Part shown: piece by piece, positions 1 through 64,000 of the stretch
Layout: every line of letters starts with the position of its first letter
How positions within the stretch are numbered: position 1 is the stretch's first letter
Source of the DNA: Paenibacillus sp. MMS20-IR301
Lineage (GTDB): Bacteria > Bacillota > Bacilli > Paenibacillales > Paenibacillaceae
Direction: 5' to 3'
NCBI RefSeq assembly: GCF_032302195.1
Contig: NZ_CP135275.1
Coordinates: 1,364,001 to 1,428,000, forward strand
Length of the DNA: 64,000 nt
Translations under genes and position numbers: made by a program
The notes under the pieces: generated by a model
What the model saw: the letters and a program-made list of their open reading frames with translations, nothing else
The model's database searches: none
Told to the model about the DNA's origin: nothing

Positions 1-218
1 AGGTTCAAGTGTTTGAAGCGGAGAAAATGGCCCGTGTAATCGTGCCTGACTATCAACTGTCGCTCGCGATCGGCATTAAAGGGCAGAATGCCCGTCTTGC
101 CGCTAAGCTGACCGGCTGGAAAATTGATATCAAGAGCGAGACTCAAGCGGAGCAGGAGTACGGCAGACCCAAAACTTTGAGTGATGAAATGCATCAGGAT
201 TCCGTCTCCATCGATTAA
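1..218 (+). CDS. nusA: Transcription termination/antitermination factor NusA, C-terminal part (5' end outside window)
   Basis: Only the last ~72 codons are present, in the frame that starts at base 3. They encode a KH domain with the GxxG loop GIKGQN, inside a stretch reading [12 protein letters not shown], which is typical of the second KH domain of NusA. NusA binds RNA polymerase and nascent RNA and modulates pausing and termination. The protein ends in an acidic tail (QDSVSID), as in Gram-positive NusA, which lacks the long C-terminal acidic repeats of proteobacteria. It lies 30 bp upstream of ylxR, as in the conserved rimP-nusA-ylxR-ylxQ-infB order. Confidence 0.95.
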
Positions 219-248
219 TGAATCTGCTGACTGACGGGAGGCGCTACG

Positions 249-557
249 ATGAAACAACGGAAGGTGCCGCTGCGTAAATGCGTTGCCAGCCAAGAGATGA
301 TGCCCAAGAAAGAGCTGATTCGCGTGGTGAGAACGCCTGAAGGCGAAGTGCTCATTGACCTGACAGGCAAAAAGTCAGGCCGTGGCGCTTATATTTGCGG
401 CAAACTGGAATACTTCAAGCTGGCACAAAAGACCAAAGCACTTGACCGCGCATTGAAATGTCAGGTGAGTCCTGAAATCTATGCCCAGCTTGCCCGGGAT
501 TTCGTATCTGTGGAGGACGAGTTTTTGGCAGCGAAGGATAGTGAGGACAATGAGTAA
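249..557 (+). CDS. ylxR: YlxR/RnpM family RNA-binding protein
   Basis: A 102-residue basic protein. The conserved family motif RKCVASQE sits near residue 10 and GRGAYIC near residue 47; together they build the RNA-binding surface of the YlxR fold. In B. subtilis this protein (RnpM) binds the RNase P RNA and modulates its activity (family knowledge). The start follows a GGGAGG site 8 bp upstream. The last codons overlap the ylxQ start by 8 bp, so translation is probably coupled. The tail after residue ~85 is acidic and poorly conserved. Confidence 0.93.
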   Translation: MKQRKVPLRKCVASQEMMPKKELIRVVRTPEGEVLIDLTGKKSGRGAYICGKLEYFKLAQKTKALDRALKCQVSPEIYAQLARDFVSVEDEFLAAKDSEDNE

Positions 558-873
558 GACACTTTCTTATTTAGGGCTTGCGATGAGAGCAGGCAAGATT
601 GTCACCGGTGATGAGGCTGTGCTTAAGGCAGTACGGTCTTCAGAGGCGAAGCTGGTCGTCCTGGCAGGTGACGCTTCAGATAATACCCAGAAGAAGTTCC
701 GCGATAAATGCGGGACCTACGATATTCCACTAGTAATCGCATTTCACCGGGATGAGCTCGGTGCAAGTATTGGTAAAGACCAGCGCGTTGTGCTGGCCGT
801 TACGGATAAAGGATTCGCGGAAATGATCTCCAGAACGCTTGGAGATACTGTCGGAGGTGGAGTTATTGACTAA
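550..873 (+). CDS. ylxQ: L7Ae-family ribosomal protein-like YlxQ
   Basis: A 107-residue L7Ae/L30e/S12e/Gadd45-fold protein. The motif [16 protein letters not shown] at residues ~8-23 is the RNA-binding element of the family, which recognises kink-turn RNA. I chose the ATG inside the end of ylxR because the homologous region begins there ([11 protein letters not shown]); the frame stays open farther upstream but that part resembles nothing. It overlaps ylxR by 8 bp and infB by 8 bp. Its exact cellular role is not established. Confidence 0.92.
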
Positions 874-3559
874 AGAAGACAATAAGGATAAGCTGCGCGT
901 ATACGAATATGCAAAGTCTCTGAACATGAGCAGTAAAGAAATTATTACAATTCTGAAGCGTTTGGATGTCCCTGTGAATAATCATATGAGTGTCATGGAG
1001 AATGGCTCCGTGAACAAAGTTGAGCAGTTCTTCAAGGATATCAAGTCAAATGCTGCAGCCAAGCGGGATGCCGGCACCAGCAGCCGTCCGGTCACTACCG
1101 GAGCGGTAAAAGCTGAACCCCAGAGTGCTCAGAATGCCAACAAAAATCAACCGGAAAAGCAGGTAGGTATGAACAGTAACCAAAACAACAACCAATCGAC
1201 GACGTCCCCAAGGCCCCAAAGCGGACAAGATTCCCGCAGAACACAATCAACAGGCAACACCCAGAATTCACGTCCGCAAGGCAGCTCTACCGGCGGCAAC
1301 CGTCCGCAGGGCAGCTCCAGCGGCAGCCGTCCGCAAGGCTCCACCGGCAGCAACCGTCCGCAAGGCAGTTCCACTGGCGGCAGCCGTCCGCAGGGCAGCT
1401 CCACCGGCGGCAACCGTCCGCAGGGCAGCTCCACTGGCGGCAGCCGTCCGCAAGGCAGCTCCACCGGCGGCAGCCGTCCGCAGGGCAGCTCAAGCGGCAA
1501 CCGTCCGCAAGGCAGCTCCACTGGCGGCAGCCGTCCGCAGGGCAGCTCCACTGGCAGCCGTCCGCAAGGACAAGGCGCACCGCGTACCGGCGACCGTCCG
1601 CAGGGACAAGGCAATGCAGGCGGAGATTTCTCGCGCGGCGGAGACAGAGGTCCTAAGAAGAACGCTACTGGCGGCAGACCGAACAACAACGGCAACCAGA
1701 AGCGTTTTGAAGACGGCAAAGGCGGCAATGGCAATTTCCGCGGCCGTGGCGGCAAGAATAACCGCGGCAGGAACCAGCCGGTTGTATACCGTGAGAAGAT
1801 CGACAACACACCGAAGAAAATAATTGTCCGCGGCAGCATGACTGTCGGTGAGACAGCGAAACTGCTGCATAAGGATGCATCCGAAGTAATCAAGAAGCTG
1901 ATCTCGATGGGCGTTATGGCCACAATCAATCAGGAGCTTGATATCGATACAATTCTGCTGCTTTCCGGCGAGTTCGGTGTTGAAGTAGAAGTGAAGATTC
2001 CTGTGGATGAAGACAGCTTCGAAACCGTGGAAGAAAATGATTCCGAAGATGATCTGCAGACCCGTCCTCCGGTTGTAACCATCATGGGACACGTTGACCA
2101 TGGTAAAACAACCTTGCTCGATGCTATCCGTTCCACGAATGTTACAGGCGGCGAAGCGGGCGGGATTACACAGCATATCGGTGCTTATCAGGTGGAAATC
2201 AACCATAAGAAGATTACCTTCCTGGATACACCTGGACACGAAGCGTTCACTGCTATGCGTGCCCGTGGCGCCCAGGTAACGGATATGACGATTATCGTTG
2301 TAGCTGCTGATGACGGCGTAATGCCGCAGACTGTGGAAGCAATCAACCATGCCAAAGCAGCCGGACTTCCGATCATTGTTGCTGTTAACAAGATCGATAA
2401 GCCGGGTGCAGATCCGGACAGAGTGAAGCAGGAGCTCACAAGCTATGAGCTGGTTCCGGAAGAATGGGGCGGCGATACGATCTTCGTCAACCTGTCAGCC
2501 AAGCAGCGCATCAACCTGGAAGAGCTGCTGGAAATGATTCTGCTGGTTGCAGAAGTGAATGAGTACAAAGCGAACCCGGACAAACGGGCACGCGGTACTG
2601 TAATAGAAGCTGAGCTTGACAAAAACCGTGGACCGGTAGCCCGTATTCTTGTACAGAACGGTATGCTGAAGGTCGGAGACGCCTTCGTGGCAGGGAACTG
2701 CTTCGGACGTGTCCGCGCTATGGTTAATGACAAGGGACGCAAAATCAAGGAAGCAGGACCTTCCACACCGGTGGAAATTACCGGTTTGACAGAGGTGCCG
2801 CAGGCCGGCGATCCGTTCATGGCCTTTGAAGATGAGCGCAAGGCACGTGCTATCGCTGACAGACGTTCTACTACGCAGCGCCAGTCCGAGCTGAATACGA
2901 ACACCCGCGTAACGCTGGATGATCTGTTCAAGCACATCAAAGACGGCGAGATCAAGGATCTCAATGTAATCATTAAAGCTGACGTACAGGGTTCGGTTGA
3001 GGCGCTGAAAGGCTCCCTGGCCAAAATCGAAGTCGAAGGCGTGCGCGTGAAGATTATTCACAGCGGTGCCGGCGCGATTACAGAATCCGATATTACGCTG
3101 GCGGCAGCATCCAATGCTATTGTGATCGGCTTCAACGTTCGTCCGGATGCCCAGACGAAAGCAGCAGCTGAGCAGGAGAAAGTGGATGTACGCCTGCACA
3201 ACATTATCTACAATGTAATTGAAGAAATCGAAAGTGCTATGAAGGGGATGCTTGATCCCATCTACAAGGAGAACGTTATCGGCCATGCCGAAGTGCGCAA
3301 CGTATTCAAAATCAGCAAAGTGGGTAGTGTCGCAGGCTGTATGGTTACAGACGGCAAAATTACCCGTAATGCTGAAATGCGCCTGATCCGCAGCGGTATC
3401 GTTGTCTTCACAGGCAAGATCGACACCTTGAAACGTTTCAAAGATGATGCAAAAGAAGTGGCGCAGGGTTATGAATGCGGCATAACTTTGGAACGCTATA
3501 ATGACCTCGTTGAGGGGGACATTATTGAAGCGTTCATCATGGAAACGGTAGAGCGCTAA
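866..3559 (+). CDS. infB: Translation initiation factor IF-2
   Basis: IF-2 is the GTPase that delivers initiator fMet-tRNA to the 30S subunit and promotes subunit joining. The product is ~897 residues. An IF2_N domain lies at ~8-60 ([14 protein letters not shown]), then a long Gly/Ser/Arg/Pro/Gln-rich linker, a second IF2_N-type domain at ~310-365, the G domain with GHVDHGKTT (~407), DTPGHEAF (~453) and NKID (~507), then domains II, III and the fMet-tRNA-binding C domain. The TTG at 866 is preferred because GGAGGTGG ends 5 bp before it; an in-frame TTG at 839 lies upstream of that site. It is longer than B. subtilis IF-2 (716 residues), mainly because of the repetitive linker. Confidence 0.96.
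1271..1570 (+). repeat. Tandem ~30-bp repeat coding [10 protein letters not shown] units in IF-2 linker
   Basis: About ten near-identical 27-33 bp units encode variants of RPQGSSTGG(S/N). DNA identity between units is very high (CGTCCGCARGGCAGCTCCAC recurs), so the array probably expands and contracts by slippage or unequal recombination. It lies in the disordered linker between the two IF2_N domains. Confidence 0.9.
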
Positions 3560-3577
3560 GCGAAGAGGTGAAATTAA

Positions 3578-3925
3578 ATGTCTAAAATCAGAGCCGGACG
3601 GGTTGGCGAACAGATCAAGAAAGAGCTGAGCCAGCTTATCCAGAGTGGTCTTAAGGACCCGCGTGTAGGGTTTGTAACAGTTACTGGCGTAGATGTGACG
3701 AACGATTTGTCGCAGGCCAAGGTATACCTGAGCGTATTCGGGGACGGAGAGCAGCAGGCAGGCTCGCTCAAGGCGATTGAGAAAGCGAACGGCTTTCTCC
3801 GCTCAGAGCTTGGCAAAGCAATCCGCCTGCGCCATACGCCTGAGCTGATCTTCAAGATTGATGAATCCGTAGCTTACGGAAGTCATATCGAGAAGCTGCT
3901 CGGCGAAATCGGCAAAAACGAATAG
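3578..3925 (+). CDS. rbfA: 30S ribosome-binding factor A
   Basis: A 115-residue KH-type protein needed for late 16S rRNA 5' end maturation and for cold adaptation. The RbfA signatures seen are RVGEQIKKELSQLIQ near the N-terminus, LKDPRVGFVTVTGVDVT at ~23-39, and the C-terminal LRHTPELIFKIDESV with the Ala-linked interhelical turn. Length and boundaries match the family. It starts 18 bp after infB behind AGAGGTG and continues the same operon. Confidence 0.95.
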   Translation: MSKIRAGRVGEQIKKELSQLIQSGLKDPRVGFVTVTGVDVTNDLSQAKVYLSVFGDGEQQAGSLKAIEKANGFLRSELGKAIRLRHTPELIFKIDESVAYGSHIEKLLGEIGKNE

Positions 3926-3952
3926 TGCTACGGGACATAAAGGAGACGGCGA

Positions 3953-4930
3953 ATGCAGAGCTATGAACAAAGTCTCCAGCAGACCCGTAAGTTTCTGCTG
4001 GAACACGACGATTATCTTGTAGTGTCGCATGTTCAGCCGGACGGAGATGCAGTCAGCTCCACCCTCGCGGTGGGCTGGCTTCTCTCATGTCTGGGCAAGA
4101 AATACACTATGGTGAATGAAGGGCCAATACCTAGCCGTATGGAATATTTATGGCAGTCGGGTGAGATCATTAATCTGACCGCCGAGGCACTGACCCGCCA
4201 GTACAGTCATGTCATCTGTGTCGACTGTGCTGATTTTCAGCGGGTGGGGCGCACACAGCAGCATTTTGCCAGTGATGCGCTGATCTTGAATATTGACCAT
4301 CATCCAACCAACAACGGTTACGGTGCTGTGCAGCTGATCAAGCCGGATGCGGCAGCAACTGCAGAAATCCTGTTTGACCTGCTGAAGACCTTCGGGGTGC
4401 AGTGGGATATTGATATTGCTACAGCGATCTACACCGGTTTGCTTACGGATACAGGCGGGTTCCGCTATAACAATACCTCAGCTAAAGTAATGGCAGCAGT
4501 CTCTGAGCTGCTTGCACTAGGCGTTAACGGACCGGAGCTGGCTGAAACGCTGCTTGAAGAAATGACCCTTGCCCAGGTTAAAGTTTTAAACCGTGCACTT
4601 ACTACACTGCAGATGAGTCCTGAAGGAGATATTGCCTGGGTACATGTTACCCCCCAGGATATGCTGGAGTGTGGAGCGGCGAACGAAGATCTTGAAGGGA
4701 TTGTCAATTATCCGCGTAACATCCGCGGGGTAGAAGTAGGCATTCTGTTCAAGGTAATCGATGAGCAGGCAGTCAAGGCCAGCCTGCGTTCAGCAGGTAA
4801 AGTCGATGTAGCTGCGCTGGCGCAGGTATTCGGCGGCGGCGGACATACCCGTGCTGCGGGGGCCAGGATTAACGGCACTCTCGAAGAAGCGGTTGCGCAG
4901 GTGCTTGAGGAGGTTAAGCGTCATTTATGA
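3953..4930 (+). CDS. nrnA: DHH-family nanoRNase / pAp phosphatase NrnA
   Basis: A 325-residue DHH/DHHA1 phosphoesterase that degrades 2-5 nt RNAs and dephosphorylates pAp (family knowledge). Metal-binding motifs are visible: HVQPDGDAVSS (~24), VDCAD (~84), the DHH signature in NIDHHPTN (~105), and LTDTGGFRY (~165). The DHHA1 substrate motif GGGGHTRAAGA lies near the C-terminus (~290). The start follows AAGGAGACG. Its end overlaps the truB start by 4 bp (ATGA), so the two are translationally coupled. Confidence 0.94.
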   Translation: MQSYEQSLQQTRKFLLEHDDYLVVSHVQPDGDAVSSTLAVGWLLSCLGKKYTMVNEGPIPSRMEYLWQSGEIINLTAEALTRQYSHVICVDCADFQRVGRTQQHFASDALILNIDHHPTNNGYGAVQLIKPDAAATAEILFDLLKTFGVQWDIDIATAIYTGLLTDTGGFRYNNTSAKVMAAVSELLALGVNGPELAETLLEEMTLAQVKVLNRALTTLQMSPEGDIAWVHVTPQDMLECGAANEDLEGIVNYPRNIRGVEVGILFKVIDEQAVKASLRSAGKVDVAALAQVFGGGGHTRAAGARINGTLEEAVAQVLEEVKRHL

Positions 4931-5847
4931 GTGAGCTGACAGGTGTTCTGGCCGTATATAAGCCGGCCGGGTTCACTTCACATGATGTTGTAGCGAAGGC
5001 ACGCCGGATTCTTGGCATGAAGCGGATTGGACATACCGGCACACTTGATCCGCAAGTGACCGGAGTGCTGCCGCTGTGTCTGGGACGGGCTACGCGGGTG
5101 GTTGAATACATCCAGGAGCTGCCTAAGGAATATGTCGCGACGCTCCGGCTTGGTCTTGCCAGCGATACAGAAGATTTAACCGGGACAATTACGGAGTCAG
5201 TAGAAGAGGTCCATGTCACTGAAGCAGAAGTGCTCGCTGTGCTGGACTCATTCAAAGGCGTAATTTCACAGGTTCCTCCAATGTACTCGGCAGTTAAGGT
5301 CGATGGCAAGCGCCTGTATGAGCTGGCCAGAGAAGGCAAGACTGTAGAACGCAAGAGCCGTGAAGTAGAAATATATGAGATTGAAATGCTTGGCATGGTC
5401 CACAGCGGGAATTACCCCGATATTAAGTTCCGTGCCCTGTGCTCCAAAGGTACTTATATCCGTACTTTGTGCGTGGATATCGGCCGTGCGCTGGGAGTTC
5501 CGGCTGTCATGGTCCAGCTGGAACGGACGATGTCAGCCGGAATATCGGCCAGCCATTGCCTAACCCTGGAACAGATTGCTGAGCACAGCCAGGCCGGTAC
5601 GCTTGAAGCGCACCTGATTGCTACTGATGAAGCGATTGCGCATCTGCCGAAGCATGTCGTTGTGGATGAGAAGAAGAAGTCAGCGCTGCAGGGACAACGC
5701 CTGTCCAGCCGGTTTGTGGCACCAGAAGTGAAGCGAAGCGGAGATTTCCGGCTGTATGATCAGCGAGGGGAGTTCCTGGGCATTTATGCCCTGGAGTCTT
5801 CCGGTGCAATCGCTCCTGTTAAGGTGTTCGCACAGGCGCAGTCGTAA
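4927..5847 (+). CDS. truB: tRNA pseudouridine-55 synthase TruB
   Basis: A 306-residue enzyme that makes pseudouridine 55 in the tRNA T-loop. The start VLAVYKPAGFTSHDVV is the classic TruB N-terminus. The catalytic Asp is D41 in GHTGTLDPQVTGVLPL. The later motifs VPPMYSAVKVDGKRLYELAR (~117) and GTYIRTLCVDIGRALG (~177) are also conserved, and a C-terminal PUA-like region follows. The ATG overlaps nrnA. The next gene, ribF, follows after 45 bp, an order shared with B. subtilis. Confidence 0.96.
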   Translation: MSELTGVLAVYKPAGFTSHDVVAKARRILGMKRIGHTGTLDPQVTGVLPLCLGRATRVVEYIQELPKEYVATLRLGLASDTEDLTGTITESVEEVHVTEAEVLAVLDSFKGVISQVPPMYSAVKVDGKRLYELAREGKTVERKSREVEIYEIEMLGMVHSGNYPDIKFRALCSKGTYIRTLCVDIGRALGVPAVMVQLERTMSAGISASHCLTLEQIAEHSQAGTLEAHLIATDEAIAHLPKHVVVDEKKKSALQGQRLSSRFVAPEVKRSGDFRLYDQRGEFLGIYALESSGAIAPVKVFAQAQS

Positions 5848-5892
5848 ACTTGGATTTGGATTTCTATATTTGAATTGTAGGTGAGAAGCAGC

Positions 5893-6840
5893 GTGAGAAC
5901 CGTAACCTTAAGCTATCCTATGTCGCCGGAGACTGCGGCACAATTGGCACAGCCTCAAGTTGTCGCCCTGGGACAGTTCGATGGACTGCACCGTGGACAT
6001 GCCAGCGTCATTACCAAGGCTGTAGCTCTGGCCCGGCAGGCCGGAGTGCCGGCGGCTGTCATGACCTTTCATCCCCATCCGAAGGATGTTATGGGTAAAG
6101 GTGATTATGAGGGCTATTTGACACCGAAGCGAGACAAGCAGGAACTGCTTGCCGGGATGGGTGTTGAACTTTTATATACAATTGAATTCAATGAAGAGCT
6201 CTCCCGGGTCAGCCCGGAAGACTTTGTTTCGGTGATGCTGCTGCCGCTCCAGATGGTAACCGCCGTGGTCGGCTTCGACTTCCGCTTCGGCTACAAGGGT
6301 GAAGGGGATGCGGACAGGCTCAGAGAGCTGGGGCAGGGCAATATGAATGTGGAGGCAGTCGCTCCGTTTCTGCTGGAAGGCGAGAAGGTCAGCAGCTCAG
6401 GAATCCGCAAGAGCCTGCTGAACGGGGAACTGGAGAAGGCCAACGCCTGGTTTGGCCGCTGTTATCACCTGCGCGGAACCGTAGGCCATGGAGAGAAGCG
6501 GGGCCGGACCATCGGTTTCCCCACCGCCAATCTGCAGCTTGAAGACCGCTACGTCATTCCTGCCAAAGGCGTATACGCCGTCAAGGTAACTCATAATGAA
6601 CAAATGTTATACGGGGTCATGAATGTCGGCGTAAAACCAACGTTCCACGAAGGCGTCACAGCTCCGAGCTTCGAGGTGCACCTGTTTGATTTTGCCGGGG
6701 ATATTTATGGGCAGGAGCTTAAGGTAGAACTGGCAGCCTTCATCCGTTCCGAGCGCAAGTTCGAATCCATAGGGGCATTAATTGCCCAGATTGGTGCCGA
6801 TGCCGAGACAGCCAAAGTGCTGCTTGGCTATCCATCCTGA
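5893..6840 (+). CDS. ribF: Bifunctional riboflavin kinase / FAD synthetase
   Basis: Converts riboflavin to FMN and FMN to FAD. The N-terminal adenylyltransferase domain has GQFDGLHRGH (~27-36), the nucleotide-binding HxGH motif, and VVGFDFRFGYKGEGD (~117). The C-terminal flavokinase domain carries GRTIGFPTANL (~200) and YGVMNVGVKPTF. The GTG at 5893 is preferred because AGGTGAG lies 7 bp before it; another in-frame GTG at 5881 is inside that site. The protein is about 315 residues, a normal family length. Confidence 0.94.
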   Translation: MRTVTLSYPMSPETAAQLAQPQVVALGQFDGLHRGHASVITKAVALARQAGVPAAVMTFHPHPKDVMGKGDYEGYLTPKRDKQELLAGMGVELLYTIEFNEELSRVSPEDFVSVMLLPLQMVTAVVGFDFRFGYKGEGDADRLRELGQGNMNVEAVAPFLLEGEKVSSSGIRKSLLNGELEKANAWFGRCYHLRGTVGHGEKRGRTIGFPTANLQLEDRYVIPAKGVYAVKVTHNEQMLYGVMNVGVKPTFHEGVTAPSFEVHLFDFAGDIYGQELKVELAAFIRSERKFESIGALIAQIGADAETAKVLLGYPS

Positions 6841-6858
6841 TCTTTTGGAGAGGGCCCG

Positions 6859-6887
6859 TTTACATTTACCTTTGAAGATGCTATACT
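6859..6887 (+). promoter_or_regulatory. Sigma-A promoter of rpsO
   Basis: TTTACA (6859-6864), a 17-bp spacer and TATACT (6882-6887). Transcription would begin near 6894, leaving a leader of ~97 nt before rpsO. Confidence 0.75.
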
Positions 6888-6893
6888 GATTAA

Positions 6894-6990
6894 CGTTGCT
6901 GGAATGACAGCATCAGAACCTTAGCTTGGTTACTTGTTCTCACCGACGGTTACGAGGCTACTGGCGATTATAATGAAGGAGGTGAACAGG
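6894..6990 (+). promoter_or_regulatory. rpsO 5' leader, candidate S15 autoregulatory RNA
   Basis: The ~97-nt leader can fold into a short GCTG/CAGC hairpin near 6898-6912 and a longer stem pairing TAGCTT (~6922) with AGGCTA (~6955) just before the ribosome binding site at ~6976. S15 represses its own mRNA through leader structures in many bacteria, including Gram-positives. The fold here is hand-drawn, so assignment to a known S15 RNA class is tentative. Confidence 0.4.
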
Positions 6991-7260
6991 ATGGCATTGA
7001 CTCAAGAACGTAAACACCAATTGATCGACGAGCACAAAACTCACGAATCCGACACAGGATCCCCTGAGGTGCAAGTTGCTATCCTTACGGAGAACATCGT
7101 TAATTTGACTGACCACTTGCGTACGCACAAGAAGGATCATCATTCCCGCCGCGGACTGCTGAAGATGGTTGGACAACGTCGTAAACTGCTGGCGTATTTG
7201 AAGAACAAAGACATCAGACGTTACAGCGCCCTGATCGAAAAACTGGGATTGCGTCGTTAA
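6991..7260 (+). CDS. rpsO: 30S ribosomal protein S15
   Basis: An 89-residue small-subunit protein that binds the 16S three-way junction. The sequence [30 protein letters not shown] at the N-terminus and [19 protein letters not shown] in the middle are near-invariant in S15. The ATG follows a strong AAGGAGGTG site. The upstream reading frame is open but not conserved. It is followed by its own terminator, so it can be expressed separately from pnp. Confidence 0.98.
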
Positions 7261-7281
7261 TTTCCATAAGAGTAACCCTAA

Positions 7282-7346
7282 AGCAGCCTGGTTGTATACC
7301 GTATGTCCTTCTTACGAGCGACAGCGGGACAGCCGGGTTGCTTTTT
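7282..7346 (+). terminator. Rho-independent terminator after rpsO
   Basis: AGCAGCCTGG pairs with CCGGGTTGCT (10 bp with two G-U pairs), followed by TTTTT. The loop is long (~40 nt) and may hold a second small stem. Confidence 0.65.
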
Positions 7347-7392
7347 GAAAATTTAGGGTAAACTTTACAGTAACAACAAGTAGATATTTTCC

Positions 7393-7437
7393 GCAAAAAC
7401 GGCTAGAACCCCTCTCCGGAGGACAAGCCGTTTTTGC
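7393..7437 (+). promoter_or_regulatory. Long hairpin in the pnp leader
   Basis: GCAAAAACGGCT (7393-7404) is perfectly complementary to AGCCGTTTTTGC (7426-7437), and an inner CCTC/GAGG stem caps it. It ends 44 bp before the pnp start. It could be an attenuator, although the T-run is inside the stem, or an RNase processing and autoregulation site, as known for E. coli pnp. Confidence 0.6.
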
Positions 7438-7481
7438 TTGTAGAACATATAGAAGAATACTATTTTTCAAGGAGGGGTTTT

Positions 7482-9578
7482 ATGGAACAACGTGTAGAAA
7501 TGCTGCTAGGCGGAAGACGCCTTGTGCTGGAAACAGGCCGTCTGGCCAAACAAGCGAACGCAGCCGTTATGGTTCGTTACGGAGATACTTCAGTATTGTG
7601 TACGGTTACAGCTTCCAGTGAGCCTAAAGATCTGGATTTCTTCCCGCTTACAGTGAACTATGAAGAAAGATTATATGCAGTAGGTAAAATCCCCGGCGGA
7701 TTCATCAAGCGTGAAGGCCGTCCGAGTGAAAAAGCCATTCTGTCCAGCCGTCTGACCGACCGCCCGATCCGTCCATTGTTCCCGGAAGGGTTCCGCAATG
7801 ACGTTCAGGTGCTGAATCTGGTTATGAGCGTGGAGCAGGACTGCGCACCTGATATTGCGGCAATGATCGGTACTTCCGCTGCACTGAGTATTTCCGATGT
7901 GCCTTTCAACGGCCCTATCGGCGGTGTGGCAGTAGGCCGTATCGACGGTGAATTCATCATCAATCCGACTGTAGCCCAGCAGGCAGTCAGTGAGATCTAC
8001 GTGGTAGTAGCGGGTACGAAGGATGCTATCATGATGGTTGAAGCTGAAGCGAATGAAGTATCCGAAGATGTGATGCTTGAAGCGATTATGTTCGGTCATG
8101 ATGAAGTCCGCAAGATTGTTGCTGTGATTGAGCAGCTCGTGGCTGTTGCCGGTAAGGAAAAGATGGCAGTGAAGCTGCATGCGGTTAACGCTGATGTGAA
8201 TACAGAGGTTCGTGCTTATGCGCAGAGCCGCCTGGTTGAAGCGGTAAGAATTGCCGAGAAGCATGCCCGTCAGGATGCCATCGACGTTATCAACAGTGAA
8301 ACGGTGGAGTATTTCGTAGAGAAATACATAGAGACACCAGAACTTCTGAAGGATGTAAAAGAAGTGCTGCATGATATCGTGAAGGACGAAGTAAGACGTC
8401 TGATCACGCATGATAAAGTACGCCCGGATGGACGCAAGCTGGACGAGATCCGTCCGATTGAATGCGATACAGCCCTGCTGCCGCGTACGCACGGTTCCGG
8501 TCTGTTCACACGCGGTCAAACACAGATCCTGAGCGTATGTACACTTGGCGCACTGGGTGATGTGCAGATTCTGGACGGCATTGATCCGGCTGAAACCAAG
8601 CGTTTCATGCATCATTACAATTTCCCTCCGTTCAGCGTAGGGGAAGCCCGTCCGCTGAGAGCACCGGGACGCCGCGAAATCGGCCATGGCGCACTGGGTG
8701 AGCGCGCATTGTCCAAGGTCATTCCAAGTGAAACTGAATTCCCGTACACCATCCGTCTGGTATCAGAAGCGATTGAATCCAACGGTTCAACTTCCCAGGC
8801 GAGCATTTGCGCCAGTATCCTGGCGATGATGGATGCCGGGGTGCCGATTAAGGCACCAGTAGCAGGTGTTGCTATGGGTCTGATCAAAGACGGGGAGCAT
8901 GTCTCTATCCTGACCGATATTCAAGGCATGGAAGATCACCTCGGCGATATGGACTTTAAGGTAGCAGGTACAGCAGAAGGTGTTACTGCGATTCAGATGG
9001 ATATCAAAATCGACGGTATCGACCGCAAAATTCTGCAGGATGCTCTGGAGCAAGCGAGAGAAGGACGTATGTTCATCCTGGGTAAGATGAATGAAGCCAT
9101 CTCCGCACCAAGACCAAGCCTGTCCCAATATGCGCCAAAAATCATCATCATCAACATCAACCCGGACAAAATCCGCGATGTTATCGGTGCTGGTGGTAAG
9201 ATCATCAACAAGATCATTGAAGAAACCGGCGTGAAAATCGACATCGAACAGGATGGACGTGTCTTCATCGGCTCTTCCGACGAAGCGATGATCCAGAAGG
9301 CCCGCGGTATTATCGAAGGCATCGTGAAAGAAGTTCAGGTCGGTGAAATTTATGCAGGTACTGTAAGACGCATCGAGAAGTTCGGCGCATTCGTTGAACT
9401 GATCCCTGGTAAAGACGGTCTTGTGCATATTTCCCAGCTGTCTACAGAACGCGTAGCCAAAGTGGAAGATGTGGTTGCGATCGGTGATGTTATTACCGTG
9501 AAGGTAACCGAAATTGACCAGCAGGGCCGTGTCAATCTGTCGCGCAAAGCTGTACTGACTGCGGAAGCGAAGGCTTAA
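7482..9578 (+). CDS. pnp: Polyribonucleotide nucleotidyltransferase (PNPase)
   Basis: A 698-residue phosphorolytic 3'-5' exoribonuclease of the degradosome. Two RNase PH core domains lie at ~10-140 and ~315-455 ([15 protein letters not shown] opens the second). An alpha-helical linker sits between them. A KH domain follows with [12 protein letters not shown] (~568), and an S1 domain with [18 protein letters not shown] (~635). The ATG follows AAGGAGGGG; the frame is open for 16 more codons upstream but is not conserved. It sits after rpsO and before ylxY, as in B. subtilis. Confidence 0.97.
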
Positions 9579-9624
9579 ACAGCCTGCTTTTACATTAAGG
9601 TTAAGCTGCCTAACTGAATAAATG

Positions 9625-9664
9625 AAAAAGAGACAGAAGCATTACCGTTCTGGCTCTTTTTTTT
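9625..9664 (+). terminator. Rho-independent terminator after pnp
   Basis: AAAAAGAG.CAGAA pairs with TTCTG.CTCTTTTT across a 9-nt loop and runs into T8. Confidence 0.8.
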
Positions 9665-9828
9665 GGAAAGATGAGAATTTATAAGTTTCGCACGATAGTG
9701 ATGGCAACGCTGTTCCTGCTTGGTCATAAATGACTCTTTTCATACATAGGCTGGGACAAAGCGTCCTTGCACGGCTACTTCCTTGTGCGGGACGGATCAG
9801 ACCGTTTCTGCCAGGGAGGAAAGACGTC

Positions 9829-10815
9829 ATGAAGACGGATAAAGCCGCGCTTGTGCTGGCGTGTATTGCTGTTATAATCGGGATCGGCAGCACGGATGGC
9901 CCGGTTAAAGAGATGTTCGCCGGGCTGAAGCCGCAGGCTGCGGAGGCTGTGCTTGGTACGGGCGGTGCCGATAAAAGTGAGGAACTGCGTGCACGGATAG
10001 TCAAGCAGGCGGCTGAGCTGAATGCCCCGCCGGTTGATGCGGCCCTTGACCGGGTATGGAAGGCCATACCGGGCTATAACGGGCTTGAAGTAGATGTGGA
10101 GGCATCGTACCGGAATGCCCTGCTGCGGGGGCCGTCAGACAGTCTCAAGCTTGTTTACCGCCAGAGCGTGCCCAAGGTATCACTGGATGACCTGGGGGCG
10201 CAGCCGATTTACCGGGGGAATCCGGCGAAGCCGATGGTTTCCCTGATGATTAACGTCGCCTGGGGCAATGATTATATCATTCCGATGCTGGATATTCTGG
10301 ATGCGGAGCAGGTGAAGGTAACCTTTTTCCTTGATGGCAGCTGGCTGAGTAAGAATAAGGAGCTGGCCGCAGAGATGCTGAAGCGCGGACATGAGGTAGA
10401 GAATCATGCCTATTCACATCCCAATATGAGCCAGCTTAGCCGGGCGCGCGCTACCGTAGAGATCGAGAAGACGCAGAAGCTGCTGAAGGAGAGCCTGGGC
10501 GTAACCAATAAGTGGTTTGCCCCGCCGTCAGGCGATTTTAACCAGCAGACCGTAGAAATAGCAGCCTCACTGGGTCTGAAGACGGTGCTCTGGACGCTGG
10601 ATACAGTGGATTGGCAGGGTCCGTCACCGGAATCGGTCATCCATAAAATCAGCAGCAAAGCTGAACCGGGCACCCTGGTGCTGATGCATCCGACAGCCTC
10701 CTCCTCCAAAGCGCTGAGGGGAATGATCCGCGGGATCAGGGCGAAGGGACTGCAGCTGGGAACCGTCAGCCAGACGCTGTCAGCAAAGCGGGTATTGCCG
10801 CCGGAAGTTGAGTGA
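9829..10815 (+). CDS. ylxY: YlxY-type polysaccharide deacetylase-like protein
   Basis: A ~328-residue exported protein. Residues ~6-24 form a hydrophobic signal/anchor (AALVLACIAVIIGIG). The NodB-like domain covers ~135-315: VTFFLDGSWLSKN, HEVENHAYSHPNMS with the metal-binding His pair, FAPPSGDFNQQTV, and LWTLDTVDWQGPSP. The usual TFDDG motif with the catalytic Asp pair is replaced by INVAWGND, so classical deacetylase activity is doubtful. The ATG follows GGGAGGAAAG; an upstream in-frame ATG (9730) would bury the signal peptide. Synteny between pnp and mlpA matches B. subtilis ylxY. Confidence 0.85.
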   Translation: MKTDKAALVLACIAVIIGIGSTDGPVKEMFAGLKPQAAEAVLGTGGADKSEELRARIVKQAAELNAPPVDAALDRVWKAIPGYNGLEVDVEASYRNALLRGPSDSLKLVYRQSVPKVSLDDLGAQPIYRGNPAKPMVSLMINVAWGNDYIIPMLDILDAEQVKVTFFLDGSWLSKNKELAAEMLKRGHEVENHAYSHPNMSQLSRARATVEIEKTQKLLKESLGVTNKWFAPPSGDFNQQTVEIAASLGLKTVLWTLDTVDWQGPSPESVIHKISSKAEPGTLVLMHPTASSSKALRGMIRGIRAKGLQLGTVSQTLSAKRVLPPEVE

Positions 10816-10892
10816 ACGGCTTTTATCTGATAGGATAAGAGGCGCGAATAATAAATACAGAGAGAACAGGGCTGTGCCAGGAGGATTTTACA

Positions 10893-12158
10893 TTGGACAA
10901 AATATTATTATCGAACGGCCTGCGGGTGGTCACGGAGAAAATCCCGACCGGAAGGTCCGTATCCTTCGGAATCTGGGTCAAGACGGGCTCGCGCAATGAG
11001 AATCCGCTGAATAACGGGATTTCACATTTTATCGAGCATATGCTCTTCAAGGGAACTGACCGCTACAGCGCGAAAGATATCGCGGAGCAGTTTGATGCAA
11101 TTGGCGGCAACGTCAATGCCTTTACCTCCAAGGAATATACATGCTACTATGCCAAAGTCCTGGATGAGCACCTGCCGATTGCGGTGGATGTGCTGGCGGA
11201 TATGTTTTTCCGTTCACGGATGGATGCGGAGGAGCTGGCCAAGGAGAAAAATGTGATTCTTGAGGAGATCGCCATGTGCGAGGATACTCCGGATGATCTG
11301 GTCCATGAGCTGATGTGTGCTGCTGCATATGGGGAGCACCCGCTGGCATATACCATTCTCGGGCTGAAGGAGCGCCTGCTGGAAATGACGCCGGACGACC
11401 TCCGGACGTACATGAAGGAACAGTATACAATAGAGAATACAGTAATCAGTGTAGCCGGGAATATCAATGACGGGCTGATTGACCTGCTCGAGCAGCATTT
11501 CGGGTCCTTTGCTAACCACGGGGAATCCCCGGCGCTGACTGAACCGGATTATCAGGGTGAACTCGTCTTCCACAAAAAGAAAACCGAGCAGAACCATATC
11601 TGTATCTCCCTGCCCGGTGTACAGAGCGGCGGTGTGCATCAATATCCGATGGCACTTCTCAACAATGCCTTCGGCGGCGGCATGAGTTCACGGCTGTTCC
11701 AGGAGATCCGCGAGAAGCGCGGACTGGCCTATTCCGTATTCTCTTACCACAGCGCACAGGCGGACAGCGGACTGTTCACGGTGTATGCCGGGACTGCACC
11801 GAAGCAGACCAAGGAAGTTACAGAGCTGATCAAAGAAATGCTGCATGATCTGGCCGTGAACGGCCTCAGCGAGGATGAGCTGCGCAAGGGTAAGGAACAG
11901 CTGAAGGGCAGCCTGATCTTAAGCCTGGAGAGCACCAGCAGCCGGATGAACCGGATGGGTAAAAATGAGCTGATGCTCGGCAGACAGGATACGCTGGATG
12001 AGATGATAGCTAAAATAGCGGCTGTTACCATGGATGACGTGAATGCGCTGCTGGACTTTATGTTCTCGCAGCCGCTGTCCCTGGCAATGGTCGGTTCAAG
12101 TGATAAAGCGATAGAGAGAGTTAGGAGAGATGATCTTGTCTTATTACGTGCAAATTAA
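10893..12158 (+). CDS. mlpA: M16-family zinc peptidase MlpA (YmxG)
   Basis: A 421-residue single-chain member of the insulinase/processing peptidase family. The inverted zinc motif HxxEH is seen as H45-F-I-E48-H49, with the distal Glu region ~75 residues later ([18 protein letters not shown]). The C-terminal half has [22 protein letters not shown], which contacts substrate in M16 enzymes. It starts at TTG 10893 behind CAGGAGG. Its 3' end overlaps dut by about 23 bp. In B. subtilis the homologue lies in the same place and affects extracellular protease regulation. Confidence 0.93.
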
Positions 12159-12582
12159 CAAACTTCCGGGTAACGAAGATGTGCTGCTGCCCCGTAAAAT
12201 GTCTGAACAGGCCTCAGGATATGACCTGTATGCTGCTGTAGCAGAGGCTGTAGTGCTTGCTCCGGGCGAGCGGGCGTTAATCCCGACCGGAATATCCCTC
12301 GCTATGCCGGACGGGCTGGAGGCGCAAATCCGTCCGCGCAGCGGGCTGGCGCTGAAACATGGCATTACCTGCCTCAATACGCCGGGTACAATTGACGCGG
12401 ATTACCGCGGTGAGGTCAAGGTGCTGCTGATCAATCTGGGACAGGAGCCGTTTGCTATCGCCCGCAATGAACGGATTGCCCAGATGGTGTTCCAGGCGGT
12501 GCCTTCTGTGACGCTGGTGGAAGTAGATCAGCTCTCGGAAACCGAGCGCGGCGCCGGTGGCTTCGGCCATACCGGTAAGTAA
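12136..12582 (+). CDS. dut: dUTP diphosphatase (trimeric dUTPase)
   Basis: Hydrolyses dUTP to dUMP and pyrophosphate, keeping uracil out of DNA and feeding thymidylate synthesis. All five trimeric dUTPase motifs are visible: ASGYDLYA (~25), [11 protein letters not shown] (~62), [14 protein letters not shown] (~78), ERIAQMVF (~107) and the Gly-rich C-terminal [11 protein letters not shown]. The start is probably TTG 12136, 8 bp after AGGAG; an in-frame ATG at 12130 is only 2 bp from that site and would add two residues. It overlaps the end of mlpA. Confidence 0.94.
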
Positions 12583-12605
12583 TTGTATTAACGCTGAACG
12601 GTAAT

Positions 12606-12652
12606 TAAAAAGCTTGCGGAATCACCACATGGTGCGTTCTGCAAGCTTTTTT
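12606..12652. terminator. Bidirectional terminator between dut and the S41 peptidase
   Basis: AAAAAGCTTGCGGAA pairs with TTCTGCAAGCTTTTT around a small CACCACATGGTG inner hairpin, with A-runs and T-runs on both sides. It serves both convergent genes. Confidence 0.85.
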
Positions 12653-12670
12653 AGCGTGTATGGCCGGATC

Positions 12671-14179
12671 TTAATTCAGCTTGGAAGCGGCTGCGGGCTG
12701 ATTCTGTCCAATCACCTCATACAGCTTCTCCATCTGGGCATCCCGGCGGTCTATAATATCCCGGGCTGTTGTATAAGCTTCAATATCTGGAATGACCGCG
12801 CTGGCCGGATCACGGCTGGGATCAGGGCGGGTGAATTTTTTGTGGGAGACGATATAGCTGATTCCGGAAGCCGGAAGCCGGAAACTCAGGTAATCGCCAT
12901 AAGACGAGGGCTTATTCCCGGTGGCTTGCCCGATAAGTTGTCCCAGCTTGTTATCCTGCACAATTAAAGCGAACATGTTCGCCGAGCTAAAGGTACGCGG
13001 CGAAGTCAGCACATACAGATTACCGCTGAACGGATATTCTGTCTGCAGAGCATTCGTAATTATTTCCGCCTCATTAACCGCAACGCCATGGTCCGGGCTG
13101 CCTGGCCGCTGCTGCTTGACTTGGGGGGAATAGCGGATTTCGCTTTTGAAGCTGCGGTATTCCTTAATATCGGTATAGGTCAGGAATTCACTAACAACAC
13201 TTGAATCGCCGCCCCCGTTATTCCTTAAATCGACAGCAACATTAGTAATCCCCTGAGTATGCACTTCGTTAAAAAACCGCTGAAGGGTAGCTTTGTAATC
13301 CTCAGAATTCACGCAGCTGTTCAATTGGAAGATGCCTAAGGACCGTTTCTTATCCATCTCGAAGGTAAAATCAGTATTATACTTGGGAAATGGATTATAT
13401 TCAGCCTGTCCGGAAGAATCCGTTAACTCAAAGCTCTGGGCCAGAGACTGCGAGCCGCGCATAACGGTTATCTCCACTGTATGCTGATCTGAAATCAACC
13501 CTAAGTAGTTAAGGAATTGTTCTGTCCGGAGCAGGCTCTGGCCCCGTTCCTTAACCCAAATGTCATTCTCTGCAGAAATAACTGAGCTTAGCTCTGCTTC
13601 CAGTTCGCTAATGCTGCGTCCCCCGATATCCGTCACCAGATCCCCAGGCAGCAGCTGGCCCCGTTTGTCAGTCACCACCAGACCTTCACGGCTCCAGAAT
13701 AACGGAATATCCAGATATTTATTTACAGTTGGCGAATACAGCACGGTATGCGCGTCATGCAGCAGCGTGGCTATTGAGTCGGCTATGAAATAAAATTCGC
13801 CCGGTGTCCGGGGCTGATCGGCCTTTGCGTACGCCGCTTCAATAACCTGCTGTTCTTCAGCCGTCCATCCGTCAATTAACCGTGGATGCACCTTCACGAG
13901 CGTATCCGTGAGGCTGTCCAGATCCTCTTTCATCTGTGCCGGGCTCAGCTTTGCCACTTCGGGAGCGGGGGCAGGGACTGGCAGCCCGGAAAGGGTTGTA
14001 TTAAGCGGGCTGGCTGCCGCTTCACCATTATGTGCAGCTGCTGAGGGAACAGGGGAACCCTCGAGGAGCCGCCCGCTTTGCCCCCAGCCCAATCCGGCGT
14101 TTCCGGTGGAGACGGCTGCAGCGATGATTCCGGCTATGGATAGAATTGCGGCTGCGAATAGATAATGTTTTTTCTCCAT
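12671..14179 (-). CDS. S41-family (C-terminal processing-like) serine peptidase
   Basis: A 502-residue exported protein. Residues ~6-24 are a hydrophobic signal/anchor and ~28-80 are low-complexity Ala/Pro/Ser. An N-terminal helical part (MKEDLDSLTDTLVKVHP) precedes a divergent PDZ-like segment (LLPGDLVTDIGGRSI, ~177). The S41 core begins near 275. DLRNNGGGDSS (317-326) is the conserved oxyanion/core motif, and LTSPRTFSSANMF (391-403) supplies the likely nucleophilic Ser398/399. It resembles the S41 proteins of Firmicutes that lack a strict CtpA PDZ. Physiological substrate unknown. It is convergent to dut and is not part of the conserved B. subtilis order here. Confidence 0.8.
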   Translation of the reverse strand: MEKKHYLFAAAILSIAGIIAAAVSTGNAGLGWGQSGRLLEGSPVPSAAAHNGEAAASPLNTTLSGLPVPAPAPEVAKLSPAQMKEDLDSLTDTLVKVHPRLIDGWTAEEQQVIEAAYAKADQPRTPGEFYFIADSIATLLHDAHTVLYSPTVNKYLDIPLFWSREGLVVTDKRGQLLPGDLVTDIGGRSISELEAELSSVISAENDIWVKERGQSLLRTEQFLNYLGLISDQHTVEITVMRGSQSLAQSFELTDSSGQAEYNPFPKYNTDFTFEMDKKRSLGIFQLNSCVNSEDYKATLQRFFNEVHTQGITNVAVDLRNNGGGDSSVVSEFLTYTDIKEYRSFKSEIRYSPQVKQQRPGSPDHGVAVNEAEIITNALQTEYPFSGNLYVLTSPRTFSSANMFALIVQDNKLGQLIGQATGNKPSSYGDYLSFRLPASGISYIVSHKKFTRPDPSRDPASAVIPDIEAYTTARDIIDRRDAQMEKLYEVIGQNQPAAASKLN

Positions 14180-14276
14180 GATTACCTTCCATTTACTTTT
14201 TTTAGCTAATTGTAGATTGAAACCTGAGGAATCTCAGTGATTTTTTTCAGCCGCACCGAATTCTTCTCCGCGTTTC

Positions 14277-14304
14277 ACCCATCTGCCCCGCCCGGCATAA
14301 GATG
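14277..14304 (+). promoter_or_regulatory. Candidate sigma-K promoter of dpaA-dpaB
   Basis: An AC (14277-14278), 17 bp, then CATAAGATG (14296-14304), which matches CATAnnnTA except for the last base. Sigma-K drives the homologous spoVF operon in the mother cell of B. subtilis. It lies ~42 bp before dpaA. Confidence 0.5.
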
Positions 14305-14345
14305 CTCTATAGTCGAATGTGTATGTGGAAAGGAGCGTCAACCCT

Positions 14346-15242
14346 ATGCTTACTGGCATCAGGATCGTGTTCCTGGGCGGGGACGCGAGACAACTTGAAG
14401 TGATTCGGAAATGTGTGGAAATGGATGCAGCGGTAAGTGTTGCCGGGTTCGACAAATGGGAGGTCCCAAGCCCTGGGGTCAGCCTGGAACTGCTGTCGGC
14501 AGAGCTGCTTGAACATGCGGATGTGCTCGTGCTGCCGACTGTTGGCTGCGATGATGAAGGTTATGTGAATGCATTGTTCTCTTCCGAGCGGCTGCAGCTG
14601 CGGGAGGAGCATATCGCTGCCCTGCCTTCCCGGGCGATTGTGTACACCGGTATGGCTAAAAGCTATCTGCGCAGCCTGTGCGCAAAGCGTTCCCTTAAGC
14701 TTGTAGAGCTGCTTAACCGGGATGATGTGGCTATTTATAACTCCATTCCGACAGCGGAGGGAGCACTGGTGATGGCGATCCAAAATACCGACTTCACGAT
14801 ACACGGCTCCACCTGCATGGTGCTGGGTATGGGAAGAACCGGCTTCACCATGGCGAGGGCGCTGCAGGGAATGGGGGCAACCGTAAAGGTAGGCGTGAGG
14901 AAACAGGAGCATTATGCCAGGGCGGCGGAAATGGGCTGGAAGCCCTTTATGACGGATAATCTGCTGAACCATGTGCCGGAGGCGGATCTTATCTTTAATA
15001 CAATTCCAAGTATGATTATCAACGCACAGGTTCTATCACGGCTTCTGCGGCACTGCGTGATCATTGATTTGGCTTCCGCACCGGGCGGATGTGATTTCCG
15101 CTATGCCGAGAAGCGCGGGATCAAGGCGATGCTGGCACCGGGACTTCCCGGTATCGTTGCCCCGAGGAGCGCCGGAATCATTATGGCAAATGCGCTGGTA
15201 CAGTCGATATCGGACGAGACTTTAGTCAGGGGGGACGAATGA
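14346..15242 (+). CDS. dpaA: Dipicolinate synthase subunit A
   Basis: A 298-residue dehydrogenase subunit that with DpaB oxidises dihydrodipicolinate to dipicolinic acid in the mother cell during sporulation. Visible features are the N-terminal VFLGGDARQLEVI, TGMAKSYLRS (~102), SIPTAEGALVMAIQNTDFTIHG (~135) and the Rossmann motif VLGMGRTG (~160). The APGLPGIVAPRSAGIIMAN end is also typical of DpaA. The ATG at 14346 lies 11 bp after AGGAG. It overlaps dpaB (ATGA). A decayed second copy of its middle part lies downstream at 15940-16241. Confidence 0.95.
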   Translation: MLTGIRIVFLGGDARQLEVIRKCVEMDAAVSVAGFDKWEVPSPGVSLELLSAELLEHADVLVLPTVGCDDEGYVNALFSSERLQLREEHIAALPSRAIVYTGMAKSYLRSLCAKRSLKLVELLNRDDVAIYNSIPTAEGALVMAIQNTDFTIHGSTCMVLGMGRTGFTMARALQGMGATVKVGVRKQEHYARAAEMGWKPFMTDNLLNHVPEADLIFNTIPSMIINAQVLSRLLRHCVIIDLASAPGGCDFRYAEKRGIKAMLAPGLPGIVAPRSAGIIMANALVQSISDETLVRGDE

Positions 15243-15838
15243 TGGATTGGCGTGGAAAAACAGTAGGTTATGCAATTACCGGCTCTCACTGCACCTTCGC
15301 CGAGGTGATGCCGCAGATTCAGCGTTTTATGGATGGGGGGGCCAATGTGGTGCCGATCGTTTCGCAATCGGTGCTGAACACGGACACCCGCTTTGGCACA
15401 TCGGAAAATTGGTTAAAACAGTTGAAAGATATAACGGGGAATGATATCATTTCTACAATTGTTGAAGCGGAACCGCTAGGGCCGTCTAAGCTGCTGGATG
15501 TACTTACGATAGCCCCCTGCACGGGGAATACCACGAGTAAACTAGCCAATGCGATGACTGACAGTCCTGTACTGATGGCAGCCAAATCGCAGATGCGCAA
15601 CGGACGCCCGCTGGTGCTGGCCATCTCGACCAACGATGGACTGGGCCTGAATGCGGCGAATATCGCGAAGCTGCTGGTGACCAAGAATATTTATTTCGTG
15701 CCGTTCGGCCAGGATAATCCGGCTGCGAAGCCGAATTCACTTGTAGCACGCATGGAACTGATTCCTGAAGCCTGCTACGCTGCCCTGCAGGGCAATCAGC
15801 TGCAGCCGATGATCATCGAACGGTTTCATTCAGCATAG
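15239..15838 (+). CDS. dpaB: Dipicolinate synthase subunit B (flavoprotein)
   Basis: A 199-residue member of the flavin-binding HFCD family. The start WRGKTVGYAITGSHCTFAEV carries the flavin phosphate-binding loop. VLTIAPCTGNTTSKLANAMTDSPV (~85) is the family's cofactor and substrate motif. It forms the DpaAB enzyme with the overlapping upstream gene. Either of two adjacent ATGs (15239, 15242) can serve; GGGGGG lies just upstream. Confidence 0.95.
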   Translation: MMDWRGKTVGYAITGSHCTFAEVMPQIQRFMDGGANVVPIVSQSVLNTDTRFGTSENWLKQLKDITGNDIISTIVEAEPLGPSKLLDVLTIAPCTGNTTSKLANAMTDSPVLMAAKSQMRNGRPLVLAISTNDGLGLNAANIAKLLVTKNIYFVPFGQDNPAAKPNSLVARMELIPEACYAALQGNQLQPMIIERFHSA

Positions 15839-15939
15839 CATTTCAGTCTGCTGCAATCGTATAGTCAACACTTCTGCCGTCCTCATTTTGAGGGCGGTTC
15901 AACACTTTATTCACTACTTTACAAGCAGGCCGATTGTTT

Positions 15940-16241
15940 GGTGCTCGCTAAAGCCGATGTTCTGGTGCTGCCGGTAGCGGGATGTGATGAGGAAGGAAAG
16001 ATTAATACGCTGTATTCCTCTGCTCCGCTTCACTGCTGGAGGAACATATGACATCGCTGCGGCCGGACTGTATAGTGTATACTGGTGTGGCCAAAAGCTA
16101 TTTGCGCTCCTTGGGCGCCGGTCATTCTCTCAGGCTTGTGGAACTGCTGGACAGGGATGATGTGGCGATATATAATTCTATACCGACTGCTGAAGGCGCT
16201 TTGGTAATGGCTATTCAGAACACCGACTTCACTATCCACAG
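15940..16241 (+). pseudogene. Decayed, truncated second copy of dpaA
   Basis: Translation gives ADVLVLPVAGCDEEGKINTLYSS, then after a one-base deletion near 16030 LLEEH...CIVYTGVAKSYLRS and on to NTDFTIH. These segments align with DpaA residues ~45-150. The match stops abruptly just before the position of the Rossmann glycine loop. A possible later scrap, KRGIPGLI at ~16263, recalls the DpaA C-terminal KRGI...PGLPGIV. The 5' start and the NAD-binding half are missing, so it cannot be functional. It occupies the place of asd in the B. subtilis operon. Confidence 0.85.
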
Positions 16242-16328
16242 TCTATTTCTATTTTGCCCAAAGAGGGGAATTCCCGGATTGATACGCAGTAACACTTGAT
16301 GCTTAAAGAATTATTGGAGGAATTATAC

Positions 16329-17549
16329 ATGGGTATTTTGGTGCAAAAATTCGGCGGAACCTCGCTCTCCACACCTGTGGCGAGAGAACACGTGATCCGT
16401 CATGTCAAACGCGAGCTCGCAAACGGATTCAGCCTCGTAGTGGTAGTCTCGGCAATGGGCCGCAAGGGTGAACCTTACGCTACGGACACGCTGCTGGATC
16501 TGGCGCTGCAGAGCGGAAATTCGCTGCCGGACCGGGAACGCGATCTGCTGATGTGCTGCGGGGAGATCATTTCGGCCGCCAATCTTTGCGGACTTCTCGA
16601 GCAGGAAGGCATCCGTTCGACAGTGCTGACAGGGGCGCAGGCCGGATTCCTGACTGACAGCAATTACGGCAATGCAAGAATTCTTGATGTACGTACAGAA
16701 CGTATTCTACGTGAACTGCGTGAGCATAAAGTAGTAATAGTAACCGGGTTCCAGGGTCAGACCGAAGCCGGTGATTTCACGACCCTCGGCCGCGGGGGAA
16801 GCGACACCTCGGCTACGGCGCTCGGGGCTGCGCTGCGTGCGGATATGGTCGATATTTATACCGATGTCGACGGCATTCTGACCGCTGATCCGCGGATTGT
16901 CGAAGATGCCAAGCAGCTTACTTATGTAAGTTATACCGAGATCTGCAATATGGCTTATCAGGGGGCGAAGGTGATTCATCCCCGGGCTGTAGAAATCGCT
17001 ATGCAAGCCCAGATTCCGGTACGTGTACGCTCGACATTCTCCGAGGCGGAAGGCACGCTTGTCACCCATCCCGAAGGCTTCAGCGATGTCTCGCATGGCG
17101 TGGTGGACCGGTTTGTCACAGGTGTAGCCTATGTCAGCAACATCACCCAGATTTCGGTGGAATGTCCGGAGGGTAACGGAACCGGCGTGCAGCTGCAGAT
17201 TTTCAAAAGCATGGCTGATAACGGCATCAGCGTTGATTTCATCAACGTAACGCCTAGCGAAGCGGTATACACTGTATTCGATGATAAGTCTGAGCAGGCT
17301 ATTGCTGTGCTGCAGGAGCTGGGACTGCGTCCGAAGAGCTTGTCCGGCTGCGCCAAGGTATCGGTCATCGGCGGAGGCATTAACGGTGTGCCGGGTATTA
17401 TGGCCCGGATCGTTGAAGCACTGAGCACACAGAATATCCAAATTCTGCAATCTGCAGATTCCAACACAACAATCTGGGTTCTGGTCAAGAAGGAAGATAT
17501 GGTGCAGTCGGTTCGCGCCCTGCATGCGAGGTTTGAATTGCACCGCTGA
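16329..17549 (+). CDS. dapG: Aspartate kinase (DapG type)
   Basis: Phosphorylates aspartate, the first step to diaminopimelate, lysine and dipicolinate. The 406-residue product starts GILVQKFGGTSLS, the kinase ATP-binding motif, and carries TLGRGGSDTSATALGAAL (~155), which binds aspartate. Two C-terminal ACT domains (~265-400; ISVDFINVTPSEAVYTV and GVPGIMARIVEAL) give allosteric control. In B. subtilis DapG is inhibited by meso-diaminopimelate. The ATG follows GGAGGAATT; the upstream ATGs of the open frame lack good sites. dapA follows after 16 bp. Confidence 0.94.
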   Translation: MGILVQKFGGTSLSTPVAREHVIRHVKRELANGFSLVVVVSAMGRKGEPYATDTLLDLALQSGNSLPDRERDLLMCCGEIISAANLCGLLEQEGIRSTVLTGAQAGFLTDSNYGNARILDVRTERILRELREHKVVIVTGFQGQTEAGDFTTLGRGGSDTSATALGAALRADMVDIYTDVDGILTADPRIVEDAKQLTYVSYTEICNMAYQGAKVIHPRAVEIAMQAQIPVRVRSTFSEAEGTLVTHPEGFSDVSHGVVDRFVTGVAYVSNITQISVECPEGNGTGVQLQIFKSMADNGISVDFINVTPSEAVYTVFDDKSEQAIAVLQELGLRPKSLSGCAKVSVIGGGINGVPGIMARIVEALSTQNIQILQSADSNTTIWVLVKKEDMVQSVRALHARFELHR

Positions 17550-17565
17550 CAAGGAGGAATTCAAA

Positions 17566-18441
17566 GTGGATTTCGGAAGACTGATAACCGCTATGGTAAC
17601 CCCGTTTGACGGGGATGGAGAGATCAACTGGGAAGCCACCGCAAAGCTGGTCGATTACCTGATTGAAGAGCAGAAATCTTCGGCGCTGGTCGTTTGCGGT
17701 ACTACAGGTGAATCGCCTACCTTAAGGGATAAGGAGAAGCTGCAGCTGTTTTCTTTTGTTAAGCAGCAGGCGGCCGGGCGCTGTAAAATTATCGCCGGGA
17801 CCGGCAGCAACAGCACGAAGCATTCCATTGAGATGACGCAGGAGGCAGAGCAAATCGGAGTGGACGGAGTGCTGCTCGTCGTCCCTTATTATAATAAACC
17901 GAATCAGGAAGGGCTGTACCGGCATTTCGCGGGAATTGCGGCGGAGACCTCTTTGCCTTGTATCCTGTACAATGTGCCTAGCCGGACTAGCATCAGCATG
18001 AGTGCAGCAACTACACTGCGTCTGGCGGAGATTCCGAATATTGTGGCTACAAAAGAATGTGCCTCCGTCGATCAGATTACCTTAATCGCTTCCGCTTGCC
18101 CCGCTGATTTCCATGTCTACACCGGCGATGATTCTGCAGGCCTTGCTACGCTTGCCGTCGGCGGCCATGGAATTATCAGTGTAGCCAGCCACATTGTCGG
18201 TGCGCAAATGCTGGAGATGATCGAGTCCTACACGGCAGGCAATGTCAGCCGCGCCGGCGAGCTGCACCGGAAGCTGTTTCCGGTCTTCAAAGGGTTGTTT
18301 GAATGCCCGCAGCCGCTCCCGAATCCTTCGGCCGTGAAGTATGCACTGGGCCTTCGCGGAATCGATGTAGGTTCAGTCCGGCTGCCGCTGGTTTCACCGA
18401 CCGAGGAAGAGGCTGCCTTTATTTCGGAATTACTAAAGTAG
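17566..18441 (+). CDS. dapA: 4-hydroxy-tetrahydrodipicolinate synthase
   Basis: Condenses pyruvate with aspartate semialdehyde in diaminopimelate and dipicolinate synthesis. It is a 291-residue TIM barrel with the Schiff-base Lys K163 (VATKECAS), Tyr Y135 (LYNVPSRT), and GTTGESPT (45-52). The GTG at 17566 follows AAGGAGGAATT. It sits in the dpaA-dpaB-dapG-dapA sporulation and cell-wall cluster. A second, more divergent DapA-like protein is encoded at 48290-49165. Confidence 0.95.
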   Translation: MDFGRLITAMVTPFDGDGEINWEATAKLVDYLIEEQKSSALVVCGTTGESPTLRDKEKLQLFSFVKQQAAGRCKIIAGTGSNSTKHSIEMTQEAEQIGVDGVLLVVPYYNKPNQEGLYRHFAGIAAETSLPCILYNVPSRTSISMSAATTLRLAEIPNIVATKECASVDQITLIASACPADFHVYTGDDSAGLATLAVGGHGIISVASHIVGAQMLEMIESYTAGNVSRAGELHRKLFPVFKGLFECPQPLPNPSAVKYALGLRGIDVGSVRLPLVSPTEEEAAFISELLK

Positions 18442-18478
18442 TTATTATTAGGATTTAATGGAATATTTCATTTCCGGT

Positions 18479-18513
18479 AACCGGCGACTCTTCTGGAGCA
18501 GCCGGTTTTTTTA
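18479..18513 (+). terminator. Rho-independent terminator after dapA
   Basis: AACCGGC pairs with GCCGGTT across a 15-nt loop and is followed by seven T. Confidence 0.8.
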
Positions 18514-18641
18514 TGACTGAAATAATTTTGTGTGTATAAAGCGAGTGTAAAAAATGAGCGGTATAACAGCATTTTTTGCTTGTCTTTTCCGCAAATAATG
18601 GCTGTTTGTTAAGGAAAGGATAGGAGTAGCAGCATGGTGAC

Positions 18642-18671
18642 TTGTCTTTTGCCAAAAAAATCATGTATAAT
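18642..18671 (+). promoter_or_regulatory. Candidate sigma-A promoter of rnjB
   Basis: TTGTCT (18642-18647), 18 bp, TATAAT (18666-18671). The -10 is perfect, the -35 weak. It implies a leader of about 345 nt before rnjB. Confidence 0.55.
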
Positions 18672-19023
18672 GTTCTTAAGTGACTGGGTGCGGTTAAAAG
18701 AATATGCGGTATTCTTCCGGCAATGTGATTTTGCATTGTGAGACAGGATAGGTCCTTGAATAAGTCTGTGCTGAATGTGCCGGTTTTTCGCGCGAGGGGC
18801 GCGGTGGTGAAATTTTGACGGCGGTTGTCTGCTTCAAGATGATATTCACTGCCCGGTTCGGGAGTTTTACTTTGCGCAATTATACAGACTACCTGGGTTT
18901 TCTTTGTCGAATCAAGGGAAGTTAACAGCAATTTATGAATGTTACAGCGCCGCTGAAATAATTGAAGCTCATTGTTAACAAATAAAAGTATGACGTCCAA
19001 CATCATAGGAGGGTTAGATTCAT
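18672..19023 (+). other. Long untranslated leader region upstream of rnjB
   Basis: About 350 bp without a credible gene between the promoter and rnjB. I see no riboswitch class I can name. The opposite strand is open over the whole dapA-rnjB gap, but that frame has no recognisable domain and crosses the dapA terminator and the rnjB promoter. The ribosome binding site is AGGAGGG at ~19009. Confidence 0.4.
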
Positions 19024-20706
19024 TTGTCCAAAAAAAACAACAACAACGATAAACTGGCGATATTCGCTCTAGGCGGAGTCGGCGAGATCGGGAAGAACAT
19101 GTATGTTATTCAGTACGGAAACGACATTGTAGTCGTGGATGCCGGCCTGAAATTCCCGGAAGAGGATATGCTCGGTATTGATATTGTAATACCTGACATC
19201 TCATACCTGACAGAGAACCGTGACAAAGTAAGAGGAATTGTGCTGACACACGGTCACGAGGATCACATTGGCGGCTTGTCTTATGTACTCAAGAACCTGA
19301 ATGTTCCTGTATATGGAACCAGACTTACCCTGGGGCTTGTGGAGAATAAGCTTAAGGAAGCGAATCTGCTGGGTGAAACCAAACGGATTCTGATCAATGA
19401 AGATTCGGAGATTGAACTGGGGACCTCCCTTAAAGTTACATTCTTCAGAACGAACCACAGTATTCCGGATTCGGTCGGCGTATGCATCGAAACACCGGAA
19501 GGCAATGTTGTACACACCGGTGACTTCAAATTTGACCACACTCCAGTCAATGGCCAATTTGCCAACCTGCACCGGATGGCTGAGATCGGCCAGAAGGGCG
19601 TGCTTGCACTACTGTCGGACAGTACCAATGCCGAGAAGCCGGGCTTCACACCTTCGGAGAAGAATGTCGGCATCGTTCTGGAAGATATTTTCCGCAAAGC
19701 TGAACAGCGCGTAGTGGTAGCAACCTTTGCTTCCAATGTGCACCGTATCCAGCAGGTGGTTAATGCCGCAGAATCGACAGGCCGCAAGATCACTGTAATC
19801 GGACGCAGCATGGTCAATGTGGTATCCATTGCTTCCGAGCTTGGATATCTGCATATTCCTGACGGTATGCTGATTGAACCGGAAGAAATGAACAGAATGG
19901 CCGGCAACCGTGTAGTTGTTCTGTGCACAGGCAGCCAGGGCGAGCCGATGTCAGCGCTCACGCGTATGGCACGCTCCAGCCACCGCAAGGTAGATATTCT
20001 GCCTGGTGATACTGTAATAATTGCGGCTACTCCGGTTCCCGGTAATGAGAAATATGTAGGCCGTACGATTGATGAGCTGTTCCGTCTCGGTGCCAACGTT
20101 ATTTACAGCGGCTCGAACTCCGGCGTTCACGTCTCCGGTCACGGCAGCCAGGAAGAGCTGAAGCTGATGCTTAACCTGATGAAGCCGAAGTATTTCATGC
20201 CGATTCACGGCGAATTCCGGATGCAGCGCAAGCATGCACTGCTGGCAGAGGACGTCGGCGTAGATCCAAGCAATATCTTCATCACTGAGCTTGGTGAAGT
20301 GATTGAAATCTCCGGCGGCGCTGCACGCAGAGCCGGTAAGGTAACTGCAGGCAATGTACTGATTGACGGCCTTGGTGTCGGTGATGTCGGCAATATCGTA
20401 CTCCGCGACCGCAAGCTGCTGTCCCAGGATGGTATCCTGGTTGTAGTAGTTACCCTTAGCAAGCAGAACGGGGCCATTGTTTCCGGTCCGGATATCATTT
20501 CCCGCGGATTTGTGTATGTGCGGGAATCCGAAGGACTTCTGGACGAGGCTAACCGGATCGTCTCCGGTACGCTGCAGCGTCTGATGAGCGAAAAGGTTAA
20601 CGAATGGGCTTCCCTGAAGACCAGCGTCAAAGACTCGCTCGGCCGTTTCCTCTATGAGCAGACCCGCCGCAGACCGATGATCCTGCCGATCATCATGGAA
20701 GTATAA
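19024..20706 (+). CDS. rnjB: Ribonuclease J (beta-CASP metallo-beta-lactamase RNase)
   Basis: A 560-residue 5'-3' exo- and endoribonuclease for mRNA decay and rRNA maturation. The N-terminus FALGGVGEIGKNMYVI and the catalytic HGHEDHIGG (~74-82), HTGDFKFDHTP (~162), SGHGSQEE (~368) and MPIHGEFRMQ (~393) are all present. The C-terminal REKMILPIIMEV-like end (RRPMILPIIMEV) is typical. Its position after dapA matches B. subtilis rnjB. That paralogue has a degenerate HGHDENIGG site; here the site is intact as in RNase J1. Start is TTG behind AGGAGGG. Confidence 0.93.
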   Translation: MSKKNNNNDKLAIFALGGVGEIGKNMYVIQYGNDIVVVDAGLKFPEEDMLGIDIVIPDISYLTENRDKVRGIVLTHGHEDHIGGLSYVLKNLNVPVYGTRLTLGLVENKLKEANLLGETKRILINEDSEIELGTSLKVTFFRTNHSIPDSVGVCIETPEGNVVHTGDFKFDHTPVNGQFANLHRMAEIGQKGVLALLSDSTNAEKPGFTPSEKNVGIVLEDIFRKAEQRVVVATFASNVHRIQQVVNAAESTGRKITVIGRSMVNVVSIASELGYLHIPDGMLIEPEEMNRMAGNRVVVLCTGSQGEPMSALTRMARSSHRKVDILPGDTVIIAATPVPGNEKYVGRTIDELFRLGANVIYSGSNSGVHVSGHGSQEELKLMLNLMKPKYFMPIHGEFRMQRKHALLAEDVGVDPSNIFITELGEVIEISGGAARRAGKVTAGNVLIDGLGVGDVGNIVLRDRKLLSQDGILVVVVTLSKQNGAIVSGPDIISRGFVYVRESEGLLDEANRIVSGTLQRLMSEKVNEWASLKTSVKDSLGRFLYEQTRRRPMILPIIMEV

Positions 20707-20751
20707 TTCAGAAAGCAGTTTAATCTTCAAATAAATAGCTAGGGCGAGCAG

Positions 20752-20802
20752 CCCCTTCTTCCCGGAAATATTGGACGGTTTCCAGGGAAGGAGGGGTTTT
20801 TG
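20752..20802 (+). terminator. Rho-independent terminator after rnjB
   Basis: CCCCTTCTTCCC pairs with GGGAAGGAGGGG (near-perfect, ~12 bp plus inner pairs) followed by TTTTT. Confidence 0.85.
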
Positions 20803-20865
20803 CCTGTTTTGGCGTCCCCGTAAGTGAAGCACCCTCCGCTTCTGTGTGTGTTTTATGAAGCAGGC

Positions 20866-20896
20866 GCATAAGGAAGTCCCCGGGAATGTCATACTA
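20866..20896 (+). promoter_or_regulatory. Candidate sigma-G promoter of tepA
   Basis: GCATA (20866-20870) and a perfect CATACTA (20890-20896), spaced 19 bp, one base more than usual. TepA acts in spores in B. subtilis, which fits a forespore promoter. Confidence 0.45.
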
Positions 20897-20956
20897 TAGA
20901 TGATTGTATGGCTGCAGCGGATAAGGGCTGCAAGCGGAAAAGGAGCGCTGCGGACT

Positions 20957-21742
20957 ATGGGTTTTACACAGATCAGCAATGACGGCGGGAAGAACGAAGA
21001 GATTGTGCCTGACGGGATTAAGCCGGAGGTGAGTAATGAGCCTGTGCCGCCCGGTGCCGCAGGGGTGTTGAAGGAATTAGGCCAGACGGTGGTGCCAAGC
21101 GGCGAGCCGGATATTTTCTGCATGACCATTATCGGCCAGATTGAAGGCCATTTCGTCTTGCCGCCGCATAACAAAACCACGAAATATGAACATATCATCC
21201 CCCAGCTGGTGGCTGCCGAGCAGAATAAAAATATTAAAGGCCTGCTTATAATCCTCAATACGGTCGGCGGTGATGTTGAGGCGGGACTGGCGATTGCCGA
21301 GATGATTGCTTCTCTGTCCAAACCAACCGTAACCGTTGTAATCGGCGGCGGCCACAGCATCGGAGTACCTATCGCTGTAGCCTCCACCTATTCCATTATT
21401 GCCGAAAGTGCGACGATGACCATTCATCCGATCCGGATGAACGGGCTGGTCATTGGAGTGCCGCAGACTTTTGAATATATGGAAAGGATGCAGGAGCGGA
21501 TGGTTAAATTTGTCACCTCGCATTCCCGTATAACAGAGGCGCAGTTTAAAGACCTGATGTTCAAAACGGGAGAGCTGAACCGGGATATCGGAACAGCTGT
21601 AGGGGGACAGGATGCAGTGAAGTTTGGACTTATGGATGAAGTAGGCGGAATCGGGGCGGCACTGGCCCATTTGAACCGGATTATCGCGGGTAACACGGCT
21701 GTATTGCCGGCAGGCCTGCCGCAGGGAGGGCTTACACAGTGA
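20957..21742 (+). CDS. tepA: ClpP-like protease TepA (YmfB)
   Basis: A ~261-residue ClpP/crotonase-fold serine protease. [22 protein letters not shown] (~90) is the ClpP oxyanion motif, [13 protein letters not shown] (~132) carries the nucleophilic Ser and [10 protein letters not shown] (~155) the His. In B. subtilis TepA is a spore protease linked to degradation of small acid-soluble proteins on outgrowth (older name: translocation-enhancing protein). The ATG at 20957 follows AAAGGAG by 12 bp; an upstream in-frame ATG lacks a site. The order rnjB-tepA-ylzJ-spoIIIE is conserved. Confidence 0.9.
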
Positions 21743-21954
21743 CATTCTATACGGTTTTGCCGATGGAGCAGGTATTTGAAGGAGCGCTAAGCTATGCCCA
21801 GCCGCTGCAGGAGGTCAGTATTCAAGGCATGCTGATGCAGGTCGAACCGCTGGAAGGCGGCCAGGCAAGAATTGTCCGGCTGCTGCAGTGTCCGCTGCAC
21901 AAATATCTGGATGCAGCTTATTCGCCGGGAAGTATGATTCAGCTGGACCGGTAA
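21739..21954 (+). CDS. ylzJ: YlzJ-like small protein
   Basis: A 71-residue protein starting [16 protein letters not shown], ending with [19 protein letters not shown]. This matches the short YlzJ-like family found between tepA and spoIIIE in Bacillales; the function is unknown. The GTG start overlaps the tepA stop (GTGA) so it is coupled to tepA. No signal peptide or membrane segment. Confidence 0.85.
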
Positions 21955-22023
21955 TAAGGCGAACATACACCCTATAGATGCATTTTCTGACAAAAGAGAA
22001 CATAGGTACGCCACGCCATTATA

Positions 22024-22032
22024 TGGTATAAT
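22024..22032 (+). promoter_or_regulatory. Extended -10 promoter of spoIIIE
   Basis: TGGTATAAT: a perfect TATAAT (22027-22032) with the TGn extension; no good -35 at 17 bp. It is ~20 bp before the spoIIIE start, giving a very short leader. Confidence 0.55.
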
Positions 22033-22052
22033 GTGTTCCGGGGGTGGCTGGC

Positions 22053-24719
22053 GTGGCTAAACGGAAAAAGAAAAAGAAAAAAGCGCTGCTCGGCAGCGTT
22101 TTAAAATATGAGATCTATGGTATTCTGCTGATTACAATATCAGTCATTGCCTTGTCCGGAGAAGCGGCAGTCGGCCGCTCGCTTTCAAGTATGGCTGGCT
22201 ATCTGCTCGGCAGATTCTATTTCGTGCTGCCGCTGGCCGGGATTATCTACGGCTTGATGGTGATGATTCACCGCAAATGGCCGTCATCCTGGAATAGCCG
22301 GTATACCGGAGGGCTGCTGCTACTGCTGTCCATGTGCCTGATGAGTACTATTTCAGCGATGCAGCAGAAGCTGGGGCCTATCGGGATGCTGCATCCCGGC
22401 AATGTGCTCTCACAGATACATAATGATCTTTCAGGCGCGCTGTCTCAAGGAACGGGGGACAGCAGTGTCTATATGCTGGGTAAAGATATCAGCGGAGGGT
22501 ATCTCGGAGCCCTGGAATATGCGGCGCTCCTGTGGCTGTTCGGCAATCTGGGCGCCAAGCTGCTGATGATTGTACTGCTCGCCATCAGCTTCATGCTGAT
22601 TACCAATCTGTCTTATGTTGAACTGTTTACATTGCTGCGTGTCAGAACGGTCAAGCTGCTGGAAGGGATTAAGCAAAAGGCTGCGAACCGGCCTGCCGCC
22701 GTTCCCGTTGCAGCAAAGTCTGCCAGAAGCAGAAAGGCTGCTGCTCCGGAACCGGCAGATGACGATGATTACTATGAAGATGATGAGGATGATCAGCAGC
22801 TGCCGAAGCGGGCTCAGTCGGGACTGGCAAGCAAAATTGCCGGCTGGTTCAGCGGTTCTGCCCGTAAGGGGCAGCAGGAAGAAGAGGAGACTGATGGTGA
22901 AGCTGCGCCTGATCTCATCGTTACCGAATCGCGCAAAGGCCCGATCATTTCCGGGCTTGCAGCAGACAGGACAGAGCCGGCGGTTAATCCGGATGATTAT
23001 GACTTCCCTGAGGAGGACATAGAGCCGGTTGCGCCGATTATCCGCGACTTCTTCGAGCATATCCGTTCGGAAGGGCTGAATGAGGAAGACCGGGAGGAGT
23101 GGGGAGGCTTCTCACCTGCTGCGCGCGGAGGTACCGCTGCGGCTACTGGCGATACCAGTCATCATGCAGCAGCCGGAGCTATAACTGCAGTGGAGGATTC
23201 CGGCGGGGCTGAGCTGCCTGTGGAGCTGGACGGCCTGCTTGCAGCGGCGGAGAATGGTGAGCTGATTCCGGCAATTCCGCCCCCGCCGCCGCCTAAGCCG
23301 TACAAGCTTCCTTCTGTCCGCCTGCTCTCCAAACCTAACAATGGCGGCAAAGCCGGCGACCAGAACGACTATATGCAGACAGCGCGTAAGCTGGAAGCCA
23401 CTCTGGAAAGCTTCGGAGTCCGGGCAAAGGTGCTTGAGGTTGTCCGCGGTCCGGCTGTGACCCGGTATGAGATCCAGCCTGATATCGGTGTGAAGGTGAG
23501 CCGGATTGTCAATCTTACGGATGATATTGCGCTGGCTCTGGCGGCGAAGGATATCCGGATGGAAGCGCCGATCCCCGGCAAGTCGGCAATCGGGATTGAG
23601 GTTCCGAATTCTGAGGTCTCTGTCGTCACCATGCGCGAAGTGATGGAGACACAGATTTTCCAGGATGCGGATGCCCGGCTGTCCATTGCCTTCGGACGTG
23701 ATATTTCCGGCCAGACCATTATCGGCAATCTGGCCAAGATGCCCCATCTGCTGGTCGCCGGTGCAACAGGCTCAGGTAAATCAGTCTGCATCAACGGCAT
23801 TATTACAAGTATTCTGTACAAGGCTAAGCCGAATGAAGTGAAGTTCCTGATGGTCGACCCCAAGATGGTCGAGCTGAACGTCTATAACGGGATCCCGCAT
23901 CTGCTTGCCCCGGTCGTGACCGATCCCAAGCGGGCCAGTCTCGCCTTGAAGAAGATTGTAGTAGAGATGGAGAAGCGTTATGAGCTGTTCTCCAAGTCGG
24001 GTACACGCAATATGGAAGGCTATAATTCATTAATGAAGGATAACCCGGCAGCAGTATTGCCTTATATCGTAGTCATTGTGGACGAGCTTGCCGACCTGAT
24101 GATGGTGGCTGCGAATGATGTAGAGGATGCAATCTGCCGGCTGGCCCAGATGGCGCGGGCTGCGGGCATCCATCTGATTATCGCAACCCAGCGCCCTTCC
24201 GTAGATGTTATTACCGGTCTGATCAAAGCCAATATTCCATCACGGATTGCCTTCGGCGTATCGTCGAATGTGGATTCGCGGACTATTCTTGATATGCCGG
24301 GGGCGGAGAAGCTGCTTGGACGCGGGGATATGCTGTTCCTGCCGATGGGCGCTTCCAAGCCGATCCGGGTCCAGGGGGCTTTCATGAGCGATCAGGAGGT
24401 TGAGACGATTGTCCAGTTTGTCAGCAGCCAGGGCGAAGCCGATTATGATGAATCCCTTGTTCCCGAAGTGGATGATATGGTAGCTGAGGACCAGGATCCG
24501 CAGGATGAATTGTATGAGCAGGCCGTCCAGATTATACTCGAAGCCAAGCAGGCCTCCGTATCGCTGCTTCAGCGGCGCATGCGTGTCGGTTACACCCGCG
24601 CAGCACGGTTAATCGATGCGATGGAGGCCCGGGGAGTCATAGGGCCTTACGAGGGCAGCAAGCCGCGTGAGGTACTGATGTCACTTGAACAGTACCAGCA
24701 CGGAAGAATAAGCTCCTAA
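22053..24719 (+). CDS. spoIIIE: DNA translocase FtsK/SpoIIIE
   Basis: An ~888-residue membrane-bound dsDNA pump that moves the chromosome into the forespore and clears DNA from division septa. A Lys-rich start is followed by about four membrane segments (~20-185), a long acidic, low-complexity linker (~215-425), the alpha domain (~450-540), the RecA-like motor with GATGSGKSV (~569) and [13 protein letters not shown] (~673), and the C-terminal gamma winged helix ([21 protein letters not shown], ~835). GTG 22053 is chosen because GGGGG lies 8 bp upstream; GTG 22044 is within that site. The linker makes it longer than the B. subtilis protein (787). Confidence 0.94.
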
Positions 24720-24725
24720 AGATAA

Positions 24726-24762
24726 AGAGATGACCCGGGTAATCCGGGCCATCTCTTTTTTG
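24726..24762. terminator. Bidirectional terminator between spoIIIE and the iron locus
   Basis: AGAGATG.CCCGG pairs with CCGGG.CATCTCT, loop GTAAT, followed by T6 on the plus strand and T-rich sequence on the minus strand. Confidence 0.85.
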
Positions 24763-24789
24763 TAAATCGAGTCCAAGAATTGGAGCTCG

Positions 24790-25800
24790 TTATTCCACCC
24801 GCGGTGCGGCAAGCAGGCTGTCCACGATGTAATCAAGCTGGGCATTGAGCGAGTAAATATCACTGTAATAGGACAAGCCGAAATCAATCTCCATCAGCCG
24901 GCCGGCCTTGACAGCCGGGATGCTGGTCCAGAGCGGGTCACTAGTCAGATCAGCCATGCCGTCATAGGCAGAACGGAAGATATAATCCCCGCTGTAATCG
25001 GCCAGCACTTCGAACGATACGGTTTCACCGTCAGCGCCGGTAGCGGTATCGATCTTTTGCTGGACAAGCTCCGGGGCTTTCATCCCGAGATATTCATAAA
25101 TGACCTGGGAGCCGCGGCCGAATTGCTTGCTGGTGACAACAGCCATGCTGCGGTCTTTACCGCCTTCCATAATAGAGATTGTAGACCCGAGAATGCCGGC
25201 CTCCTGCAGCTTCTGTTTGCTTTCCTCCACCTTGGCATGGAAGCTGTCGAACAGGGAGGTGGCCTGGTCTTCTTTTCCTAATATCTGTCCGATAAAGCTG
25301 ACACGTTCCTCAGCGGTCATCTTCTCGTATGGAACGAGCACGGTTGGAGCGATATCATGCAATGCCTCGTAGGTCTCCTCGGAGGGGACAATAATCAGGT
25401 CCGGCTCCAGTGAAAGAACAACCTCAGGACTTGCTTCGAACCAGTTTCCCAGCTTCTGCACATCCTGCAGCTCTTGTTCGAAAGCGGCTCCCTCGGATAC
25501 GTCAGATACGCCGACAGGTTTGATGCCCAGAGCGAGAACATCCCCCAGAAGATAGAGTACAACCACCCGCTGCGGATCAGCCGGAACTTCAATTTCTCCT
25601 TTGACCGTTGAGATGGTCCGGGTCTGGGCTTCGGCGGATGCTTGATCCGGAGCTGTAGTTGCTGCGGCTGATGCAACGGGTGAATTGTTGCCGCTGCCGG
25701 AAGCAGCGTTGCCGGCTGTACCTGCGGAGCATGCGCTTAAAAGGATGGTGAAGCATAAGAGCAAGGTGAGAATTAGAGATGGTTTAGCTGTTCTGAACAT
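24790..25800 (-). CDS. Siderophore-binding lipoprotein part of a longer frame (ABC transporter substrate-binding protein)
   Basis: From the ATG at 25800 the product is 336 residues. It starts MFRTAKPSLILTLLLCFTILLSACSAG, a complete lipoprotein signal with lipobox LSAC, then a Ser/Ala/Thr linker and a TroA/FepB-like fold: VVVLYLLGDVLALGIKPVGV, SLEPDLIIVPS, ISIMEGGKDRSMAV. Such proteins bind ferric siderophores outside the membrane. AAAGGGG lies ~12 bp upstream and a perfect Fur box ~25 bp upstream. The same frame stays open upstream into the AraC regulator with no stop. No permease or ATPase gene is adjacent, so it would need a partner elsewhere. I favour this internal start for the exported protein. 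Confidence 0.75.
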   Translation of the reverse strand: MFRTAKPSLILTLLLCFTILLSACSAGTAGNAASGSGNNSPVASAAATTAPDQASAEAQTRTISTVKGEIEVPADPQRVVVLYLLGDVLALGIKPVGVSDVSEGAAFEQELQDVQKLGNWFEASPEVVLSLEPDLIIVPSEETYEALHDIAPTVLVPYEKMTAEERVSFIGQILGKEDQATSLFDSFHAKVEESKQKLQEAGILGSTISIMEGGKDRSMAVVTSKQFGRGSQVIYEYLGMKAPELVQQKIDTATGADGETVSFEVLADYSGDYIFRSAYDGMADLTSDPLWTSIPAVKAGRLMEIDFGLSYYSDIYSLNAQLDYIVDSLLAAPRVE

Positions 25801-26757
25801 GTCTGGCGCCCCTTTTAGGATATATTGATAATGATTATCATGATCAATATATCGGAGACCGCCGTCCCGGACAATGTCATAAGCAGACACGTCAGATGGC
25901 ATATCCGGCCATTTTCCTGCAGCAGGCAGAGAGTTTTTGTACCTTACCGGGGAGGTGCCGTAGAATTTCTTGAACATTTTACCAAAAGAATAGGCATCCG
26001 GATAGCCGACAGCGGCTGCGATCTCATGCAGGGCGGCTCCGGTATTCAGCAGCAGCCCGCGGGCTTTTTCCATCCGGATCCCGATCAGATATTGCGCCGG
26101 GCTGGTCTGAAGTCTGACCCGGAACAGTCTTGATAATGTTCTTGAGCTGGTGCCAAGTGTCTCAGCCAAAGTATCAAGCAGAAACGGCTTGTGATACTCA
26201 TCCTGCATATAACGTACAGCCTGCTCCAGCGGATCTGCCTTAAGGGGAAAGGCTGCCTGCTGTGCATGACGCTGCTGATGCAGCTCATGGACCCATTGAT
26301 AGAAAAGCGCCTTTGTATGCAAATGCTCAAGAACCCCGCCGCTCTGCCACTCGTTGTACATTTGGGCCAGCAGACCGTAAAGCGGCAGCGGGTGGGCAGG
26401 AATAAACTGGTAGGATTCAGCAAAAGGGCTGCTGCGCTCCAGAAGGGCTGCAAGATGCCTCCGCACCGGAAGAGTCATTGTAGCTCTGTACATAATTAAA
26501 TAGTATTCCAGGATTCCCTCTGTCCGGAGGACTTCAAGGGTCATGCCTTTACCGCCATGAAAGACACTTGACACACTTGCTTCAAAGGGAATTTCATCTA
26601 TAACTACACTGGCGGTACCGCGAATAACATACATATATGTACTTGCCGGCAGCCGGTACCGTAGCGGCAGATCTGCATAAGTAAACGAGGCCTGGCGGAT
26701 ATCAATAACTTCTATTAAAGCATGGTTCCACAGCACGATATGATCCTTCAGCTTCAT
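24790..26757 (-). CDS. AraC-family regulator, open in frame into the siderophore-binding protein
   Basis: The N-terminal ~275 residues are an AraC-type regulator: a cupin-like sensory half (ALIEVIDIRQASFTYADLP) and two helix-turn-helix motifs at ~190-275 (DTLAETLGTSSRTLSRLFR and EIAAAVGYPDAYSFGKMFKKFYG). No stop codon follows; a ~45-residue linker, encoded over a perfect Fur box, leads into a lipoprotein signal and a substrate-binding domain. Fusions of AraC to such domains exist (B. subtilis Btr/YbbB), but those lack a signal peptide in the middle. Either one 656-residue fusion is made, or the AraC stop was lost. ATG 26757 has AGGAG 12 bp before it; ATG 26784 is an alternative. A second Fur box precedes it. 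Confidence 0.7.
   Translation of the reverse strand: MKLKDHIVLWNHALIEVIDIRQASFTYADLPLRYRLPASTYMYVIRGTASVVIDEIPFEASVSSVFHGGKGMTLEVLRTEGILEYYLIMYRATMTLPVRRHLAALLERSSPFAESYQFIPAHPLPLYGLLAQMYNEWQSGGVLEHLHTKALFYQWVHELHQQRHAQQAAFPLKADPLEQAVRYMQDEYHKPFLLDTLAETLGTSSRTLSRLFRVRLQTSPAQYLIGIRMEKARGLLLNTGAALHEIAAAVGYPDAYSFGKMFKKFYGTSPVRYKNSLPAAGKWPDMPSDVSAYDIVRDGGLRYIDHDNHYQYILKGAPDMFRTAKPSLILTLLLCFTILLSACSAGTAGNAASGSGNNSPVASAAATTAPDQASAEAQTRTISTVKGEIEVPADPQRVVVLYLLGDVLALGIKPVGVSDVSEGAAFEQELQDVQKLGNWFEASPEVVLSLEPDLIIVPSEETYEALHDIAPTVLVPYEKMTAEERVSFIGQILGKEDQATSLFDSFHAKVEESKQKLQEAGILGSTISIMEGGKDRSMAVVTSKQFGRGSQVIYEYLGMKAPELVQQKIDTATGADGETVSFEVLADYSGDYIFRSAYDGMADLTSDPLWTSIPAVKAGRLMEIDFGLSYYSDIYSLNAQLDYIVDSLLAAPRVE
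25826..25840. promoter_or_regulatory. Perfect Fur box
   Basis: TGATAATGATTATCA matches the Bacillus 7-1-7 Fur consensus TGATAATnATTATCA at every defined base. It lies ~25 bp before the lipoprotein ATG (minus strand) and inside the open frame that joins it to the AraC part. Confidence 0.92.
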
Positions 26758-26798
26758 GTTAGCTCTCAACTCCTGTTGTTTCATATTTCAAGTATATT

Positions 26799-26813
26799 TG
26801 ATAATCGTTCTCA
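26799..26813. promoter_or_regulatory. Fur box upstream of the AraC regulator
   Basis: TGATAATCGTTCTCA differs from the Fur consensus at two bases. It lies ~40 bp before the AraC start on the minus strand, so the regulator gene is also likely iron-repressed. Confidence 0.7.
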
Positions 26814-26850
26814 GTTGCAACGAATTTACTGAGGTACGCACGCCGGTTAT

Positions 26851-26880
26851 GCATAGGATGTCTTGTCAGTCGTCATAATA
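26851..26880 (+). promoter_or_regulatory. Sigma-G promoter of sleB
   Basis: GCATA (26851-26855), 18 bp, CATAATA (26874-26880): both match the sigma-G consensus (GMATR, CATnnTA). sleB is forespore-expressed in B. subtilis. Confidence 0.7.
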
Positions 26881-26930
26881 ACTTTAGCCATTCATGCAGA
26901 ACTTACAAGAGAAAGGTAGAGCGAACCCTC

Positions 26931-27806
26931 ATGACAAAACATAAGCAGTGGATCTTTGCCGTATTAACCCTTGTGTTGGCCGCAGCGCCGTTTGCCGGCG
27001 TATTTCTTGAAGATCATGCCGTGATCTATGCCCAGCCGCAGGCTTCAGCTTCAGCTATTACCGAAACAGATATTTCTGATTACGGGGAGGAGGCGCTGCC
27101 CGCTTTCGGTACAGTTCCGCTTAAGGTCGGATCGTCCGGCCAGGACGTATATGAGCTGCAGGGCAGACTGAAGTATCTTGGCTACTACGCCGGGGCGATT
27201 GACAGCCAGTTCGGGACCAAAACGAAAAATGCCGTCACCTGGTTCCAGTGGAAATTCGGCTTGAAGTCCGACGGGGTTGTCGGTGCCAAGACGAAGCTCA
27301 AGCTGTACAATGCAACGACTGCATGGAAGCCTACAGAGCCAAAAACCTCTACTGCGAAAAAGGAGAGCACATCATCCGGGAACACAACGGCTGCAGCTGG
27401 CACGGCCAAGAAGAACACAGCCGAGCTGTCTTCCGGGAATACTATGGGCCTGTCGGAGAATGATCTGAAAATCATGGCAAATGCCGTTTACGGGGAAGCC
27501 CGCGGGGAGCCTTTTGAGGGCCAGGTTGCCGTAGCCGCCGTTATTCTCAACCGGGTAAAATCACCGAGCTTTCCGAACACCCCTTCAGGAGTGATCTTCC
27601 AGCCGGGAGCCTTCACCGCTGTAGCTGACGGACAGATTTATCTGGAGCCGAACGAGCAGGCGCGCAAAGCTGTACAGCAGGCGCTGAACGGCTGGGATCC
27701 GTCGGGCGGATGTATCTATTACTTCAATCCGAAGACGGCCACTTCGAAGTGGATCTGGACCCGCCCGCAGGTCAAAACTATCGGCCAGCATATCTTCTGC
27801 ATGTAG
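26931..27806 (+). CDS. sleB: Spore cortex-lytic enzyme SleB-like
   Basis: A 291-residue exported hydrolase. A signal peptide (~1-34, ending near VIYAQPQA) is followed by a peptidoglycan-binding domain (~60-128: VYELQGRLKYLGYYAG...VTWFQWKFGLKSDGVVG), a Ser/Thr/Lys linker, and a Hydrolase_2 lytic transglycosylase domain (~175-291). ANAVYGEARGEPFEGQVAVAAVILNR holds the catalytic Glu. The C-terminal IGQHIFCM is typical of SleB. It degrades cortex muramic-lactam peptidoglycan on germination. B. subtilis sleB is followed by ypeB, which is not seen here. The ATG follows AGAAAGGTAG. Confidence 0.88.
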   Translation: MTKHKQWIFAVLTLVLAAAPFAGVFLEDHAVIYAQPQASASAITETDISDYGEEALPAFGTVPLKVGSSGQDVYELQGRLKYLGYYAGAIDSQFGTKTKNAVTWFQWKFGLKSDGVVGAKTKLKLYNATTAWKPTEPKTSTAKKESTSSGNTTAAAGTAKKNTAELSSGNTMGLSENDLKIMANAVYGEARGEPFEGQVAVAAVILNRVKSPSFPNTPSGVIFQPGAFTAVADGQIYLEPNEQARKAVQQALNGWDPSGGCIYYFNPKTATSKWIWTRPQVKTIGQHIFCM

Positions 27807-27886
27807 ACTGCCAAGCAGACTTGAAAGGTTAATTATCAGCCGGGAAGGATCTGCAGCCGGCTGTACCGCTTATAAATCACCCCGAG

Positions 27887-27922
27887 AGCAACCGGTACGC
27901 TGTGTTCCGGTTGCTTCCTTAC
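27887..27922 (+). terminator. Hairpin after sleB, weak terminator
   Basis: AGCAACCGG pairs perfectly with CCGGTTGCT across an 11-nt loop; the downstream tract (TCCTTACTTT) is only moderately T-rich. Confidence 0.55.
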
Positions 27923-28000
27923 TTTGGAATGGTTTAGAATGGATAATACTTCATAAACTTGTTGTATAGCATCTATCCACGCCGCAAAGGAGTTTTGGAC

Positions 28001-29281
28001 TTGACAAATAATGGATTTCAACATGGCAGCGCCGCAGGCATGCGCATACACGTTCTGCCTACCAAGGCGTTCAAGACGTTCGCCATCTCACTTTATGCCG
28101 GCGTACCGCTTGCCGAAAGTACGGTTACCCCTACAGCGCTGGTTCCTTTTGTACTCCGCCGGGGTACAGCTTCCTACCCGGAGACTACCCAGTTCCGTGA
28201 ACAGCTCGAGGAGCTGTACGGTGCCGGCTTCGGCTTCGATATTTACAAACGCGGGGATTACCAGATTGTCCAGTTCCGCATGGATACGATTAATGACTCC
28301 TTTGTACAGAGCAAGGAGAGCCTGCTGGGCCAATCCTTTGCTTTTCTCGGTGAGGTATTAACCCGGCCTTTGCTTGAAGACGGGAGCTTCCGTGCTTCCT
28401 ACGTAGCCACCGAACGGGAGACTGTCCGCAAAAAGCTGGAAGCGATTGTGAACGATAAAATCCGTTACGCTGCTGAACGCTGCATTGAGGAAATGTGCCG
28501 TCAGGAGCCTTACCGCCTGCATCCGCTTGGCCAGAGGGCTGATCTGGATGCTATCACTCCCGAATCGCTGTACCAGTCGTATAACGCTTGGCTGAACGAT
28601 GCGACACTTGATTTGTATGTGGTAGGGGACACAACACCTGAGGAAGTAGAGAAGCTGGTTACAGCCAACTTTGGCCGGGCCCAGCATGCCGGATCTGCTC
28701 CCTATGCGTCTAACTTCACGCCGGTCTCTGTAACGGAAGTCCGGACGGTAGAAGAGAAGCTGGATGTCAATCAGGGCAAGCTGAATATGGGGCTGCGTAC
28801 CTCAATCACCTACAAGGACGACAGATATGCCTCTGCGCTGATGTATAACGGCATCCTGGGCGGTTATCCGCATTCGAAGCTGTTCGTTAACGTACGCGAG
28901 AAGGAGAGTCTGGCGTATTACGCATCCTCGCGTTATGACGGGCATAAAGGCATCGGAACCATTCAATCCGGCATCGAGACCCAGAATTACGGCAAAGCCG
29001 TTGACATTATCCGCAAACAGCTGGATGAGCTGAAGGCCGGCAATATCAGTGATCTGGAGCTGAGCCAGACGAAAGCGATGATCCGCAACCTGCTGTCGGA
29101 AATTCAGGACTCGGCATTTGAGATGATTTCTTTTGACTTCAACCGCCAGTTGTCCGGTAAAGACCGCTCTGCGCAGGAGCTGATGGATCAGGTGGACAGC
29201 ATAGGAGCTGAAGAAGTGAAGGCGGCAGCCGGCACCTTCGAGCTTGATACGATTTATTTCCTGACTGGGAAGGAGGAATAA
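28001..29281 (+). CDS. ymfF: M16-family peptidase-like protein YmfF, zinc motif missing
   Basis: A 426-residue insulinase-fold protein. The place where active members have HxxEH reads TALVPFVLRRGTASYPE, so no zinc motif exists; this is the non-catalytic type that pairs with an active partner, presumably the adjacent YmfH. The C-terminal half keeps NVREKESLAYYASSRYDG, the substrate-contact segment. TTG 28001 is chosen because AAAGGAG lies 8 bp upstream. ymfH follows after 2 bp. Confidence 0.9.
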   Translation: MTNNGFQHGSAAGMRIHVLPTKAFKTFAISLYAGVPLAESTVTPTALVPFVLRRGTASYPETTQFREQLEELYGAGFGFDIYKRGDYQIVQFRMDTINDSFVQSKESLLGQSFAFLGEVLTRPLLEDGSFRASYVATERETVRKKLEAIVNDKIRYAAERCIEEMCRQEPYRLHPLGQRADLDAITPESLYQSYNAWLNDATLDLYVVGDTTPEEVEKLVTANFGRAQHAGSAPYASNFTPVSVTEVRTVEEKLDVNQGKLNMGLRTSITYKDDRYASALMYNGILGGYPHSKLFVNVREKESLAYYASSRYDGHKGIGTIQSGIETQNYGKAVDIIRKQLDELKAGNISDLELSQTKAMIRNLLSEIQDSAFEMISFDFNRQLSGKDRSAQELMDQVDSIGAEEVKAAAGTFELDTIYFLTGKEE

Positions 29282-29283
29282 CG

Positions 29284-30564
29284 GTGGAAAAGCTGCATTA
29301 CGAACGACTTCAAGAAACGCTGTATCACGAGGTTATGGACAACGGCCTGCAGGTGTATGTGCTGCCCAAACCCACTTTTCGCAAAACCTATGCCACCTTC
29401 GCAACCAAATACGGATCGGTGGACAATCATTTCAAGGTAGCTGGCGGTGAAGAAACGACTGTGCCGGACGGCATTGCCCACTTCCTGGAGCATAAAATGT
29501 TCGAAGAGCCTGAAGGCGATATTTTTGCCACTTTTGCTTCAAACGGGGCATCTGCTAATGCATTCACCAGCTTTGATCAGACGGTATACCTGTTCTCGGC
29601 GACGGAGAATATTGAGCAGAATCTCAGCACACTGGTTGATTTTGTGCAGCGTCCCTATTTCACGGACGAGAATGTGGAGAAGGAAAAAGGCATCATCGGC
29701 CAGGAAATCAACATGTATGCGGATAACCCGGACTGGCGTGTCTATTTCGGGCTGATTGAAGCGATGTATGCCAAACACCCGGTGCACATCGATATAGCGG
29801 GAACCATTGAATCCATCTCCACCATCACCAAGGAAACACTCTACACCTGCTACAATTCCTTCTATCATCCCAGCAATATGCTGCTCTTCATTGTCGGCGG
29901 GGTAGAGCCTGAGAAGGTATTTGAACTGATCCGCAGCAACCAGAAGGGGAAAAACTACGAGAAGCAGGGCGAAATCAGCCGCATCTTCGCAGAGGAGCCG
30001 CATGAAGTAGCCTCGAAGCATGTAGAGAGCAAGCTTGCTGTGTCCATTCCCAAGATGATGTTCGGCTTCAAGGAAAAGGTGGATGGCCTGACCGGCGAAG
30101 CCGCAGTACGCCGCGACCTGACAACCAGACTGATGCTGGATCTTCTGCTTGGCAGCAGCACACCGCTGTACCAGAAGCTGTATGATGAGGAATTAATCTC
30201 AGACAGCTTCGGCCATGAGTTTAACAGCTCGCCACAATACGCCTTCTCGGCGATCGGCGGGGATACCAAGGATCCGGGGCTGCTCCTTGAGCGGATTAAG
30301 GAAGAAGTCGGACTCATTCTTGAATCAGGCTTCGCGGAGAAAGACTTTGAACGCGCCCGCAAAAAGAAAATCGGCGGTTATCTGCGGATGCTGAACTCGC
30401 CGGAAAGCATCGCCCATGAGTTCACACGCTATCAGTTCCGCGGCGGAGACCTGTTCGAGGTGCTGCCGCTGTATGAGTCGGTTACGCTTGAGGAAGTAAA
30501 TGCCCGTCTGCATGCCCACGTGGACTGGGAGCAGCTGGCCGTTTCGCTTGTGGTGAGCCCTTAA
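29284..30564 (+). CDS. ymfH: M16-family zinc peptidase YmfH
   Basis: A 426-residue active insulinase-type peptidase with H66-F-L-E69-H70 and the distal Glu region (EKEKGIIGQEINMYADNPDWRVYF, ~135). GSSTPLYQKLYDEELI (~290) is the C-lobe motif. It probably forms a heterodimer with YmfF. The GTG start is 2 bp after ymfF behind AAGGAGGAA, and the stop overlaps the ymfI ATG by 1 bp, so the three are one translational unit. Substrates are unknown. Confidence 0.92.
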   Translation: MEKLHYERLQETLYHEVMDNGLQVYVLPKPTFRKTYATFATKYGSVDNHFKVAGGEETTVPDGIAHFLEHKMFEEPEGDIFATFASNGASANAFTSFDQTVYLFSATENIEQNLSTLVDFVQRPYFTDENVEKEKGIIGQEINMYADNPDWRVYFGLIEAMYAKHPVHIDIAGTIESISTITKETLYTCYNSFYHPSNMLLFIVGGVEPEKVFELIRSNQKGKNYEKQGEISRIFAEEPHEVASKHVESKLAVSIPKMMFGFKEKVDGLTGEAAVRRDLTTRLMLDLLLGSSTPLYQKLYDEELISDSFGHEFNSSPQYAFSAIGGDTKDPGLLLERIKEEVGLILESGFAEKDFERARKKKIGGYLRMLNSPESIAHEFTRYQFRGGDLFEVLPLYESVTLEEVNARLHAHVDWEQLAVSLVVSP

Positions 30565-31331
30565 TGACATTGCCGGGAGAGGACAGCAAACCGCTTAATG
30601 AAATGACGGTGCTCATTACCGGAGGCAGCGGGGGAATCGGCGGAGCCATCGCCGAGCGTTTTGCCACGGTCGGTATGAACATTGTGATCCATTACATGAA
30701 TTCTCATGAAGCAGCGAATGATGTTGCCCGCCGCTGTATGGCGCTGGGAGCTAAAGTGATGACAGTGGCTGCGGATATGAAGGACCGCAGCCAGCTGCTG
30801 CGGATGGCCGAGCGGCTTGAGAGCAGCGGCATGATGCCGGACATTCTGGTCAATAATGCCGGGAAAGCCCATTATGGCATGCTGGCCGATGTGACAGAGG
30901 AAGAATGGGATGAGATTATGGCTGTGAATTTGAAGGGCACGTTCTTGTGCAGTCAAATCTTCATGCCGTACATGATCTCCCAGCGCTACGGCCGGATTAT
31001 TAATGTGTCGTCCGTCTGGGGAATTTCAGGCGCTTCCTGTGAAGTGGCCTATTCCGCCAGCAAAGGCGGGGTAAATGCTTTTACCAAGGCGCTGGCCAAG
31101 GAACTGGCACCCTCCAAGGTCACAGTAAATGCTGTAGCACCCGGTGCAGTTCATACAGCTATGCTGAATAACCTGCAGGCGGATGAGCTGAAGATGCTGG
31201 AGGAGGAGATTCCTGCGGGACGGCTGGCCTCCCCTGAGGATATTTCGTCGCTTGTATATTTTCTGGCGCTGCCTGAATCCGGTTATATTACCGGCCAGGT
31301 AATCAGTCCAAACGGCGGCTGGATTACATAA
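30564..31331 (+). CDS. ymfI: SDR-family oxidoreductase YmfI
   Basis: A 255-residue short-chain dehydrogenase with TGGSGGIGGAIA (cofactor loop, ~17), NNAG (~93), Ser in VSSVWGISG (~144) and YSASK (~160). In B. subtilis YmfI reduces the 5-aminopentanone group on elongation factor P to the 5-aminopentanol form (established), so this is its likely role given the identical neighbourhood. The start overlaps the end of ymfH. Confidence 0.9.
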   Translation: MTLPGEDSKPLNEMTVLITGGSGGIGGAIAERFATVGMNIVIHYMNSHEAANDVARRCMALGAKVMTVAADMKDRSQLLRMAERLESSGMMPDILVNNAGKAHYGMLADVTEEEWDEIMAVNLKGTFLCSQIFMPYMISQRYGRIINVSSVWGISGASCEVAYSASKGGVNAFTKALAKELAPSKVTVNAVAPGAVHTAMLNNLQADELKMLEEEIPAGRLASPEDISSLVYFLALPESGYITGQVISPNGGWIT

Positions 31332-31455
31332 GCCTGCTGGATGGAACTAATGAGCCTATGGTGAAATGCTCCAGCATAAGATGTTCCGGCTTGAAGCATA
31401 TTATAACTGTTGCTTTTAAATCTCAACATTATTACAACCTTGAGGAGGATTTAAG

Positions 31456-31716
31456 ATGTCAACAGATTCCGTAGTGAAGAACTTTGATACCTGGAAAAGC
31501 TTTTTAGGCGAACGGGTCATTCAGGCCGAGAAAATGGGGATGAGCGACGAGACCATCACCAAGCTGGCTTTCGAAATCGGGGAATTCCTCGATAAAAAGG
31601 TCGATCCGGGCAACTACTCCAACCGGGCCATCAAAGAGCTGTGGGATGTCGGAACGGATGATGAGAAGCATACGATTGCCGGACTCATGGTCAAGCTGGC
31701 GAAGAAAAACGCATAA
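31456..31716 (+). CDS. ymfJ: DUF3243 protein YmfJ
   Basis: An 86-residue soluble protein (KNFDTWKSFLGERVIQAEKMGMSDE; WDVGTDDEKHTIAGLMVKLAKK) of the DUF3243 family. It is predicted to be mostly helical and has no known function. The ATG follows GAGGAGG. It has its own terminator downstream, separating it from ymfK. Confidence 0.9.
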   Translation: MSTDSVVKNFDTWKSFLGERVIQAEKMGMSDETITKLAFEIGEFLDKKVDPGNYSNRAIKELWDVGTDDEKHTIAGLMVKLAKKNA

Positions 31717-31728
31717 GGCACGCGGAAG

Positions 31729-31752
31729 AAGCTCCCCCTGCGGGAGCTTTTC
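31729..31752 (+). terminator. Rho-independent terminator after ymfJ
   Basis: AAGCTCCC pairs with GGGAGCTT, loop CCTGC, followed by TTTTC. Confidence 0.75.
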
Positions 31753-31774
31753 TGCAATTATTACAACAGTGACC

Positions 31775-31803
31775 TTGCCTTTCAAAAATTTTTTATATAT
31801 CAT
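31775..31803 (+). promoter_or_regulatory. Sigma-A promoter of ymfK
   Basis: TTGCCT, 17 bp AT-rich spacer, TATCAT; located right after the ymfJ terminator and 62 bp before ymfK. Confidence 0.6.
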
Positions 31804-31864
31804 TAACATGACCCGTGTATCAAAAACGACATTCAGGGAAACGGAATCTACGAGGTGCGCTAAA

Positions 31865-32632
31865 GTGGAATATAAACAATGGTATATGGAGTACAAGATA
31901 CATAAGAACAGACCCGGTCTGCTTGGAGATATCGCTTCGATGCTGGGAATGCTGGAAGTCAATATCCTGACAATTAACGGCGTAGAAGGCAAGACCCGCG
32001 GAATGCTGCTGGAAACAAGTGATGACGAGAAGATCATGCTGATGGGCGAAATGCTCAAAAAAGTGGATAACATAACGGTTACGGCATTGCGTTCACCGCG
32101 GCTGGTGGATAAGCTGGCTGTGCGGCATGGACGATATATTGACCGGGATTCAGATGACCGGAAGACGTTCCGGTTCACCCGCGATGAGCTTGGACTGCTG
32201 GTGGATTTCCTTGGTGAGCTGTTTAAGAGGGAAGGGAATCAGGTTATAGGACTACGTGGCATGCCGCGGGTCGGCAAGACAGAATCCATTATCGCCGGCA
32301 GCGTCTGCGCAATGAAGCGCTGGACGTTTGTCTCTTCGACGCTGCTGCGCCAGACGGTACGCAGCCAGCTGGCTGATGATGAGATGAATCCGCACAATGT
32401 GTTCATCATCGACGGGATTGTGAGCACCATCCGCTCGAATGAGAAGCATTATAACCTGCTGCAGAATGTGATGAGCATGCCAAGCACCAAGGTGATTGAG
32501 CATCCGGATATTTTTGTGCGCGAATCCGAGTATACCTTCGATGATTTCGATATTATTATCGAACTGCGTAATACACCGAACGAAGAGATATTGTACGAGT
32601 CGTTTACGACTAGCTACAGTGATGATCTTTAG
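31865..32632 (+). CDS. ymfK: DUF3388 protein YmfK (ACT-like domain plus P-loop)
   Basis: A 255-residue protein. Residues ~5-80 resemble an ACT-type ligand domain (NRPGLLGDIASMLGMLEVNILTINGV). A Walker A-like GMPRVGKTES (~132) and FIIDGIV (~178) suggest a nucleotide-binding C-terminal part. Function unknown. The GTG at 31865 is chosen for GAGGTGC 8 bp upstream and because the family starts with VEYKQWYMEYKIHKN; the frame is open farther upstream through the ymfJ terminator, which rules that part out. Confidence 0.87.
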   Translation: MEYKQWYMEYKIHKNRPGLLGDIASMLGMLEVNILTINGVEGKTRGMLLETSDDEKIMLMGEMLKKVDNITVTALRSPRLVDKLAVRHGRYIDRDSDDRKTFRFTRDELGLLVDFLGELFKREGNQVIGLRGMPRVGKTESIIAGSVCAMKRWTFVSSTLLRQTVRSQLADDEMNPHNVFIIDGIVSTIRSNEKHYNLLQNVMSMPSTKVIEHPDIFVRESEYTFDDFDIIIELRNTPNEEILYESFTTSYSDDL

Positions 32633-32671
32633 TATATAAATCATGTTAATTAACATTTAGGAGGTGATGGT

Positions 32672-33619
32672 ATGTCGGAACTGGGCCGGCATTTGAAGGA
32701 GGCGCGTCTGCAAAAAGGGATGAGTCTTGATGATGTCCAGGAAGTAACAAAGATCCGCAAAAAATATTTGGAAGCCATCGAAGCGGGTGATTATAAAGTG
32801 CTTCCCGGTAGTTTTTATGTCCGGGCCTTTATCAAGACCTATGCCGAAGCGGTCGGGGTTAATCCGGATGAATTAATGGAAGAGCACGGCAATGTGCCTG
32901 CTGCTCCTGTGGATACTACTATGGAGACTGTGATCCAGAAGCGGAGCCGCAAGCCGGAAGCTGAACGGAATTCCAAATGGCTGCCTACTCTGCTGATGTG
33001 GACTTTTCCTGTCCTAATCCTTGTGGTGATCTATCTGTATGCATCTTCGACAATGAACAAAGCTGATCCGGATACAACGGATACGGGGAGTCTCACAACG
33101 GCTACACAGGATCCGTCGAAGGTGGAGCCTTCAGCTACTGCTGCCGGCGGCGGGGCAGCGGCAACAACGGCTCCGGATGCCGGGGCGGCCACAGAAGCGC
33201 CTACAGCAGCTCCGTCGCCTTCTCCGTCTCCGTCCGCGCAGTCTATAACCGTTACGGAGGACCGCAAATCAGGCAAAACGACCATTTACAAGGTTTCAGC
33301 ACCTGCCGGAAGCCAGGTTCAGGTAGCGATTGCCGCAACCGGAGCCAGCTGGCTTGAGGTATATAAAGGCGAGAACTCCAAGGGGGAGAAGCTTAGCTTC
33401 GGGACCACCAAAGCCGGGGATAACCTCAGCTTTACACTCGGCAGTGAAGGCATGTATATTAAATCAGGATATTCACCTGCCACGACGATTACAGTCAATG
33501 GACAAGTCATTACCGACGGTAAAACATCTTCCCGGCTGCTCCTAGAGCTCGATGACGGAACCTCGGCTTCTGCAGGAAATACACAGGACGGCGGTACAGA
33601 GAGTATTACTACGGAATAG
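32672..33619 (+). CDS. ymfM: RodZ-like membrane protein YmfM
   Basis: A 315-residue bitopic protein: an N-terminal Xre-type HTH (~3-65; LKEARLQKGMSLDDVQEVTKIRKKYLEAIEAGDY), a Lys/Arg-rich juxtamembrane part, one membrane helix (~107-128, LLMWTFPVLILVVIYLY), a Thr/Ala/Pro/Ser-rich linker (~130-195) and a C-terminal DUF4115 beta domain (VQVAIAATGASWLEVYKGENSKGE). RodZ proteins link MreB to the wall-synthesis machinery. The ATG follows AGGAGGTGA. Confidence 0.9.
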   Translation: MSELGRHLKEARLQKGMSLDDVQEVTKIRKKYLEAIEAGDYKVLPGSFYVRAFIKTYAEAVGVNPDELMEEHGNVPAAPVDTTMETVIQKRSRKPEAERNSKWLPTLLMWTFPVLILVVIYLYASSTMNKADPDTTDTGSLTTATQDPSKVEPSATAAGGGAAATTAPDAGAATEAPTAAPSPSPSPSAQSITVTEDRKSGKTTIYKVSAPAGSQVQVAIAATGASWLEVYKGENSKGEKLSFGTTKAGDNLSFTLGSEGMYIKSGYSPATTITVNGQVITDGKTSSRLLLELDDGTSASAGNTQDGGTESITTE

Positions 33620-33699
33620 CAAATGAATGTATAGACTTTGGCAGATTGGAGAACCTAGAAATGATTTACAGTTCTTACGCCAAAGTGAGGTGTACACTC

Positions 33700-33861
33700 A
33701 TGACCGTCAGCTGGATCGTAACAGGACTTGGCATAATTGTCAGTCTCCTTGGTTATTATCTGACACCGGGTGCCTGGGGTTATGGTATTCTGGGCTTCGG
33801 ACTGGCACATGTTGTGCTTGGGATTCTGGATATGTTCCGGGCTCCTGCACGCAGCAGGTAA
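33700..33861 (+). CDS. Small two-helix membrane protein
   Basis: A 53-residue hydrophobic protein, MTVSWIVTGLGIIVSLLGYYL then WGYGILGFGLAHVVLGILDMF, giving two membrane helices with a GAWGYG turn. The ATG lies 7 bp after GTGAGGTG. An in-frame ATG at 33646 would add 18 polar residues but lacks a site. I do not recognise the family; the position between ymfM and yajQ is not in the B. subtilis order. Confidence 0.6.
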   Translation: MTVSWIVTGLGIIVSLLGYYLTPGAWGYGILGFGLAHVVLGILDMFRAPARSR

Positions 33862-33875
33862 AAGGTTCAGATGTG

Positions 33876-33914
33876 AGCGTCTCCTGGAGAGTCTTCTCCG
33901 GGAGGCGTGTTTTT
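33876..33914 (+). terminator. Rho-independent terminator after the small membrane protein
   Basis: GCGTCTCC.GGAGA pairs with TTCTCC.GGAGGCG and runs into GTTTTTT. Confidence 0.75.
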
Positions 33915-33987
33915 TCCGCCAGGCGAGGATTAAGTTCATACATATTTCCCTCAGAAACGGATACCCTCAAGCTGGGCTAGCTGAGTC

Positions 33988-34024
33988 AGCCTTGAAGCCA
34001 AGCCCCACTTTGTGGGGTTATTTT
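33988..34024 (+). repeat. Intergenic terminator-like repeat, copy 1
   Basis: AGCCTTGAAGCCAAGCCCCA then CTTTGTGGGGTTATTTT. The CCCCAC/GTGGGG stem with a TTT loop and T-rich tail looks like a terminator. It is near-identical over ~37 bp to 42200-42236. Confidence 0.8.
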
Positions 34025-34120
34025 GTAGTGTTCGTAAGGCCTCCGCTTTCCAAGTATTAGACTTTAGAGGACCTTATCCCATATAATAAGAACAGAATTG
34101 TAAGAAAAGGACGTGGAATC

Positions 34121-34612
34121 ATGAGTTCGGAAAGTTCATTCGACATTGTATCCAAAATGGACATGCAGGAATTAACCAATGCAGTCCACCAGACCGAGAA
34201 GGAAATTGATAACCGGTTTGATTTCAAGAACAGCAAGAGCAGCCTTAAGCTGGAAAAGGATGCGCTGATTATTGCCTCAGAGGATGAATACAAGCTGAAT
34301 GCGGTCATCGATATTTTGCAGTCGAAGATGGTCAAGCGCGGAATCACCCTTAAGAATATGGATTACGGCAAAGTTGAACCTGCCTCACTTGGAACTGTAC
34401 GCCAGCGTCTTGGCCTGAAGCAGGGCATTGACCAGGAAAATGCCAAGAAGATTAATATTCTCATCCGGGATTCCAAGCTCAAGGTCAAGAGCACGATCCA
34501 GGGCGACCAGATTCGTGTTACCGGCAAAAGCCGTGATGATCTGCAGCAAATTATCCAGCTTCTGCGCAAAGCTGATTTACCGCTGGACCTGCAGTTTAAC
34601 AATTTAAAGTAA
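34121..34612 (+). CDS. yajQ: YajQ-family nucleotide-binding protein
   Basis: A 163-residue protein of the UPF0234/YajQ family: SSFDIVSKMDMQELTNAVHQTEKEI at the N-terminus and GKSRDDLQQIIQLLRKADLPLDLQFNN at the C-terminus are diagnostic. It has two ferredoxin-like domains that bind nucleotides or RNA, and Xanthomonas homologues bind cyclic-di-GMP; the role in Firmicutes is unclear. The ATG follows AAAGGACG. It is monocistronic between two hairpins. Confidence 0.92.
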   Translation: MSSESSFDIVSKMDMQELTNAVHQTEKEIDNRFDFKNSKSSLKLEKDALIIASEDEYKLNAVIDILQSKMVKRGITLKNMDYGKVEPASLGTVRQRLGLKQGIDQENAKKINILIRDSKLKVKSTIQGDQIRVTGKSRDDLQQIIQLLRKADLPLDLQFNNLK

Positions 34613-34620
34613 GATTACGT

Positions 34621-34664
34621 ACCCCGCAGCGTATTATACGCAACTTACTTTGCGGGGTGTTATT
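34621..34664 (+). terminator. Hairpin after yajQ
   Basis: ACCCCGCA pairs with TGCGGGGT; an inner GCGTAT/ATACGC hairpin sits in the loop. The following tract GTTATTTA is only partly T-rich. Confidence 0.55.
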
Positions 34665-34746
34665 TATGGCTATAATATACTATCTAAAGCAGTTTTGAAG
34701 AAAATTGTGGAATAACGGATTCGTATGGATCAGGGGAGGAACTTCA

Positions 34747-35334
34747 GTGAATTTGCCCAACCGTATCACGCTAGCACGTATTTGTCTTATCCCGATTATG
34801 ATGTTTTTTCTGCTGGTGGATTTCAGCTTCTATCCGGAACCGATCCATTGGGGCTCATTTCAGCTTTCAATTAACCATCTGATTGCGGCTGTCATCTTCC
34901 TGCTTGCAGCCAGTACAGATGGAATAGACGGGTACATAGCCAGAAAGTATAACATGGTCACCAATCTCGGCAAGCTGCTCGACCCGCTTGCGGACAAGCT
35001 GCTGGTCTCGGCAGTGTTGATCTCGCTGGTAGAGCTGGGAAGATGCGACTCCTGGATTGCCATTGTTATCATCAGCCGTGAATTCGCGGTAACCGGCCTG
35101 CGCCAGGTTGCTTTGCTTGAAGGAAAAGTAGTGGCTGCAAGCAAATGGGGCAAGATAAAGACAGTAATTCAGATTGTCGCCATTTCACTGCTGCTGCTGA
35201 ACAACTTCCCGTTCCAGTTCGTCAGCATTCCGCTGGATGATATTGCGATTTGGGCCGCAGCGCTTGTTACCATTTATTCAGGAATCGATTATTTCGTGAA
35301 GAACAAAGAGCTATTGCAGCTTCATGATGCTTGA
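34747..35334 (+). CDS. pgsA: CDP-diacylglycerol-glycerol-3-phosphate 3-phosphatidyltransferase
   Basis: Makes phosphatidylglycerol phosphate, the committed step to phosphatidylglycerol. The 195-residue integral membrane protein starts NLPNRITLARICLIP and has the CDP-alcohol phosphotransferase motif DGIDGYIARKYNMVT followed by GKLLDPLADKLL (~60-82), with all catalytic Asp residues. Four to six membrane helices. GTG 34747 follows GGGGAGGAA. Position before cinA-recA matches B. subtilis. Confidence 0.95.
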   Translation: MNLPNRITLARICLIPIMMFFLLVDFSFYPEPIHWGSFQLSINHLIAAVIFLLAASTDGIDGYIARKYNMVTNLGKLLDPLADKLLVSAVLISLVELGRCDSWIAIVIISREFAVTGLRQVALLEGKVVAASKWGKIKTVIQIVAISLLLLNNFPFQFVSIPLDDIAIWAAALVTIYSGIDYFVKNKELLQLHDA

Positions 35335-35389
35335 GGCTTGCTGTGCAGCTTGAAATTTGATGAGTACGCTCAGGAGGAGAACGCCAGCT

Positions 35390-36679
35390 ATGAAAGCGGA
35401 AATTATTGCCGTCGGCACAGAACTTTTACTTGGACAAATCGTGAACAGCAATGCCCAGTTTCTTTCAGTAGAGCTGGCTGCGCTTGGAATTGACGTGTAT
35501 TTTCAGACTGTGGTCGGGGATAACAAAAACCGTCTCCTTGAAGCTGTTGAGATTGCCCGGGGCCGTGCTGATCTTATCTTATTTACGGGCGGAATCGGTC
35601 CGACAGAGGATGATCTGACAAAAGATGCGTTAGCTGCGGCACTCGGCCGCGGCCTTCATATCGACCAGCTTGCAATGGATCATGTACAGCGTTTCTTTGA
35701 TGACCGCAAGATTGTAATGACCGAGAATAACCGTAAGCAGGCTATTATAATTGATGGAACAACACCGCTGGCCAATGAGACGGGGCTTGCAGTCGGGCTT
35801 GCTTTTGCCGAAGCGGGCAAGTATTACATTGTGCTGCCCGGGCCGCCCCGGGAGATGAAGCCGATGTTCACAGACCAAGCGAAGCCGTGGCTGCAGCAGC
35901 ATGCGCTAAGCGGCGAAATGCCGCTCTACTCCAAAATGCTCAAATTCGCAGGCATCGGCGAATCCCTGCTGGAGGACAAGCTGATCGAACTGATCCGCGG
36001 CCAAAGTGACCCTACGATTGCCCCTTACGCCAAGGAAGGCGAAGTGACGGTGCGCATCTCCACCAAAGCCCCGTCTGAACGCGAGGCAATGCAGAAGCTT
36101 GAAGTACTGGAGAAGCAGATTGCCGCTATTTTGCCGGATCATTTGTATGCAAATATCGATGTTCCGCTGGAGCAGCTGATTGTAGACTGGATGGCGGATG
36201 CCGGGCTGACACTGAGTGCGGCAGAGAGCTGCACAGGCGGGCTGCTGATGGAGAGTATTACGAATATCCCGGGCAGCGCATCCATGTTCGCCGGCGGTAT
36301 TGTATGCTACTCGAATGATATGAAGAAGAAGCTGCTGAATGTGCCGGCAGCTATGCTGGAAGGCCCGGATGCCCCTGGAGCCGTGAGCCGTGAGGTTGCG
36401 GAGGTGCTGGCTGAGCAGGTGCGCATGACCGCTGACAGTGATTTCGGCCTGTCTGTGACCGGTGTTGCCGGCCCGGGGTATTCCGAGCGCAAGCCGGTCG
36501 GGCTTGTGTTTGTCGGCCTCGCCGAACGCGGACGGAAGACAGAGGTCTACGAGCTGAATCTCAAGGGAACACGCGAGAATATCCGCCTGCGGACAGTCAA
36601 GGCGCTGCTGTACCGTCTCTGGCGCCGTCTGGAGGAACGTAAAGTAGCTACCCCGCTGGATGGATCGGCCTTGCAATGA
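35390..36679 (+). CDS. cinA: CinA: competence/damage-inducible protein, MoaB-like plus nicotinamide-nucleotide amidase
   Basis: A 429-residue two-domain protein. The N-terminal MoCF-like domain (~1-170) has AEIIAVGTELLLGQIVNSN and TGGIGPTEDDLTKDALA. The C-terminal CinA_C domain (~265-415) carries TLSAAESCTGGLL, the NMN amidase-type active site, and GVAGPGYSERKPVG. CinA proteins salvage NMN and ADP-ribose and are competence-linked in streptococci. The start chosen lies 11 bp after AGGAGGAG; the upstream in-frame ATGs are closer to or ahead of that site. It precedes recA, as usual in Gram-positives. Confidence 0.95.
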   Translation: MKAEIIAVGTELLLGQIVNSNAQFLSVELAALGIDVYFQTVVGDNKNRLLEAVEIARGRADLILFTGGIGPTEDDLTKDALAAALGRGLHIDQLAMDHVQRFFDDRKIVMTENNRKQAIIIDGTTPLANETGLAVGLAFAEAGKYYIVLPGPPREMKPMFTDQAKPWLQQHALSGEMPLYSKMLKFAGIGESLLEDKLIELIRGQSDPTIAPYAKEGEVTVRISTKAPSEREAMQKLEVLEKQIAAILPDHLYANIDVPLEQLIVDWMADAGLTLSAAESCTGGLLMESITNIPGSASMFAGGIVCYSNDMKKKLLNVPAAMLEGPDAPGAVSREVAEVLAEQVRMTADSDFGLSVTGVAGPGYSERKPVGLVFVGLAERGRKTEVYELNLKGTRENIRLRTVKALLYRLWRRLEERKVATPLDGSALQ

Positions 36680-36715
36680 GCATTCCGTCCGGTATATAAT
36701 TTATTCATACGGAAG

Positions 36716-36752
36716 AACCGTGGCATAGATATTCTCTGCTGCGGTTTTTTTG
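36716..36752 (+). terminator. Rho-independent terminator after cinA
   Basis: AACCGTGGCA pairs with TGCTGCGGTT (10 bp, two G-U), followed by T6. Confidence 0.75.
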
Positions 36753-36836
36753 TTTATTGTGGAGCGGCTGATGGTGCAGTGTACCCGGAAGGAGGCTTAC
36801 AATAAAAGGGAGTATTAACCCGGGAGTCAAAAAAAA

Positions 36837-36850
36837 CGAATGTATGTTCG
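36837..36850. promoter_or_regulatory. LexA (SOS) box upstream of recA
   Basis: CGAATGTATGTTCG matches the Bacillus LexA consensus CGAACnnnnGTTCG with one mismatch and sits just upstream of the recA -35 element, so recA is likely SOS-induced. Confidence 0.85.
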
Positions 36851-36859
36851 AAAAAAAGC

Positions 36860-36888
36860 TTGGCAAGACCTCTAAAACACGTTATTAT
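36860..36888 (+). promoter_or_regulatory. Sigma-A promoter of recA
   Basis: TTGGCA, 17 bp, TATTAT (36883-36888), 10 bp downstream of the LexA box. Confidence 0.7.
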
Positions 36889-36919
36889 AATACTATAAAC
36901 AGTGAAGGAAGTGGTCTGA

Positions 36920-37984
36920 TTGTCAGATCGTCGTGCTGCGCTTGATATGGCGCTTCGTCAAATAGAAAAACAATTCGGTAAAGGTTCGATCATGAAATTG
37001 GGAGAATCCACTCACATGAAAGTGGAAGTCGTACCTAGCGGATCTTTGGCACTTGATATTGCATTAGGTATTGGCGGACTTCCCAAAGGACGCATTATTG
37101 AAGTATACGGACCGGAATCATCCGGTAAGACCACAGTTGCCCTTCATGCTATTGCTGAAGTGCAGAAGGTTGGCGGACAAGCTGCCTTCATCGATGCCGA
37201 GCATGCACTTGATCCTAAATATGCCAATGCTCTTGGTGTTAACATTGATGAATTGCTGTTATCCCAGCCGGATACAGGCGAGCAGGCGCTTGAGATCGCT
37301 GAAGCACTTGTCCGCAGCGGAGCGGTGGATATCATTGTCGTTGACTCCGTAGCTGCGCTGGTACCGAAAGCGGAAATCGAAGGGGATATGGGTGATTCCC
37401 ACGTAGGTTTGCAGGCCCGTCTGATGTCCCAGGCACTGCGCAAGCTGTCGGGTGCCATTAACAAATCCAACACGATTGCCATCTTCATTAACCAGCTGCG
37501 TGAGAAGATTGGTGTTATGTTCGGTAACCCTGAGACCACTCCGGGCGGACGCGCTCTGAAGTTCTATTCCTCTGTGCGTTTGGATGTACGCCGGGTGGAG
37601 AGCATTAAGATGGGGAATGATGTTGTTGGTAACCGCACTAAGATCAAAGTGGTTAAGAACAAGGTAGCTCCTCCGTTTAAGCAAGCTGATGTGGATATCA
37701 TGTACGGTGAAGGAATCTCCAAAGAGGGAAGCCTTGTGGATATCGGTACCGAAATGGATATCGTCAACAAGAGCGGCGCCTGGTATTCTTACGAAGGCGA
37801 ACGTCTGGGCCAAGGCCGTGAGAACTCCAAGCAGTTCCTCAAAGAACATCCGGAAATCGCTTTGCTGATTGAGAATAAGATCCGTGAAGCAAGTAATCTT
37901 TCTACTCTGGTAGCAGCGCCGTCTGAGGCTGATGTTGCTGCGGAGCAAGAGGAAGAAGAGAAGCTGCTGCTTGAGATTGAATAA
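36920..37984 (+). CDS. recA: Recombinase RecA
   Basis: A 354-residue strand-exchange ATPase that also triggers LexA self-cleavage. Walker [10 protein letters not shown] (~64-72), [22 protein letters not shown] (~136) and [20 protein letters not shown] (~190) are intact; the acidic C-terminal tail ends [11 protein letters not shown]. It starts at TTG 36920, 7 bp after AGGAAGTGG. It is preceded by its own SOS box and promoter and followed by a terminator, so it is mainly monocistronic. Confidence 0.98.
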
Positions 37985-38027
37985 GGTAATTGCTTGGGTC
38001 CCTTGCAATTGAATAATAAAGATAAGG

Positions 38028-38059
38028 CGCCCTGTGAGTGAGTGAACAGGGCGTTTTTT
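38028..38059 (+). terminator. Rho-independent terminator after recA
   Basis: CGCCCTGT pairs with ACAGGGCG across a 10-nt loop, followed by T6. Confidence 0.85.
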
Positions 38060-38105
38060 CATATTGCAGGGGTTAGATGTCAATATAGATGAGGTGAATG
38101 TAAGA

Positions 38106-38840
38106 ATGGTAATCCAATTAAATCCCGAGCCGGAGGAACAGGATGTACAGGTGCTGGCCGACTTCCCTGAAGAGGAAGAGCTGGTAATTACACGAGTGGA
38201 GCGCTTAAAGAAGTCAAATTACCGTTATGTGATTCACTTCGGTACATATAATATGACTGTGCACGAAGATGTCATGATTAAATACCGGATGATCAGCGGA
38301 AGCTCCTTCAAGAAGGCTGATCTGGAAGAGATTGTTGCGGCAGATGAACGTCAGCGTGCCTATGTAGAGGGGCTGCGGTATCTGGAGCGCAAGCCCAGAA
38401 CGGCCCAGGAGATGGCACGCCGTTTACGCGAGAAGGAAATAGGAGAGACTGTAATTAGCGAAGTGCTGCACCGGCTGCAGGAAGAGCGGCTGCTCGATGA
38501 TCCCTTATATGCCAAGCAGTGGGCAGAGCAGCGGATTATGAACCAGCGCAAAGGGAAGATGTGGATCCGCCAGGAGCTGCGCGAGAAGGGGATCGATAAA
38601 TCGCTGATTGCCGAAGCACTGGATGAAATTTCGCCGGAACAGGAGCTGGAAAGTGCCCTGCTGACCGGGCGTAAGAAATGGAATATGGTCCGTGGAGAGG
38701 TGCAGGATAAACGCCAGAAGACCGGGGCCTTCCTGATGCGCAGAGGATTTCCGGGTGAAATGGTGCGCCAGGTACTCCAGATTTTACGGCAGGAAGAGGA
38801 GTTTGCGGGGGATGATGAGGAATTTTACGACCCGGATTGA
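38106..38840 (+). CDS. recX: RecX-family recombination regulator
   Basis: A 244-residue modulator of RecA filaments. The three-helix RecX repeats are seen: LRYLERKPRTAQEMARRLREKEI (~95), LDDPLYAKQWAEQRIMNQRKGKMWIRQELREKGI (~130) and the C-terminal KTGAFLMRRGFPGEMVRQVL. An extra N-terminal ~70 residues (VITRVERLKKSNYRYVIHFG) is typical of Firmicute RecX. The ATG follows GAGGTGA. It lies directly after recA, though behind the recA terminator. Confidence 0.92.
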   Translation: MVIQLNPEPEEQDVQVLADFPEEEELVITRVERLKKSNYRYVIHFGTYNMTVHEDVMIKYRMISGSSFKKADLEEIVAADERQRAYVEGLRYLERKPRTAQEMARRLREKEIGETVISEVLHRLQEERLLDDPLYAKQWAEQRIMNQRKGKMWIRQELREKGIDKSLIAEALDEISPEQELESALLTGRKKWNMVRGEVQDKRQKTGAFLMRRGFPGEMVRQVLQILRQEEEFAGDDEEFYDPD

Positions 38841-38872
38841 TTCTCTTGACTTTAATGCGGTTATCGACTCTC

Positions 38873-38902
38873 TTGACAATGTCTTTTTATAAATAATAAA
38901 AT
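38873..38902 (+). promoter_or_regulatory. Sigma-A promoter of rny
   Basis: Perfect TTGACA (38873-38878), 18 bp, TAAAAT. It gives a ~240-nt leader before rny. Confidence 0.65.
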
Positions 38903-39043
38903 ATAACATGAATCGGCATAAACTAAGAATCCTTTTTCCTTCCCAAAAAGCAGACTCTTATGTTCCGGTTCGCGTACAACTCATATGAAATGTAATCGCC
39001 GGATAAGGCGGGCAGTGTGCATGTGCAGCATGTGCAGTATGGC

Positions 39044-39066
39044 AATCGGTGTATTACCGGTTTTTT
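39044..39066 (+). promoter_or_regulatory. Terminator-like hairpin in the rny leader
   Basis: AATCGGT pairs with ACCGGTT over a GTATT loop and is followed by T6, about 80 bp before the rny start. It could be an attenuator; the rest of the leader (38903-39043) holds nothing I recognise apart from repeated GTGCA(GCA)TGTGCAG motifs at ~39017-39038. Confidence 0.5.
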
Positions 39067-39148
39067 GTATGGTGATGAACGGATAGTTTAACAACTGCAC
39101 AAATACCCAGGGGAATATCCTTGGAGGAACCAACGAGGAGGTGAACAG

Positions 39149-40690
39149 ATGGAATCATGGATCTGGGTCATTATCGTTCTCGTTGTAGCTGCATCATTCT
39201 TTGGATTCGGTTATTTTATTCGTAAGTCCCTTGCAGAAGCTAAAATTTCCAGCGCTGAGAAAGAAGCCGTAGTCATCGTGGAGAACGCGAAGAAAGAGGC
39301 AGAGGCGCTGAAGAAGGAAACGGTACTTGAGGCTAAGGACGAAGTTCATAGAATCCGTACCGAGGCTGAGAAAGAAACTCGTGAACGTCGGAATGAAATC
39401 CAACGCCAGGAGAGACGTTTGCTGCAAAAGGAAGAATCACTGGATAAAAAAATGGAATCGCTTGAACGAAAAGAAGAACAGGTAGCTAACAAAGAGAAAC
39501 GAATTGATGAAACCCAACAACAAATTGACGTGATTTACAAAAACCAGGTGACTGAACTGGAGCGTATCTCCAATTTAAGCATCGATGATGCCAGAAGTAT
39601 CATTCTCAGTAATGTAGAACAGGAAGTTCGCCATGAAACTGCCCAGATGATCAAAGAAATTGAACAGCAGGCTAAGGAAGAAGCGGATAAGAAAGCCCGC
39701 GAAATCATTACACTTGCTATTCAGCGCTGTGCAGCCGATCATGTGGCAGAAACTACGGTATCTGTAGTAACATTGCCGAATGAAGAGATGAAAGGCCGGA
39801 TCATTGGCCGCGAAGGCCGTAACATCCGTGCCCTGGAAACTCTTACGGGTATTGATCTTATTATTGATGATACGCCGGAAGCTGTTATCCTGTCCGGATT
39901 CGATCCGATCCGCCGCGAAGTGGCCCGTACGGCACTCGAGAAGCTTGTGGCTGACGGCCGTATCCATCCTGCACGGATTGAAGAAATGGTGGAGAAATCC
40001 CGTAAAGAAGTGGACGAACGGATTCGCGAGTATGGTGAACAAGCTACCTTCGAGGTGGGTGTTCACGGTCTGCATCCGGATCTGATCAAAATTCTGGGCC
40101 GCCTGAAATTCCGTACGAGCTACGGTCAAAATGTACTCAAGCACTCCATGGAGGTTGCTTATTTGACTGGACTTATGGCCGGTGAGCTTGGGGAAGACAT
40201 CGTGCTTGCAAAACGCGCCGGTCTGCTGCATGATATCGGCAAAGCGCTTGATCATGAAGTGGAAGGTTCGCATGTCGAGATCGGCGTCGAGCTGGCGAAG
40301 AAATACAAGGAACATCCGGTCGTTATCAACAGTATCGCGTCCCACCACGGAGACTGCGAAGCTACCTCGGTTATTGCAATGCTGGTTGGAGCTGCTGACG
40401 CCCTGTCGGCTGCCCGTCCCGGTGCACGCCGTGAAACGCTGGAAACGTACATTAAGCGTCTGGAGAAGCTGGAGGAAATTTCCGAGTCCTTCGAAGGTGT
40501 GGAGAAATCCTACGCTATCCAAGCTGGCCGCGAGGTCCGCGTAATGGTGCAGCCTGAGAAGATTGATGATGCGGAAGCCTTCCGTCTGGCCCGCGACATT
40601 ACGAAGATGATTGAGAGTGAGCTGGATTATCCGGGTCATATCAAGGTTACCGTAATCCGCGAGACACGCGCTGTAGAATACGCTAAATAA
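39149..40690 (+). CDS. rny: Ribonuclease Y
   Basis: A 513-residue membrane-anchored endoribonuclease that starts mRNA decay and anchors the Bacillus degradosome. An N-terminal membrane helix (~4-24), a long charged coiled coil (~30-190), a KH domain ([28 protein letters not shown], ~213) and the HD domain ([21 protein letters not shown], ~358; SHHGDCEA) are in order. Length and termini match B. subtilis RNase Y. The ATG follows GAGGAGGTG. ymdB follows, as in B. subtilis. Confidence 0.97.
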
Positions 40691-40701
40691 GCAAGGAAGT
40701 T

Positions 40702-40726
40702 GGCCCCCCTGCGGGGCCTTTTTTCA
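40702..40726 (+). terminator. Rho-independent terminator after rny
   Basis: GGCCCC pairs with GGGGCC around CCTGC and runs into T6. Confidence 0.8.
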
Positions 40727-40842
40727 TTTTTTCATTCAAAAGTTATAGTTTGGAACGAAACAGATTCGGTGAATTTATACTTATAAAGAAAGTTTTGTAT
40801 ATTGGGTATTAAGGAAACTAAATCTTATAGGAGGAGAAAATC

Positions 40843-41637
40843 ATTAAAGTATTATTTATCGGCGACATTGTAGGCAATACGGGGAGAAAGGCACTCCGTG
40901 AAATGCTGCCTTCCCTGAAAAGTAAATATCAACCGCATATCATTATTGTTAACGGTGAGAATGCAGCAGCAGGCAGGGGGATTACTTCCGCAATTGCCAA
41001 TGAGTTCTTCAACTGGGGCGTTCATGGCATTACTATGGGTAACCATACCTGGGATAACAAGGATATCTTCGAATTCATCGATGATGAGCCGCGGATTATC
41101 CGTCCGGCTAACTTTCCCCCGGGAACTCCGGGTAGAGGATATACCGTTGTCAAGGGGAACGGCAAACAGCTGGCGATTGTGAACCTCCAGGGCCGTACCT
41201 TCCTGCCGGCTATCGATGACCCGTTCCGTATCGGCGAGGAGATTATCGAGGATCTGCGCAGAGAGCATAAATGTATTCTGGTGGATTTTCATGCGGAAGC
41301 GACCTCTGAGAAAATAGCAATGGGCTATTTCATGGATGGCATCGCCTCAATCGTGGTAGGCACTCATACGCATGTGCAGAGTAACGATGACGTAATTCTG
41401 CCTGGCGGTACAGCTTACTTAACTGATGCAGGGATGGTTGGTTCAAGAGAAGGGATTTTGGGTATGGAAAAGGATGCAGTTCTTTACAAGTTCACCACTC
41501 AGCTGCCTTCGCGCTTTGTAGTTGACGAAGGCAAGTGGCAGCTTCACGGCTTATTCGCTGAGCTTGACGAGCCTACCGGCAAAGCAACACGCCTGGAAAA
41601 GATCCGGCTGCGTGAAGATGAGTGGGTAATGAGCTAG
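40843..41637 (+). CDS. ymdB: YmdB-family metallophosphodiesterase (ATT start)
   Basis: A 264-residue calcineurin-like phosphodiesterase that hydrolyses 2'3'-cAMP and affects biofilm and motility choice in B. subtilis. Metal ligands are in xKVLFIGDIVGNTGR (D8), NGENAA, MGNHTWDN, DFHAEATSE and GTHTHVQ. The first ATG/GTG/TTG in frame is at 40903 and would delete D8. The frame has a stop at 40828, and AGGAGGAG (40829-40836) lies 6 bp before ATT 40843. So translation very likely begins at ATT (or the adjacent ATC 40840). Confidence 0.88.
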   Translation: MKVLFIGDIVGNTGRKALREMLPSLKSKYQPHIIIVNGENAAAGRGITSAIANEFFNWGVHGITMGNHTWDNKDIFEFIDDEPRIIRPANFPPGTPGRGYTVVKGNGKQLAIVNLQGRTFLPAIDDPFRIGEEIIEDLRREHKCILVDFHAEATSEKIAMGYFMDGIASIVVGTHTHVQSNDDVILPGGTAYLTDAGMVGSREGILGMEKDAVLYKFTTQLPSRFVVDEGKWQLHGLFAELDEPTGKATRLEKIRLREDEWVMS

Positions 41638-41757
41638 AAGGATTTGCAAGAAAGAAGATATTTCGGGAAAAATCGCTTGAATTGGGTAAAGTGTGATATT
41701 TATTATATCGAAAAAGAGTATCTTTTGAACTATTTTCTCCGTGGAGGTCCGCAAAAA

Positions 41758-41784
41758 GAAGGAATTAATTCTTCTCCCGCGAAT
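41758..41784 (+). promoter_or_regulatory. Sigma-H promoter of spoVS
   Basis: GAAGGAATT (41758-41766) is a full match to the sigma-H -35 RnAGGAwWW; GAAT (41781-41784) follows after the usual spacing. spoVS is a sigma-H gene in B. subtilis. Confidence 0.65.
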
Positions 41785-41840
41785 AACATCTACTGTAGTG
41801 GAAGAAGAACACCATCATTTTCCCAGGGGAGGTACTTACT

Positions 41841-42101
41841 ATGGATGTATTAAAAGTATCAGCTAAATCCAATCCAAATTCCGTTGCTGGCGCACTAGCA
41901 GGTGTTCTTCGTGAACGTGGATCGGCCGAGCTACAAGCTATTGGAGCAGGAGCACTGAACCAGGCAGTCAAAGCAGTTGCCATCGCCCGGGGATTTGTTG
42001 CACCAAGCGGTGTAGACTTGATCTGCATTCCGGCTTTTACGGATATAGTCATTGATGGAGAAGACCGGACGGCGATTAAACTTATTGTTGAACCGAGATA
42101 A
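41841..42101 (+). CDS. spoVS: Stage V sporulation protein S
   Basis: An 86-residue Alba-like protein, extremely conserved: MDVLKVSAKSNPNSVAGALAGVLRERG...GAGALNQAVKAVAIARGFVAPSGVDL. It affects septation and coat/cortex assembly in sporulation. The ATG follows GGGGAGG. It is preceded by a sigma-H-type promoter and followed by a terminator, so it is monocistronic after ymdB. Confidence 0.97.
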   Translation: MDVLKVSAKSNPNSVAGALAGVLRERGSAELQAIGAGALNQAVKAVAIARGFVAPSGVDLICIPAFTDIVIDGEDRTAIKLIVEPR

Positions 42102-42125
42102 CTATATGGTTTTCATTAGGATGAG

Positions 42126-42154
42126 CCTGTTTACTTTGGTAAACAGGTTTTTTT
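42126..42154 (+). terminator. Rho-independent terminator after spoVS
   Basis: CCTGTTTAC pairs with GTAAACAGG around a 5-nt loop, followed by T7. Confidence 0.9.
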
Positions 42155-42199
42155 GTGTTATGAATTTATAGGTTTGGGTCTCTGTTAAGTTCCGAAGCT

Positions 42200-42236
42200 A
42201 GCCTCGAAGCCAAAGCCCCACTTTGTGGGGTTATTT
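42200..42236 (+). repeat. Intergenic terminator-like repeat, copy 2
   Basis: AGCCTCGAAGCCAAAGCCCC then ACTTTGTGGGGTTATTT, the second copy of the element at 33988-34024, with one substitution and one insertion. Same orientation, CCCCAC/GTGGGG stem. Confidence 0.8.
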
Positions 42237-42316
42237 GGTATGTGCAGCATACACTTCAGTATAGGAGCTTCCGGTTTCGCCGCTTCTGTATAAGTTGAGA
42301 AGGAGCTGATTCCTTA

Positions 42317-43285
42317 ATGCATACGATGAAGAAGAAGCTGAAGGTGGCTGATTTTCACTGTGACGTATTAAGCAAGCTGCAGGCTGATCCGGAACTGGAT
42401 TTCAACAGCAGCAGCCGGCTGGATGTGACCGCACAGCGGCTGGAGGAGGGGAATGTCGAACTTCAGGTATTCGCCATTTATTTGTCAGCAGCGCGCGGAA
42501 GAGCAAAGTTCGAGGATATTCTCGGCCAGATCGAATGTTTCCGCTCCAAGGTGGCTGGCCCAGGAGGCCTGCAGTGGCTGTGCTGGAAGGAAGAGCTTGA
42601 GGGAGAGAGAGTAACTGTGCCGGGTCTGGGAATGCTCTCCTTGGAGGGCGTAGACGGCCTGGAGGGCAATCTGTTCTATGCGCAGCTATGCTTCGAGCTG
42701 GGAGTGCGCTTCCTGGGGATCACCTGGAATTATGCAAACTGGGCAGCGGATGGTGTGCTGGAGCCGCGCGGCGGCGGATTTACAGCGCAGGGGCGCAAGC
42801 TGATTGATTGGTGCAATGCCAGCGGCATGCTGCTGGATGTGTCGCATCTGGCCCCGGCAGGCTTCTGGGAGCTGGCTGAACGCAGTACACGCCCGTTCAT
42901 TGCTTCGCATTCCAATAGCGCCGCAATATGCGGTCATCCCCGTAACTTGAGTGATGAACAGATCAAGGCGCTGATTACAATGGACGGCCGGATGGGCCTG
43001 ACCTTTGTCCCGTGGTTTGTCCGCGAGGACGGAGCGGCGCAGATGGAGGATATGCGGCGGCATATCGAGCATGTCTGCAGCTTGGGCGGAAGCGGACAGC
43101 TGATGTTCGGGTCCGATTTTGACGGCATAGAGGCCTGGGTGGAGGGCCTTGAGCATCCGGGAAAATATGCGGAGCTCGCAGAGTTGCTGTTGCAATTTTA
43201 CCCCGAAGATCAGGTGAAAGGCTGGCTGTACGGGAATGCAATGAGCTTTTTGCGCACACATTTGCCAACGAAGGGAAGGGAATAG
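42317..43285 (+). CDS. M19-family (renal-type) dipeptidase
   Basis: A 322-residue binuclear zinc dipeptidase. Ligands seen: ADFHCD (H15, D17), the bridging Glu in SLEGVDGLEG (~114), LLDVSHL (~180), FIASHSNSAAICGHPRN (~202) and FGSDFDG (~263). The motif WNYANWAADGV is the family substrate pocket. It hydrolyses dipeptides, including D-amino-acid-containing ones in some members. No signal peptide, so cytoplasmic. It stands alone between spoVS and pduL. ATG 42317 is followed in frame by another ATG (MKKKLKV). Confidence 0.92.
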   Translation: MHTMKKKLKVADFHCDVLSKLQADPELDFNSSSRLDVTAQRLEEGNVELQVFAIYLSAARGRAKFEDILGQIECFRSKVAGPGGLQWLCWKEELEGERVTVPGLGMLSLEGVDGLEGNLFYAQLCFELGVRFLGITWNYANWAADGVLEPRGGGFTAQGRKLIDWCNASGMLLDVSHLAPAGFWELAERSTRPFIASHSNSAAICGHPRNLSDEQIKALITMDGRMGLTFVPWFVREDGAAQMEDMRRHIEHVCSLGGSGQLMFGSDFDGIEAWVEGLEHPGKYAELAELLLQFYPEDQVKGWLYGNAMSFLRTHLPTKGRE

Positions 43286-43391
43286 ATACCTGTCCCAGGT
43301 GTGGCGGCAAATCATTACTAAAATTAGCTTTTCCTGCAAGCGGAGGAATAGTTAGACGGTGAGAAATAGTTCACAGTTTTGCAATATGTCG

Positions 43392-43430
43392 AAAAAAAGA
43401 CGCTCAAAGTGATGAGGGTCTTTTTATTTT
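43392..43430 (+). terminator. Terminator between the dipeptidase and pduL
   Basis: AAAAAGAC.CTCA pairs with TGAG.GTCTTTTT with one or two mismatches, followed by a T-rich run. Confidence 0.65.
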
Positions 43431-43500
43431 CGGGTAATAAGAGGTATAATGTTCAGTGGCTTGTACAGATACTAGAGAAAATACAAGGAGTGACTTACAA

Positions 43501-44073
43501 ATGAGCAAGACTGTACCCGTAGGTGTGTCGGCCCGGCATATTCACCTTACGCAGGAGCACGTGGAAGCATTGTTTGGCCCAGGATACCAATTGACTGAGT
43601 TCAAACCGCTTTCCCAACCAGGACAATTTGCAGCAAATGAGCAAGTAGCTGTAATCGGAACTAAAGGTAAGTTCGACAAAGTAAGAATCCTCGGACCTGC
43701 CCGTCCGGCTTCCCAACTGGAAGTATCCCGTACAGACGCATTCAGCCTTGGCGTGAAAGCACCTGTCCGTGAATCCGGCAATATTGAAGGAACACCAGGC
43801 ATCACCATTAAAGGACCTGCAGGTGAGGTTGAACTGGAGACTGGTGTTATCGTGGCAGCCCGTCATATCCACTTCCACACTTCCGAAGCAGAAGCATGGG
43901 GGATTGCCGATAAGCAGCTCCTCAAAGTACGTCTGGGCGGCGAACGCGGCCTTGTGCTTGAGAACGTGCTTGCGCGTGTATCCGACAGCTTCAAGCTTGA
44001 TATGCATATCGACACCGACGAAGCTAATGCGGCTGGTGCGAATAACGGCGATACAGCGGAAATTGTAGATTAG
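43501..44073 (+). CDS. pduL: PduL-type phosphate acyltransferase
   Basis: A 190-residue PTAC-type phosphotransacylase that interconverts acyl-CoA and acyl phosphate. Zinc-binding SARHIHLTQEH (~10) and AARHIHFH (~120) are the PduL signatures, and the GTPGITIKGPAG segment lies between them. There is no N-terminal encapsulation peptide and no microcompartment gene nearby, so it is probably a housekeeping acetyl- or propanoyl-phosphate enzyme. The ATG lies after AAGGAGTGA; an in-frame upstream start lacks a site. Confidence 0.92.
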   Translation: MSKTVPVGVSARHIHLTQEHVEALFGPGYQLTEFKPLSQPGQFAANEQVAVIGTKGKFDKVRILGPARPASQLEVSRTDAFSLGVKAPVRESGNIEGTPGITIKGPAGEVELETGVIVAARHIHFHTSEAEAWGIADKQLLKVRLGGERGLVLENVLARVSDSFKLDMHIDTDEANAAGANNGDTAEIVD

Positions 44074-44091
44074 TATAATATAATATGGCAT

Positions 44092-44129
44092 GACAAAAAA
44101 GCAGGGGATTAATCCTCTGCTTTTTTGTC
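44092..44129. terminator. Bidirectional-type terminator after pduL
   Basis: GACAAAAAAGCAG.GGATT pairs with AATCC.CTGCTTTTTTGTC, a nearly perfect palindrome with T6. Confidence 0.9.
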
Positions 44130-44307
44130 GTTGCCGGTGTGCGCTGTTTTTTTTCTGAAAATATTGAAATGAAAGTTTTCATTATTTGCTGTTCTGTGTT
44201 ATCATTGCTTGTTATGACTTTGACGAGCGAGATGTGGAGACGCTGCAGAAGATATATACAGTGCTTACCTGCTTGATAATATATGTACTCAAAATTAAGG
44301 AGCTAAA

Positions 44308-45963
44308 ATGACATTTAACGATTTGAACCTCATTCCCCCGATTCTCAAGGCACTCAGCTTGGAAAACTATACTTCCCCTACCCCGATACAGGAAGAATCC
44401 ATTCCTGCCGCATTAGCGGGCAGAGATATTCTGGGTTGTGCGCAGACAGGAACCGGGAAAACAGCCGCTTTTTCATTACCGATTATTCAGCTGCTCAGCC
44501 AGCAGGCCAGAACCGGAGGAGCGAAACGCATCCGTTCCCTGATTCTGACACCGACGAGAGAGCTTGCGCTGCAAATCTCTGAGAACATTCAGGCTTACAG
44601 CAAGTTCACTACAATCAAATCAACGGCAATTGTCGGAGGCGTATCGCAGAAGGCGCAGGAGCGGGCACTGGCGATTGGTGCGGATATCCTGATTGCTACA
44701 CCGGGCAGACTGATCGACCTGATCAGCCAGAAGCGTGTTGATCTGCAGCATGTGCAGATTCTTGTGCTGGATGAAGCGGACCGTATGCTCGATATGGGCT
44801 TTATTCATGATGTGAAACGGATTATTGCCAAGATGCCGGTCAAAAAGCAAACGCTGTTCTTCTCGGCAACCATGCCCGCAGAAATTTCACAGCTGGTCAA
44901 AACATTGCTGGTAAATCCGGTGAAAATTGAAATTACGCCGGTATCCTCCACAGTGGACCGGATCGAGCAGTCGATATATTTGCTGGAAAACGGCAACAAG
45001 CAGAAGCAGCTGAACCGCCTGCTGCAGGATAAGTCCATTGTATCCGCGCTGGTCTTCACCCGCACTAAACGCGGAGCGGACCGGGTCAGCCGTGATTTGG
45101 CCAAAATCAATATTACAGCACAGGCGATTCACGGTAATAAATCGCAGAATGAACGGCAAAATGCGCTTAAAAACTTCAAGAGCGGTGCGACACGCGTACT
45201 CGTTGCAACCGATATTGCCGCCCGCGGAATTGATATTGACGAGCTGTCGCATGTCATCAACTTCAACCTGCCGAATATTCCGGAAACTTACGTTCACCGG
45301 ATTGGCCGGACCGGCCGTGCAGGCATGAGCGGTATTGCGATTTCGCTCTGCGAAGCTGAGGAAATTCCGTACCTGAAGGATATCCAGAAGCTGATCGGCA
45401 AGACGATTCCGGAAGTGAAGGATCACGCTTATCCGATGTCACAGAGCAATCTGGCGCTGCTGGCCGACCGTCCGGGTAAAGCACCTGCTAAACCGGTACA
45501 GAAGGCGAAGACAAATCCGGCCCGTAAGCCGAAATCAGAGTGGTTCACCCAGGGCAAACAGGGCGGCGGATACGGCAGCACTGGTGGCGGAGTGAAAAAC
45601 GGCCCGGGTAGCGGCAATGGCGGCAGCGGAGTGAGAAACAGCTCGGGCGGCGGTTTTGGCGGCAGCGCAGGGAAGAACAGCTCAGGCGGCGGATATGGCA
45701 GTAACGGAGCGAACAGTGGCTCTGGCGCCAGAACAGATGGCAACGCAGGTGCCGGCGGCAGCCGTACTGCTGGTGAATCCGGCAACAGAGCGGGCTTCGG
45801 CGGCCGTCCGGGTGAAAGAGCAGCCCATCCGGGCAGTGGCCACAGCAATAAACCGGCCGGGGGACAATATGGCCGTTCCAGCCAGAGCGGGAACAGACCC
45901 GGCAGCAGCCAGAGCGGTCGCCCCAGCAGCCGTCCTTCGGCAAAAGCAGGCCGTTCCCAGTAA
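44308..45963 (+). CDS. DEAD-box ATP-dependent RNA helicase with Gly/Ser-rich tail
   Basis: A 551-residue RhlE/CshA-like helicase. In order: Q motif PTPIQEESIP (~26), AQTGTGKTA (~45), PTRELALQ, TPGRL, VLDEADRMLD (~152), SATMP (~193), RVLVATDIAARGIDI (~297) and HRIGRTGRAG (~330). After residue ~385 a basic, then Gly/Ser/Asn-rich tail with imperfect repeats (GSGxxNSSGGGxGGS) extends to the end and probably binds RNA non-specifically. The best family fit is RhlE-type; the exact paralogue is uncertain. The leader (44130-44307) has no gene and no structure I can name. Confidence 0.93.
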   Translation: MTFNDLNLIPPILKALSLENYTSPTPIQEESIPAALAGRDILGCAQTGTGKTAAFSLPIIQLLSQQARTGGAKRIRSLILTPTRELALQISENIQAYSKFTTIKSTAIVGGVSQKAQERALAIGADILIATPGRLIDLISQKRVDLQHVQILVLDEADRMLDMGFIHDVKRIIAKMPVKKQTLFFSATMPAEISQLVKTLLVNPVKIEITPVSSTVDRIEQSIYLLENGNKQKQLNRLLQDKSIVSALVFTRTKRGADRVSRDLAKINITAQAIHGNKSQNERQNALKNFKSGATRVLVATDIAARGIDIDELSHVINFNLPNIPETYVHRIGRTGRAGMSGIAISLCEAEEIPYLKDIQKLIGKTIPEVKDHAYPMSQSNLALLADRPGKAPAKPVQKAKTNPARKPKSEWFTQGKQGGGYGSTGGGVKNGPGSGNGGSGVRNSSGGGFGGSAGKNSSGGGYGSNGANSGSGARTDGNAGAGGSRTAGESGNRAGFGGRPGERAAHPGSGHSNKPAGGQYGRSSQSGNRPGSSQSGRPSSRPSAKAGRSQ

Positions 45964-45986
45964 GTGAAATAAGCGTTATAGCACTA

Positions 45987-46024
45987 CGGCTGTCATATTC
46001 TACAGTGGTACAGCCGATTTTTTT
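45987..46024 (+). terminator. Rho-independent terminator after the DEAD-box gene
   Basis: CGGCTGT pairs with ACAGCCG, loop 16 nt, followed by ATTTTTTT. Confidence 0.8.
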
Positions 46025-46042
46025 CAACGGCTTAGCCATTAA

Positions 46043-46082
46043 AAAAGCAGCGATTCTCCCGTTATTGGAGAATCGCTGCTTT
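46043..46082. terminator. Second strong hairpin after the DEAD-box gene
   Basis: AAAGCAGCGATTCTCC pairs perfectly with GGAGAATCGCTGCTTT around CGTTATT. The A-rich left arm makes it work on the minus strand as well. Confidence 0.75.
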
Positions 46083-46126
46083 ACGTTTGCCTTATCCGGT
46101 CCATACTCACTACGATCTGGATCTCT

Positions 46127-46150
46127 GCCAAGAAAGTAGCCAAATCACGT
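46127..46150 (+). repeat. Flank repeat, left of the IS110 element
   Basis: GCCAAGAAAGTAGCCAAATC followed by ACGT; 19-20 of 24 bases match 48010-48033 on the other side of the element, in the same orientation. Confidence 0.65.
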
Positions 46151-46273
46151 ATTGCTGTCAGGTTATTTGCTTACGTTACGGACAGGGGAGACGTTAAGTT
46201 CTGAAGCAGGGCCTGAGTGCCGGGCCTTAACATTCCTGTATACGCTAAGATTTGGACTTAGACAAAAACAAGG

Positions 46274-46331
46274 GCGCCTCGTAAGATGGGGGTGTACGGG
46301 GTCTGGAGCCCTAAAACCCATCAGGAGGCGC
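46274..46331 (+). promoter_or_regulatory. Hairpin that could mask the transposase ribosome binding site
   Basis: GCGCCTC (46274-46280) is complementary to GAGGCGC (46325-46331), which overlaps the AGGAGG ribosome binding site of the transposase. The loop is 44 nt. Confidence 0.5.
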
Positions 46332-46336
46332 TTACT

Positions 46337-47614
46337 ATGAAGTCTAACCGAAAAGATATAACGAATCAACGCATTGAACGAATTACCATGCAGCATGCCG
46401 TAGTCGGAATCGACATTGCCAAGGATGTGCATGCCGCACAGATGACCGACTTTCGCGGGCGTTCACTCACGCCCCGTCACTTGTCGTTCTCCAACACGCT
46501 GGAAGGCTTCGAAAAGTTCTTGCGCTGGGCAAGGGAAGCTCAGTCGAAGCATCGTCTGACCTCCCTGCTCATTGGTCTGGAGCCCACCGGTCATTACTGG
46601 TTTAACTTCGCGAACTGGTTACTTGAACAAGGGATCGAGGTGGTACTGGTCAATCCGGTGACGACCCACCGCAACAAGGAAAACCGGGATAATAGTCCAT
46701 CGAAGAACGACCCTAAGGATGCGCTTGTCATTGCGGATGTCGTCAGCCGTGGCTATTACACCGACTACCTCGCTCAGGCGGCGGTCTTCGACCGGCTGAA
46801 GACGCTAATGAGCAACCGGGAGTATTGGGTCAAGCAAGGGATAAGCCTGGGCAATCGCATCGTCCGCTGGATCGACCTGTACTTCCCCGAATTCCGCCAA
46901 GTCTTTCCGGACTGGACGACGCTTCGCTCGCTGGCGTCACTTCGCGCCTGCCCTTTGCCGTGTGACCTCAAGGGACGCAGCGTCGAGGAAGTCATGGACC
47001 TGTGGCGCAAACAAGGCATGAAACGGGCGGCAGGTGTCAGCGGCCGTGCGAAAGCGGCGGTCTTGCTGGCGACGGCCGCGCGCAGTATTGGCGATACCCG
47101 GGCGGTGGAGGAAGCCAGGCAAGACCTCGGCCACCTCCTCCAAACCTACGACAACGTCATGGCCATGCTCGACGAAATGGACGAAGCCCTCCAATCGCTG
47201 CTGGAGGAAATCCCCTTGGCTGAGCAGTTGCGAAGCATCCGCGGGCTGGGAGATCTGACGGTGGCTGCCATTTTGGCCGGAGCCGGGGATTTGCGCCTTT
47301 ATGCGCATGGCCGACAATTGCTAAGGCGCGCCGGCCTGAACTTGGCGGAGTGCACTTCCGGTACATCCAAAGGGAAAATCAAGCTCTCCAAACGCGGCGA
47401 CAGTACGCTACGCAAACACTTATACTGGGGGATGCTGAGTCTGTTGCGGCAAAACCCCGACTTCAAGCGCTGGCACGCAAACAACCAGGCACGAGGCCTG
47501 AAGAAGCAAGCTTCGCTGTTTAAGCTCATTGGCAAACTGGCTCGCATCCTAATTGGCATGGTGCAGCGAGGGGAAACCTACCGTGGTGCTGATTTCTCCC
47601 CCGTAGCCGCATAA
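46337..47614 (+). CDS. IS110-family transposase (DEDD recombinase)
   Basis: A 425-residue RuvC-like DEDD transposase with a C-terminal Transposase_20 domain. VVGIDIAKDVHAAQM (~24) holds the first Asp, LIGLEPTGHYW (~78) the Glu and SKNDPKDALVIADVV (~120) the later Asp residues. IRGLGDLTVAAILAGAGD (~300) opens the C-terminal domain with the catalytic Ser region around CTSGTSKGKIKLSKRG. Such recombinases use an RNA transcribed from the element (bridge RNA) to choose target and donor DNA. The ATG follows AGGAGGCGC; the frame is intact, so the element may be active. Confidence 0.93.
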   Translation: MKSNRKDITNQRIERITMQHAVVGIDIAKDVHAAQMTDFRGRSLTPRHLSFSNTLEGFEKFLRWAREAQSKHRLTSLLIGLEPTGHYWFNFANWLLEQGIEVVLVNPVTTHRNKENRDNSPSKNDPKDALVIADVVSRGYYTDYLAQAAVFDRLKTLMSNREYWVKQGISLGNRIVRWIDLYFPEFRQVFPDWTTLRSLASLRACPLPCDLKGRSVEEVMDLWRKQGMKRAAGVSGRAKAAVLLATAARSIGDTRAVEEARQDLGHLLQTYDNVMAMLDEMDEALQSLLEEIPLAEQLRSIRGLGDLTVAAILAGAGDLRLYAHGRQLLRRAGLNLAECTSGTSKGKIKLSKRGDSTLRKHLYWGMLSLLRQNPDFKRWHANNQARGLKKQASLFKLIGKLARILIGMVQRGETYRGADFSPVAA

Positions 47615-47624
47615 ACCGCAATCA

Positions 47625-47990
47625 CGAAAGTTGACTCATTCGCAGGAACGTACCGTATTACGTGCACAAGAGAATCGAAGGTGGTGTCCGGAAGGGCTTT
47701 GACCCGTTACCTTAACGCGATCGATCTCCACGCCATGGACAGGTGAAACGAAGGAATGAAAGGGCATAGACCCGTTGAGATCTGGGAGGGTGAACCTCCG
47801 TGGGACAAGTGGAGTGTGCAGGATAGCGAGGATTTAAAAGCACGTCTTACGCTGCTTTTGTTCCTGCATGCCCGTAAGCCGCTCGGCAGGGCCCTCTCTA
47901 TCGCCCCCCACTTTCACTCCCGTTTCTATACATTGAAATCCTGCGAAGGAGTGAGTATTTGTGAGAAAATCCCCTAAATACGAGGGACGG
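47625..47990 (+). ncRNA. Candidate bridge-type RNA region of the IS110 element
   Basis: No credible gene. Two copies of a GAAGGGCnnnGACCCGTT motif lie at 47691-47710 and 47759-47778; each can form a small GGG/CCC hairpin. A perfect GGAGG/CCTCC hairpin follows at 47785-47799. Bridge RNAs of IS110-family elements have two internal loops that pair with target and donor DNA. The position 3' of the transposase suits the IS1111-like subgroup. This is inference; boundaries are not known. Confidence 0.35.
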
Positions 47991-48009
47991 ACATCAGCGC
48001 CGTTATTTC

Positions 48010-48033
48010 GCCAGGAAAGTGGCGATATCACGT
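48010..48033 (+). repeat. Flank repeat, right of the IS110 element
   Basis: GCCAGGAAAGTGGCGATATC followed by ACGT, matching 46127-46150. It is followed by GAAAAGTGGCGAATAAGG, so AAAGTGGCGA occurs twice here. The rest of 48034-48194 holds no gene I can support. Confidence 0.65.
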
Positions 48034-48194
48034 GAAAAGTGGCGAATAAGGACTGTGGTGTCCGCAGTTGACTCGGGTAAATGGAGTTTCTGAACCGCCG
48101 CAATCCGGCCGGAACGGATATCTGAAACCGTGCAAAGCGGCGGAAAGCAGAAATGAGGGTTAACGAGTATATTTGGCCTTAACTGCTCTACAGC

Positions 48195-48247
48195 AAAAAA
48201 AGCCCCCGCCGCTATCCCGAGAATAACTGGATAGCGGCGGGGGCTTT
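48195..48247. terminator. Strong terminator of the dapA-like gene
   Basis: AAAGCCCCCGCCGCTATCC pairs perfectly with GGATAGCGGCGGGGGCTTT over an 11-nt loop; the minus strand ends in seven T. Confidence 0.9.
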
Positions 48248-48289
48248 GATTCAATTACTTAGTTAACAGCTGTCCGTGAAGCAGAATGC

Positions 48290-49165
48290 TTACCCGGCAA
48301 GGTAAGCGCCCAGTTCGTCACGCAGCGAAGAGCTGATGGAGGTCATCGGCAGGCGGAGCGTATCCGAGGCGATCTCGCCGTATGCGCTGAGCAGCCATTT
48401 GATCGGCGCCGGGTTAGACTCCTTGAACAGCAGCTTCATCAGCGGTACCAGCTGATTGAACTCAGCGTGAGCGGCCTCAACCTGGCCGGCTCTGTACTGC
48501 TCATAGATGCTGAGATAGCGGGCGGTATGCACATTAGCCGAGGCCAGCATGCCTCCGGCGGCTCCGCAGCCGAGCATGTCGAAGAAATGCAGGTCATCTC
48601 CGCAGAGCACCGGCTTCGAGCCGAGGCGGGACAGCTCGGAGACCAGCAGCGGGGAGCCGGAGCAGTCTTTGAGCCCTACGACATTGTCCATCTCCAGAAT
48701 CGTGCGGGCGGTATCGAGCGACATGCCGACACCGGCGCGGCCGGGGATATCGTAAGCGATAACCGGCAGACCGACTTCTGCTGCCTTGCGGAAATGGGCG
48801 ATAATGCCTTCCTGGGAAGGGCGGCTATAGTAGGGAACCACCACCAGTGCAGCATCAGCGCCGGAGTTCGCTGCAAGCTCGGTGCGGGCAACGGTGGACA
48901 TTGTATCATTCGTGCCCGTGCCAATGACCAGCGGAATTGTGCTGGATTTCAAGAGCTCCCGTGAAGCATCCACGAGGGTCTGCAGTTCCTGTATATTGAC
49001 TGTCGGCGATTCTCCAGTGGTTCCATTAACGACCAGACCATGAATATTGTTCTTGATGATGTTGTTCACATAACGCTGATACGATTCCAGATCAATCTCG
49101 CCAGCGGCGTTGAACGGGGTTACCACGGGAACATAGATTCCATAAATCTGTTCTTCTGTTAACAT
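48290..49165 (-). CDS. DapA-family lyase (second 4-hydroxy-tetrahydrodipicolinate synthase-like protein)
   Basis: A 291-residue class I aldolase-fold lyase with Schiff-base Lys K166 (VVGLKDCSG), Tyr Y138 (AYDIPGRAG) and GTTGESPT (48-55). It is diverged from the dapA in the dpa cluster (for example AYDIPGR versus LYNVPSR), so it may act as a second synthase or as another pyruvate-dependent aldolase. ATG 49165 is preferred, with GGAGG 10 bp upstream and family-like start LTEEQIYGIYVPVVTPF. It is divergent from a LysR gene that likely controls it. Confidence 0.85.
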   Translation of the reverse strand: MLTEEQIYGIYVPVVTPFNAAGEIDLESYQRYVNNIIKNNIHGLVVNGTTGESPTVNIQELQTLVDASRELLKSSTIPLVIGTGTNDTMSTVARTELAANSGADAALVVVPYYSRPSQEGIIAHFRKAAEVGLPVIAYDIPGRAGVGMSLDTARTILEMDNVVGLKDCSGSPLLVSELSRLGSKPVLCGDDLHFFDMLGCGAAGGMLASANVHTARYLSIYEQYRAGQVEAAHAEFNQLVPLMKLLFKESNPAPIKWLLSAYGEIASDTLRLPMTSISSSLRDELGAYLAG

Positions 49166-49255
49166 GAATATCGGCCTCCACAATTGTAAAATCCTTTTAT
49201 CTTACTGTACCATGGAATTTCACATCGGAGTTAGCTATAATAAATGATGTAGGCT

Positions 49256-49270
49256 ATCAATAATATTGAT
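49256..49270. promoter_or_regulatory. LysR-type operator (ATC-N9-GAT)
   Basis: ATCAATAATATTGAT is a perfect 15-bp palindrome of the ATC-N9-GAT class used by LysR regulators. It lies in the dapA-like/LysR divergent gap, 15 bp before the LysR start. Confidence 0.7.
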
Positions 49271-49285
49271 GTTAGGGTGAGGGGA

Positions 49286-50182
49286 ATGGACTTAACCTAT
49301 ATGCGCACGTTCCGCGAGGTAGCGAAGCGGCAGAGCTTCACCCGTGCGGCTGAGGAGCTGGGCTACGCCCAGTCCAGCGTAACGATGCAGATTCAGAAGA
49401 TCGAGAAGGAGTACGGCATTCCGCTGATCGAGCGGCATGGCCGGGCGCTGCGGCTGACCCCGCCGGGGGAAGAGCTGCTGAAGCTGTTCGCGGAGATTCT
49501 TGATCTGTACGACCGCTCCAAGGAGACTATCGCCCAGCAGACCATCGGAACGCTGACCATCGGGACGATCGATTCACTGGCGGCCTTTTATCTGCCGCCG
49601 TATCTTCAGCAGCTGCGGACGATGTTCCCGGGGCTGAATATCCATCTGCAGACAGAGCAGGAGGCTAATCTGATGTCCAAAATCCGGGACGGCGAGGTAG
49701 ACATTGGCCTCCTGCTGGACCGCAATACAGCGGACGCCGTGCTGGCGCGGACCATCATCCGGGAGGAGCCGCTCGTCCTCGTGGCGCCGGTCAGCCATCC
49801 GCTGGCCGGGCTGACGCAGGTGTCGCTGCAGGATCTCAACAACTGCGAGCTGATTGTCTCGGAGGAAAGCTGCATCTACCGCAGCCTGTTCGAGAACCTG
49901 CTCCGGGAGCACGGGATCGTGTTCCGGATCGGGTTTGAGCTGTCGAATCTGGAAGCGATCAAGCGCTGTGTGCGCAACGGCCTGGGCATTGCACTGCTGC
50001 CCAGAATTGTTGCTGAGGAAGAGATTGAGCGGGGAAATCTCGCGGAGCTGTCTTTTGCCCATCCGGAGATTCACTTTGATCTGCAGCTTCTGCTTCATCC
50101 GAAGAAGTGGAAGTCGCTGCCGCTGCAGTCACTGATTCAGCTGCTGCTGGAGGATGCGAAGGTTAAGGGAGCTACACCCTGA
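49286..50182 (+). CDS. LysR-family transcriptional regulator
   Basis: A 298-residue regulator with an N-terminal winged HTH (LTYMRTFREVAKRQSFTRAAEELGYAQSSVTMQIQKIEKEYG, ~2-44) and a C-terminal substrate-binding fold (TLTIGTIDSLAAFYLPPYL at ~92; GLGIALLPRIVAEEEI at ~233). The ATG follows AGGGTGAGG; an in-frame GTG at 49277 lies inside that site. Divergent from the dapA-like gene across a perfect ATC-N9-GAT palindrome, so it probably controls it and itself. Effector unknown. Confidence 0.9.
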   Translation: MDLTYMRTFREVAKRQSFTRAAEELGYAQSSVTMQIQKIEKEYGIPLIERHGRALRLTPPGEELLKLFAEILDLYDRSKETIAQQTIGTLTIGTIDSLAAFYLPPYLQQLRTMFPGLNIHLQTEQEANLMSKIRDGEVDIGLLLDRNTADAVLARTIIREEPLVLVAPVSHPLAGLTQVSLQDLNNCELIVSEESCIYRSLFENLLREHGIVFRIGFELSNLEAIKRCVRNGLGIALLPRIVAEEEIERGNLAELSFAHPEIHFDLQLLLHPKKWKSLPLQSLIQLLLEDAKVKGATP

Positions 50183-50238
50183 ACGGAAGGCTGCACTGAG
50201 TAGCCTGATGATCGAGTCCAGACAAGACGGAGGAGAAC

Positions 50239-50925
50239 ATGAACATAATTGAGCTAGCGATAGAATTTGAATACCATGGACAGAACTATTATATCTACCC
50301 GAGCCTTATTGTGTCCGGGGAAGAGCTAACACTGGTCGATGCCGGGTATCCGCAGTTCATGCCGCGTATAGAGGATGCGATACTGAAGCACGGGCATGAC
50401 CCGCAGCATCTGCAGAATATCATTATTACCCATTATGACGATGACCATATCGGAGCGCTGGAAGATTTCAAGCTGAAATATCCGGCAGTGACGGTCATAG
50501 CGAGCGAAGCAGAAGCGCCGTTTATCTCAGGTAAAGTGAAATCGGAGCGGCTGGTTCAAGCCGAAGCCCTGCTTGCGCAGATGTCAGCTGAAGATCAGGC
50601 TTCCGGGGAAGAGTTTGTACAGCTATTACAAGACTTAAGACATGTTCCGGTAGATATGACCGTCCGGGATGGCGAGTGGATACTAAATAACAAATGTCAG
50701 ATTATCGCCACCCCGGGGCATACTTCAGGCCATATCTCTTTGTATTTTCCTGAACTAAGCAGCGTGATTACCGGAGATGCGGCAGTGAAAGAAGGGGAAG
50801 TGCTGGCTGTCGCGAATCCGCAGTACTGTCTGGACCTGGAGAGCGCAGCAGACTCCCTGAGCCGGCTGATAGACCTTAAGGCGCAGACGTATTACTGCTA
50901 CCATGAAGGGCAGCTGCGTCTTTAG
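50239..50925 (+). CDS. Metallo-beta-lactamase-fold hydrolase
   Basis: A 228-residue MBL hydrolase. IITHYDDDHIGALEDF (~62) is the HxHxDH-like metal motif with Tyr in the second position (HYDDDH), IIATPGHTSGHISLYF (~155) supplies the third His and VITGDAAV (~173) the bridging Asp. The ligand-spacing is typical of glyoxalase II-like or lactonase-like enzymes. Substrate unknown. No signal peptide. ATG follows CGGAGGAGA, 56 bp after the LysR gene. Confidence 0.85.
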   Translation: MNIIELAIEFEYHGQNYYIYPSLIVSGEELTLVDAGYPQFMPRIEDAILKHGHDPQHLQNIIITHYDDDHIGALEDFKLKYPAVTVIASEAEAPFISGKVKSERLVQAEALLAQMSAEDQASGEEFVQLLQDLRHVPVDMTVRDGEWILNNKCQIIATPGHTSGHISLYFPELSSVITGDAAVKEGEVLAVANPQYCLDLESAADSLSRLIDLKAQTYYCYHEGQLRL

Positions 50926-50952
50926 CCAAACAACCCGGCCGATCCCCTGATG

Positions 50953-51441
50953 TCATTGCTGCTGCACCGGGATACACAGCTGGCAAAGATGATTGCGGAT
51001 CATCTCACCGGTGTATCTTTCCATAACAGGCCTCATAGGGTCGAGCTGCCGCCCGCTGCCCTGCAGCGCCGGAATAAGCCCATCCCAGGCCCGGGCAACC
51101 GCCTCAGCGGTATGTTCAATGGTAAGGATGGCATAGGTTCCGCCGGAGAGCAACCCGTAACGGATGGAATCATCTGCCCGATTGCCGGCAGCAGCAGACG
51201 CCTCCTGGGCAGAAGCCCCGGGCAGGCTGATACAGGCATCATACCGGCAATCCTCCGGAGCTGTATCCGCAGGGTTATCCATGGGAATACCGAAGAGCAC
51301 GGCTGATCCGGCCAGCAGCTCATTTTCCAGCGCCCACTGCTTCAAATGCTCCATAGCCCGGGCGTTGGCAGGGCCGTAAGGCCCCGTTTGCCGTACATAA
51401 GCAATGGCTGTTGCCGGGATCTTTTCAAGCTGAATATTCAT
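50953..51441 (-). CDS. GyrI-like small-molecule-binding domain protein
   Basis: A 162-residue stand-alone GyrI/AraC effector-binding (SHS2-type) domain: VQLEKIPATAIAYVRQTGPYG-like start, AVLFGIPMDNP (~48), YDACISLPG (~67) and LLSGGTYAILTIEHTAEAVARAWDGLIPAL (~97). These domains bind or hydrolyse small hydrophobic compounds, and some act as drug sensors. There is no DNA-binding domain. Convergent with the MBL gene (28 bp apart). The ATG at 51441 follows AAGGACAAT. Confidence 0.8.
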   Translation of the reverse strand: MNIQLEKIPATAIAYVRQTGPYGPANARAMEHLKQWALENELLAGSAVLFGIPMDNPADTAPEDCRYDACISLPGASAQEASAAAGNRADDSIRYGLLSGGTYAILTIEHTAEAVARAWDGLIPALQGSGRQLDPMRPVMERYTGEMIRNHLCQLCIPVQQQ

Positions 51442-51547
51442 CGTCTCATTGTCCTTTCACCATCTGTATTTGGAGTACATTCCGAATGCTAACATGGACT
51501 AAAATGAATTACACAACTTTTTTCAGCCGCTTAAATGCAGCAAGATA

Positions 51548-51576
51548 TTGACATCAAAAACGAGAATATGTTATAT
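51548..51576 (+). promoter_or_regulatory. Sigma-A promoter of htpG
   Basis: Perfect TTGACA (51548-51553), 17 bp, TTATAT (51571-51576). The start site would be near 51583, just before the CIRCE element. Confidence 0.8.
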
Positions 51577-51587
51577 AAAAGGAAGTG

Positions 51588-51614
51588 TTAGCACTCGGAT
51601 GAGTGGAGTGCTAA
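51588..51614. promoter_or_regulatory. CIRCE element (HrcA operator) upstream of htpG
   Basis: TTAGCACTC, nine bases, GAGTGCTAA: a perfect match to the CIRCE inverted repeat. It lies 50 bp upstream of htpG and just after its promoter, so it would be in the 5' leader. Confidence 0.95.
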
Positions 51615-51664
51615 ACAACGATACGCAATCTGAAGGTTATTTTTGAAAGGAGATTTATTTATTC

Positions 51665-53545
51665 ATGGCCAAAAAAGAGTTTAAAGCCGAATCCAAAAGA
51701 CTGCTGGAAATGATGATTAACTCCATCTATACGCAGCGGGAAATCTTTCTGCGGGAACTGATCTCGAATGCAAGCGATGCCATCGACAAAATCTATTACA
51801 AGGCACTGGCCGACGAAGGCCTGGTGTTCAATAAAGAGGATTACTACATTAAAGTAACTGCCGATAAGGCATCCCGCACTTTGACCATTTCCGATACAGG
51901 GATCGGGATGACCCAGGAAGAGCTGGAGAATAACCTCGGGATTATCGCGAACAGCGGCTCTTTTGCTTTTAAGAAGGATAATGAAGCCAAGGACGGCCAC
52001 AACATCATCGGACAATTCGGGGTAGGGTTCTATTCCGCATTCATGGTCGCTGACGATGTAACGGTAATCAGTAAGGCGCTGGGCAGCGGGCAGGCGTTCA
52101 AATGGGAATCCCAGGGCGCTGACGGCTACACGATTGAACCCACGGAGAAGGATGCTGTAGGTACCGAAATTACACTTAAGATTAAAGAGAACACCGAGGA
52201 TGACAATTACGACGAGTTTCTGGAAGAATACCGCCTGAAGTCGATCATCAAGAAGTACTCGGATTTCATCCGCTTCCCGATCAAGATGGACATTACCGGC
52301 AGACAGCCTAAAGAAGGCGCTGAGAATGAATTCATCGATGTGACCGAAGAGCAGACTGTGAACAGCATGGTGCCGATCTGGCGCAAAAACAAGAGCGAGC
52401 TGAAGGAAGAGGACTACAACAACTTCTATTCCGAGAAGCGCTACGGATTCGACAAGCCGCTGAAGCATATCCATATCAGTGCTGACGGTGCGGTAGTGTA
52501 TAATGCAATCCTGTTCATTCCGGAGAATACTCCGTTTGATTACTACACCAAGGAATATGAAAAAGGGCTTGAGCTGTACTCGGGTGGCGTGCTGATCATG
52601 AACAAATGCGGGGATCTGCTGCCGGATTATTTCAGCTTTGTCAAGGGGATGGTGGATTCCGAGGATCTGTCGCTGAACATCTCCCGCGAGCTGCTGCAGC
52701 ATGACCGCCAGCTGACGCTGATTGCGAAGAACATCAAGAGCAAGATCAAGAGCCAGCTGCTGAGCCTGCTGAAGGATGAGCGCGAGAAATATGAGACGTT
52801 CTATAAATCTTTTGGCAGACAGCTGAAGTTCGGGGTCTACAATGACTATGGCATGGAAAAAGAAACGCTCCAGGACCTGCTGATGTTCCACTCCTCCAAG
52901 GAGAAGAAACTGGTTACGCTGGCTGAGTATGTCGAAAGAATGCCGGAAGACCAGAAGTATATCTACTACGCTTCCGGGGAGTCGGCAGAACGGATCGAGA
53001 AGCTGCCGCAGACCGAAATGGTGCTGGACAAGGGCTACGAAATTCTCTACTTCACAGACGATATCGATGAATTCGCGATCAAGATGATCATGTCCTATAA
53101 GGAAAAAGAATTCAAAAACGTCTCCAGCGGCGACTTAGGCATCGAGGATGCTGCGGACAAACCGTCGGAAGAGGAAGAAAATGAGAACAAAGGGCTGTTC
53201 GAAGCGATGCAGGGCATTCTGTCCGGCAAAGTGAAGGCAGTCAAAGCATCGAAGCGGCTGAAATCCCATCCGGTCTGCCTGTCCACTGAAGGCGAGCTGA
53301 CCATTGAGATGGAGAAGATCCTCAAGGCAATGCCTAACGGCGGCCAGGATGTTCAGGCGGACAAGGTGCTGGAAATTAACGTGAACCACGATGTCTTCAA
53401 ATCCCTGAAGGCTGCGGCTGAAGGCGATAAGGAGAAGCTGGGCCTCTACACCAATCTGCTTTACAACCAGGCTTTGCTGATTGAAGGGCTGCAGGTGAAT
53501 GATCCGGTGCAGTTCACGAACGATATCTGCAAAATCATGGTCTAA
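51665..53545 (+). CDS. htpG: Molecular chaperone HtpG (Hsp90)
   Basis: A 626-residue bacterial Hsp90 ATPase. The GHKL nucleotide-binding motifs are [24 protein letters not shown] (~18), [13 protein letters not shown] (~77) and [13 protein letters not shown] (~118). The middle domain (~230-480; [17 protein letters not shown]) and C-terminal dimerisation domain follow. ATG follows AAAGGAGA by ~11 bp. It is preceded by a promoter and CIRCE and followed by a terminator, so it is monocistronic and probably heat-induced through HrcA. Confidence 0.97.
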
Positions 53546-53581
53546 TCTAACCTTTGGGTCTCTGTGCTCAAAAGTAAGCAT

Positions 53582-53613
53582 AACCCGCTTCCGGCTTAGC
53601 CGGAGGCGGGTTA
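53582..53613 (+). terminator. Terminator after htpG
   Basis: AACCCGC.TCCGGC pairs with GCCGGA.GCGGGTT, loop TTA, followed by ATTTGTTG. Confidence 0.75.
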
Positions 53614-53659
53614 TTTGTTGTGCGCTAACCATGGAGGAAAAAATGAAAGAATATTTAAA

Positions 53660-53688
53660 TTGACAGTAACTATCAAAAGAAATAAAAT
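53660..53688 (+). promoter_or_regulatory. Promoter and possible TetR operator of the MFS exporter
   Basis: TTGACA (53660-53665), 17 bp, TAAAAT (53683-53688). TGACAGTAACTATCA (53661-53675) overlaps the -35 and is a 15-bp imperfect palindrome, a plausible site for the TetR protein encoded downstream. Confidence 0.6.
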
Positions 53689-53724
53689 AACAAATGAAAT
53701 AAAATGTCAAAGGGAGATGTTGTA

Positions 53725-55239
53725 ATGCTGTTGGAAAAAAATAAGAAATGGTGGGTTCTTGGTGCGCTCGCAATCAGCTTGCTGACGGTGGGATTAGACT
53801 TAACGGTACTGAATCTGGCTCTGCCTACACTGGCTGTACAAATGAATGCGAGCAACAGTGAGCTCCAGTGGTTTGCGGATGCCTATAATCTGGTGATTGC
53901 TGCCTTGTTGCTGCCCGCCGGACTGCTCGGAGATAAGCTGGGCCGGAAGAAGATGCTGCTGATGGCCTTACTGGTATTCGGGCTGGCCTCTATAGGCTGC
54001 GCCTATTCGGATACACCGCTGCAGCTGATTATCGGACGCGCATTCCTGGGACTTGGGGCAGCTTTTCTGATGCCGTTATCGATGTCAGTCATTCCGGTAT
54101 TGTTCACCGAAGAGGAACGCCCCAAAGCTATCGGAATCTGGGTAATGGCCAACGCTCTGGGTATTCCGCTTGGACCGATTCTTGGCGGATGGCTGCTGAA
54201 GAATTATGCCTGGGGATCGGTTTTTCTGATTAACTTGCCTATTATCCTGCTTGGTATGATTGCCCTTTCTATCTTTCTTAAGGAATCCCGGAGTACCGGA
54301 CGTACTAAAATTGATTTCCCGGGGATGCTGTTATCCAGTTTCGGGCTGGTGAGTCTTACCTATGGTTTCATCGAAGCCGGAGAGAGAGGCTGGAGTGATT
54401 ACGCAGTTATGGGGCCTATCCTGGGAGGAGTTGTTCTGCTTGCACTGTTTATTCTTTGGCAAAGCTTCGTCAAACAACCGCTAATCGATCTTGAATTATT
54501 TCGTTCAGCCGGATTTACTTGGGGTTCTATCTTGGCCACTGTAGTATCGTTTGCCATGTTTGGGCTGCTGTTTGTCACGCCGCAATATTTCCAGGCGGTT
54601 AGTGGCGCGGATGCGCTCGGGACAGGAGTAAGACTGCTGCCTATCGTCGGCGGTCTCCTGATCGGGTCTCAAATTGCCGAACGGCTCCAATTAAACTTTG
54701 GCGCAAAATTCACGCTGCTTGCAGGTCTTTCCCTGCTGGCGCTCGGTATGTTCATTGGCGCGAATACCGGATCATCTCACGGCTATGGCTTTGCTGCCAT
54801 TTGGATCTCTATAGTGGGTCTTGGAATCGGGTTTGCCCTGCCGACTGCCATGGATATCTCGATGGCCGCCTTGACAGCGGAGCGGAGCGGCATCGGGTCG
54901 GCGCTCATCATGACCATGCGGCAGATTGGCGGAACAATCGGTGTTGCCGTGCTGGGAACTATGCTTAGTTCGGTATATCGTGATAAACTGGCAATAGAAG
55001 GACTTTCAGGTGATTCCGCGGATGCATTACAGCGAAGTGTGGCCTCAGGGATGAATGCTGCCCGTGAGCTTCATTCTCCGGAGCTGCTGGAGGCTGTGCG
55101 TTCCGCCTTCATTCATGGAATGGATGCGATGTTATGGGTAGTCGGAGGAGTTGCCGCACTGGGTATCCTATTAACGCTTGTATTCCTGCATATTCCGCAG
55201 AGCGGGAAGGAAGGCCGTTCGATTAACGTTAGGGAGTGA
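53725..55239 (+). CDS. MFS drug exporter, DHA2 (EmrB/QacA) family
   Basis: A 504-residue 14-helix transporter. The family motifs are LDLTVLNLALPTLAVQMNAS (motif D1, ~20), GLLGDKLGRKKML (motif A, ~70) and GRAFLGLGAAFLMPLSM (motif B, ~100), with ALGIPLGPILGGWLL (motif C) at ~143. Such proteins export dyes, antiseptics or antibiotics using the proton gradient. ATG 53725 lies 9 bp after GGGAG; the in-frame ATG 53704 lies before that site. tetR follows after 6 bp. Confidence 0.9.
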   Translation: MLLEKNKKWWVLGALAISLLTVGLDLTVLNLALPTLAVQMNASNSELQWFADAYNLVIAALLLPAGLLGDKLGRKKMLLMALLVFGLASIGCAYSDTPLQLIIGRAFLGLGAAFLMPLSMSVIPVLFTEEERPKAIGIWVMANALGIPLGPILGGWLLKNYAWGSVFLINLPIILLGMIALSIFLKESRSTGRTKIDFPGMLLSSFGLVSLTYGFIEAGERGWSDYAVMGPILGGVVLLALFILWQSFVKQPLIDLELFRSAGFTWGSILATVVSFAMFGLLFVTPQYFQAVSGADALGTGVRLLPIVGGLLIGSQIAERLQLNFGAKFTLLAGLSLLALGMFIGANTGSSHGYGFAAIWISIVGLGIGFALPTAMDISMAALTAERSGIGSALIMTMRQIGGTIGVAVLGTMLSSVYRDKLAIEGLSGDSADALQRSVASGMNAARELHSPELLEAVRSAFIHGMDAMLWVVGGVAALGILLTLVFLHIPQSGKEGRSINVRE

Positions 55240-55245
55240 TAGGAA

Positions 55246-55845
55246 TTGCCGGTGGGTGAGGAACGAAAGCCTGGCTTACGTGAACGGAAGAAGGCAAAGA
55301 CGATGGCGCTGGTGCAAAAGCATGCCCTCCGCCTTTTTCACGAGCTGGGTTATAATGCAACAACCGTTGAACAAATTGCAGAGGCTGCAGAAATTTCCCC
55401 CAGTACGTTCTTCCGGTATTTCCGGACCAAAGAGGACGTAATGATGACGGATAACTATGATCCGCTTCTGATTGCAGCATTTGAGCAGCAGCCGGAGGAT
55501 TTAAGTCCGCTGACCGCCTTAAGCAATGCCATGATTTCAGCAACTGCTGATCTGTCAGCAGAGGAGCTTATCACTGTGCGGGAGAGAAACCAGCTGATTA
55601 TGACTATTCCGGAACTCAGGGCTGCTTCCCTGAACAATTGGATGCAAACGATGCAGATGATTACCGGGATGCTGGCAAAACGGCTGAACAAGAGCAGTGA
55701 TGACCTGGACATCCGCACGCTTGCCGGAGTTGTGATTGGTGTTAATCTGTCTGTTATGCAGTATCATGCGGAGCATCCGGAAAGTGATTTTGCCGCCTTG
55801 CTGGATGAGGCCTTCCATAAAGTGCAGTCCGGCCACCTGCTGTAA
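55246..55845 (+). CDS. TetR-family repressor of the MFS exporter
   Basis: A 199-residue regulator with an N-terminal HTH (AEAAEISPSTFFRYFRTKEDVMM, ~43-65) and a divergent ligand domain resembling the MftR/TetR_C17-like group. It starts at TTG 55246, 10 bp after AGGGAG; GTG 55252 is an alternative. It is in one operon with the exporter and ends in a terminator, so it is likely an autoregulator that releases the promoter when drug binds. Confidence 0.88.
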   Translation: MPVGEERKPGLRERKKAKTMALVQKHALRLFHELGYNATTVEQIAEAAEISPSTFFRYFRTKEDVMMTDNYDPLLIAAFEQQPEDLSPLTALSNAMISATADLSAEELITVRERNQLIMTIPELRAASLNNWMQTMQMITGMLAKRLNKSSDDLDIRTLAGVVIGVNLSVMQYHAEHPESDFAALLDEAFHKVQSGHLL

Positions 55846-55864
55846 ATATCTGACCGCATAATAC

Positions 55865-55902
55865 CAAACAGTCCGGCCCTCTAAGGAGAGCCGGACTGTT
55901 TG
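55865..55902. terminator. Bidirectional terminator between tetR and lysR
   Basis: AAACAGTCCGGC.CTC pairs with GAG.GCCGGACTGTTT around TAAGGA; serves both convergent genes. Confidence 0.85.
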
Positions 55903-55946
55903 GCTGCAAGAAAAGACACTAAATATTTGAGGTTATTCAATACTGA

Positions 55947-56816
55947 TCACTGCTGCTGAAAGTTCTCAATAAATTTGGCCGCCAGTGCGGACAGATATTT
56001 ATCCTTCATCCAGATTGCCGCTACCCTTGTATGGAGCGAATCGCTGCGGATCTCCTTGGAGACAAGGTTGCGGTTCGCGGCAAGCGAGTATGCGGAGCGC
56101 GGAATGATCCCGACACCAAGGCCGGCATTGGCCCACAGCAGGGTGGTCCGGGCATCGTCGTTCATACAGAAGAACCTCGGGTCGAACCCGTTCGCCAGAC
56201 AGGTCTCGGTAATCAGCTGTTCGAACCGCCGGTACACAATAAGCGGCTGCCCCTTGAGCTCATCGATCTCTATCTCGGTTTTTCCGCCGGTCCAGTCATA
56301 TTCAGGTGCCATTACGGCAATCATAGGCTCTGATGTAGTATAGATGCATTCAAGACCGCTGCTGCTGAACGGGGTGCGGACGATTCCGACTTCAACGATC
56401 CCTTTGTTCAATAAATCGATAATCCGGTAAGTGTTGCCCTCATGAATTTCAAATTTGACGCCGGAGTAAAGCTGATGAAATTCCAGCAGCCGTTCCTGCA
56501 GCAGCGTTGCCGCCGAGGAGGAAACCGTGCCGATGGATAGCGTGCCGGACACGCCCTTCACATAGTCCTTAAGCTCACGGGTGGTCGAGTCCGCCAGCTC
56601 CAGCAGCTGCATGGCCCTTTCCCGCAAAAGCATTCCGGCGTCTGTCAGCTGCACGCTGCGCGGCCCCCGTTCAAACAGCTTAACCCCCAGCTCCTCCTCC
56701 AGCAGCTTCAACTGCTGGCTAAGCGGGGGCTGGGCCATTTGCAGCTTCCGTGCTGCGGAGGTAATCTGTCCTTCCTCGGCGATGGCCAGAAAATATTTCA
56801 ATTGGCGGATATCCAT
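55947..56816 (-). CDS. LysR-family transcriptional regulator
   Basis: A 289-residue regulator: MDIRQLKYFLAIAEEGQITSAARKLQMAQPPLSQQLKLLEEELG is a typical LysR HTH (~1-45) of the CatM/BenM-like group; the effector domain starts near 90 (GTLSIGTVSSSAATLLQERL). It is divergent from the ABC exporter genes, with a repeated ATACGAAA motif in the gap. It probably controls that exporter, though the effector is unknown. The ATG follows AGGAGGCATATGACACA with the site ~12 bp away. Confidence 0.88.
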   Translation of the reverse strand: MDIRQLKYFLAIAEEGQITSAARKLQMAQPPLSQQLKLLEEELGVKLFERGPRSVQLTDAGMLLRERAMQLLELADSTTRELKDYVKGVSGTLSIGTVSSSAATLLQERLLEFHQLYSGVKFEIHEGNTYRIIDLLNKGIVEVGIVRTPFSSSGLECIYTTSEPMIAVMAPEYDWTGGKTEIEIDELKGQPLIVYRRFEQLITETCLANGFDPRFFCMNDDARTTLLWANAGLGVGIIPRSAYSLAANRNLVSKEIRSDSLHTRVAAIWMKDKYLSALAAKFIENFQQQ

Positions 56817-56870
56817 TGTGTCATATGCCTCCTGTAGTCTACCGTTTGAATGGTGTCTATGCTAAGTGCC

Positions 56871-56900
56871 ATACGAAATATGTATCGCATAGATACGAAA
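56871..56900. promoter_or_regulatory. Candidate LysR operator
   Basis: ATACGAAATATGTAT (56871-56885) is an ATAC-N7-GTAT palindrome, overlapped by TATC-N5-GATA (56883-56895). ATACGAAA recurs at 56893-56900, 22 bp on. Located ~55 bp from the LysR start. Confidence 0.5.
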
Positions 56901-57000
56901 CCAATATTATTAATATGTAAACGGGTATGACATAATCATAACGGGTCTTATGCTTTTTTCAAGATCAAATACATACTACGTAAGTTAGGTGAGGATAACT

Positions 57001-58740
57001 GTGCTGAAAATTGCTGTTTTTCTAAAACCGTACAGAAAAGAAACAATCATCGGGCCGGTCTTCAAGCTGCTGGAGGCTATTCTGGAGCTGCTGCTGCCGA
57101 CCATCGTTGCCCTGATCATTAACAACGGGATAGGTAATCAGGATAGCGGATATGTCTACCGCATGGGCTCCCTGATGATACTGATGTCGCTCCTCGGCTT
57201 CGGCTGCTCCATGATCTGTCAGTATTACGCTGCGCGGGCTTCGCAGGGCTTCGGGACCTCGCTGCGCAACAGCATATTCAAGCACATCTCTTCGCTGTCC
57301 TATGCGGAGCTGGATGTTATCGGTACGCCGTCGCTGATCAACCGGATCACGAATGATGTCAATCAGCTGCAGCTGGCGGTTGCCATGCTGATCCGGCTCG
57401 TCATCCGCGCGCCGTTCATCTGTATCGGTGCCATTATTATGGCCATGATCCTTGATTTCCGGCTGTCGCTGATTCTGATTGCAGCCACACCGGTATTCGG
57501 TGTGATTCTGTACTTCATTATTACGCGCAGTGCTCCGCTGTACCGTAAGTATCAGGCGAAGCTTGACCGGCTGGCACTGGTGCTGAGTGAGAACCTCTCC
57601 GGTATCCGCGTCATCCGCGCATTCGCCAAGAGCCGCCGTGAGAAGCAGCGGTTCGATGAAGCTTCGGAGGACCTGACGCAGACTGCCATCCGGGTAGGAC
57701 GTATTGCTGCCTGGCTCGGCCCGCTGACAACACTGGTAGTTAATGCGGCGATTATCGCCATTCTCTGGGCAGGGGGCATCCACATTGAAGCCGGAAGGCT
57801 CTCGCAAGGGGAGATCATCGCCTTCATTAACTATGTGACGCAGATTCTGCTGGCCTTGATTGTAGTGTCCAATCTTGTCATTCTGTTCACCAAAGCATCT
57901 TCATCGGCTAACCGGGTAAACGAGGTGCTGGCCATGACTGCTTCAGTTGCCGAGCCTGCGGATGCAGTGCTTCCTGCCCGTCCGGTGGAAGAGGCGCCGG
58001 CGGTTTCCTTCCGCAATGTCTCCTTTGGTTACAATAAGACCGGTGAGCTTGCGCTGCAGAATATTTCTGTAGAGATTAAACGCGGAGAAACGGTTGGACT
58101 GATCGGAAGTACCGGGTCCGGCAAATCAACATTCGTTAATCTGATTCCGCGCTTCTATGATGCTGTAGAAGGGGATGTCGAAGTGGATGGCATCAACGTA
58201 AAAAACTACCGCCTGGAGCAGCTGCGCAGCAAGATCGGCATCGTCCCCCAGAAGGCGGTGCTGTTCACGGGAACCATTGCCGATAACCTCCGCTGGGGCA
58301 AAGCGGCAGCAACCGAAGAGGAGCTGATGGCTGCGGCCTCCATCGCCCAGGCGGAAGAATTCATCAGCAAGCTGCCGGAGGGACTGAATACACCGGTGGC
58401 CAGAGGCGGGCTTAATCTGTCCGGCGGGCAGAAGCAGCGGCTGACCATCGCCCGCGCAGTCGTGGGGCGCCCGCCGATTCTGATTCTCGATGATTCCTCC
58501 AGTGCGCTTGATTTCGCTACGGATGCGGCGCTGCGCCGGGCACTGAAGGAGAACAGCGGGGAGATGACCGTACTGCTTGTGTCCCAGCGCGTGAGCACCG
58601 TGCGGCAGGCGGACCAGATTATCGTATTTGAGGAAGGACGGATTGCCGGTACCGGCAGTCACGAAGAGCTGCTGGAGAGCTGCGGGGTGTATCAGGAAAT
58701 CTGCAAATCCCAGCTTTCGAGTGAGGAGGCGCTGCAATGA
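57001..58740 (+). CDS. Heterodimeric ABC exporter, subunit with degenerate catalytic site
   Basis: A 579-residue half-transporter: six membrane helices (~1-310), then an ATPase. Walker A GSTGSGKST (~368), signature LSGGQKQR (~473). Walker B ends ILDDSSSALD, with Asp instead of the catalytic Glu, and the switch His is replaced (VSQRVST). This is the pattern of the inactive half in BmrC/TM287-type exporters, which pump drugs or lipids. GTG 57001 follows AGGTGAGG. Its stop overlaps the next gene (ATGA), its partner. Confidence 0.92.
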   Translation: MLKIAVFLKPYRKETIIGPVFKLLEAILELLLPTIVALIINNGIGNQDSGYVYRMGSLMILMSLLGFGCSMICQYYAARASQGFGTSLRNSIFKHISSLSYAELDVIGTPSLINRITNDVNQLQLAVAMLIRLVIRAPFICIGAIIMAMILDFRLSLILIAATPVFGVILYFIITRSAPLYRKYQAKLDRLALVLSENLSGIRVIRAFAKSRREKQRFDEASEDLTQTAIRVGRIAAWLGPLTTLVVNAAIIAILWAGGIHIEAGRLSQGEIIAFINYVTQILLALIVVSNLVILFTKASSSANRVNEVLAMTASVAEPADAVLPARPVEEAPAVSFRNVSFGYNKTGELALQNISVEIKRGETVGLIGSTGSGKSTFVNLIPRFYDAVEGDVEVDGINVKNYRLEQLRSKIGIVPQKAVLFTGTIADNLRWGKAAATEEELMAAASIAQAEEFISKLPEGLNTPVARGGLNLSGGQKQRLTIARAVVGRPPILILDDSSSALDFATDAALRRALKENSGEMTVLLVSQRVSTVRQADQIIVFEEGRIAGTGSHEELLESCGVYQEICKSQLSSEEALQ

Positions 58741-60476
58741 ACACTACAATGACCTGGAAAAGGCTGTTCGCCTATGCAAAACAATATAGAAAAATAACGG
58801 TTGGTGCGGTGATCTGCGCCATTCTAAGCGTCATCGCCAGCCTGATCGGACCGCTGCTGATCGGCCGGGCGATCGACAGGATGATCGGGCCGGATCATGT
58901 GGATTTCCCGGAAATCCTCCGTCTGCTGCTTATACTGGGGGCCGTATATCTGGCAGGCAGCTTCTTCGGCTGGCTGCTCACCTATTACACGAATAAGCTC
59001 GCCTACCGCACAGTATACGATCTACGCAGGGAGCTGTTTGACAAGCTCGATGCGCTGCCGCTGAAATTTCATGATAATCATCCGCAGGGGGACAGCATCA
59101 GCCGGTTCGTGAACGACATGGATGCCGTCTCTGACGGGCTGCTGCAGGGCTTCTCCACCTTGTTGACCGGGATTGTTACCATTGCCGGGGCCATCGGGCT
59201 TATGCTCTATATCAGTCCGGTAATGACGCTGGTAGTGCTGCTGTCGGCACCGGCAACCTTTTTCGTCGCCCGCTTCATTACGATGCGTTCCCAGCAGCTG
59301 TTCCGTGAGCAGGCGAAGATTCTCGGCGGGCTGAACGGCTATGTGGAAGAGATTATCGGCGGACAAAAGGTGGTGCAGGCGTATCATTATGAGGACCGTT
59401 CGTTTGCCGCTTTCGCTAAGCGGAATAATGATCTGTACAGTGCGGGGGTCAAATCGCAGTTTTACGGTTCGCTGTCCAACCCGACAACACGGCTCGTCAA
59501 TAATATTACCTTCTCGGTCATCGCAATGATCGGCAGTGCGATTGTCATCGGGGGGCATCTGTCTGTAGGGGACCTGTCCAGCTTCCTGATCTATTCCAAC
59601 CTGTTCGCGAAGCCTTTTAATGAGATTACCGGGGTTATTACCCAGCTGCAATCGGCAACAGCATCAGCACAGCGGATTTTCACCGTTCTTGATCTGCCGC
59701 AGGAGGCTCCTGATGCGCCGGATGCGCATGTGCTGCAGGGCAGCCAAGGGACGATTACCTTTGACCAAGTAAGCTTCGCCTATACGCCTGAGCGTCCGCT
59801 GATCAAGAACTTCAGCCTGGAGGTGAAGCCGGGTACCCGTGTGGCGATTGTCGGACAGACCGGTGCCGGCAAAACAACACTGGTTAACCTGCTGATGCGC
59901 TTCTATGAGGTCGGCGGCGGTACAATTTCAATTGACGGCAAAGATATCACCACAATTACCCGCGACAGCCTGCGGCGTAATTTCGGTATGGTGCTGCAGG
60001 AGACCTGGCTCTACGGAGGCTCCATCCGCGATAATATCGCCTACGGTAAGCCGGAGGCGTCCGAGGCTGAAGTCATAGCCGCAGCCAAAGCAGCGAACGC
60101 GCACAGCTTCATCAAGCGTCTGCCGGAAGGCTATGACACCAAAATCAGCGCGTCCGGGGATAACCTCTCCCAGGGCCAGAAGCAGCTGCTGACGATTGCC
60201 CGCGTCATGCTGGCGGATCCGCCGATGCTGATTCTGGATGAGGCGACAAGCAGCATTGACACGCTGACAGAGGTGCGGATTCAGAAGGCGTTCCTCGCGA
60301 TGATTGCAGGGCGGACCAGCTTCGTCATTGCCCACCGCCTGTCCACAATCCGCGAAGCGGATCTTATCCTGTTCATGAAGGACGGCGACATCGTCGAGAG
60401 CGGCACGCATGAGCAGCTGCTGGAGAGCGGAGGGTATTACGCCCGGCTGTATAACAGCCAGTTTGCGGCGGTGTAA
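58737..60476 (+). CDS. Heterodimeric ABC exporter, catalytically competent subunit
   Basis: A 579-residue half-transporter with six helices (~15-320) and an ATPase: GQTGAGKTT (~378), Q-loop VLQETWLYGG, signature LSQGQKQ (~478), Walker B LILDEATSSIDT with catalytic Glu, and H-loop IAHRLST. The LSQGQ signature variant would face the degenerate Walker site of the partner, consistent with a BmrCD-like asymmetric pair. It overlaps the upstream subunit by 4 bp and is followed by a terminator. Confidence 0.93.
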   Translation: MNTTMTWKRLFAYAKQYRKITVGAVICAILSVIASLIGPLLIGRAIDRMIGPDHVDFPEILRLLLILGAVYLAGSFFGWLLTYYTNKLAYRTVYDLRRELFDKLDALPLKFHDNHPQGDSISRFVNDMDAVSDGLLQGFSTLLTGIVTIAGAIGLMLYISPVMTLVVLLSAPATFFVARFITMRSQQLFREQAKILGGLNGYVEEIIGGQKVVQAYHYEDRSFAAFAKRNNDLYSAGVKSQFYGSLSNPTTRLVNNITFSVIAMIGSAIVIGGHLSVGDLSSFLIYSNLFAKPFNEITGVITQLQSATASAQRIFTVLDLPQEAPDAPDAHVLQGSQGTITFDQVSFAYTPERPLIKNFSLEVKPGTRVAIVGQTGAGKTTLVNLLMRFYEVGGGTISIDGKDITTITRDSLRRNFGMVLQETWLYGGSIRDNIAYGKPEASEAEVIAAAKAANAHSFIKRLPEGYDTKISASGDNLSQGQKQLLTIARVMLADPPMLILDEATSSIDTLTEVRIQKAFLAMIAGRTSFVIAHRLSTIREADLILFMKDGDIVESGTHEQLLESGGYYARLYNSQFAAV

Positions 60477-60497
60477 CATAATAAAGTTGATAATTCT

Positions 60498-60549
60498 CCT
60501 CATAACCTGTTGGGATGTATGCCCAATAAGGTTATGAGGTATTTTTTTC
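60498..60549 (+). terminator. Terminator of the ABC exporter operon
   Basis: CCTCATAACCT.TTGGG pairs with CCCAA.AAGGTTATGAGG, followed by TATTTTTTT. Confidence 0.85.
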
Positions 60550-60559
60550 TTGATTTCAC

Positions 60560-60596
60560 TATAACATCGTTATAGACTTGGTATAACGATGTTATA
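60560..60596. promoter_or_regulatory. Tandem palindromic TetR operators
   Basis: TATAACATCGTTATA (60560-60574) and TATAACGATGTTATA (60582-60596) are two 15-bp palindromes (TATAAC-N3-GTTATA), centre to centre 22 bp. Together with flanking CAC/GTG they form an exact 18-bp inverted repeat with a 7-nt spacer (60557-60599). They lie ~60 bp before a tetR gene. Confidence 0.85.
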
Positions 60597-60655
60597 GTGA
60601 AAGTATTTACTTACCGCAAGGATTCAAGGATCAGCAATTGAAAGGGGAATGAAAG

Positions 60656-61351
60656 ATGGCTAAGGAAGATAGGGGTGCCGGCGAGTCTGGCACAAGAAGC
60701 AGCGGCAGAAAAGCTGGCGGCGGGATGGAGGGAGCAAATGCCGATACACGCATGAGAATTCTGGAGAGTGCAAGGCAGCTGTTTCTGGATACCGGTTATC
60801 ATAAAGTATCGATGCGGACACTTGCTAAAGCGGCAGGAGTCTCAACGGGTCCGCTTTATTTTCATTTCAGTAATAAGGCCGAGGTCTATTTCGCTTTGAG
60901 CATGGAGGCGCTGCAGGTTCTTAACGGGAGGATACAGCAGGCAGCAGCACTTGACCTGCCGGAAGCCCGGAAGCTTCACATGATCTTTATGGTGTTTGAA
61001 GGCTTTTACCGGGAGGAGCCGGTGTATAACCAGATTATCCGGCTCGCCTTTAACCCGTTATCGGGAATAGACTTTACAGAGTCACAGCGGACAGCACTGC
61101 GGGACAGGAAGCTGCAATATATGAACATTATGAAATCAGTGGCTGCATCCGGCATCCATAATGGTGAACTGCGTGACACAGAAGCTACCCGGCTGATGCT
61201 TGTACTCCATGCACTAGGAGAGGGGATTATGATGGCTGCTGAGAATGGGGATCTGGATATGTATGGCGTTACGGTCACGGAGCTGGTGAATGAGGCTTCA
61301 CGGGTTGCTTATCGCGGCATTGCCGTCCGTGAGGAGGGAGAACAGGAATGA
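60656..61351 (+). CDS. TetR-family repressor
   Basis: A 231-residue regulator with a polar ~28-residue N-terminal extension, an HTH at ~45-75 (MRTLAKAAGVSTGPLYFHFSNKAEVYFAL) and a helical ligand domain. The ATG follows AAAGGGG. Two perfect palindromes upstream are the likely operators, giving autorepression. Its last codons overlap the hydrolase start (ATGA), so the two form an operon and the hydrolase or its substrate is probably linked to the inducing compound. Confidence 0.9.
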   Translation: MAKEDRGAGESGTRSSGRKAGGGMEGANADTRMRILESARQLFLDTGYHKVSMRTLAKAAGVSTGPLYFHFSNKAEVYFALSMEALQVLNGRIQQAAALDLPEARKLHMIFMVFEGFYREEPVYNQIIRLAFNPLSGIDFTESQRTALRDRKLQYMNIMKSVAASGIHNGELRDTEATRLMLVLHALGEGIMMAAENGDLDMYGVTVTELVNEASRVAYRGIAVREEGEQE

Positions 61352-62457
61352 GACTGCTGGAATGGGGATTGCTCCTTGCCGGTTTGGCGGCGGGGCTGCT
61401 GCTGATTAGGGCTGTGTGGCAATTGGCGGAGTGGAATAAGGCGAGAATTCTTGTCAAGCATGGAGGGATCAGCCAGGTTGATAAAGTTGTGCTCGGCGGT
61501 GTAACGCAGTCTATCCTTATCCAGTCTTCCAGCCGGGGGCTGCCCGTACTGCTTGTGCTGCATGGCGGACCGGGGATGCCGGTGCCCGGTGTGGGTGCAA
61601 GAGGGAATAAGCGTACATTTAATCTGACAACGCAAGAGCTGTTAAGCCAGTTCACGGTTGTATATTGGGATCAGCGGGGTACGGGCCGTTCCAGCCCGAA
61701 GGAGCTTGATCCGTCGACAATGAACTTTGAGCAGCTGGTTGCTGATGCTTATCAATTGAGCGGCTGGCTTACCAGGCAGTTTGAAGTGGATAAAATCTAT
61801 CTCTGCGGGTTATCGTGGGGCAGTATGCTTGGACTGCAGCTGGCAGCCCGTCATCCCGAGAAATTCCACGCGTATTGCGGCGTGGCCCAGATTATCAACT
61901 GGACACAGAGTGATATTCAGGGCTACGACTGGATGCTGGAACAGGCGCTTGGCACCGGGAATAAGAAAGCCTACCGGGGGCTGCTGAAGATAGGACCGCC
62001 CCCTTACGAGGATAACCTGCCAAACTGGAATGAATTCCGCAAATGGCTGATGCTGCTTGGCGGATACACCGGCCGGAATGGTACACAGAAGCCTGCCGGG
62101 CTGCTTCCCTTCATTGCCGCCCTGCTGAAATCTCCTGACTACAGGCTGCGCGATCTGGCTCATATCTTCAGCAAAGGGATGAAGCTAAGCTACTCACCGC
62201 AGATGCTGAAGGATATTCATGTTTATGCAGCGGAGCGTTCAATCGGGAGGCTTAAAATTCCCGTGCAGTTCATCCATGGTGTTCATGATCAGGCATGCCC
62301 GGCGGATCTGCTGGAGCGTTTCTGCGTGCAGCTGGAGGCGCCGGCAGGCAAATCGGTAGTCTGGCTGAACAATGCCGCACACATCTTCAGTCCAGAGGAT
62401 GCACAGACAGCGGAGAATGAGCTGATTAAGTTGTTGTCTCGGAATTTGAGCCGTTAA
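61348..62457 (+). CDS. Alpha/beta hydrolase, prolyl-iminopeptidase-like, membrane-anchored
   Basis: A 369-residue S33-type hydrolase. Residues ~4-23 are a membrane helix (WGLLLAGLAAGLLLIRAVW). The oxyanion motif LHGGPGMP (~72), the WDQRGTGRS motif (~108), nucleophile GLSWGSMLG (Ser ~156), Asp in HGVHDQACP (~311) and His in NNAAHIFS (~347) complete the catalytic set. The family includes proline iminopeptidases and esterases; substrate unknown. Co-transcribed with tetR. The 3' end overlaps the convergent AraC gene by 32 bp. Confidence 0.88.
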   Translation: MRLLEWGLLLAGLAAGLLLIRAVWQLAEWNKARILVKHGGISQVDKVVLGGVTQSILIQSSSRGLPVLLVLHGGPGMPVPGVGARGNKRTFNLTTQELLSQFTVVYWDQRGTGRSSPKELDPSTMNFEQLVADAYQLSGWLTRQFEVDKIYLCGLSWGSMLGLQLAARHPEKFHAYCGVAQIINWTQSDIQGYDWMLEQALGTGNKKAYRGLLKIGPPPYEDNLPNWNEFRKWLMLLGGYTGRNGTQKPAGLLPFIAALLKSPDYRLRDLAHIFSKGMKLSYSPQMLKDIHVYAAERSIGRLKIPVQFIHGVHDQACPADLLERFCVQLEAPAGKSVVWLNNAAHIFSPEDAQTAENELIKLLSRNLSR

Positions 62458-63322
62458 GCTTCTGGTACCGGCTCCGCATAACCCCCGGCGTACAGCCATG
62501 CGCCTTGCGGAACACTCGGATGAAGTAATTGGTCTCCATGCCAAGGTTCAGCGCAATATCCTGCACCGGGCGCTCAGGCGCCTCGGTAATCATCTGCACC
62601 GCGCGCTGCAGCCGCAGGTTCTGCAGATATTTATGCGGGGTCACGCCGTATTCCTGCTGGAACAGACGCTGGAAATGCTGGACGGAATAACCGACGGCCG
62701 CTGCAAGGTTCGTCACCAGCAGCGGCTCGGTGAAGTGCTCGTTAATCAGGCTGACGGCTTTGCCCAGCGCCTCATTGCGGACATATTCATTCTCCAGCCT
62801 CCCCGCTGTGCCGGAGGAGCTGTCCCCCTGGCGCAGTGTCAGCAGCAGCCGGTAGAGGCTGACGGACAGCTCCTGCAGCGATTGCTCCTCCTGGCGGCCG
62901 GTGCTTTGTCCGTTGACCGTATGCCAGATGCTGCCGATCAGCTCCCAGCATTCATCGAAATGCTCGACCCGGAAGGGGACCGGAGGCAGTAGCCCTAGCC
63001 CCTCCAGCACGGTGCCGGACAGGCTGCCCTGGAAGCCGATGAAGCCGACATGCCAGGGCTCATGGGACAGCGGATAATATTCATGGCCCCGGTCACGCGG
63101 GAAAGCGAAGGCCATCCCCGGCTGCAGGATCGTCTCTGTGCCGTTTTCCAGGTCCCGGAACAGGCCGCTGCCGCTGCGGATCAGGAACACCTGATTGACC
63201 GGGAAGCCGCCCGGGCGGACATGATGATACTGGATATGACGTCCGACCGAATACGGATATAAGGGGAATGCGCTAAGGTCGCGCGGCATTTCAATCAGCG
63301 AAAAGGGAAGAATAGGGAACAC
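62426..63322 (-). CDS. AraC-family transcriptional regulator (sugar-type)
   Basis: A 298-residue regulator: a cupin ligand domain (~15-135; FLIRSGSGLF, GMAFAFPRDRGHEYYPL) and two HTH motifs near the C-terminus (NLAAAVGYSVQHFQRLFQQEYGVTPHKYL and DIALNLGMETNYFIRVFRKAHGCTPGVMR). It lies back to back with a beta-galactosidase gene, so it probably activates that gene on a sugar signal. GTG 63322 gives the full domain; the ribosome site is weak, and ATG 63289 is a possible shorter start. Confidence 0.85.
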   Translation of the reverse strand: MFPILPFSLIEMPRDLSAFPLYPYSVGRHIQYHHVRPGGFPVNQVFLIRSGSGLFRDLENGTETILQPGMAFAFPRDRGHEYYPLSHEPWHVGFIGFQGSLSGTVLEGLGLLPPVPFRVEHFDECWELIGSIWHTVNGQSTGRQEEQSLQELSVSLYRLLLTLRQGDSSSGTAGRLENEYVRNEALGKAVSLINEHFTEPLLVTNLAAAVGYSVQHFQRLFQQEYGVTPHKYLQNLRLQRAVQMITEAPERPVQDIALNLGMETNYFIRVFRKAHGCTPGVMRSRYQKLNGSNSETTT

Positions 63323-63500
63323 CTCATATTCATTTTGTACTATGGAGTCGCTTGTTTTATCCTAACATTGATAACGCTTCATCCTATATGATTAACAGTA
63401 TAAACGGTTGCCCGATAAATGAATAGAGCTTCTGATGCATAGAGATCAGTGAAAAGTCTCATTCTATCATGGGCACATAACAGAAAGGATGAACGATTCA

Positions 63501-64000
63501 ATGACTAAGAAAGTTCCTGCCGTCAGCAGCAAGATTCCGGTAATGCTGCATGGGGCCGACTATAATCCCGAGCAATGGCTGAAATATCCCGAGGTGCTCC
63601 GCGAGGATATCCGCATGATGAAGCTGGCCGGCTGCAATGTGATGTCCGTCGGGATATTCTCCTGGGTGTCCCTTGAGCCGGAAGAAGGCGTGTTCACGTT
63701 CGACTGGCTGGATCATGTGCTCGATTCATTTGCCGAGAACGGCATCTATGCCTTCCTGGCTACCCCGAGCGGGGCACGTCCGGCCTGGATGTCCGCGAAG
63801 TATCCTGAAGTGCTGCGGGTGGAACGGAACCGGGTGCGTAACCTGCACGGCGTCCGCCACAACCACTGTTATACTTCTCCGGTCTACCGCGAGAAGACGG
63901 CTCTGCTGAACGGCAAGCTGGCAGAACGGTACGCTCATCATCCGGCAGTTATCGGCTGGCATATCTCCAATGAGTTTGGCGGCGAATGCCACTGCGGACT
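63501..64000 (+). CDS. GH42 beta-galactosidase, N-terminal part (continues past window)
   Basis: The first ~166 codons are open to the window end. LHGADYNPEQW (~17), MKLAGCNVMSVGIFSWVSLEPEEGVFTFDWLD (~40-71), PSGARPAWMS and VIGWHISNEFGGECHCG (~150) are diagnostic of GH42. The Glu of NEFG is the acid/base, and the CHC cluster belongs to the GH42 zinc site. It hydrolyses terminal beta-galactosides. The ATG follows AAAGGATG. The AraC gene lies divergent across a 178-bp gap in which I see no clear cre site. Confidence 0.93.
   Translation, partial: MTKKVPAVSSKIPVMLHGADYNPEQWLKYPEVLREDIRMMKLAGCNVMSVGIFSWVSLEPEEGVFTFDWLDHVLDSFAENGIYAFLATPSGARPAWMSAKYPEVLRVERNRVRNLHGVRHNHCYTSPVYREKTALLNGKLAERYAHHPAVIGWHISNEFGGECHCG

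Follow-up and report, generated by a model that had tools for sequence, protein, structure and literature searches.

A candidate Fur-controlled siderophore-binding lipoprotein nested in frame within an AraC fusion gene of Paenibacillus and its relatives

We analysed a 64,000-nucleotide stretch of the genome of Paenibacillus sp. MMS20-IR301 (contig NZ_CP135275.1, positions 1,364,001 to 1,428,000; hereafter the window, with positions counted from its first letter). Positions 24790-26784 of its reverse strand form a single stop-free frame of 664 codons, in which an AraC helix-turn-helix (HTH) and a Peripla_BP_2 domain lie together. A preliminary description of this DNA had reported a stopless frame of about 660 codons that encodes first an AraC regulator and then, past a linker, a lipoprotein signal (lipobox LSAC) and a substrate-binding domain. 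Our analysis confirms this, and both domains are assigned in Pfam: HTH_18 at residues 206-284 scores 79 bits (curated cut-off 33.6), HTH_AraC is also above its cut-off in the AraC part, and so is Peripla_BP_2 (PF01497) at residues 414-634. The lipoprotein signal and its lipobox sit behind a start codon of their own. The long form likely starts at ATG 26757, nine codons inside the open reading frame first described, as this codon is kept in 17 aligned orthologs and ATG 26784 is not. The features of the locus, all on the reverse (-) strand, are as follows:

26799..26813, -, upstream Fur box TGAGAACGATTATCA, 12/14 matches, flanked by TTGCAA and TATACT, ahead of the long frame
24790..26757, -, long product, a predicted AraC-linker-signal-substrate-binding protein (SBP) fusion (655 aa when started at the conserved ATG, 664 aa when started at ATG 26784)
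25930..26757, -, AraC regulator part, with an N-terminal domain rich in beta strands (these between residues 22 and 103) and an AraC HTH (193-285)
25801..25929, -, linker of 43 codons, stop-free, holding promoter-like hexamers, a Fur box and a Shine-Dalgarno-like sequence
25846..25874, -, candidate sigma-A promoter TTGTCC-17-TATATT, overlapping codons I304-V305 and Y312-I313
about 25826..25841, -, internal Fur box TGATAATCATTATCA (7-1-7), a perfect match to the 15-base pattern, translating in frame to D-N-H-Y
25809..25816, -, Shine-Dalgarno-like AAAAGGGG for the internal start
24790..25800, -, predicted short product, a 336-aa siderophore-binding lipoprotein starting at the internal ATG 25800
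25729..25800, -, lipoprotein signal MFRTAKPSLILTLLLCFTILLSAC, residues 329-352, with lipobox LSAC at 349-352 and Cys352
24805..25629, -, FhuD-like class III substrate-binding domain with both permease-docking glutamates, E454 and E592

The perfect Fur box and the ribosome binding site that had been placed in the linker were thus both recovered, the latter ending 8 nt before ATG 25800. Across the window, eight sites matched the Fur pattern with at most three mismatches, compared with 1.92 expected and with none of 100 shuffles reaching eight; three of the eight overlap one another at the linker box. The linker hexamers match at 9 of 12 positions, and with three such sites against 2.6 expected they are no better than chance in this region. 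An AlphaFold model of the long product had a mean pLDDT of 79 and a pTM of 0.45, and therefore does not fix the arrangement of the domains. In this predicted model the N-terminal beta-rich domain and the HTH are confident, the linker is of low confidence (pLDDT <50 over residues 288-337), and a helix at 337-351 is followed by another stretch of low confidence and then by a FhuD-like domain modelled with confidence, for which FhuD2 (4b8y) was the best solved-structure match (TM-score 0.84 by target length). The hydrophobic run of the long chain spans 15 residues with a mean hydropathy of 2.3-2.8.

The same plan recurs widely. The genome itself (7.69 Mb, one contig) carries seven full-length genes of nested plan (L001-L006 and L008) and a frameshifted copy, L007. 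A protein search returned 192 relatives at E <=0.001 among 8000 candidates scored, and most of the 120 relatives listed are 640-690 aa long. With the full query, 99 of 246 genomes across the order matched at E <=1e-70, in 15 of 46 genus codes. Because a fused query favours fused matches, we also used the AraC half alone: 47 of 100 genomes of the genus matched at E <=1e-25 (24 candidates scored per genome), and 146 of the 150 matches listed fall in open frames of 580 aa or more, signal-less fusions included. For closer comparison 135 loci were taken, of which 133 have both domains and 129 are collinear in one frame; most of these were found with the full-length query, which biases them to in-frame loci and for which the AraC-only search serves as the control. 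L017 and L090 have no AraC part, L028 holds a run of N, and L052 and L064 were probably mispaired within a tandem triplet. The window gene itself has ftsK and a sleB-like gene as its neighbours in 17 of these 133 loci. A further set of 79 named loci comes from Paenibacillus, Cohnella, Lysinibacillus, Metasolibacillus and Brevibacillus and from Bacillus sp. FJAT-27264, and the relatives include L257 of P. polymyxa ISL-58; 78 of the 79 have the same stop-free frame, an in-phase Fur box and a lipobox, and as 17 of the 79 repeat loci in L001-L135 the two sets are not independent.

To see what the collinear loci share, we compared their linkers (129 sequences, 41 clusters at 50% identity, 16 different lengths). 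None of the 129 has a stop codon at any position; the comparison of related genomes that had been proposed as a check finds no separating stop in these collinear loci. Stops occur in the other two linker frames in 103 and 129 of the 129, respectively. A frame left open by chance was rejected, as only 4.8% of shuffled linkers were stop-free. The lipobox is present in 129/129 and the internal start is ATG in 121, GTG in six and TTG in two. The linker Fur box reaches at least 11/14 in 127 of the 129 loci, always in one codon phase, and at least 12/14 in 124 (0.16% of shuffled linkers), while 100 of the loci have an upstream Fur box scoring 12/14 or better (0.2% of shuffles). Excesses were smaller for Shine-Dalgarno-like matches of at least 6/8 (54% of loci versus 20% of shuffles) and modest for promoter scores of at least 9/12 (41% versus 18%). 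In the sequences compared, the open frame, the phase of the Fur box, the internal start and the lipobox are conserved together across genera, and on the same comparison the nested arrangement is old and widespread.

Stops outside the linkers were of two kinds: L015, L076 and L110 have nonsense codons inside a domain, and in-frame stops flagged in L054, L058 and L092 probably reflect alignments extending upstream of the start; neither kind falls in any of the 129 linkers. A crude lipobox scan was negative for nine of 121 proteins; three of these are shorter pieces (P0028, P0029, P0111), and in the other six the scan chose a different hydrophobic segment.

The linker motif RYIDYDNHYQY contains TATATTGATNATGATAATCATTATCAATAT in frame, and within the Fur box the codons are fixed among synonyms: GAT 89 and GAC 0, AAT 110 and AAC 7, TAT 111 and TAC 0. 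In the domain parts of the same genes, about one third of the D, N and Y codons end in C. The codon counts show selection on the Fur box at the DNA level, as judged from synonymous choice; a null model recoding the same protein, in which 16% of recoded linkers reached the observed Fur score, is a weaker test. When 41 representatives were anchored on the box, information was 1.5-2.0 bits at all codon positions but two: the fourth base, where T, G or A occurs (0.75), and the free centre of the 7-1-7 box (0.55). This central base opens the third codon, whose residue varies among H, D, Y and N. The invariant linker and signal residues among 33 aligned proteins are I304 (at the -35 hexamer), Y312 (-10), M329 (start) and L349, A351 and C352 (lipobox). 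A further conserved block lies ahead of the internal -35 hexamer, at 25897-25911. We considered RYIDYDNHYQY as a protein feature and mostly rejected it, as it tracks the promoter and Fur box at all codon positions. The conserved residues of the linker would thus largely be a promoter, a Fur box and a start codon translated as protein.

Over 48 disjoint pairs of relatives, pN/pS was 0.22 in the AraC part, 0.12 in the binding domain and 0.58 (CI 0.48-0.77) in the linker before the promoter, with three of the 48 pairs nearly uninformative since L054, L058 and L092 were reduced to five codons. The value of 0.22 places the AraC part under protein-level selection. The excess of third-position substitutions in the linker was 1.42 (CI 1.13-1.75), weaker than in true domains. 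By these estimates amino-acid constraint on the linker is low and in part acts at the DNA level.

The receptor part resembles class III binding proteins, which, in the parts of PMC3741162 drawn on here, are described as docking on their permease via two glutamates. E454 and E592 of the window protein align with the docking glutamates of FhuD2. Both positions are E in 143/143 ungapped nested forms (three further forms, L054, L058 and L092, are gapped), in 3/3 signal-bearing forms without a Fur box and in 2/2 separate genes, and in 7/17 signal-less fusions (0/5 relics, 7/12 others). A first, smaller set had given 132/132 nested versus 3/11 signal-less forms (Fisher p = 4.6e-11, relatedness not removed), and six added rows brought the signal-less count from 3/11 to 7/17. 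L192 and L194-L196, one group of signal-less fusions, keep both glutamates, and the loss of glutamates therefore does not strictly follow the loss of the signal. From these alignments the docking residues are held where the signal is present and relaxed where it is absent, yet they are not always lost. A FecCD gene lies directly downstream in 26 of the 133 loci, as found in flanks of 0.6-1.5 kb, and two lie directly downstream of L144. No FecCD or other permease gene was found near the gene within the window.

Several fused members lack the internal elements. L152, L153, L164, L174 (from the same genome as the window) and L192-L196 have neither Fur box nor signal, and in the relics L161 (the same locus as L190), L162, L163, L166 and L191 a weak hydrophobic stretch remains and the lipobox is gone. 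L162 and L191 retain a decayed linker Fur box of 11/14 in the old phase, and so count as Fur-positive by threshold though the signal is lost; in the Fisher table L162 was grouped with the Fur-negative rows. Fourteen fused loci were counted without a Fur box, 11 of them also without a lipobox; L102, L113 and L165 keep the signal. In a quick tree, with an outgroup that we chose (L171-L173 and L176) and with long branches (L164, L165, L168, L171-L174, L176 and others; L092 is half empty), the relic group and L152, L153 and L174 group with nested L014 and L088 (SH-aLRT 98), and L164 pairs with nested L024 (SH-aLRT 99). Most signal-less fusions tested thus branch among nested forms. The simplest reading is a nested ancestor from which signal and Fur box were lost in at least two places, a direction that we infer from the tree.

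Some loci have the two parts in separate genes or frames. L176, in the same genome as the window, is an ordinary separate AraC and SBP pair, and L255 has its halves in different frames. In L169, whose AraC part is 34% identical, a frame change yields two apparently intact genes, with an ATGA overlap of the regulator stop and the receptor ATG; the fusion is therefore not indispensable.

Taken together, these observations suggest that one gene probably specifies two nested products, an AraC-SBP fusion of Btr-like plan from an upstream promoter and a lipoprotein from a Fur-controlled internal promoter. In this proposal, the upstream promoter, itself Fur-controlled, would give rise to the 655-aa fusion of AraC and a siderophore-binding domain, and every AraC chain ending at an ordinary stop must carry the receptor domain, as there is no stop between the two. 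A second Fur-controlled promoter and start inside the linker would produce the 336-aa receptor alone, which would be exported as a lipoprotein and feed FecCD permeases. At low iron, Fur would leave both boxes and both products would be made; the short form would take up the ferri-siderophore, while the long form would act as sensor of the loaded siderophore and switch on uptake genes, like Btr, which does so alongside a separate gene. We infer the existence of both products, Fur control of both promoters and sensing by the long form from genome comparison. In favour of the proposal we count, besides the shared anatomy, the purifying selection on the AraC part, the FecCD genes downstream of some loci and the docking glutamates kept in the nested forms. 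Against it stand the weak promoter hexamers, which exceed shuffles only modestly, the three loci with a signal and no linker Fur box, the split L169, the low amino-acid constraint on the linker, the glutamates retained by L192 and L194-L196, and the lack of a nearby FecCD gene in the window. The preliminary description had likewise envisaged two products, with the long one in the cytoplasm. The dual-product part finds good support in the comparison across genera and in the signal-less fusions; the cytoplasmic part is less certain, as the long form contains a lipoprotein signal with the potential for membrane insertion. Any long form must include this signal and may therefore be a membrane protein with AraC inside and the receptor outside. 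Our guess, on which we would lean only slightly, is that the long form does insert; it may perhaps be cut at the lipobox by signal peptidase II, or its signal may be ignored.

Two versions of the two-product explanation differ in the fate of the long product. In the first, which we regard as possible and hold tentatively, it is a membrane-tethered polyprotein that signal peptidase II cuts at Cys352, giving a lipoprotein and an AraC that stays membrane-bound; the internal promoter would then just supply additional receptor. This would fit a signal and lipobox that are unavoidable in the long product and present in every collinear locus, as well as the weak hydrophobic stretch that persists in the relic clade after the loss of the lipobox; moreover, two of the three loci that keep a signal without a linker Fur box (L102 and L113) have FecCD downstream, and the receptor there may thus come from the long transcript. 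However, the short product by itself accounts for the kept signal and lipobox, and most of the fused loci without a Fur box (11/14) have lost the lipobox too, with three keeping it. In the second version, which appears rather unlikely, the long product, with a signal that is ignored or buried, acts in the cytoplasm as Btr does, and the short form serves as receptor for transport. The family does include signal-less fusions whose frames are intact, but the 15-residue hydrophobic run would be expected to engage the export machinery. It is improbable that only the short product and an AraC protein from non-standard termination matter, with the open frame a by-product of promoter-regulator overlap or a means of translational coupling: the ATGA overlap of L169 and the weak linker constraint would suit such a scheme, but an ATGA-like overlap would couple equally well and yet none of the 129 linkers has a stop, and intact fusions without the internal promoter exist. 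The alternative raised in the preliminary description, a recent loss of the AraC stop, can be discarded along with a sequencing error, since despite the unfused pairs L176 and L169 the fusion is conserved in five named genera and in 15 of the 46 genus codes searched in the order, with all 129 collinear relatives stop-free in the linker.

Returning to the two-product explanation, we compared the nested gene with known systems. In the parts of PMC9609785 and PMC3896406 drawn on here, Btr (YbbB) of Bacillus subtilis is described as an AraC regulator with a FeuA-like sensory domain, encoded upstream of feuA; it is listed as Fur-regulated, follows a one-component regulator plan, senses loaded siderophore and activates uptake genes. 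The nested gene resembles it in that an AraC HTH and then a siderophore-binding-type domain lie in one chain. To our knowledge, Btr-type fusions have no export signal between their halves, whereas the window protein and all 129 collinear loci carry a lipobox signal there. Furthermore, the lipoprotein partner of Btr, FeuA, has a separate gene, while here one DNA stretch can encode both, and here the linker carries promoter-like hexamers, a Fur box and a lipobox. Against the NCBIfam Btr model NF049932 (531 positions) the window protein scores 52.9 bits, with a cut-off of 900. By its internal signal and its model score the nested gene thus falls outside Btr, though its function may be Btr-like. 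With the class III lipoproteins FhuD and FhuD2 it shares the fold, the lipobox and both docking glutamates, but these normally have a stand-alone gene (cf. L176), and here the receptor occupies the 3' end of a frame that begins with AraC.

CadC and ToxR are membrane-tethered one-component regulators with an N-terminal DNA-binding part, one hydrophobic segment and a C-terminal domain. The layout of the nested gene matches theirs, and its C-terminal domain could likewise lie outside; it differs in being of AraC type, not winged-helix, and in that its putative outer domain would also be a transport receptor with a lipobox. CheA has an internal in-frame start that gives a short isoform. The same is described for ClpB in the part of PMC6168691 drawn on here. 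As in these two cases, the nested gene would make two products from one frame; unlike them, its short form has a candidate metal-regulated promoter to itself and begins with an export signal, which in the long form lies inside the chain. Each ingredient (AraC-SBP fusion, Fur promoter, internal start) is already known. Within the limited evidence of the open-access literature we found no description of a conserved family in which an AraC-SBP fusion contains, in frame, both a Fur promoter and a lipoprotein gene.

We tentatively suggest, with rather less than even confidence, that the receptor stretch serves twice: a hidden Fur promoter yields it as an exported siderophore receptor, and within a membrane-tethered AraC regulator it is the extracellular sensor, which signal peptidase II can separate from the regulator. 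We suggest equally that branches losing the internal promoter and signal, some also the docking residues, become Btr-like fusions. If true, this would be an evolutionary route to such regulators, and the family offers a path by which a pair of genes for regulator and receptor could turn, step by step, into a one-component regulator like Btr. It also lets one read how regulatory DNA (promoter, Fur box and Shine-Dalgarno sequence) is constrained to remain translatable, and makes a clean test case for whether a lipoprotein signal can tether an AraC regulator to the membrane or free it. Among the 120 relatives listed, the source names give a single identity, either a regulator (AraC or HTH), a binding protein or a hypothetical protein, and exported receptors can therefore be missed in inventories of iron uptake.

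When the region of the window's nested gene, whose single open frame joins an AraC regulator to a lipobox signal and a substrate-binding protein (SBP), was aligned across 17 orthologs, a TGGC[CG][GT]GAT[AG]TGCCA-like block at window 25897-25911, upstream of the internal -35 hexamer in the linker, was found to be mostly kept, and is a candidate AraC operator. The stretch upstream of the nested gene (window 26850-26890) was likewise mostly kept in this alignment, and this block resembles the sigma-G consensus, as would suit a sporulation promoter driving the sleB-like gene that diverges from here.

Among the loci compared across genomes, L102, L113 and L165 had a linker without a Fur box, yet retained the signal and its lipobox, and in L102 and L113 FecCD permease genes lay downstream. 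In the strain's own genome, the FecCD genes closest to any nested gene (C1:2280628-2282576) were about 8 kb from the full-length copy L005, and none were found within 30 kb of the other nested genes. At locus L143 of another genome (G083:C1:2309000-2328999), we observed the following arrangement:

7510-13962: three nested AraC-SBP genes in tandem
14371-15963: adjoining the nested tandem triplet, a divergent gene whose 530-aa product combines HTH_18 with Peripla_BP_2

Damaged or partial copies also occurred. L090 (G090:C1:3741478-3742104) is a fragment that matches residues 455-663 of the window gene's long product, in its SBP part, at 81% identity, and no AraC part was found in the retrieved flanking DNA. 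The own-genome copy L007 (C1:5966185-5968085) carries a frameshift, after which the SBP part resumes in a different frame.

What the first reader, a model, noticed from the sequence alone, without database searches (positions are those of the whole stretch)
24790..26784. AraC regulator and siderophore-binding lipoprotein share one stopless frame across a perfect Fur box
The frame runs ~660 codons without a stop. It holds a full AraC regulator, a linker, then a complete lipoprotein signal with lipobox LSAC and a substrate-binding domain. A perfect Fur box and a ribosome binding site lie inside the linker DNA. So one DNA stretch could make a cytoplasmic regulator-sensor fusion and, from an internal Fur-controlled promoter, an exported binding protein. 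Known Btr-type fusions have no signal peptide in the middle. Alternatively the AraC stop codon was lost recently.
Basis: partly seen in the sequence, partly recalled or inferred. Interest (0 to 1): 0.72.

Follow-up and report, generated by a model that had tools for sequence, protein, structure and literature searches.

The report
Nested siderophore regulator and receptor gene
One bacterial gene appears to encode both a switch protein and, nested in the same reading frame with its own iron-controlled promoter, the surface protein that catches an iron carrier, and many relatives keep the same layout.

Summary
The 664-codon frame is stopless: AraC regulator, linker with a perfect Fur box and ribosome-binding site, internal ATG, lipoprotein signal (LSAC), FhuD-type siderophore-binding domain. 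Seven more loci in the same genome have this layout. In 154 non-redundant loci, the linker has no in-frame stop in 6526 codons, against 255 and 810 in the other frames. A search with the AraC part alone finds open frames of at least 600 aa in 139 of 145 hits. 'Stop lost recently' is rejected.

The linker is also regulatory DNA. Synonymous divergence halves over about 125 bp around the Fur box, and a direct repeat at exactly 22-bp spacing precedes the internal promoter (z 21.7), probably the regulator's own operator. Best reading: a two-product, self-inducing gene. An upstream promoter makes a regulator-receptor fusion, probably membrane-spanning; the fusion activates an internal Fur-gated promoter that makes the receptor alone. 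Signal-less, Btr-like relatives lie among the nested genes in the tree. No expression data were seen; sensing, activation and topology are inferred.

The parts
26791..26820 (-). upstream promoter P1: -35-like TTGCAA (26820), 18-nt spacer, -10-like TATACT (ends 26791)
   Evidence: consensus scan, (3 found, 2.6 expected in shuffles); aligned in orthologs
26800..26812 (-). upstream Fur-like box, between the two P1 hexamers
   Evidence: 2 mismatches on the - strand; in relatives a Fur box (<=3 of 14 mismatches) upstream of the regulator in 117 of 153 loci, against 0 of 154 control windows
25927..26784 (-). AraC-type regulator, N-terminal domain and HTH (residues 1-286; likely true start at 26757, residue 10)
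   Evidence: Pfam HTH_18 206-284; AlphaFold2
25801..25926 (-). in-frame linker (residues 287-328) that holds the internal regulatory DNA
   Evidence: 0 in-frame stops in 154 loci; reduced synonymous divergence
25872..25903 (-). 22-bp-spaced direct repeat TATGCCATC / TATGACATTG, probable operator of the AraC part
   Evidence: binding not tested
25846..25874 (-). internal promoter P2: -35-like TTGTCC, 17-nt spacer, -10-like TATATT
   Evidence: 9 of 12 matches, not above shuffles by itself; conserved in 11 orthologs
25826..25840 (-). internal Fur box TGATAATCATTATCA
   Evidence: <=3 of 14 mismatches in 151 of 154 relatives, always in the same frame
25809..25816 (-). internal ribosome-binding site AAAAGGGG, 8 nt before the internal ATG
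   Evidence: conserved G/A block 9-15 nt before the start
24790..25800 (-). internal ORF: receptor lipoprotein, 336 aa, start ATG at 25800
   Evidence: internal Met329 invariant in 53 sequences
25729..25800 (-). signal peptide with lipobox LSAC (residues 329-351 and Cys352)
   Evidence: Cys352 invariant in 53 sequences; LSAC in 93 of 154; helix 335-351
24808..25629 (-). siderophore-binding domain (residues about 386-659), FhuD type

Best explanation
A two-product, self-inducing siderophore-receptor gene. (1) From the Fur-gated upstream promoter P1, iron starvation gives a few copies of the full-length protein; as the frame has no stop, completed translation of the AraC part always gives the AraC-linker-signal-SBP fusion (follows from the sequence). 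(2) The mid-protein signal most likely acts as a signal anchor, with the AraC part inside and the siderophore-binding domain outside: a membrane-spanning one-component receptor-regulator (inferred, about 50%). (3) With its ferric siderophore bound, the AraC part binds the 22-bp direct repeat in its own coding linker and activates the internal promoter P2 (the repeat is shown statistically; binding and activation are inferred). (4) P2 is also gated by the internal Fur box and, through its own RBS and ATG, gives many copies of the receptor lipoprotein alone, which would feed an importer shared with other receptors (short product supported by conservation; importer inferred). Each copy in a genome would be a separately inducible receptor whose sensor and receptor share one binding site by construction.
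For: Linker open in 154 of 154 loci, 0 stops in 6526 codons against 255 and 810, and 0 in 2317 codons before the promoter against 110 and 142; AraC-only query 139 of 145 in frames >=600 aa. Fur box in 151 of 154 against 4 of 914 control windows. Internal ATG in 147 of 154; M329 and C352 invariant in 53. Synonymous divergence 0.21-0.26 around and 0.07 in the Fur box against about 0.49 elsewhere. Direct repeat at lag 22 only (z 21.7), 81 of 151 loci against 5.4% of 898 coding windows. Upstream Fur box in 117 of 153. Positive net charge in the first 10 residues of the signal in 135 of 154, fitting N-in orientation. In L040 a signal-less fusion is followed by a separate receptor gene with Fur box and lag-22 repeat.
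Against: No expression, binding or topology data. Linker pN/pS is 0.64, so there is no clear sign of protein-level selection on the linker residues themselves. Only 15 of 40 cluster representatives pass the repeat threshold at lag 22 (lags 20, 21, 23, 24: 3, 6, 2, 0). The shuffle z-scores have coding outliers, up to 7.1 at lag 21 in an SBP control. L128 and L159 have RBS, start and signal but no Fur box. L181 is split in the linker. In L194 the separate receptor gene has a Fur box but no clear lag-22 repeat.
Confidence: 0.75

Rival explanations
1. The long form stays in the cytoplasm like Btr: the signal is not used when preceded by a folded AraC part, and the SBP domain senses siderophore already imported. 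The short form is the exported receptor.
For: Signal-less relatives lie within the nested clade and keep the full regulator-SBP frame, so a cytoplasmic mode seems workable.
Against: The long form contains an intact signal with positive n-region and hydrophobic core, which would be expected to engage the export machinery.
Confidence: 0.25
2. The long form is a precursor: it is inserted, lipidated and cut at the lipobox, giving a membrane-bound AraC piece and a receptor lipoprotein.
For: The lipobox Cys is invariant in 53 sequences and would be in the right place in the long form too.
Against: The short product alone would explain lipobox conservation; no processing data.
Confidence: 0.2
3. The stop codon between two genes was lost recently, or the single frame is a sequencing error.
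For: None found beyond the single frame.
Against: Same layout in seven further loci of the genome, 33 of 118 family genomes and Lysinibacillus at 43% identity.
Confidence: 0.01
4. The open frame is a by-product of conserved promoter DNA; only the receptor matters and the fusion has no role.
For: The linker is constrained at synonymous sites too, with pN/pS 0.64.
Against: The stretch before the promoter, of varied length and sequence, is also stop-free: 0 in 2317 codons against 110 and 142; the AraC part is kept and cannot be made unfused.
Confidence: 0.04

Closest known systems
Btr (YbbB) of Bacillus subtilis, activator of feuABC-ybbA
   Same: AraC regulator fused to a siderophore-binding domain in one protein (architecture recalled); target promoter under Fur and the regulator (passages of PMC6529636).
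   Different: Window scores 52.9 bits on the NCBIfam Btr model against a cut-off of 900 and matches only residues 139-283; it has a lipoprotein signal, Fur box, RBS and start in mid-frame, and its apparent operator lies in its own coding sequence.
FhuD/FhuD2-type ferric hydroxamate-binding lipoproteins
   Same: Sequence and fold of the SBP part (3hxp E 3.3e-34; Foldseek 3hxp TM 0.88 and 4b8y 0.83 by target length).
   Different: Made from a start inside a regulator gene and also as part of a fusion.
In-frame internal starts giving two forms of one protein (N-terminal proteoforms)
   Same: Two proteins, possibly of different location, from one frame (abstract of PMC11005335).
   Different: Here the internal start has its own promoter with Fur box and an operator-like repeat, probably controlled by the long form.
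Membrane-spanning one-component regulators of the ToxR/CadC kind (recalled)
   Same: DNA-binding part first, one membrane helix, sensor outside, if the topology inferred here is right.
   Different: AraC-type DNA-binding part, SBP sensor, lipobox after the helix; topology not tested.
AraC-type siderophore regulators PchR and YbtA (passages of PMC3672683)
   Same: AraC-type regulators that work with a siderophore.
   Different: Separate genes for regulator and receptor (recalled).

Membership tests
AraC/XylS regulators | AraC-type helix-turn-helix domain | tested here: met
   PF12833 79 bits (cut-off 33.6) and PF00165 45.6 bits (cut-off 26.6)
AraC/XylS regulators | binds direct repeats about two helical turns apart | tested here: inconclusive
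   direct repeat at lag 22; binding itself not testable here
Btr (NF049932 equivalog) | score over the curated cut-off along the whole protein | tested here: not met
   52.9 bits against 900; match limited to residues 139-283
Btr | no signal between regulator and SBP (recalled) | tested here: not met
   signal and lipobox at residues 329-352; also in 167 of 172 fused frames
Siderophore-binding Peripla_BP_2 lipoproteins | PF01497 domain | tested here: met
   78.4 bits, cut-off 27.5
Siderophore-binding Peripla_BP_2 lipoproteins | type II signal with lipobox at the start of the product | tested here: met
   for the short product from the internal ATG: LSAC 23 residues after the start; conserved
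Siderophore-binding Peripla_BP_2 lipoproteins | binds a ferric siderophore | not testable with these tools
   homology and fold to FhuD-type proteins only
Fur-regulated genes | Fur box at the promoter | tested here: met
   internal core perfect; 151 of 154 relatives; Fur binding not tested
Membrane-spanning one-component regulators | single membrane helix between DNA-binding part and outside sensor | tested here: inconclusive
   helix 335-351 predicted, hydrophobic; insertion of the long form not testable here

The most novel reading that the evidence does not exclude
A whole inducible circuit in one reading frame: a membrane-spanning AraC receptor-regulator whose own coding sequence carries its operator, its Fur-gated target promoter and the start of the receptor that it induces. 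Sensor and receptor specificity then cannot drift apart, and a genome can keep many such units as separately inducible traps for other microbes' siderophores. Cytoplasmic Btr-like regulators could have arisen from such genes by losing the signal.
Probability: 0.45. Interest if true: 0.87.

Novelty: new variant of a known kind. Interest (0 to 1): 0.77.

Why it matters
If right, naming these genes 'AraC family transcriptional regulator' or 'iron complex transport system substrate-binding protein' (names seen) misses half of each. The layout locks sensor and receptor specificity together, offers an explanation for receptor genes without a permease beside them in Paenibacillus, suggests where signal-less, Btr-like regulators could come from, and, in the transmembrane reading, gives an AraC-type regulator that senses outside the cell through a C-terminal binding protein. 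It is also a testable case of operator, promoter, Fur box and RBS written inside a conserved coding frame.

Tried and rejected
Recent stop loss or sequencing error: rejected. Membership in Btr: rejected. Frame kept only by promoter conservation: tested on the part of the linker before the promoter, 135 loci, 0 stops in 2317 codons against 110 and 142. Protein-level selection in the linker: not clear, pN/pS 0.64, because synonymous sites are constrained too. A permease beside each copy: not seen as a rule; I judged the neighbours of the seven paralogs (six stretches) by ORF beginnings only, without domain searches. The repeat in the upstream promoter: lag-22 z 7.7, but lag 16 gives 7.4, so unsure.

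Limits and script errors. Searches used 163 loci: the window, L011-L043 and L045-L173; L001-L010 (repeats) and L044 (weak AraC hit) were left out. By hand count these cover 135 of the 143 rows. The E <= 1e-75 cut favours in-frame pairs, hence; there only 20 candidates per genome were scored, and its 145 rows are the sum of its per-genome column. Six of the 145 were under 600 aa: L181 (split in the linker), L182 (decayed), L183, L171 and L016 (regulator-linker-signal in frame, SBP part broken), L184 (signal-less, 599 aa). Among the 139 others at least five are signal-less (L193, L194, L197, L198, L199), and L203 gave no SBP hit. In one search the script took a too-early ATG in L061, so its Fur box was scored absent although the translation shows DNHYQY; 151 of 154 is left as computed. 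The null is a single-base shuffle; coding controls reach |z| 7.1 at other lags, so 21.7 should be read against that. The internal-signal filter passed 117 of the 120 proteins held; the other three are N-terminally short, were searched in the wrong range, and show the signal by eye. 187 proteins passed and 120 were listed. The tree is a quick one: 39 of 88 inner branches open, long branches for L018-L020, L050_1 with 21% of columns; its three forced changes could include gains and losses, so the direction of change rests on the Fur-box remnants. Bacillus subtilis Btr is not in the tree.

Literature. Eight searches aimed at this layout or at Btr; three returned nothing; of the others I saw listings only (15 of 80 papers: 10 of 92). 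No title or abstract start described the layout. The library holds open-licence papers only; the original Btr paper is recalled, not seen. Searches were on transcription starts and internal starts. Seen of papers: PMC5670726 abstract and passages; PMC6529636, PMC3672683, PMC12020853 passages (the last only names a Btr paper in its references); PMC11005335 abstract and outline.

Full report
OBSERVATION. The frame at 26784-24790 (-) is 664 codons without a stop. It holds AraC-type HTH domains (HTH_18 206-284) and Peripla_BP_2 (414-634). Between them the minus strand reads TTGTCC-17-TATATT, then TGATAATCATTATCA, then AAAAGGGG, 8 nt, ATG and a lipoprotein signal ending in LSAC. The Fur core is the only perfect GATAATGATTATC in the window. 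A second Fur-like box lies in the upstream promoter. The likely start of the long product is 26757, giving 655 aa, as in the database (P0001).

NOT A ONE-OFF. The same genome has seven more loci with this anatomy at 33-39% identity (L011-L017); in one, L016, the SBP part is broken further on. Of 24 loci from named genomes, 21 hold the whole frame with a mid signal (Paenibacillus, Bacillus sp. FJAT-27264, two Lysinibacillus); the others are L040 (signal-less fusion plus separate receptor gene), L042 (fragment) and L044 (weak AraC hit). In the family, 33 of 118 genomes, 10 of 19 genera, have hits at E <= 1e-75. In the class, 34 of 299 genomes have hits at E <= 1e-60, some in four further families; among stretches fetched from these, nested genes are seen in f3, f19 and f22 and a signal-less one in f11. 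The 120 listed database relatives carry the internal signal, 117 by script and three by eye.

FRAME TEST. 163 loci gave 172 frames with both domains, 167 with mid signal and lipobox and 5 without. In 154 non-redundant linkers of 27-58 codons, in-frame stops are 0 in 6526 codons, against 255 and 810 in the other frames; loci without stops 154, 27 and 0. By cluster at 50% identity: 42, 4 and 0 of 42. Before the promoter: 0 in 2317 codons against 110 and 142 in 135 loci. As these loci were chosen by full-length score, the AraC part alone was used as a query: 139 of 145 hits lie in frames of at least 600 aa; of the six others only L181 is a plain split in the linker.

REGULATORY DNA IN THE FRAME. 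A Fur box with at most 3 of 14 mismatches is in 151 of 154 linkers, always in the same frame, against 4 of 914 control windows. The internal start is ATG in 147, TTG in 5, GTG in 2. M329 and C352 are invariant in 53 sequences. Over 53 independent pairs, synonymous divergence is about 0.49 in the AraC and SBP parts, but 0.21-0.26 from 24 codons before to 17 after the Fur box, and 0.07 in it: about 125 bp of constrained DNA. An upstream Fur box is present in 117 of 153 loci.

OPERATOR. Eleven orthologs show ATGCCATC-like and ATGACATT-like words 22 bp apart, the second next to -35. Of all lags from 9 to 35 in 151 loci only 22 stands out (z 21.7; next highest 2.7). At least 7 of 9 bases match at lag 22 in 81 of 151 loci, against 5.4% of 898 coding windows and 4.6% of shuffles. 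Two coding controls give -0.9 and -1.2 at lag 22, though one of them reaches 7.1 at lag 21. The words differ between clades, as expected if each regulator has its own site. Only 15 of 40 cluster representatives pass at lag 22, against 3, 6, 2 and 0 at lags 20, 21, 23 and 24, so in many single loci the site is unsure. In this genome the window's operator pattern has one perfect match, in its own linker.

RELATIVES WITHOUT THE SIGNAL. In a tree of 91 AraC domains, the 12 signal-less fusions need six changes of state, at least three of them forced by well-supported branches. One group (L193, L206, L207, L211) lies among nested genes and keeps a Fur-box remnant (2, 2, 4 and 2 mismatches); the lag-22 repeat is clear in L206 and L207, not in L193 and L211. 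L211 keeps a hydrophobic stretch with His where the lipobox Cys would be (read by eye). L040 has a signal-less fusion followed by a separate receptor gene with a Fur box (2 mismatches) and a lag-22 repeat (7 of 9); in L194 the separate receptor gene has a Fur box (2 mismatches) but only 5 of 9 at lag 22. This suggests that the two roles can separate; the direction is inferred.

STRUCTURE. AlphaFold2 (53 rows, mean pLDDT 80.9, pTM 0.46) shows the AraC part, a disordered linker, a helix at 335-351, a disordered stretch and the SBP domain; placing of domains is not reliable at this pTM. The SBP part matches FhuD-type proteins.

MECHANISM. Shown: a long frame that cannot give an unfused AraC part, and a nested start with its signals, both conserved. 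Supported: an internal promoter with a Fur box and an operator-like repeat. Inferred: siderophore sensing by the fusion, activation of P2, membrane topology, a shared importer. I put the two-product self-inducing gene at 0.75 and, within it, the membrane-spanning form at about 0.5.

COMPARISON. It works like Btr but is not a member by score or layout. Eight literature searches on this layout or on Btr showed no account of it in the listings seen (see Tried and rejected). I file it as a new variant of a known kind.

Noticed in passing
L211 (G235:C58), middle of the fused frame: A decayed signal: hydrophobic stretch ending LLLGAH where relatives have a lipobox Cys, with a Fur-box remnant before it; looks like a step from nested to signal-less type.
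   Followed up: partly
L040 (Paenibacillus sp. 598K) and L194 (G092): Signal-less fusion followed by a separate receptor lipoprotein gene with its own Fur box; lag-22 repeat before the receptor in L040, not clear in L194.
   Followed up: partly
L181 (G092:C10): A natural split in the linker: regulator and receptor frames part near the Fur box; draft genome, so error is possible.
   Followed up: no
L128, L159, L201: Nested type with RBS, start and signal but without a recognisable internal Fur box (L128, L159 by script; L201 by eye).
   Followed up: partly
upstream regions of the regulator starts, 153 loci: A lag-22 repeat signal (z 7.7) upstream of the regulator as well, but lag 16 is nearly as strong (7.4).
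   Followed up: partly
L038 and L039 (Lysinibacillus), 1-6000: Two receptor-like SBP frames and two nested fusions in a row.
   Followed up: no
L185:9134-10279 (own genome, after the L011 paralog): ORF beginning MILIIIIIIESKG, the look of a Fur box read in another frame, followed by permease-like and ATPase-like ORFs (judged by eye).
   Followed up: no
L187:13171-15098 (own genome, paralog L016): One of the eight copies in this genome has a broken SBP part while regulator, linker and signal stay in frame.
   Followed up: no
L191 (G000:C1:2408500-2415000): An adjacent but unfused AraC gene and SBP lipoprotein gene with a stop between them, a natural contrast in the same genome.
   Followed up: partly
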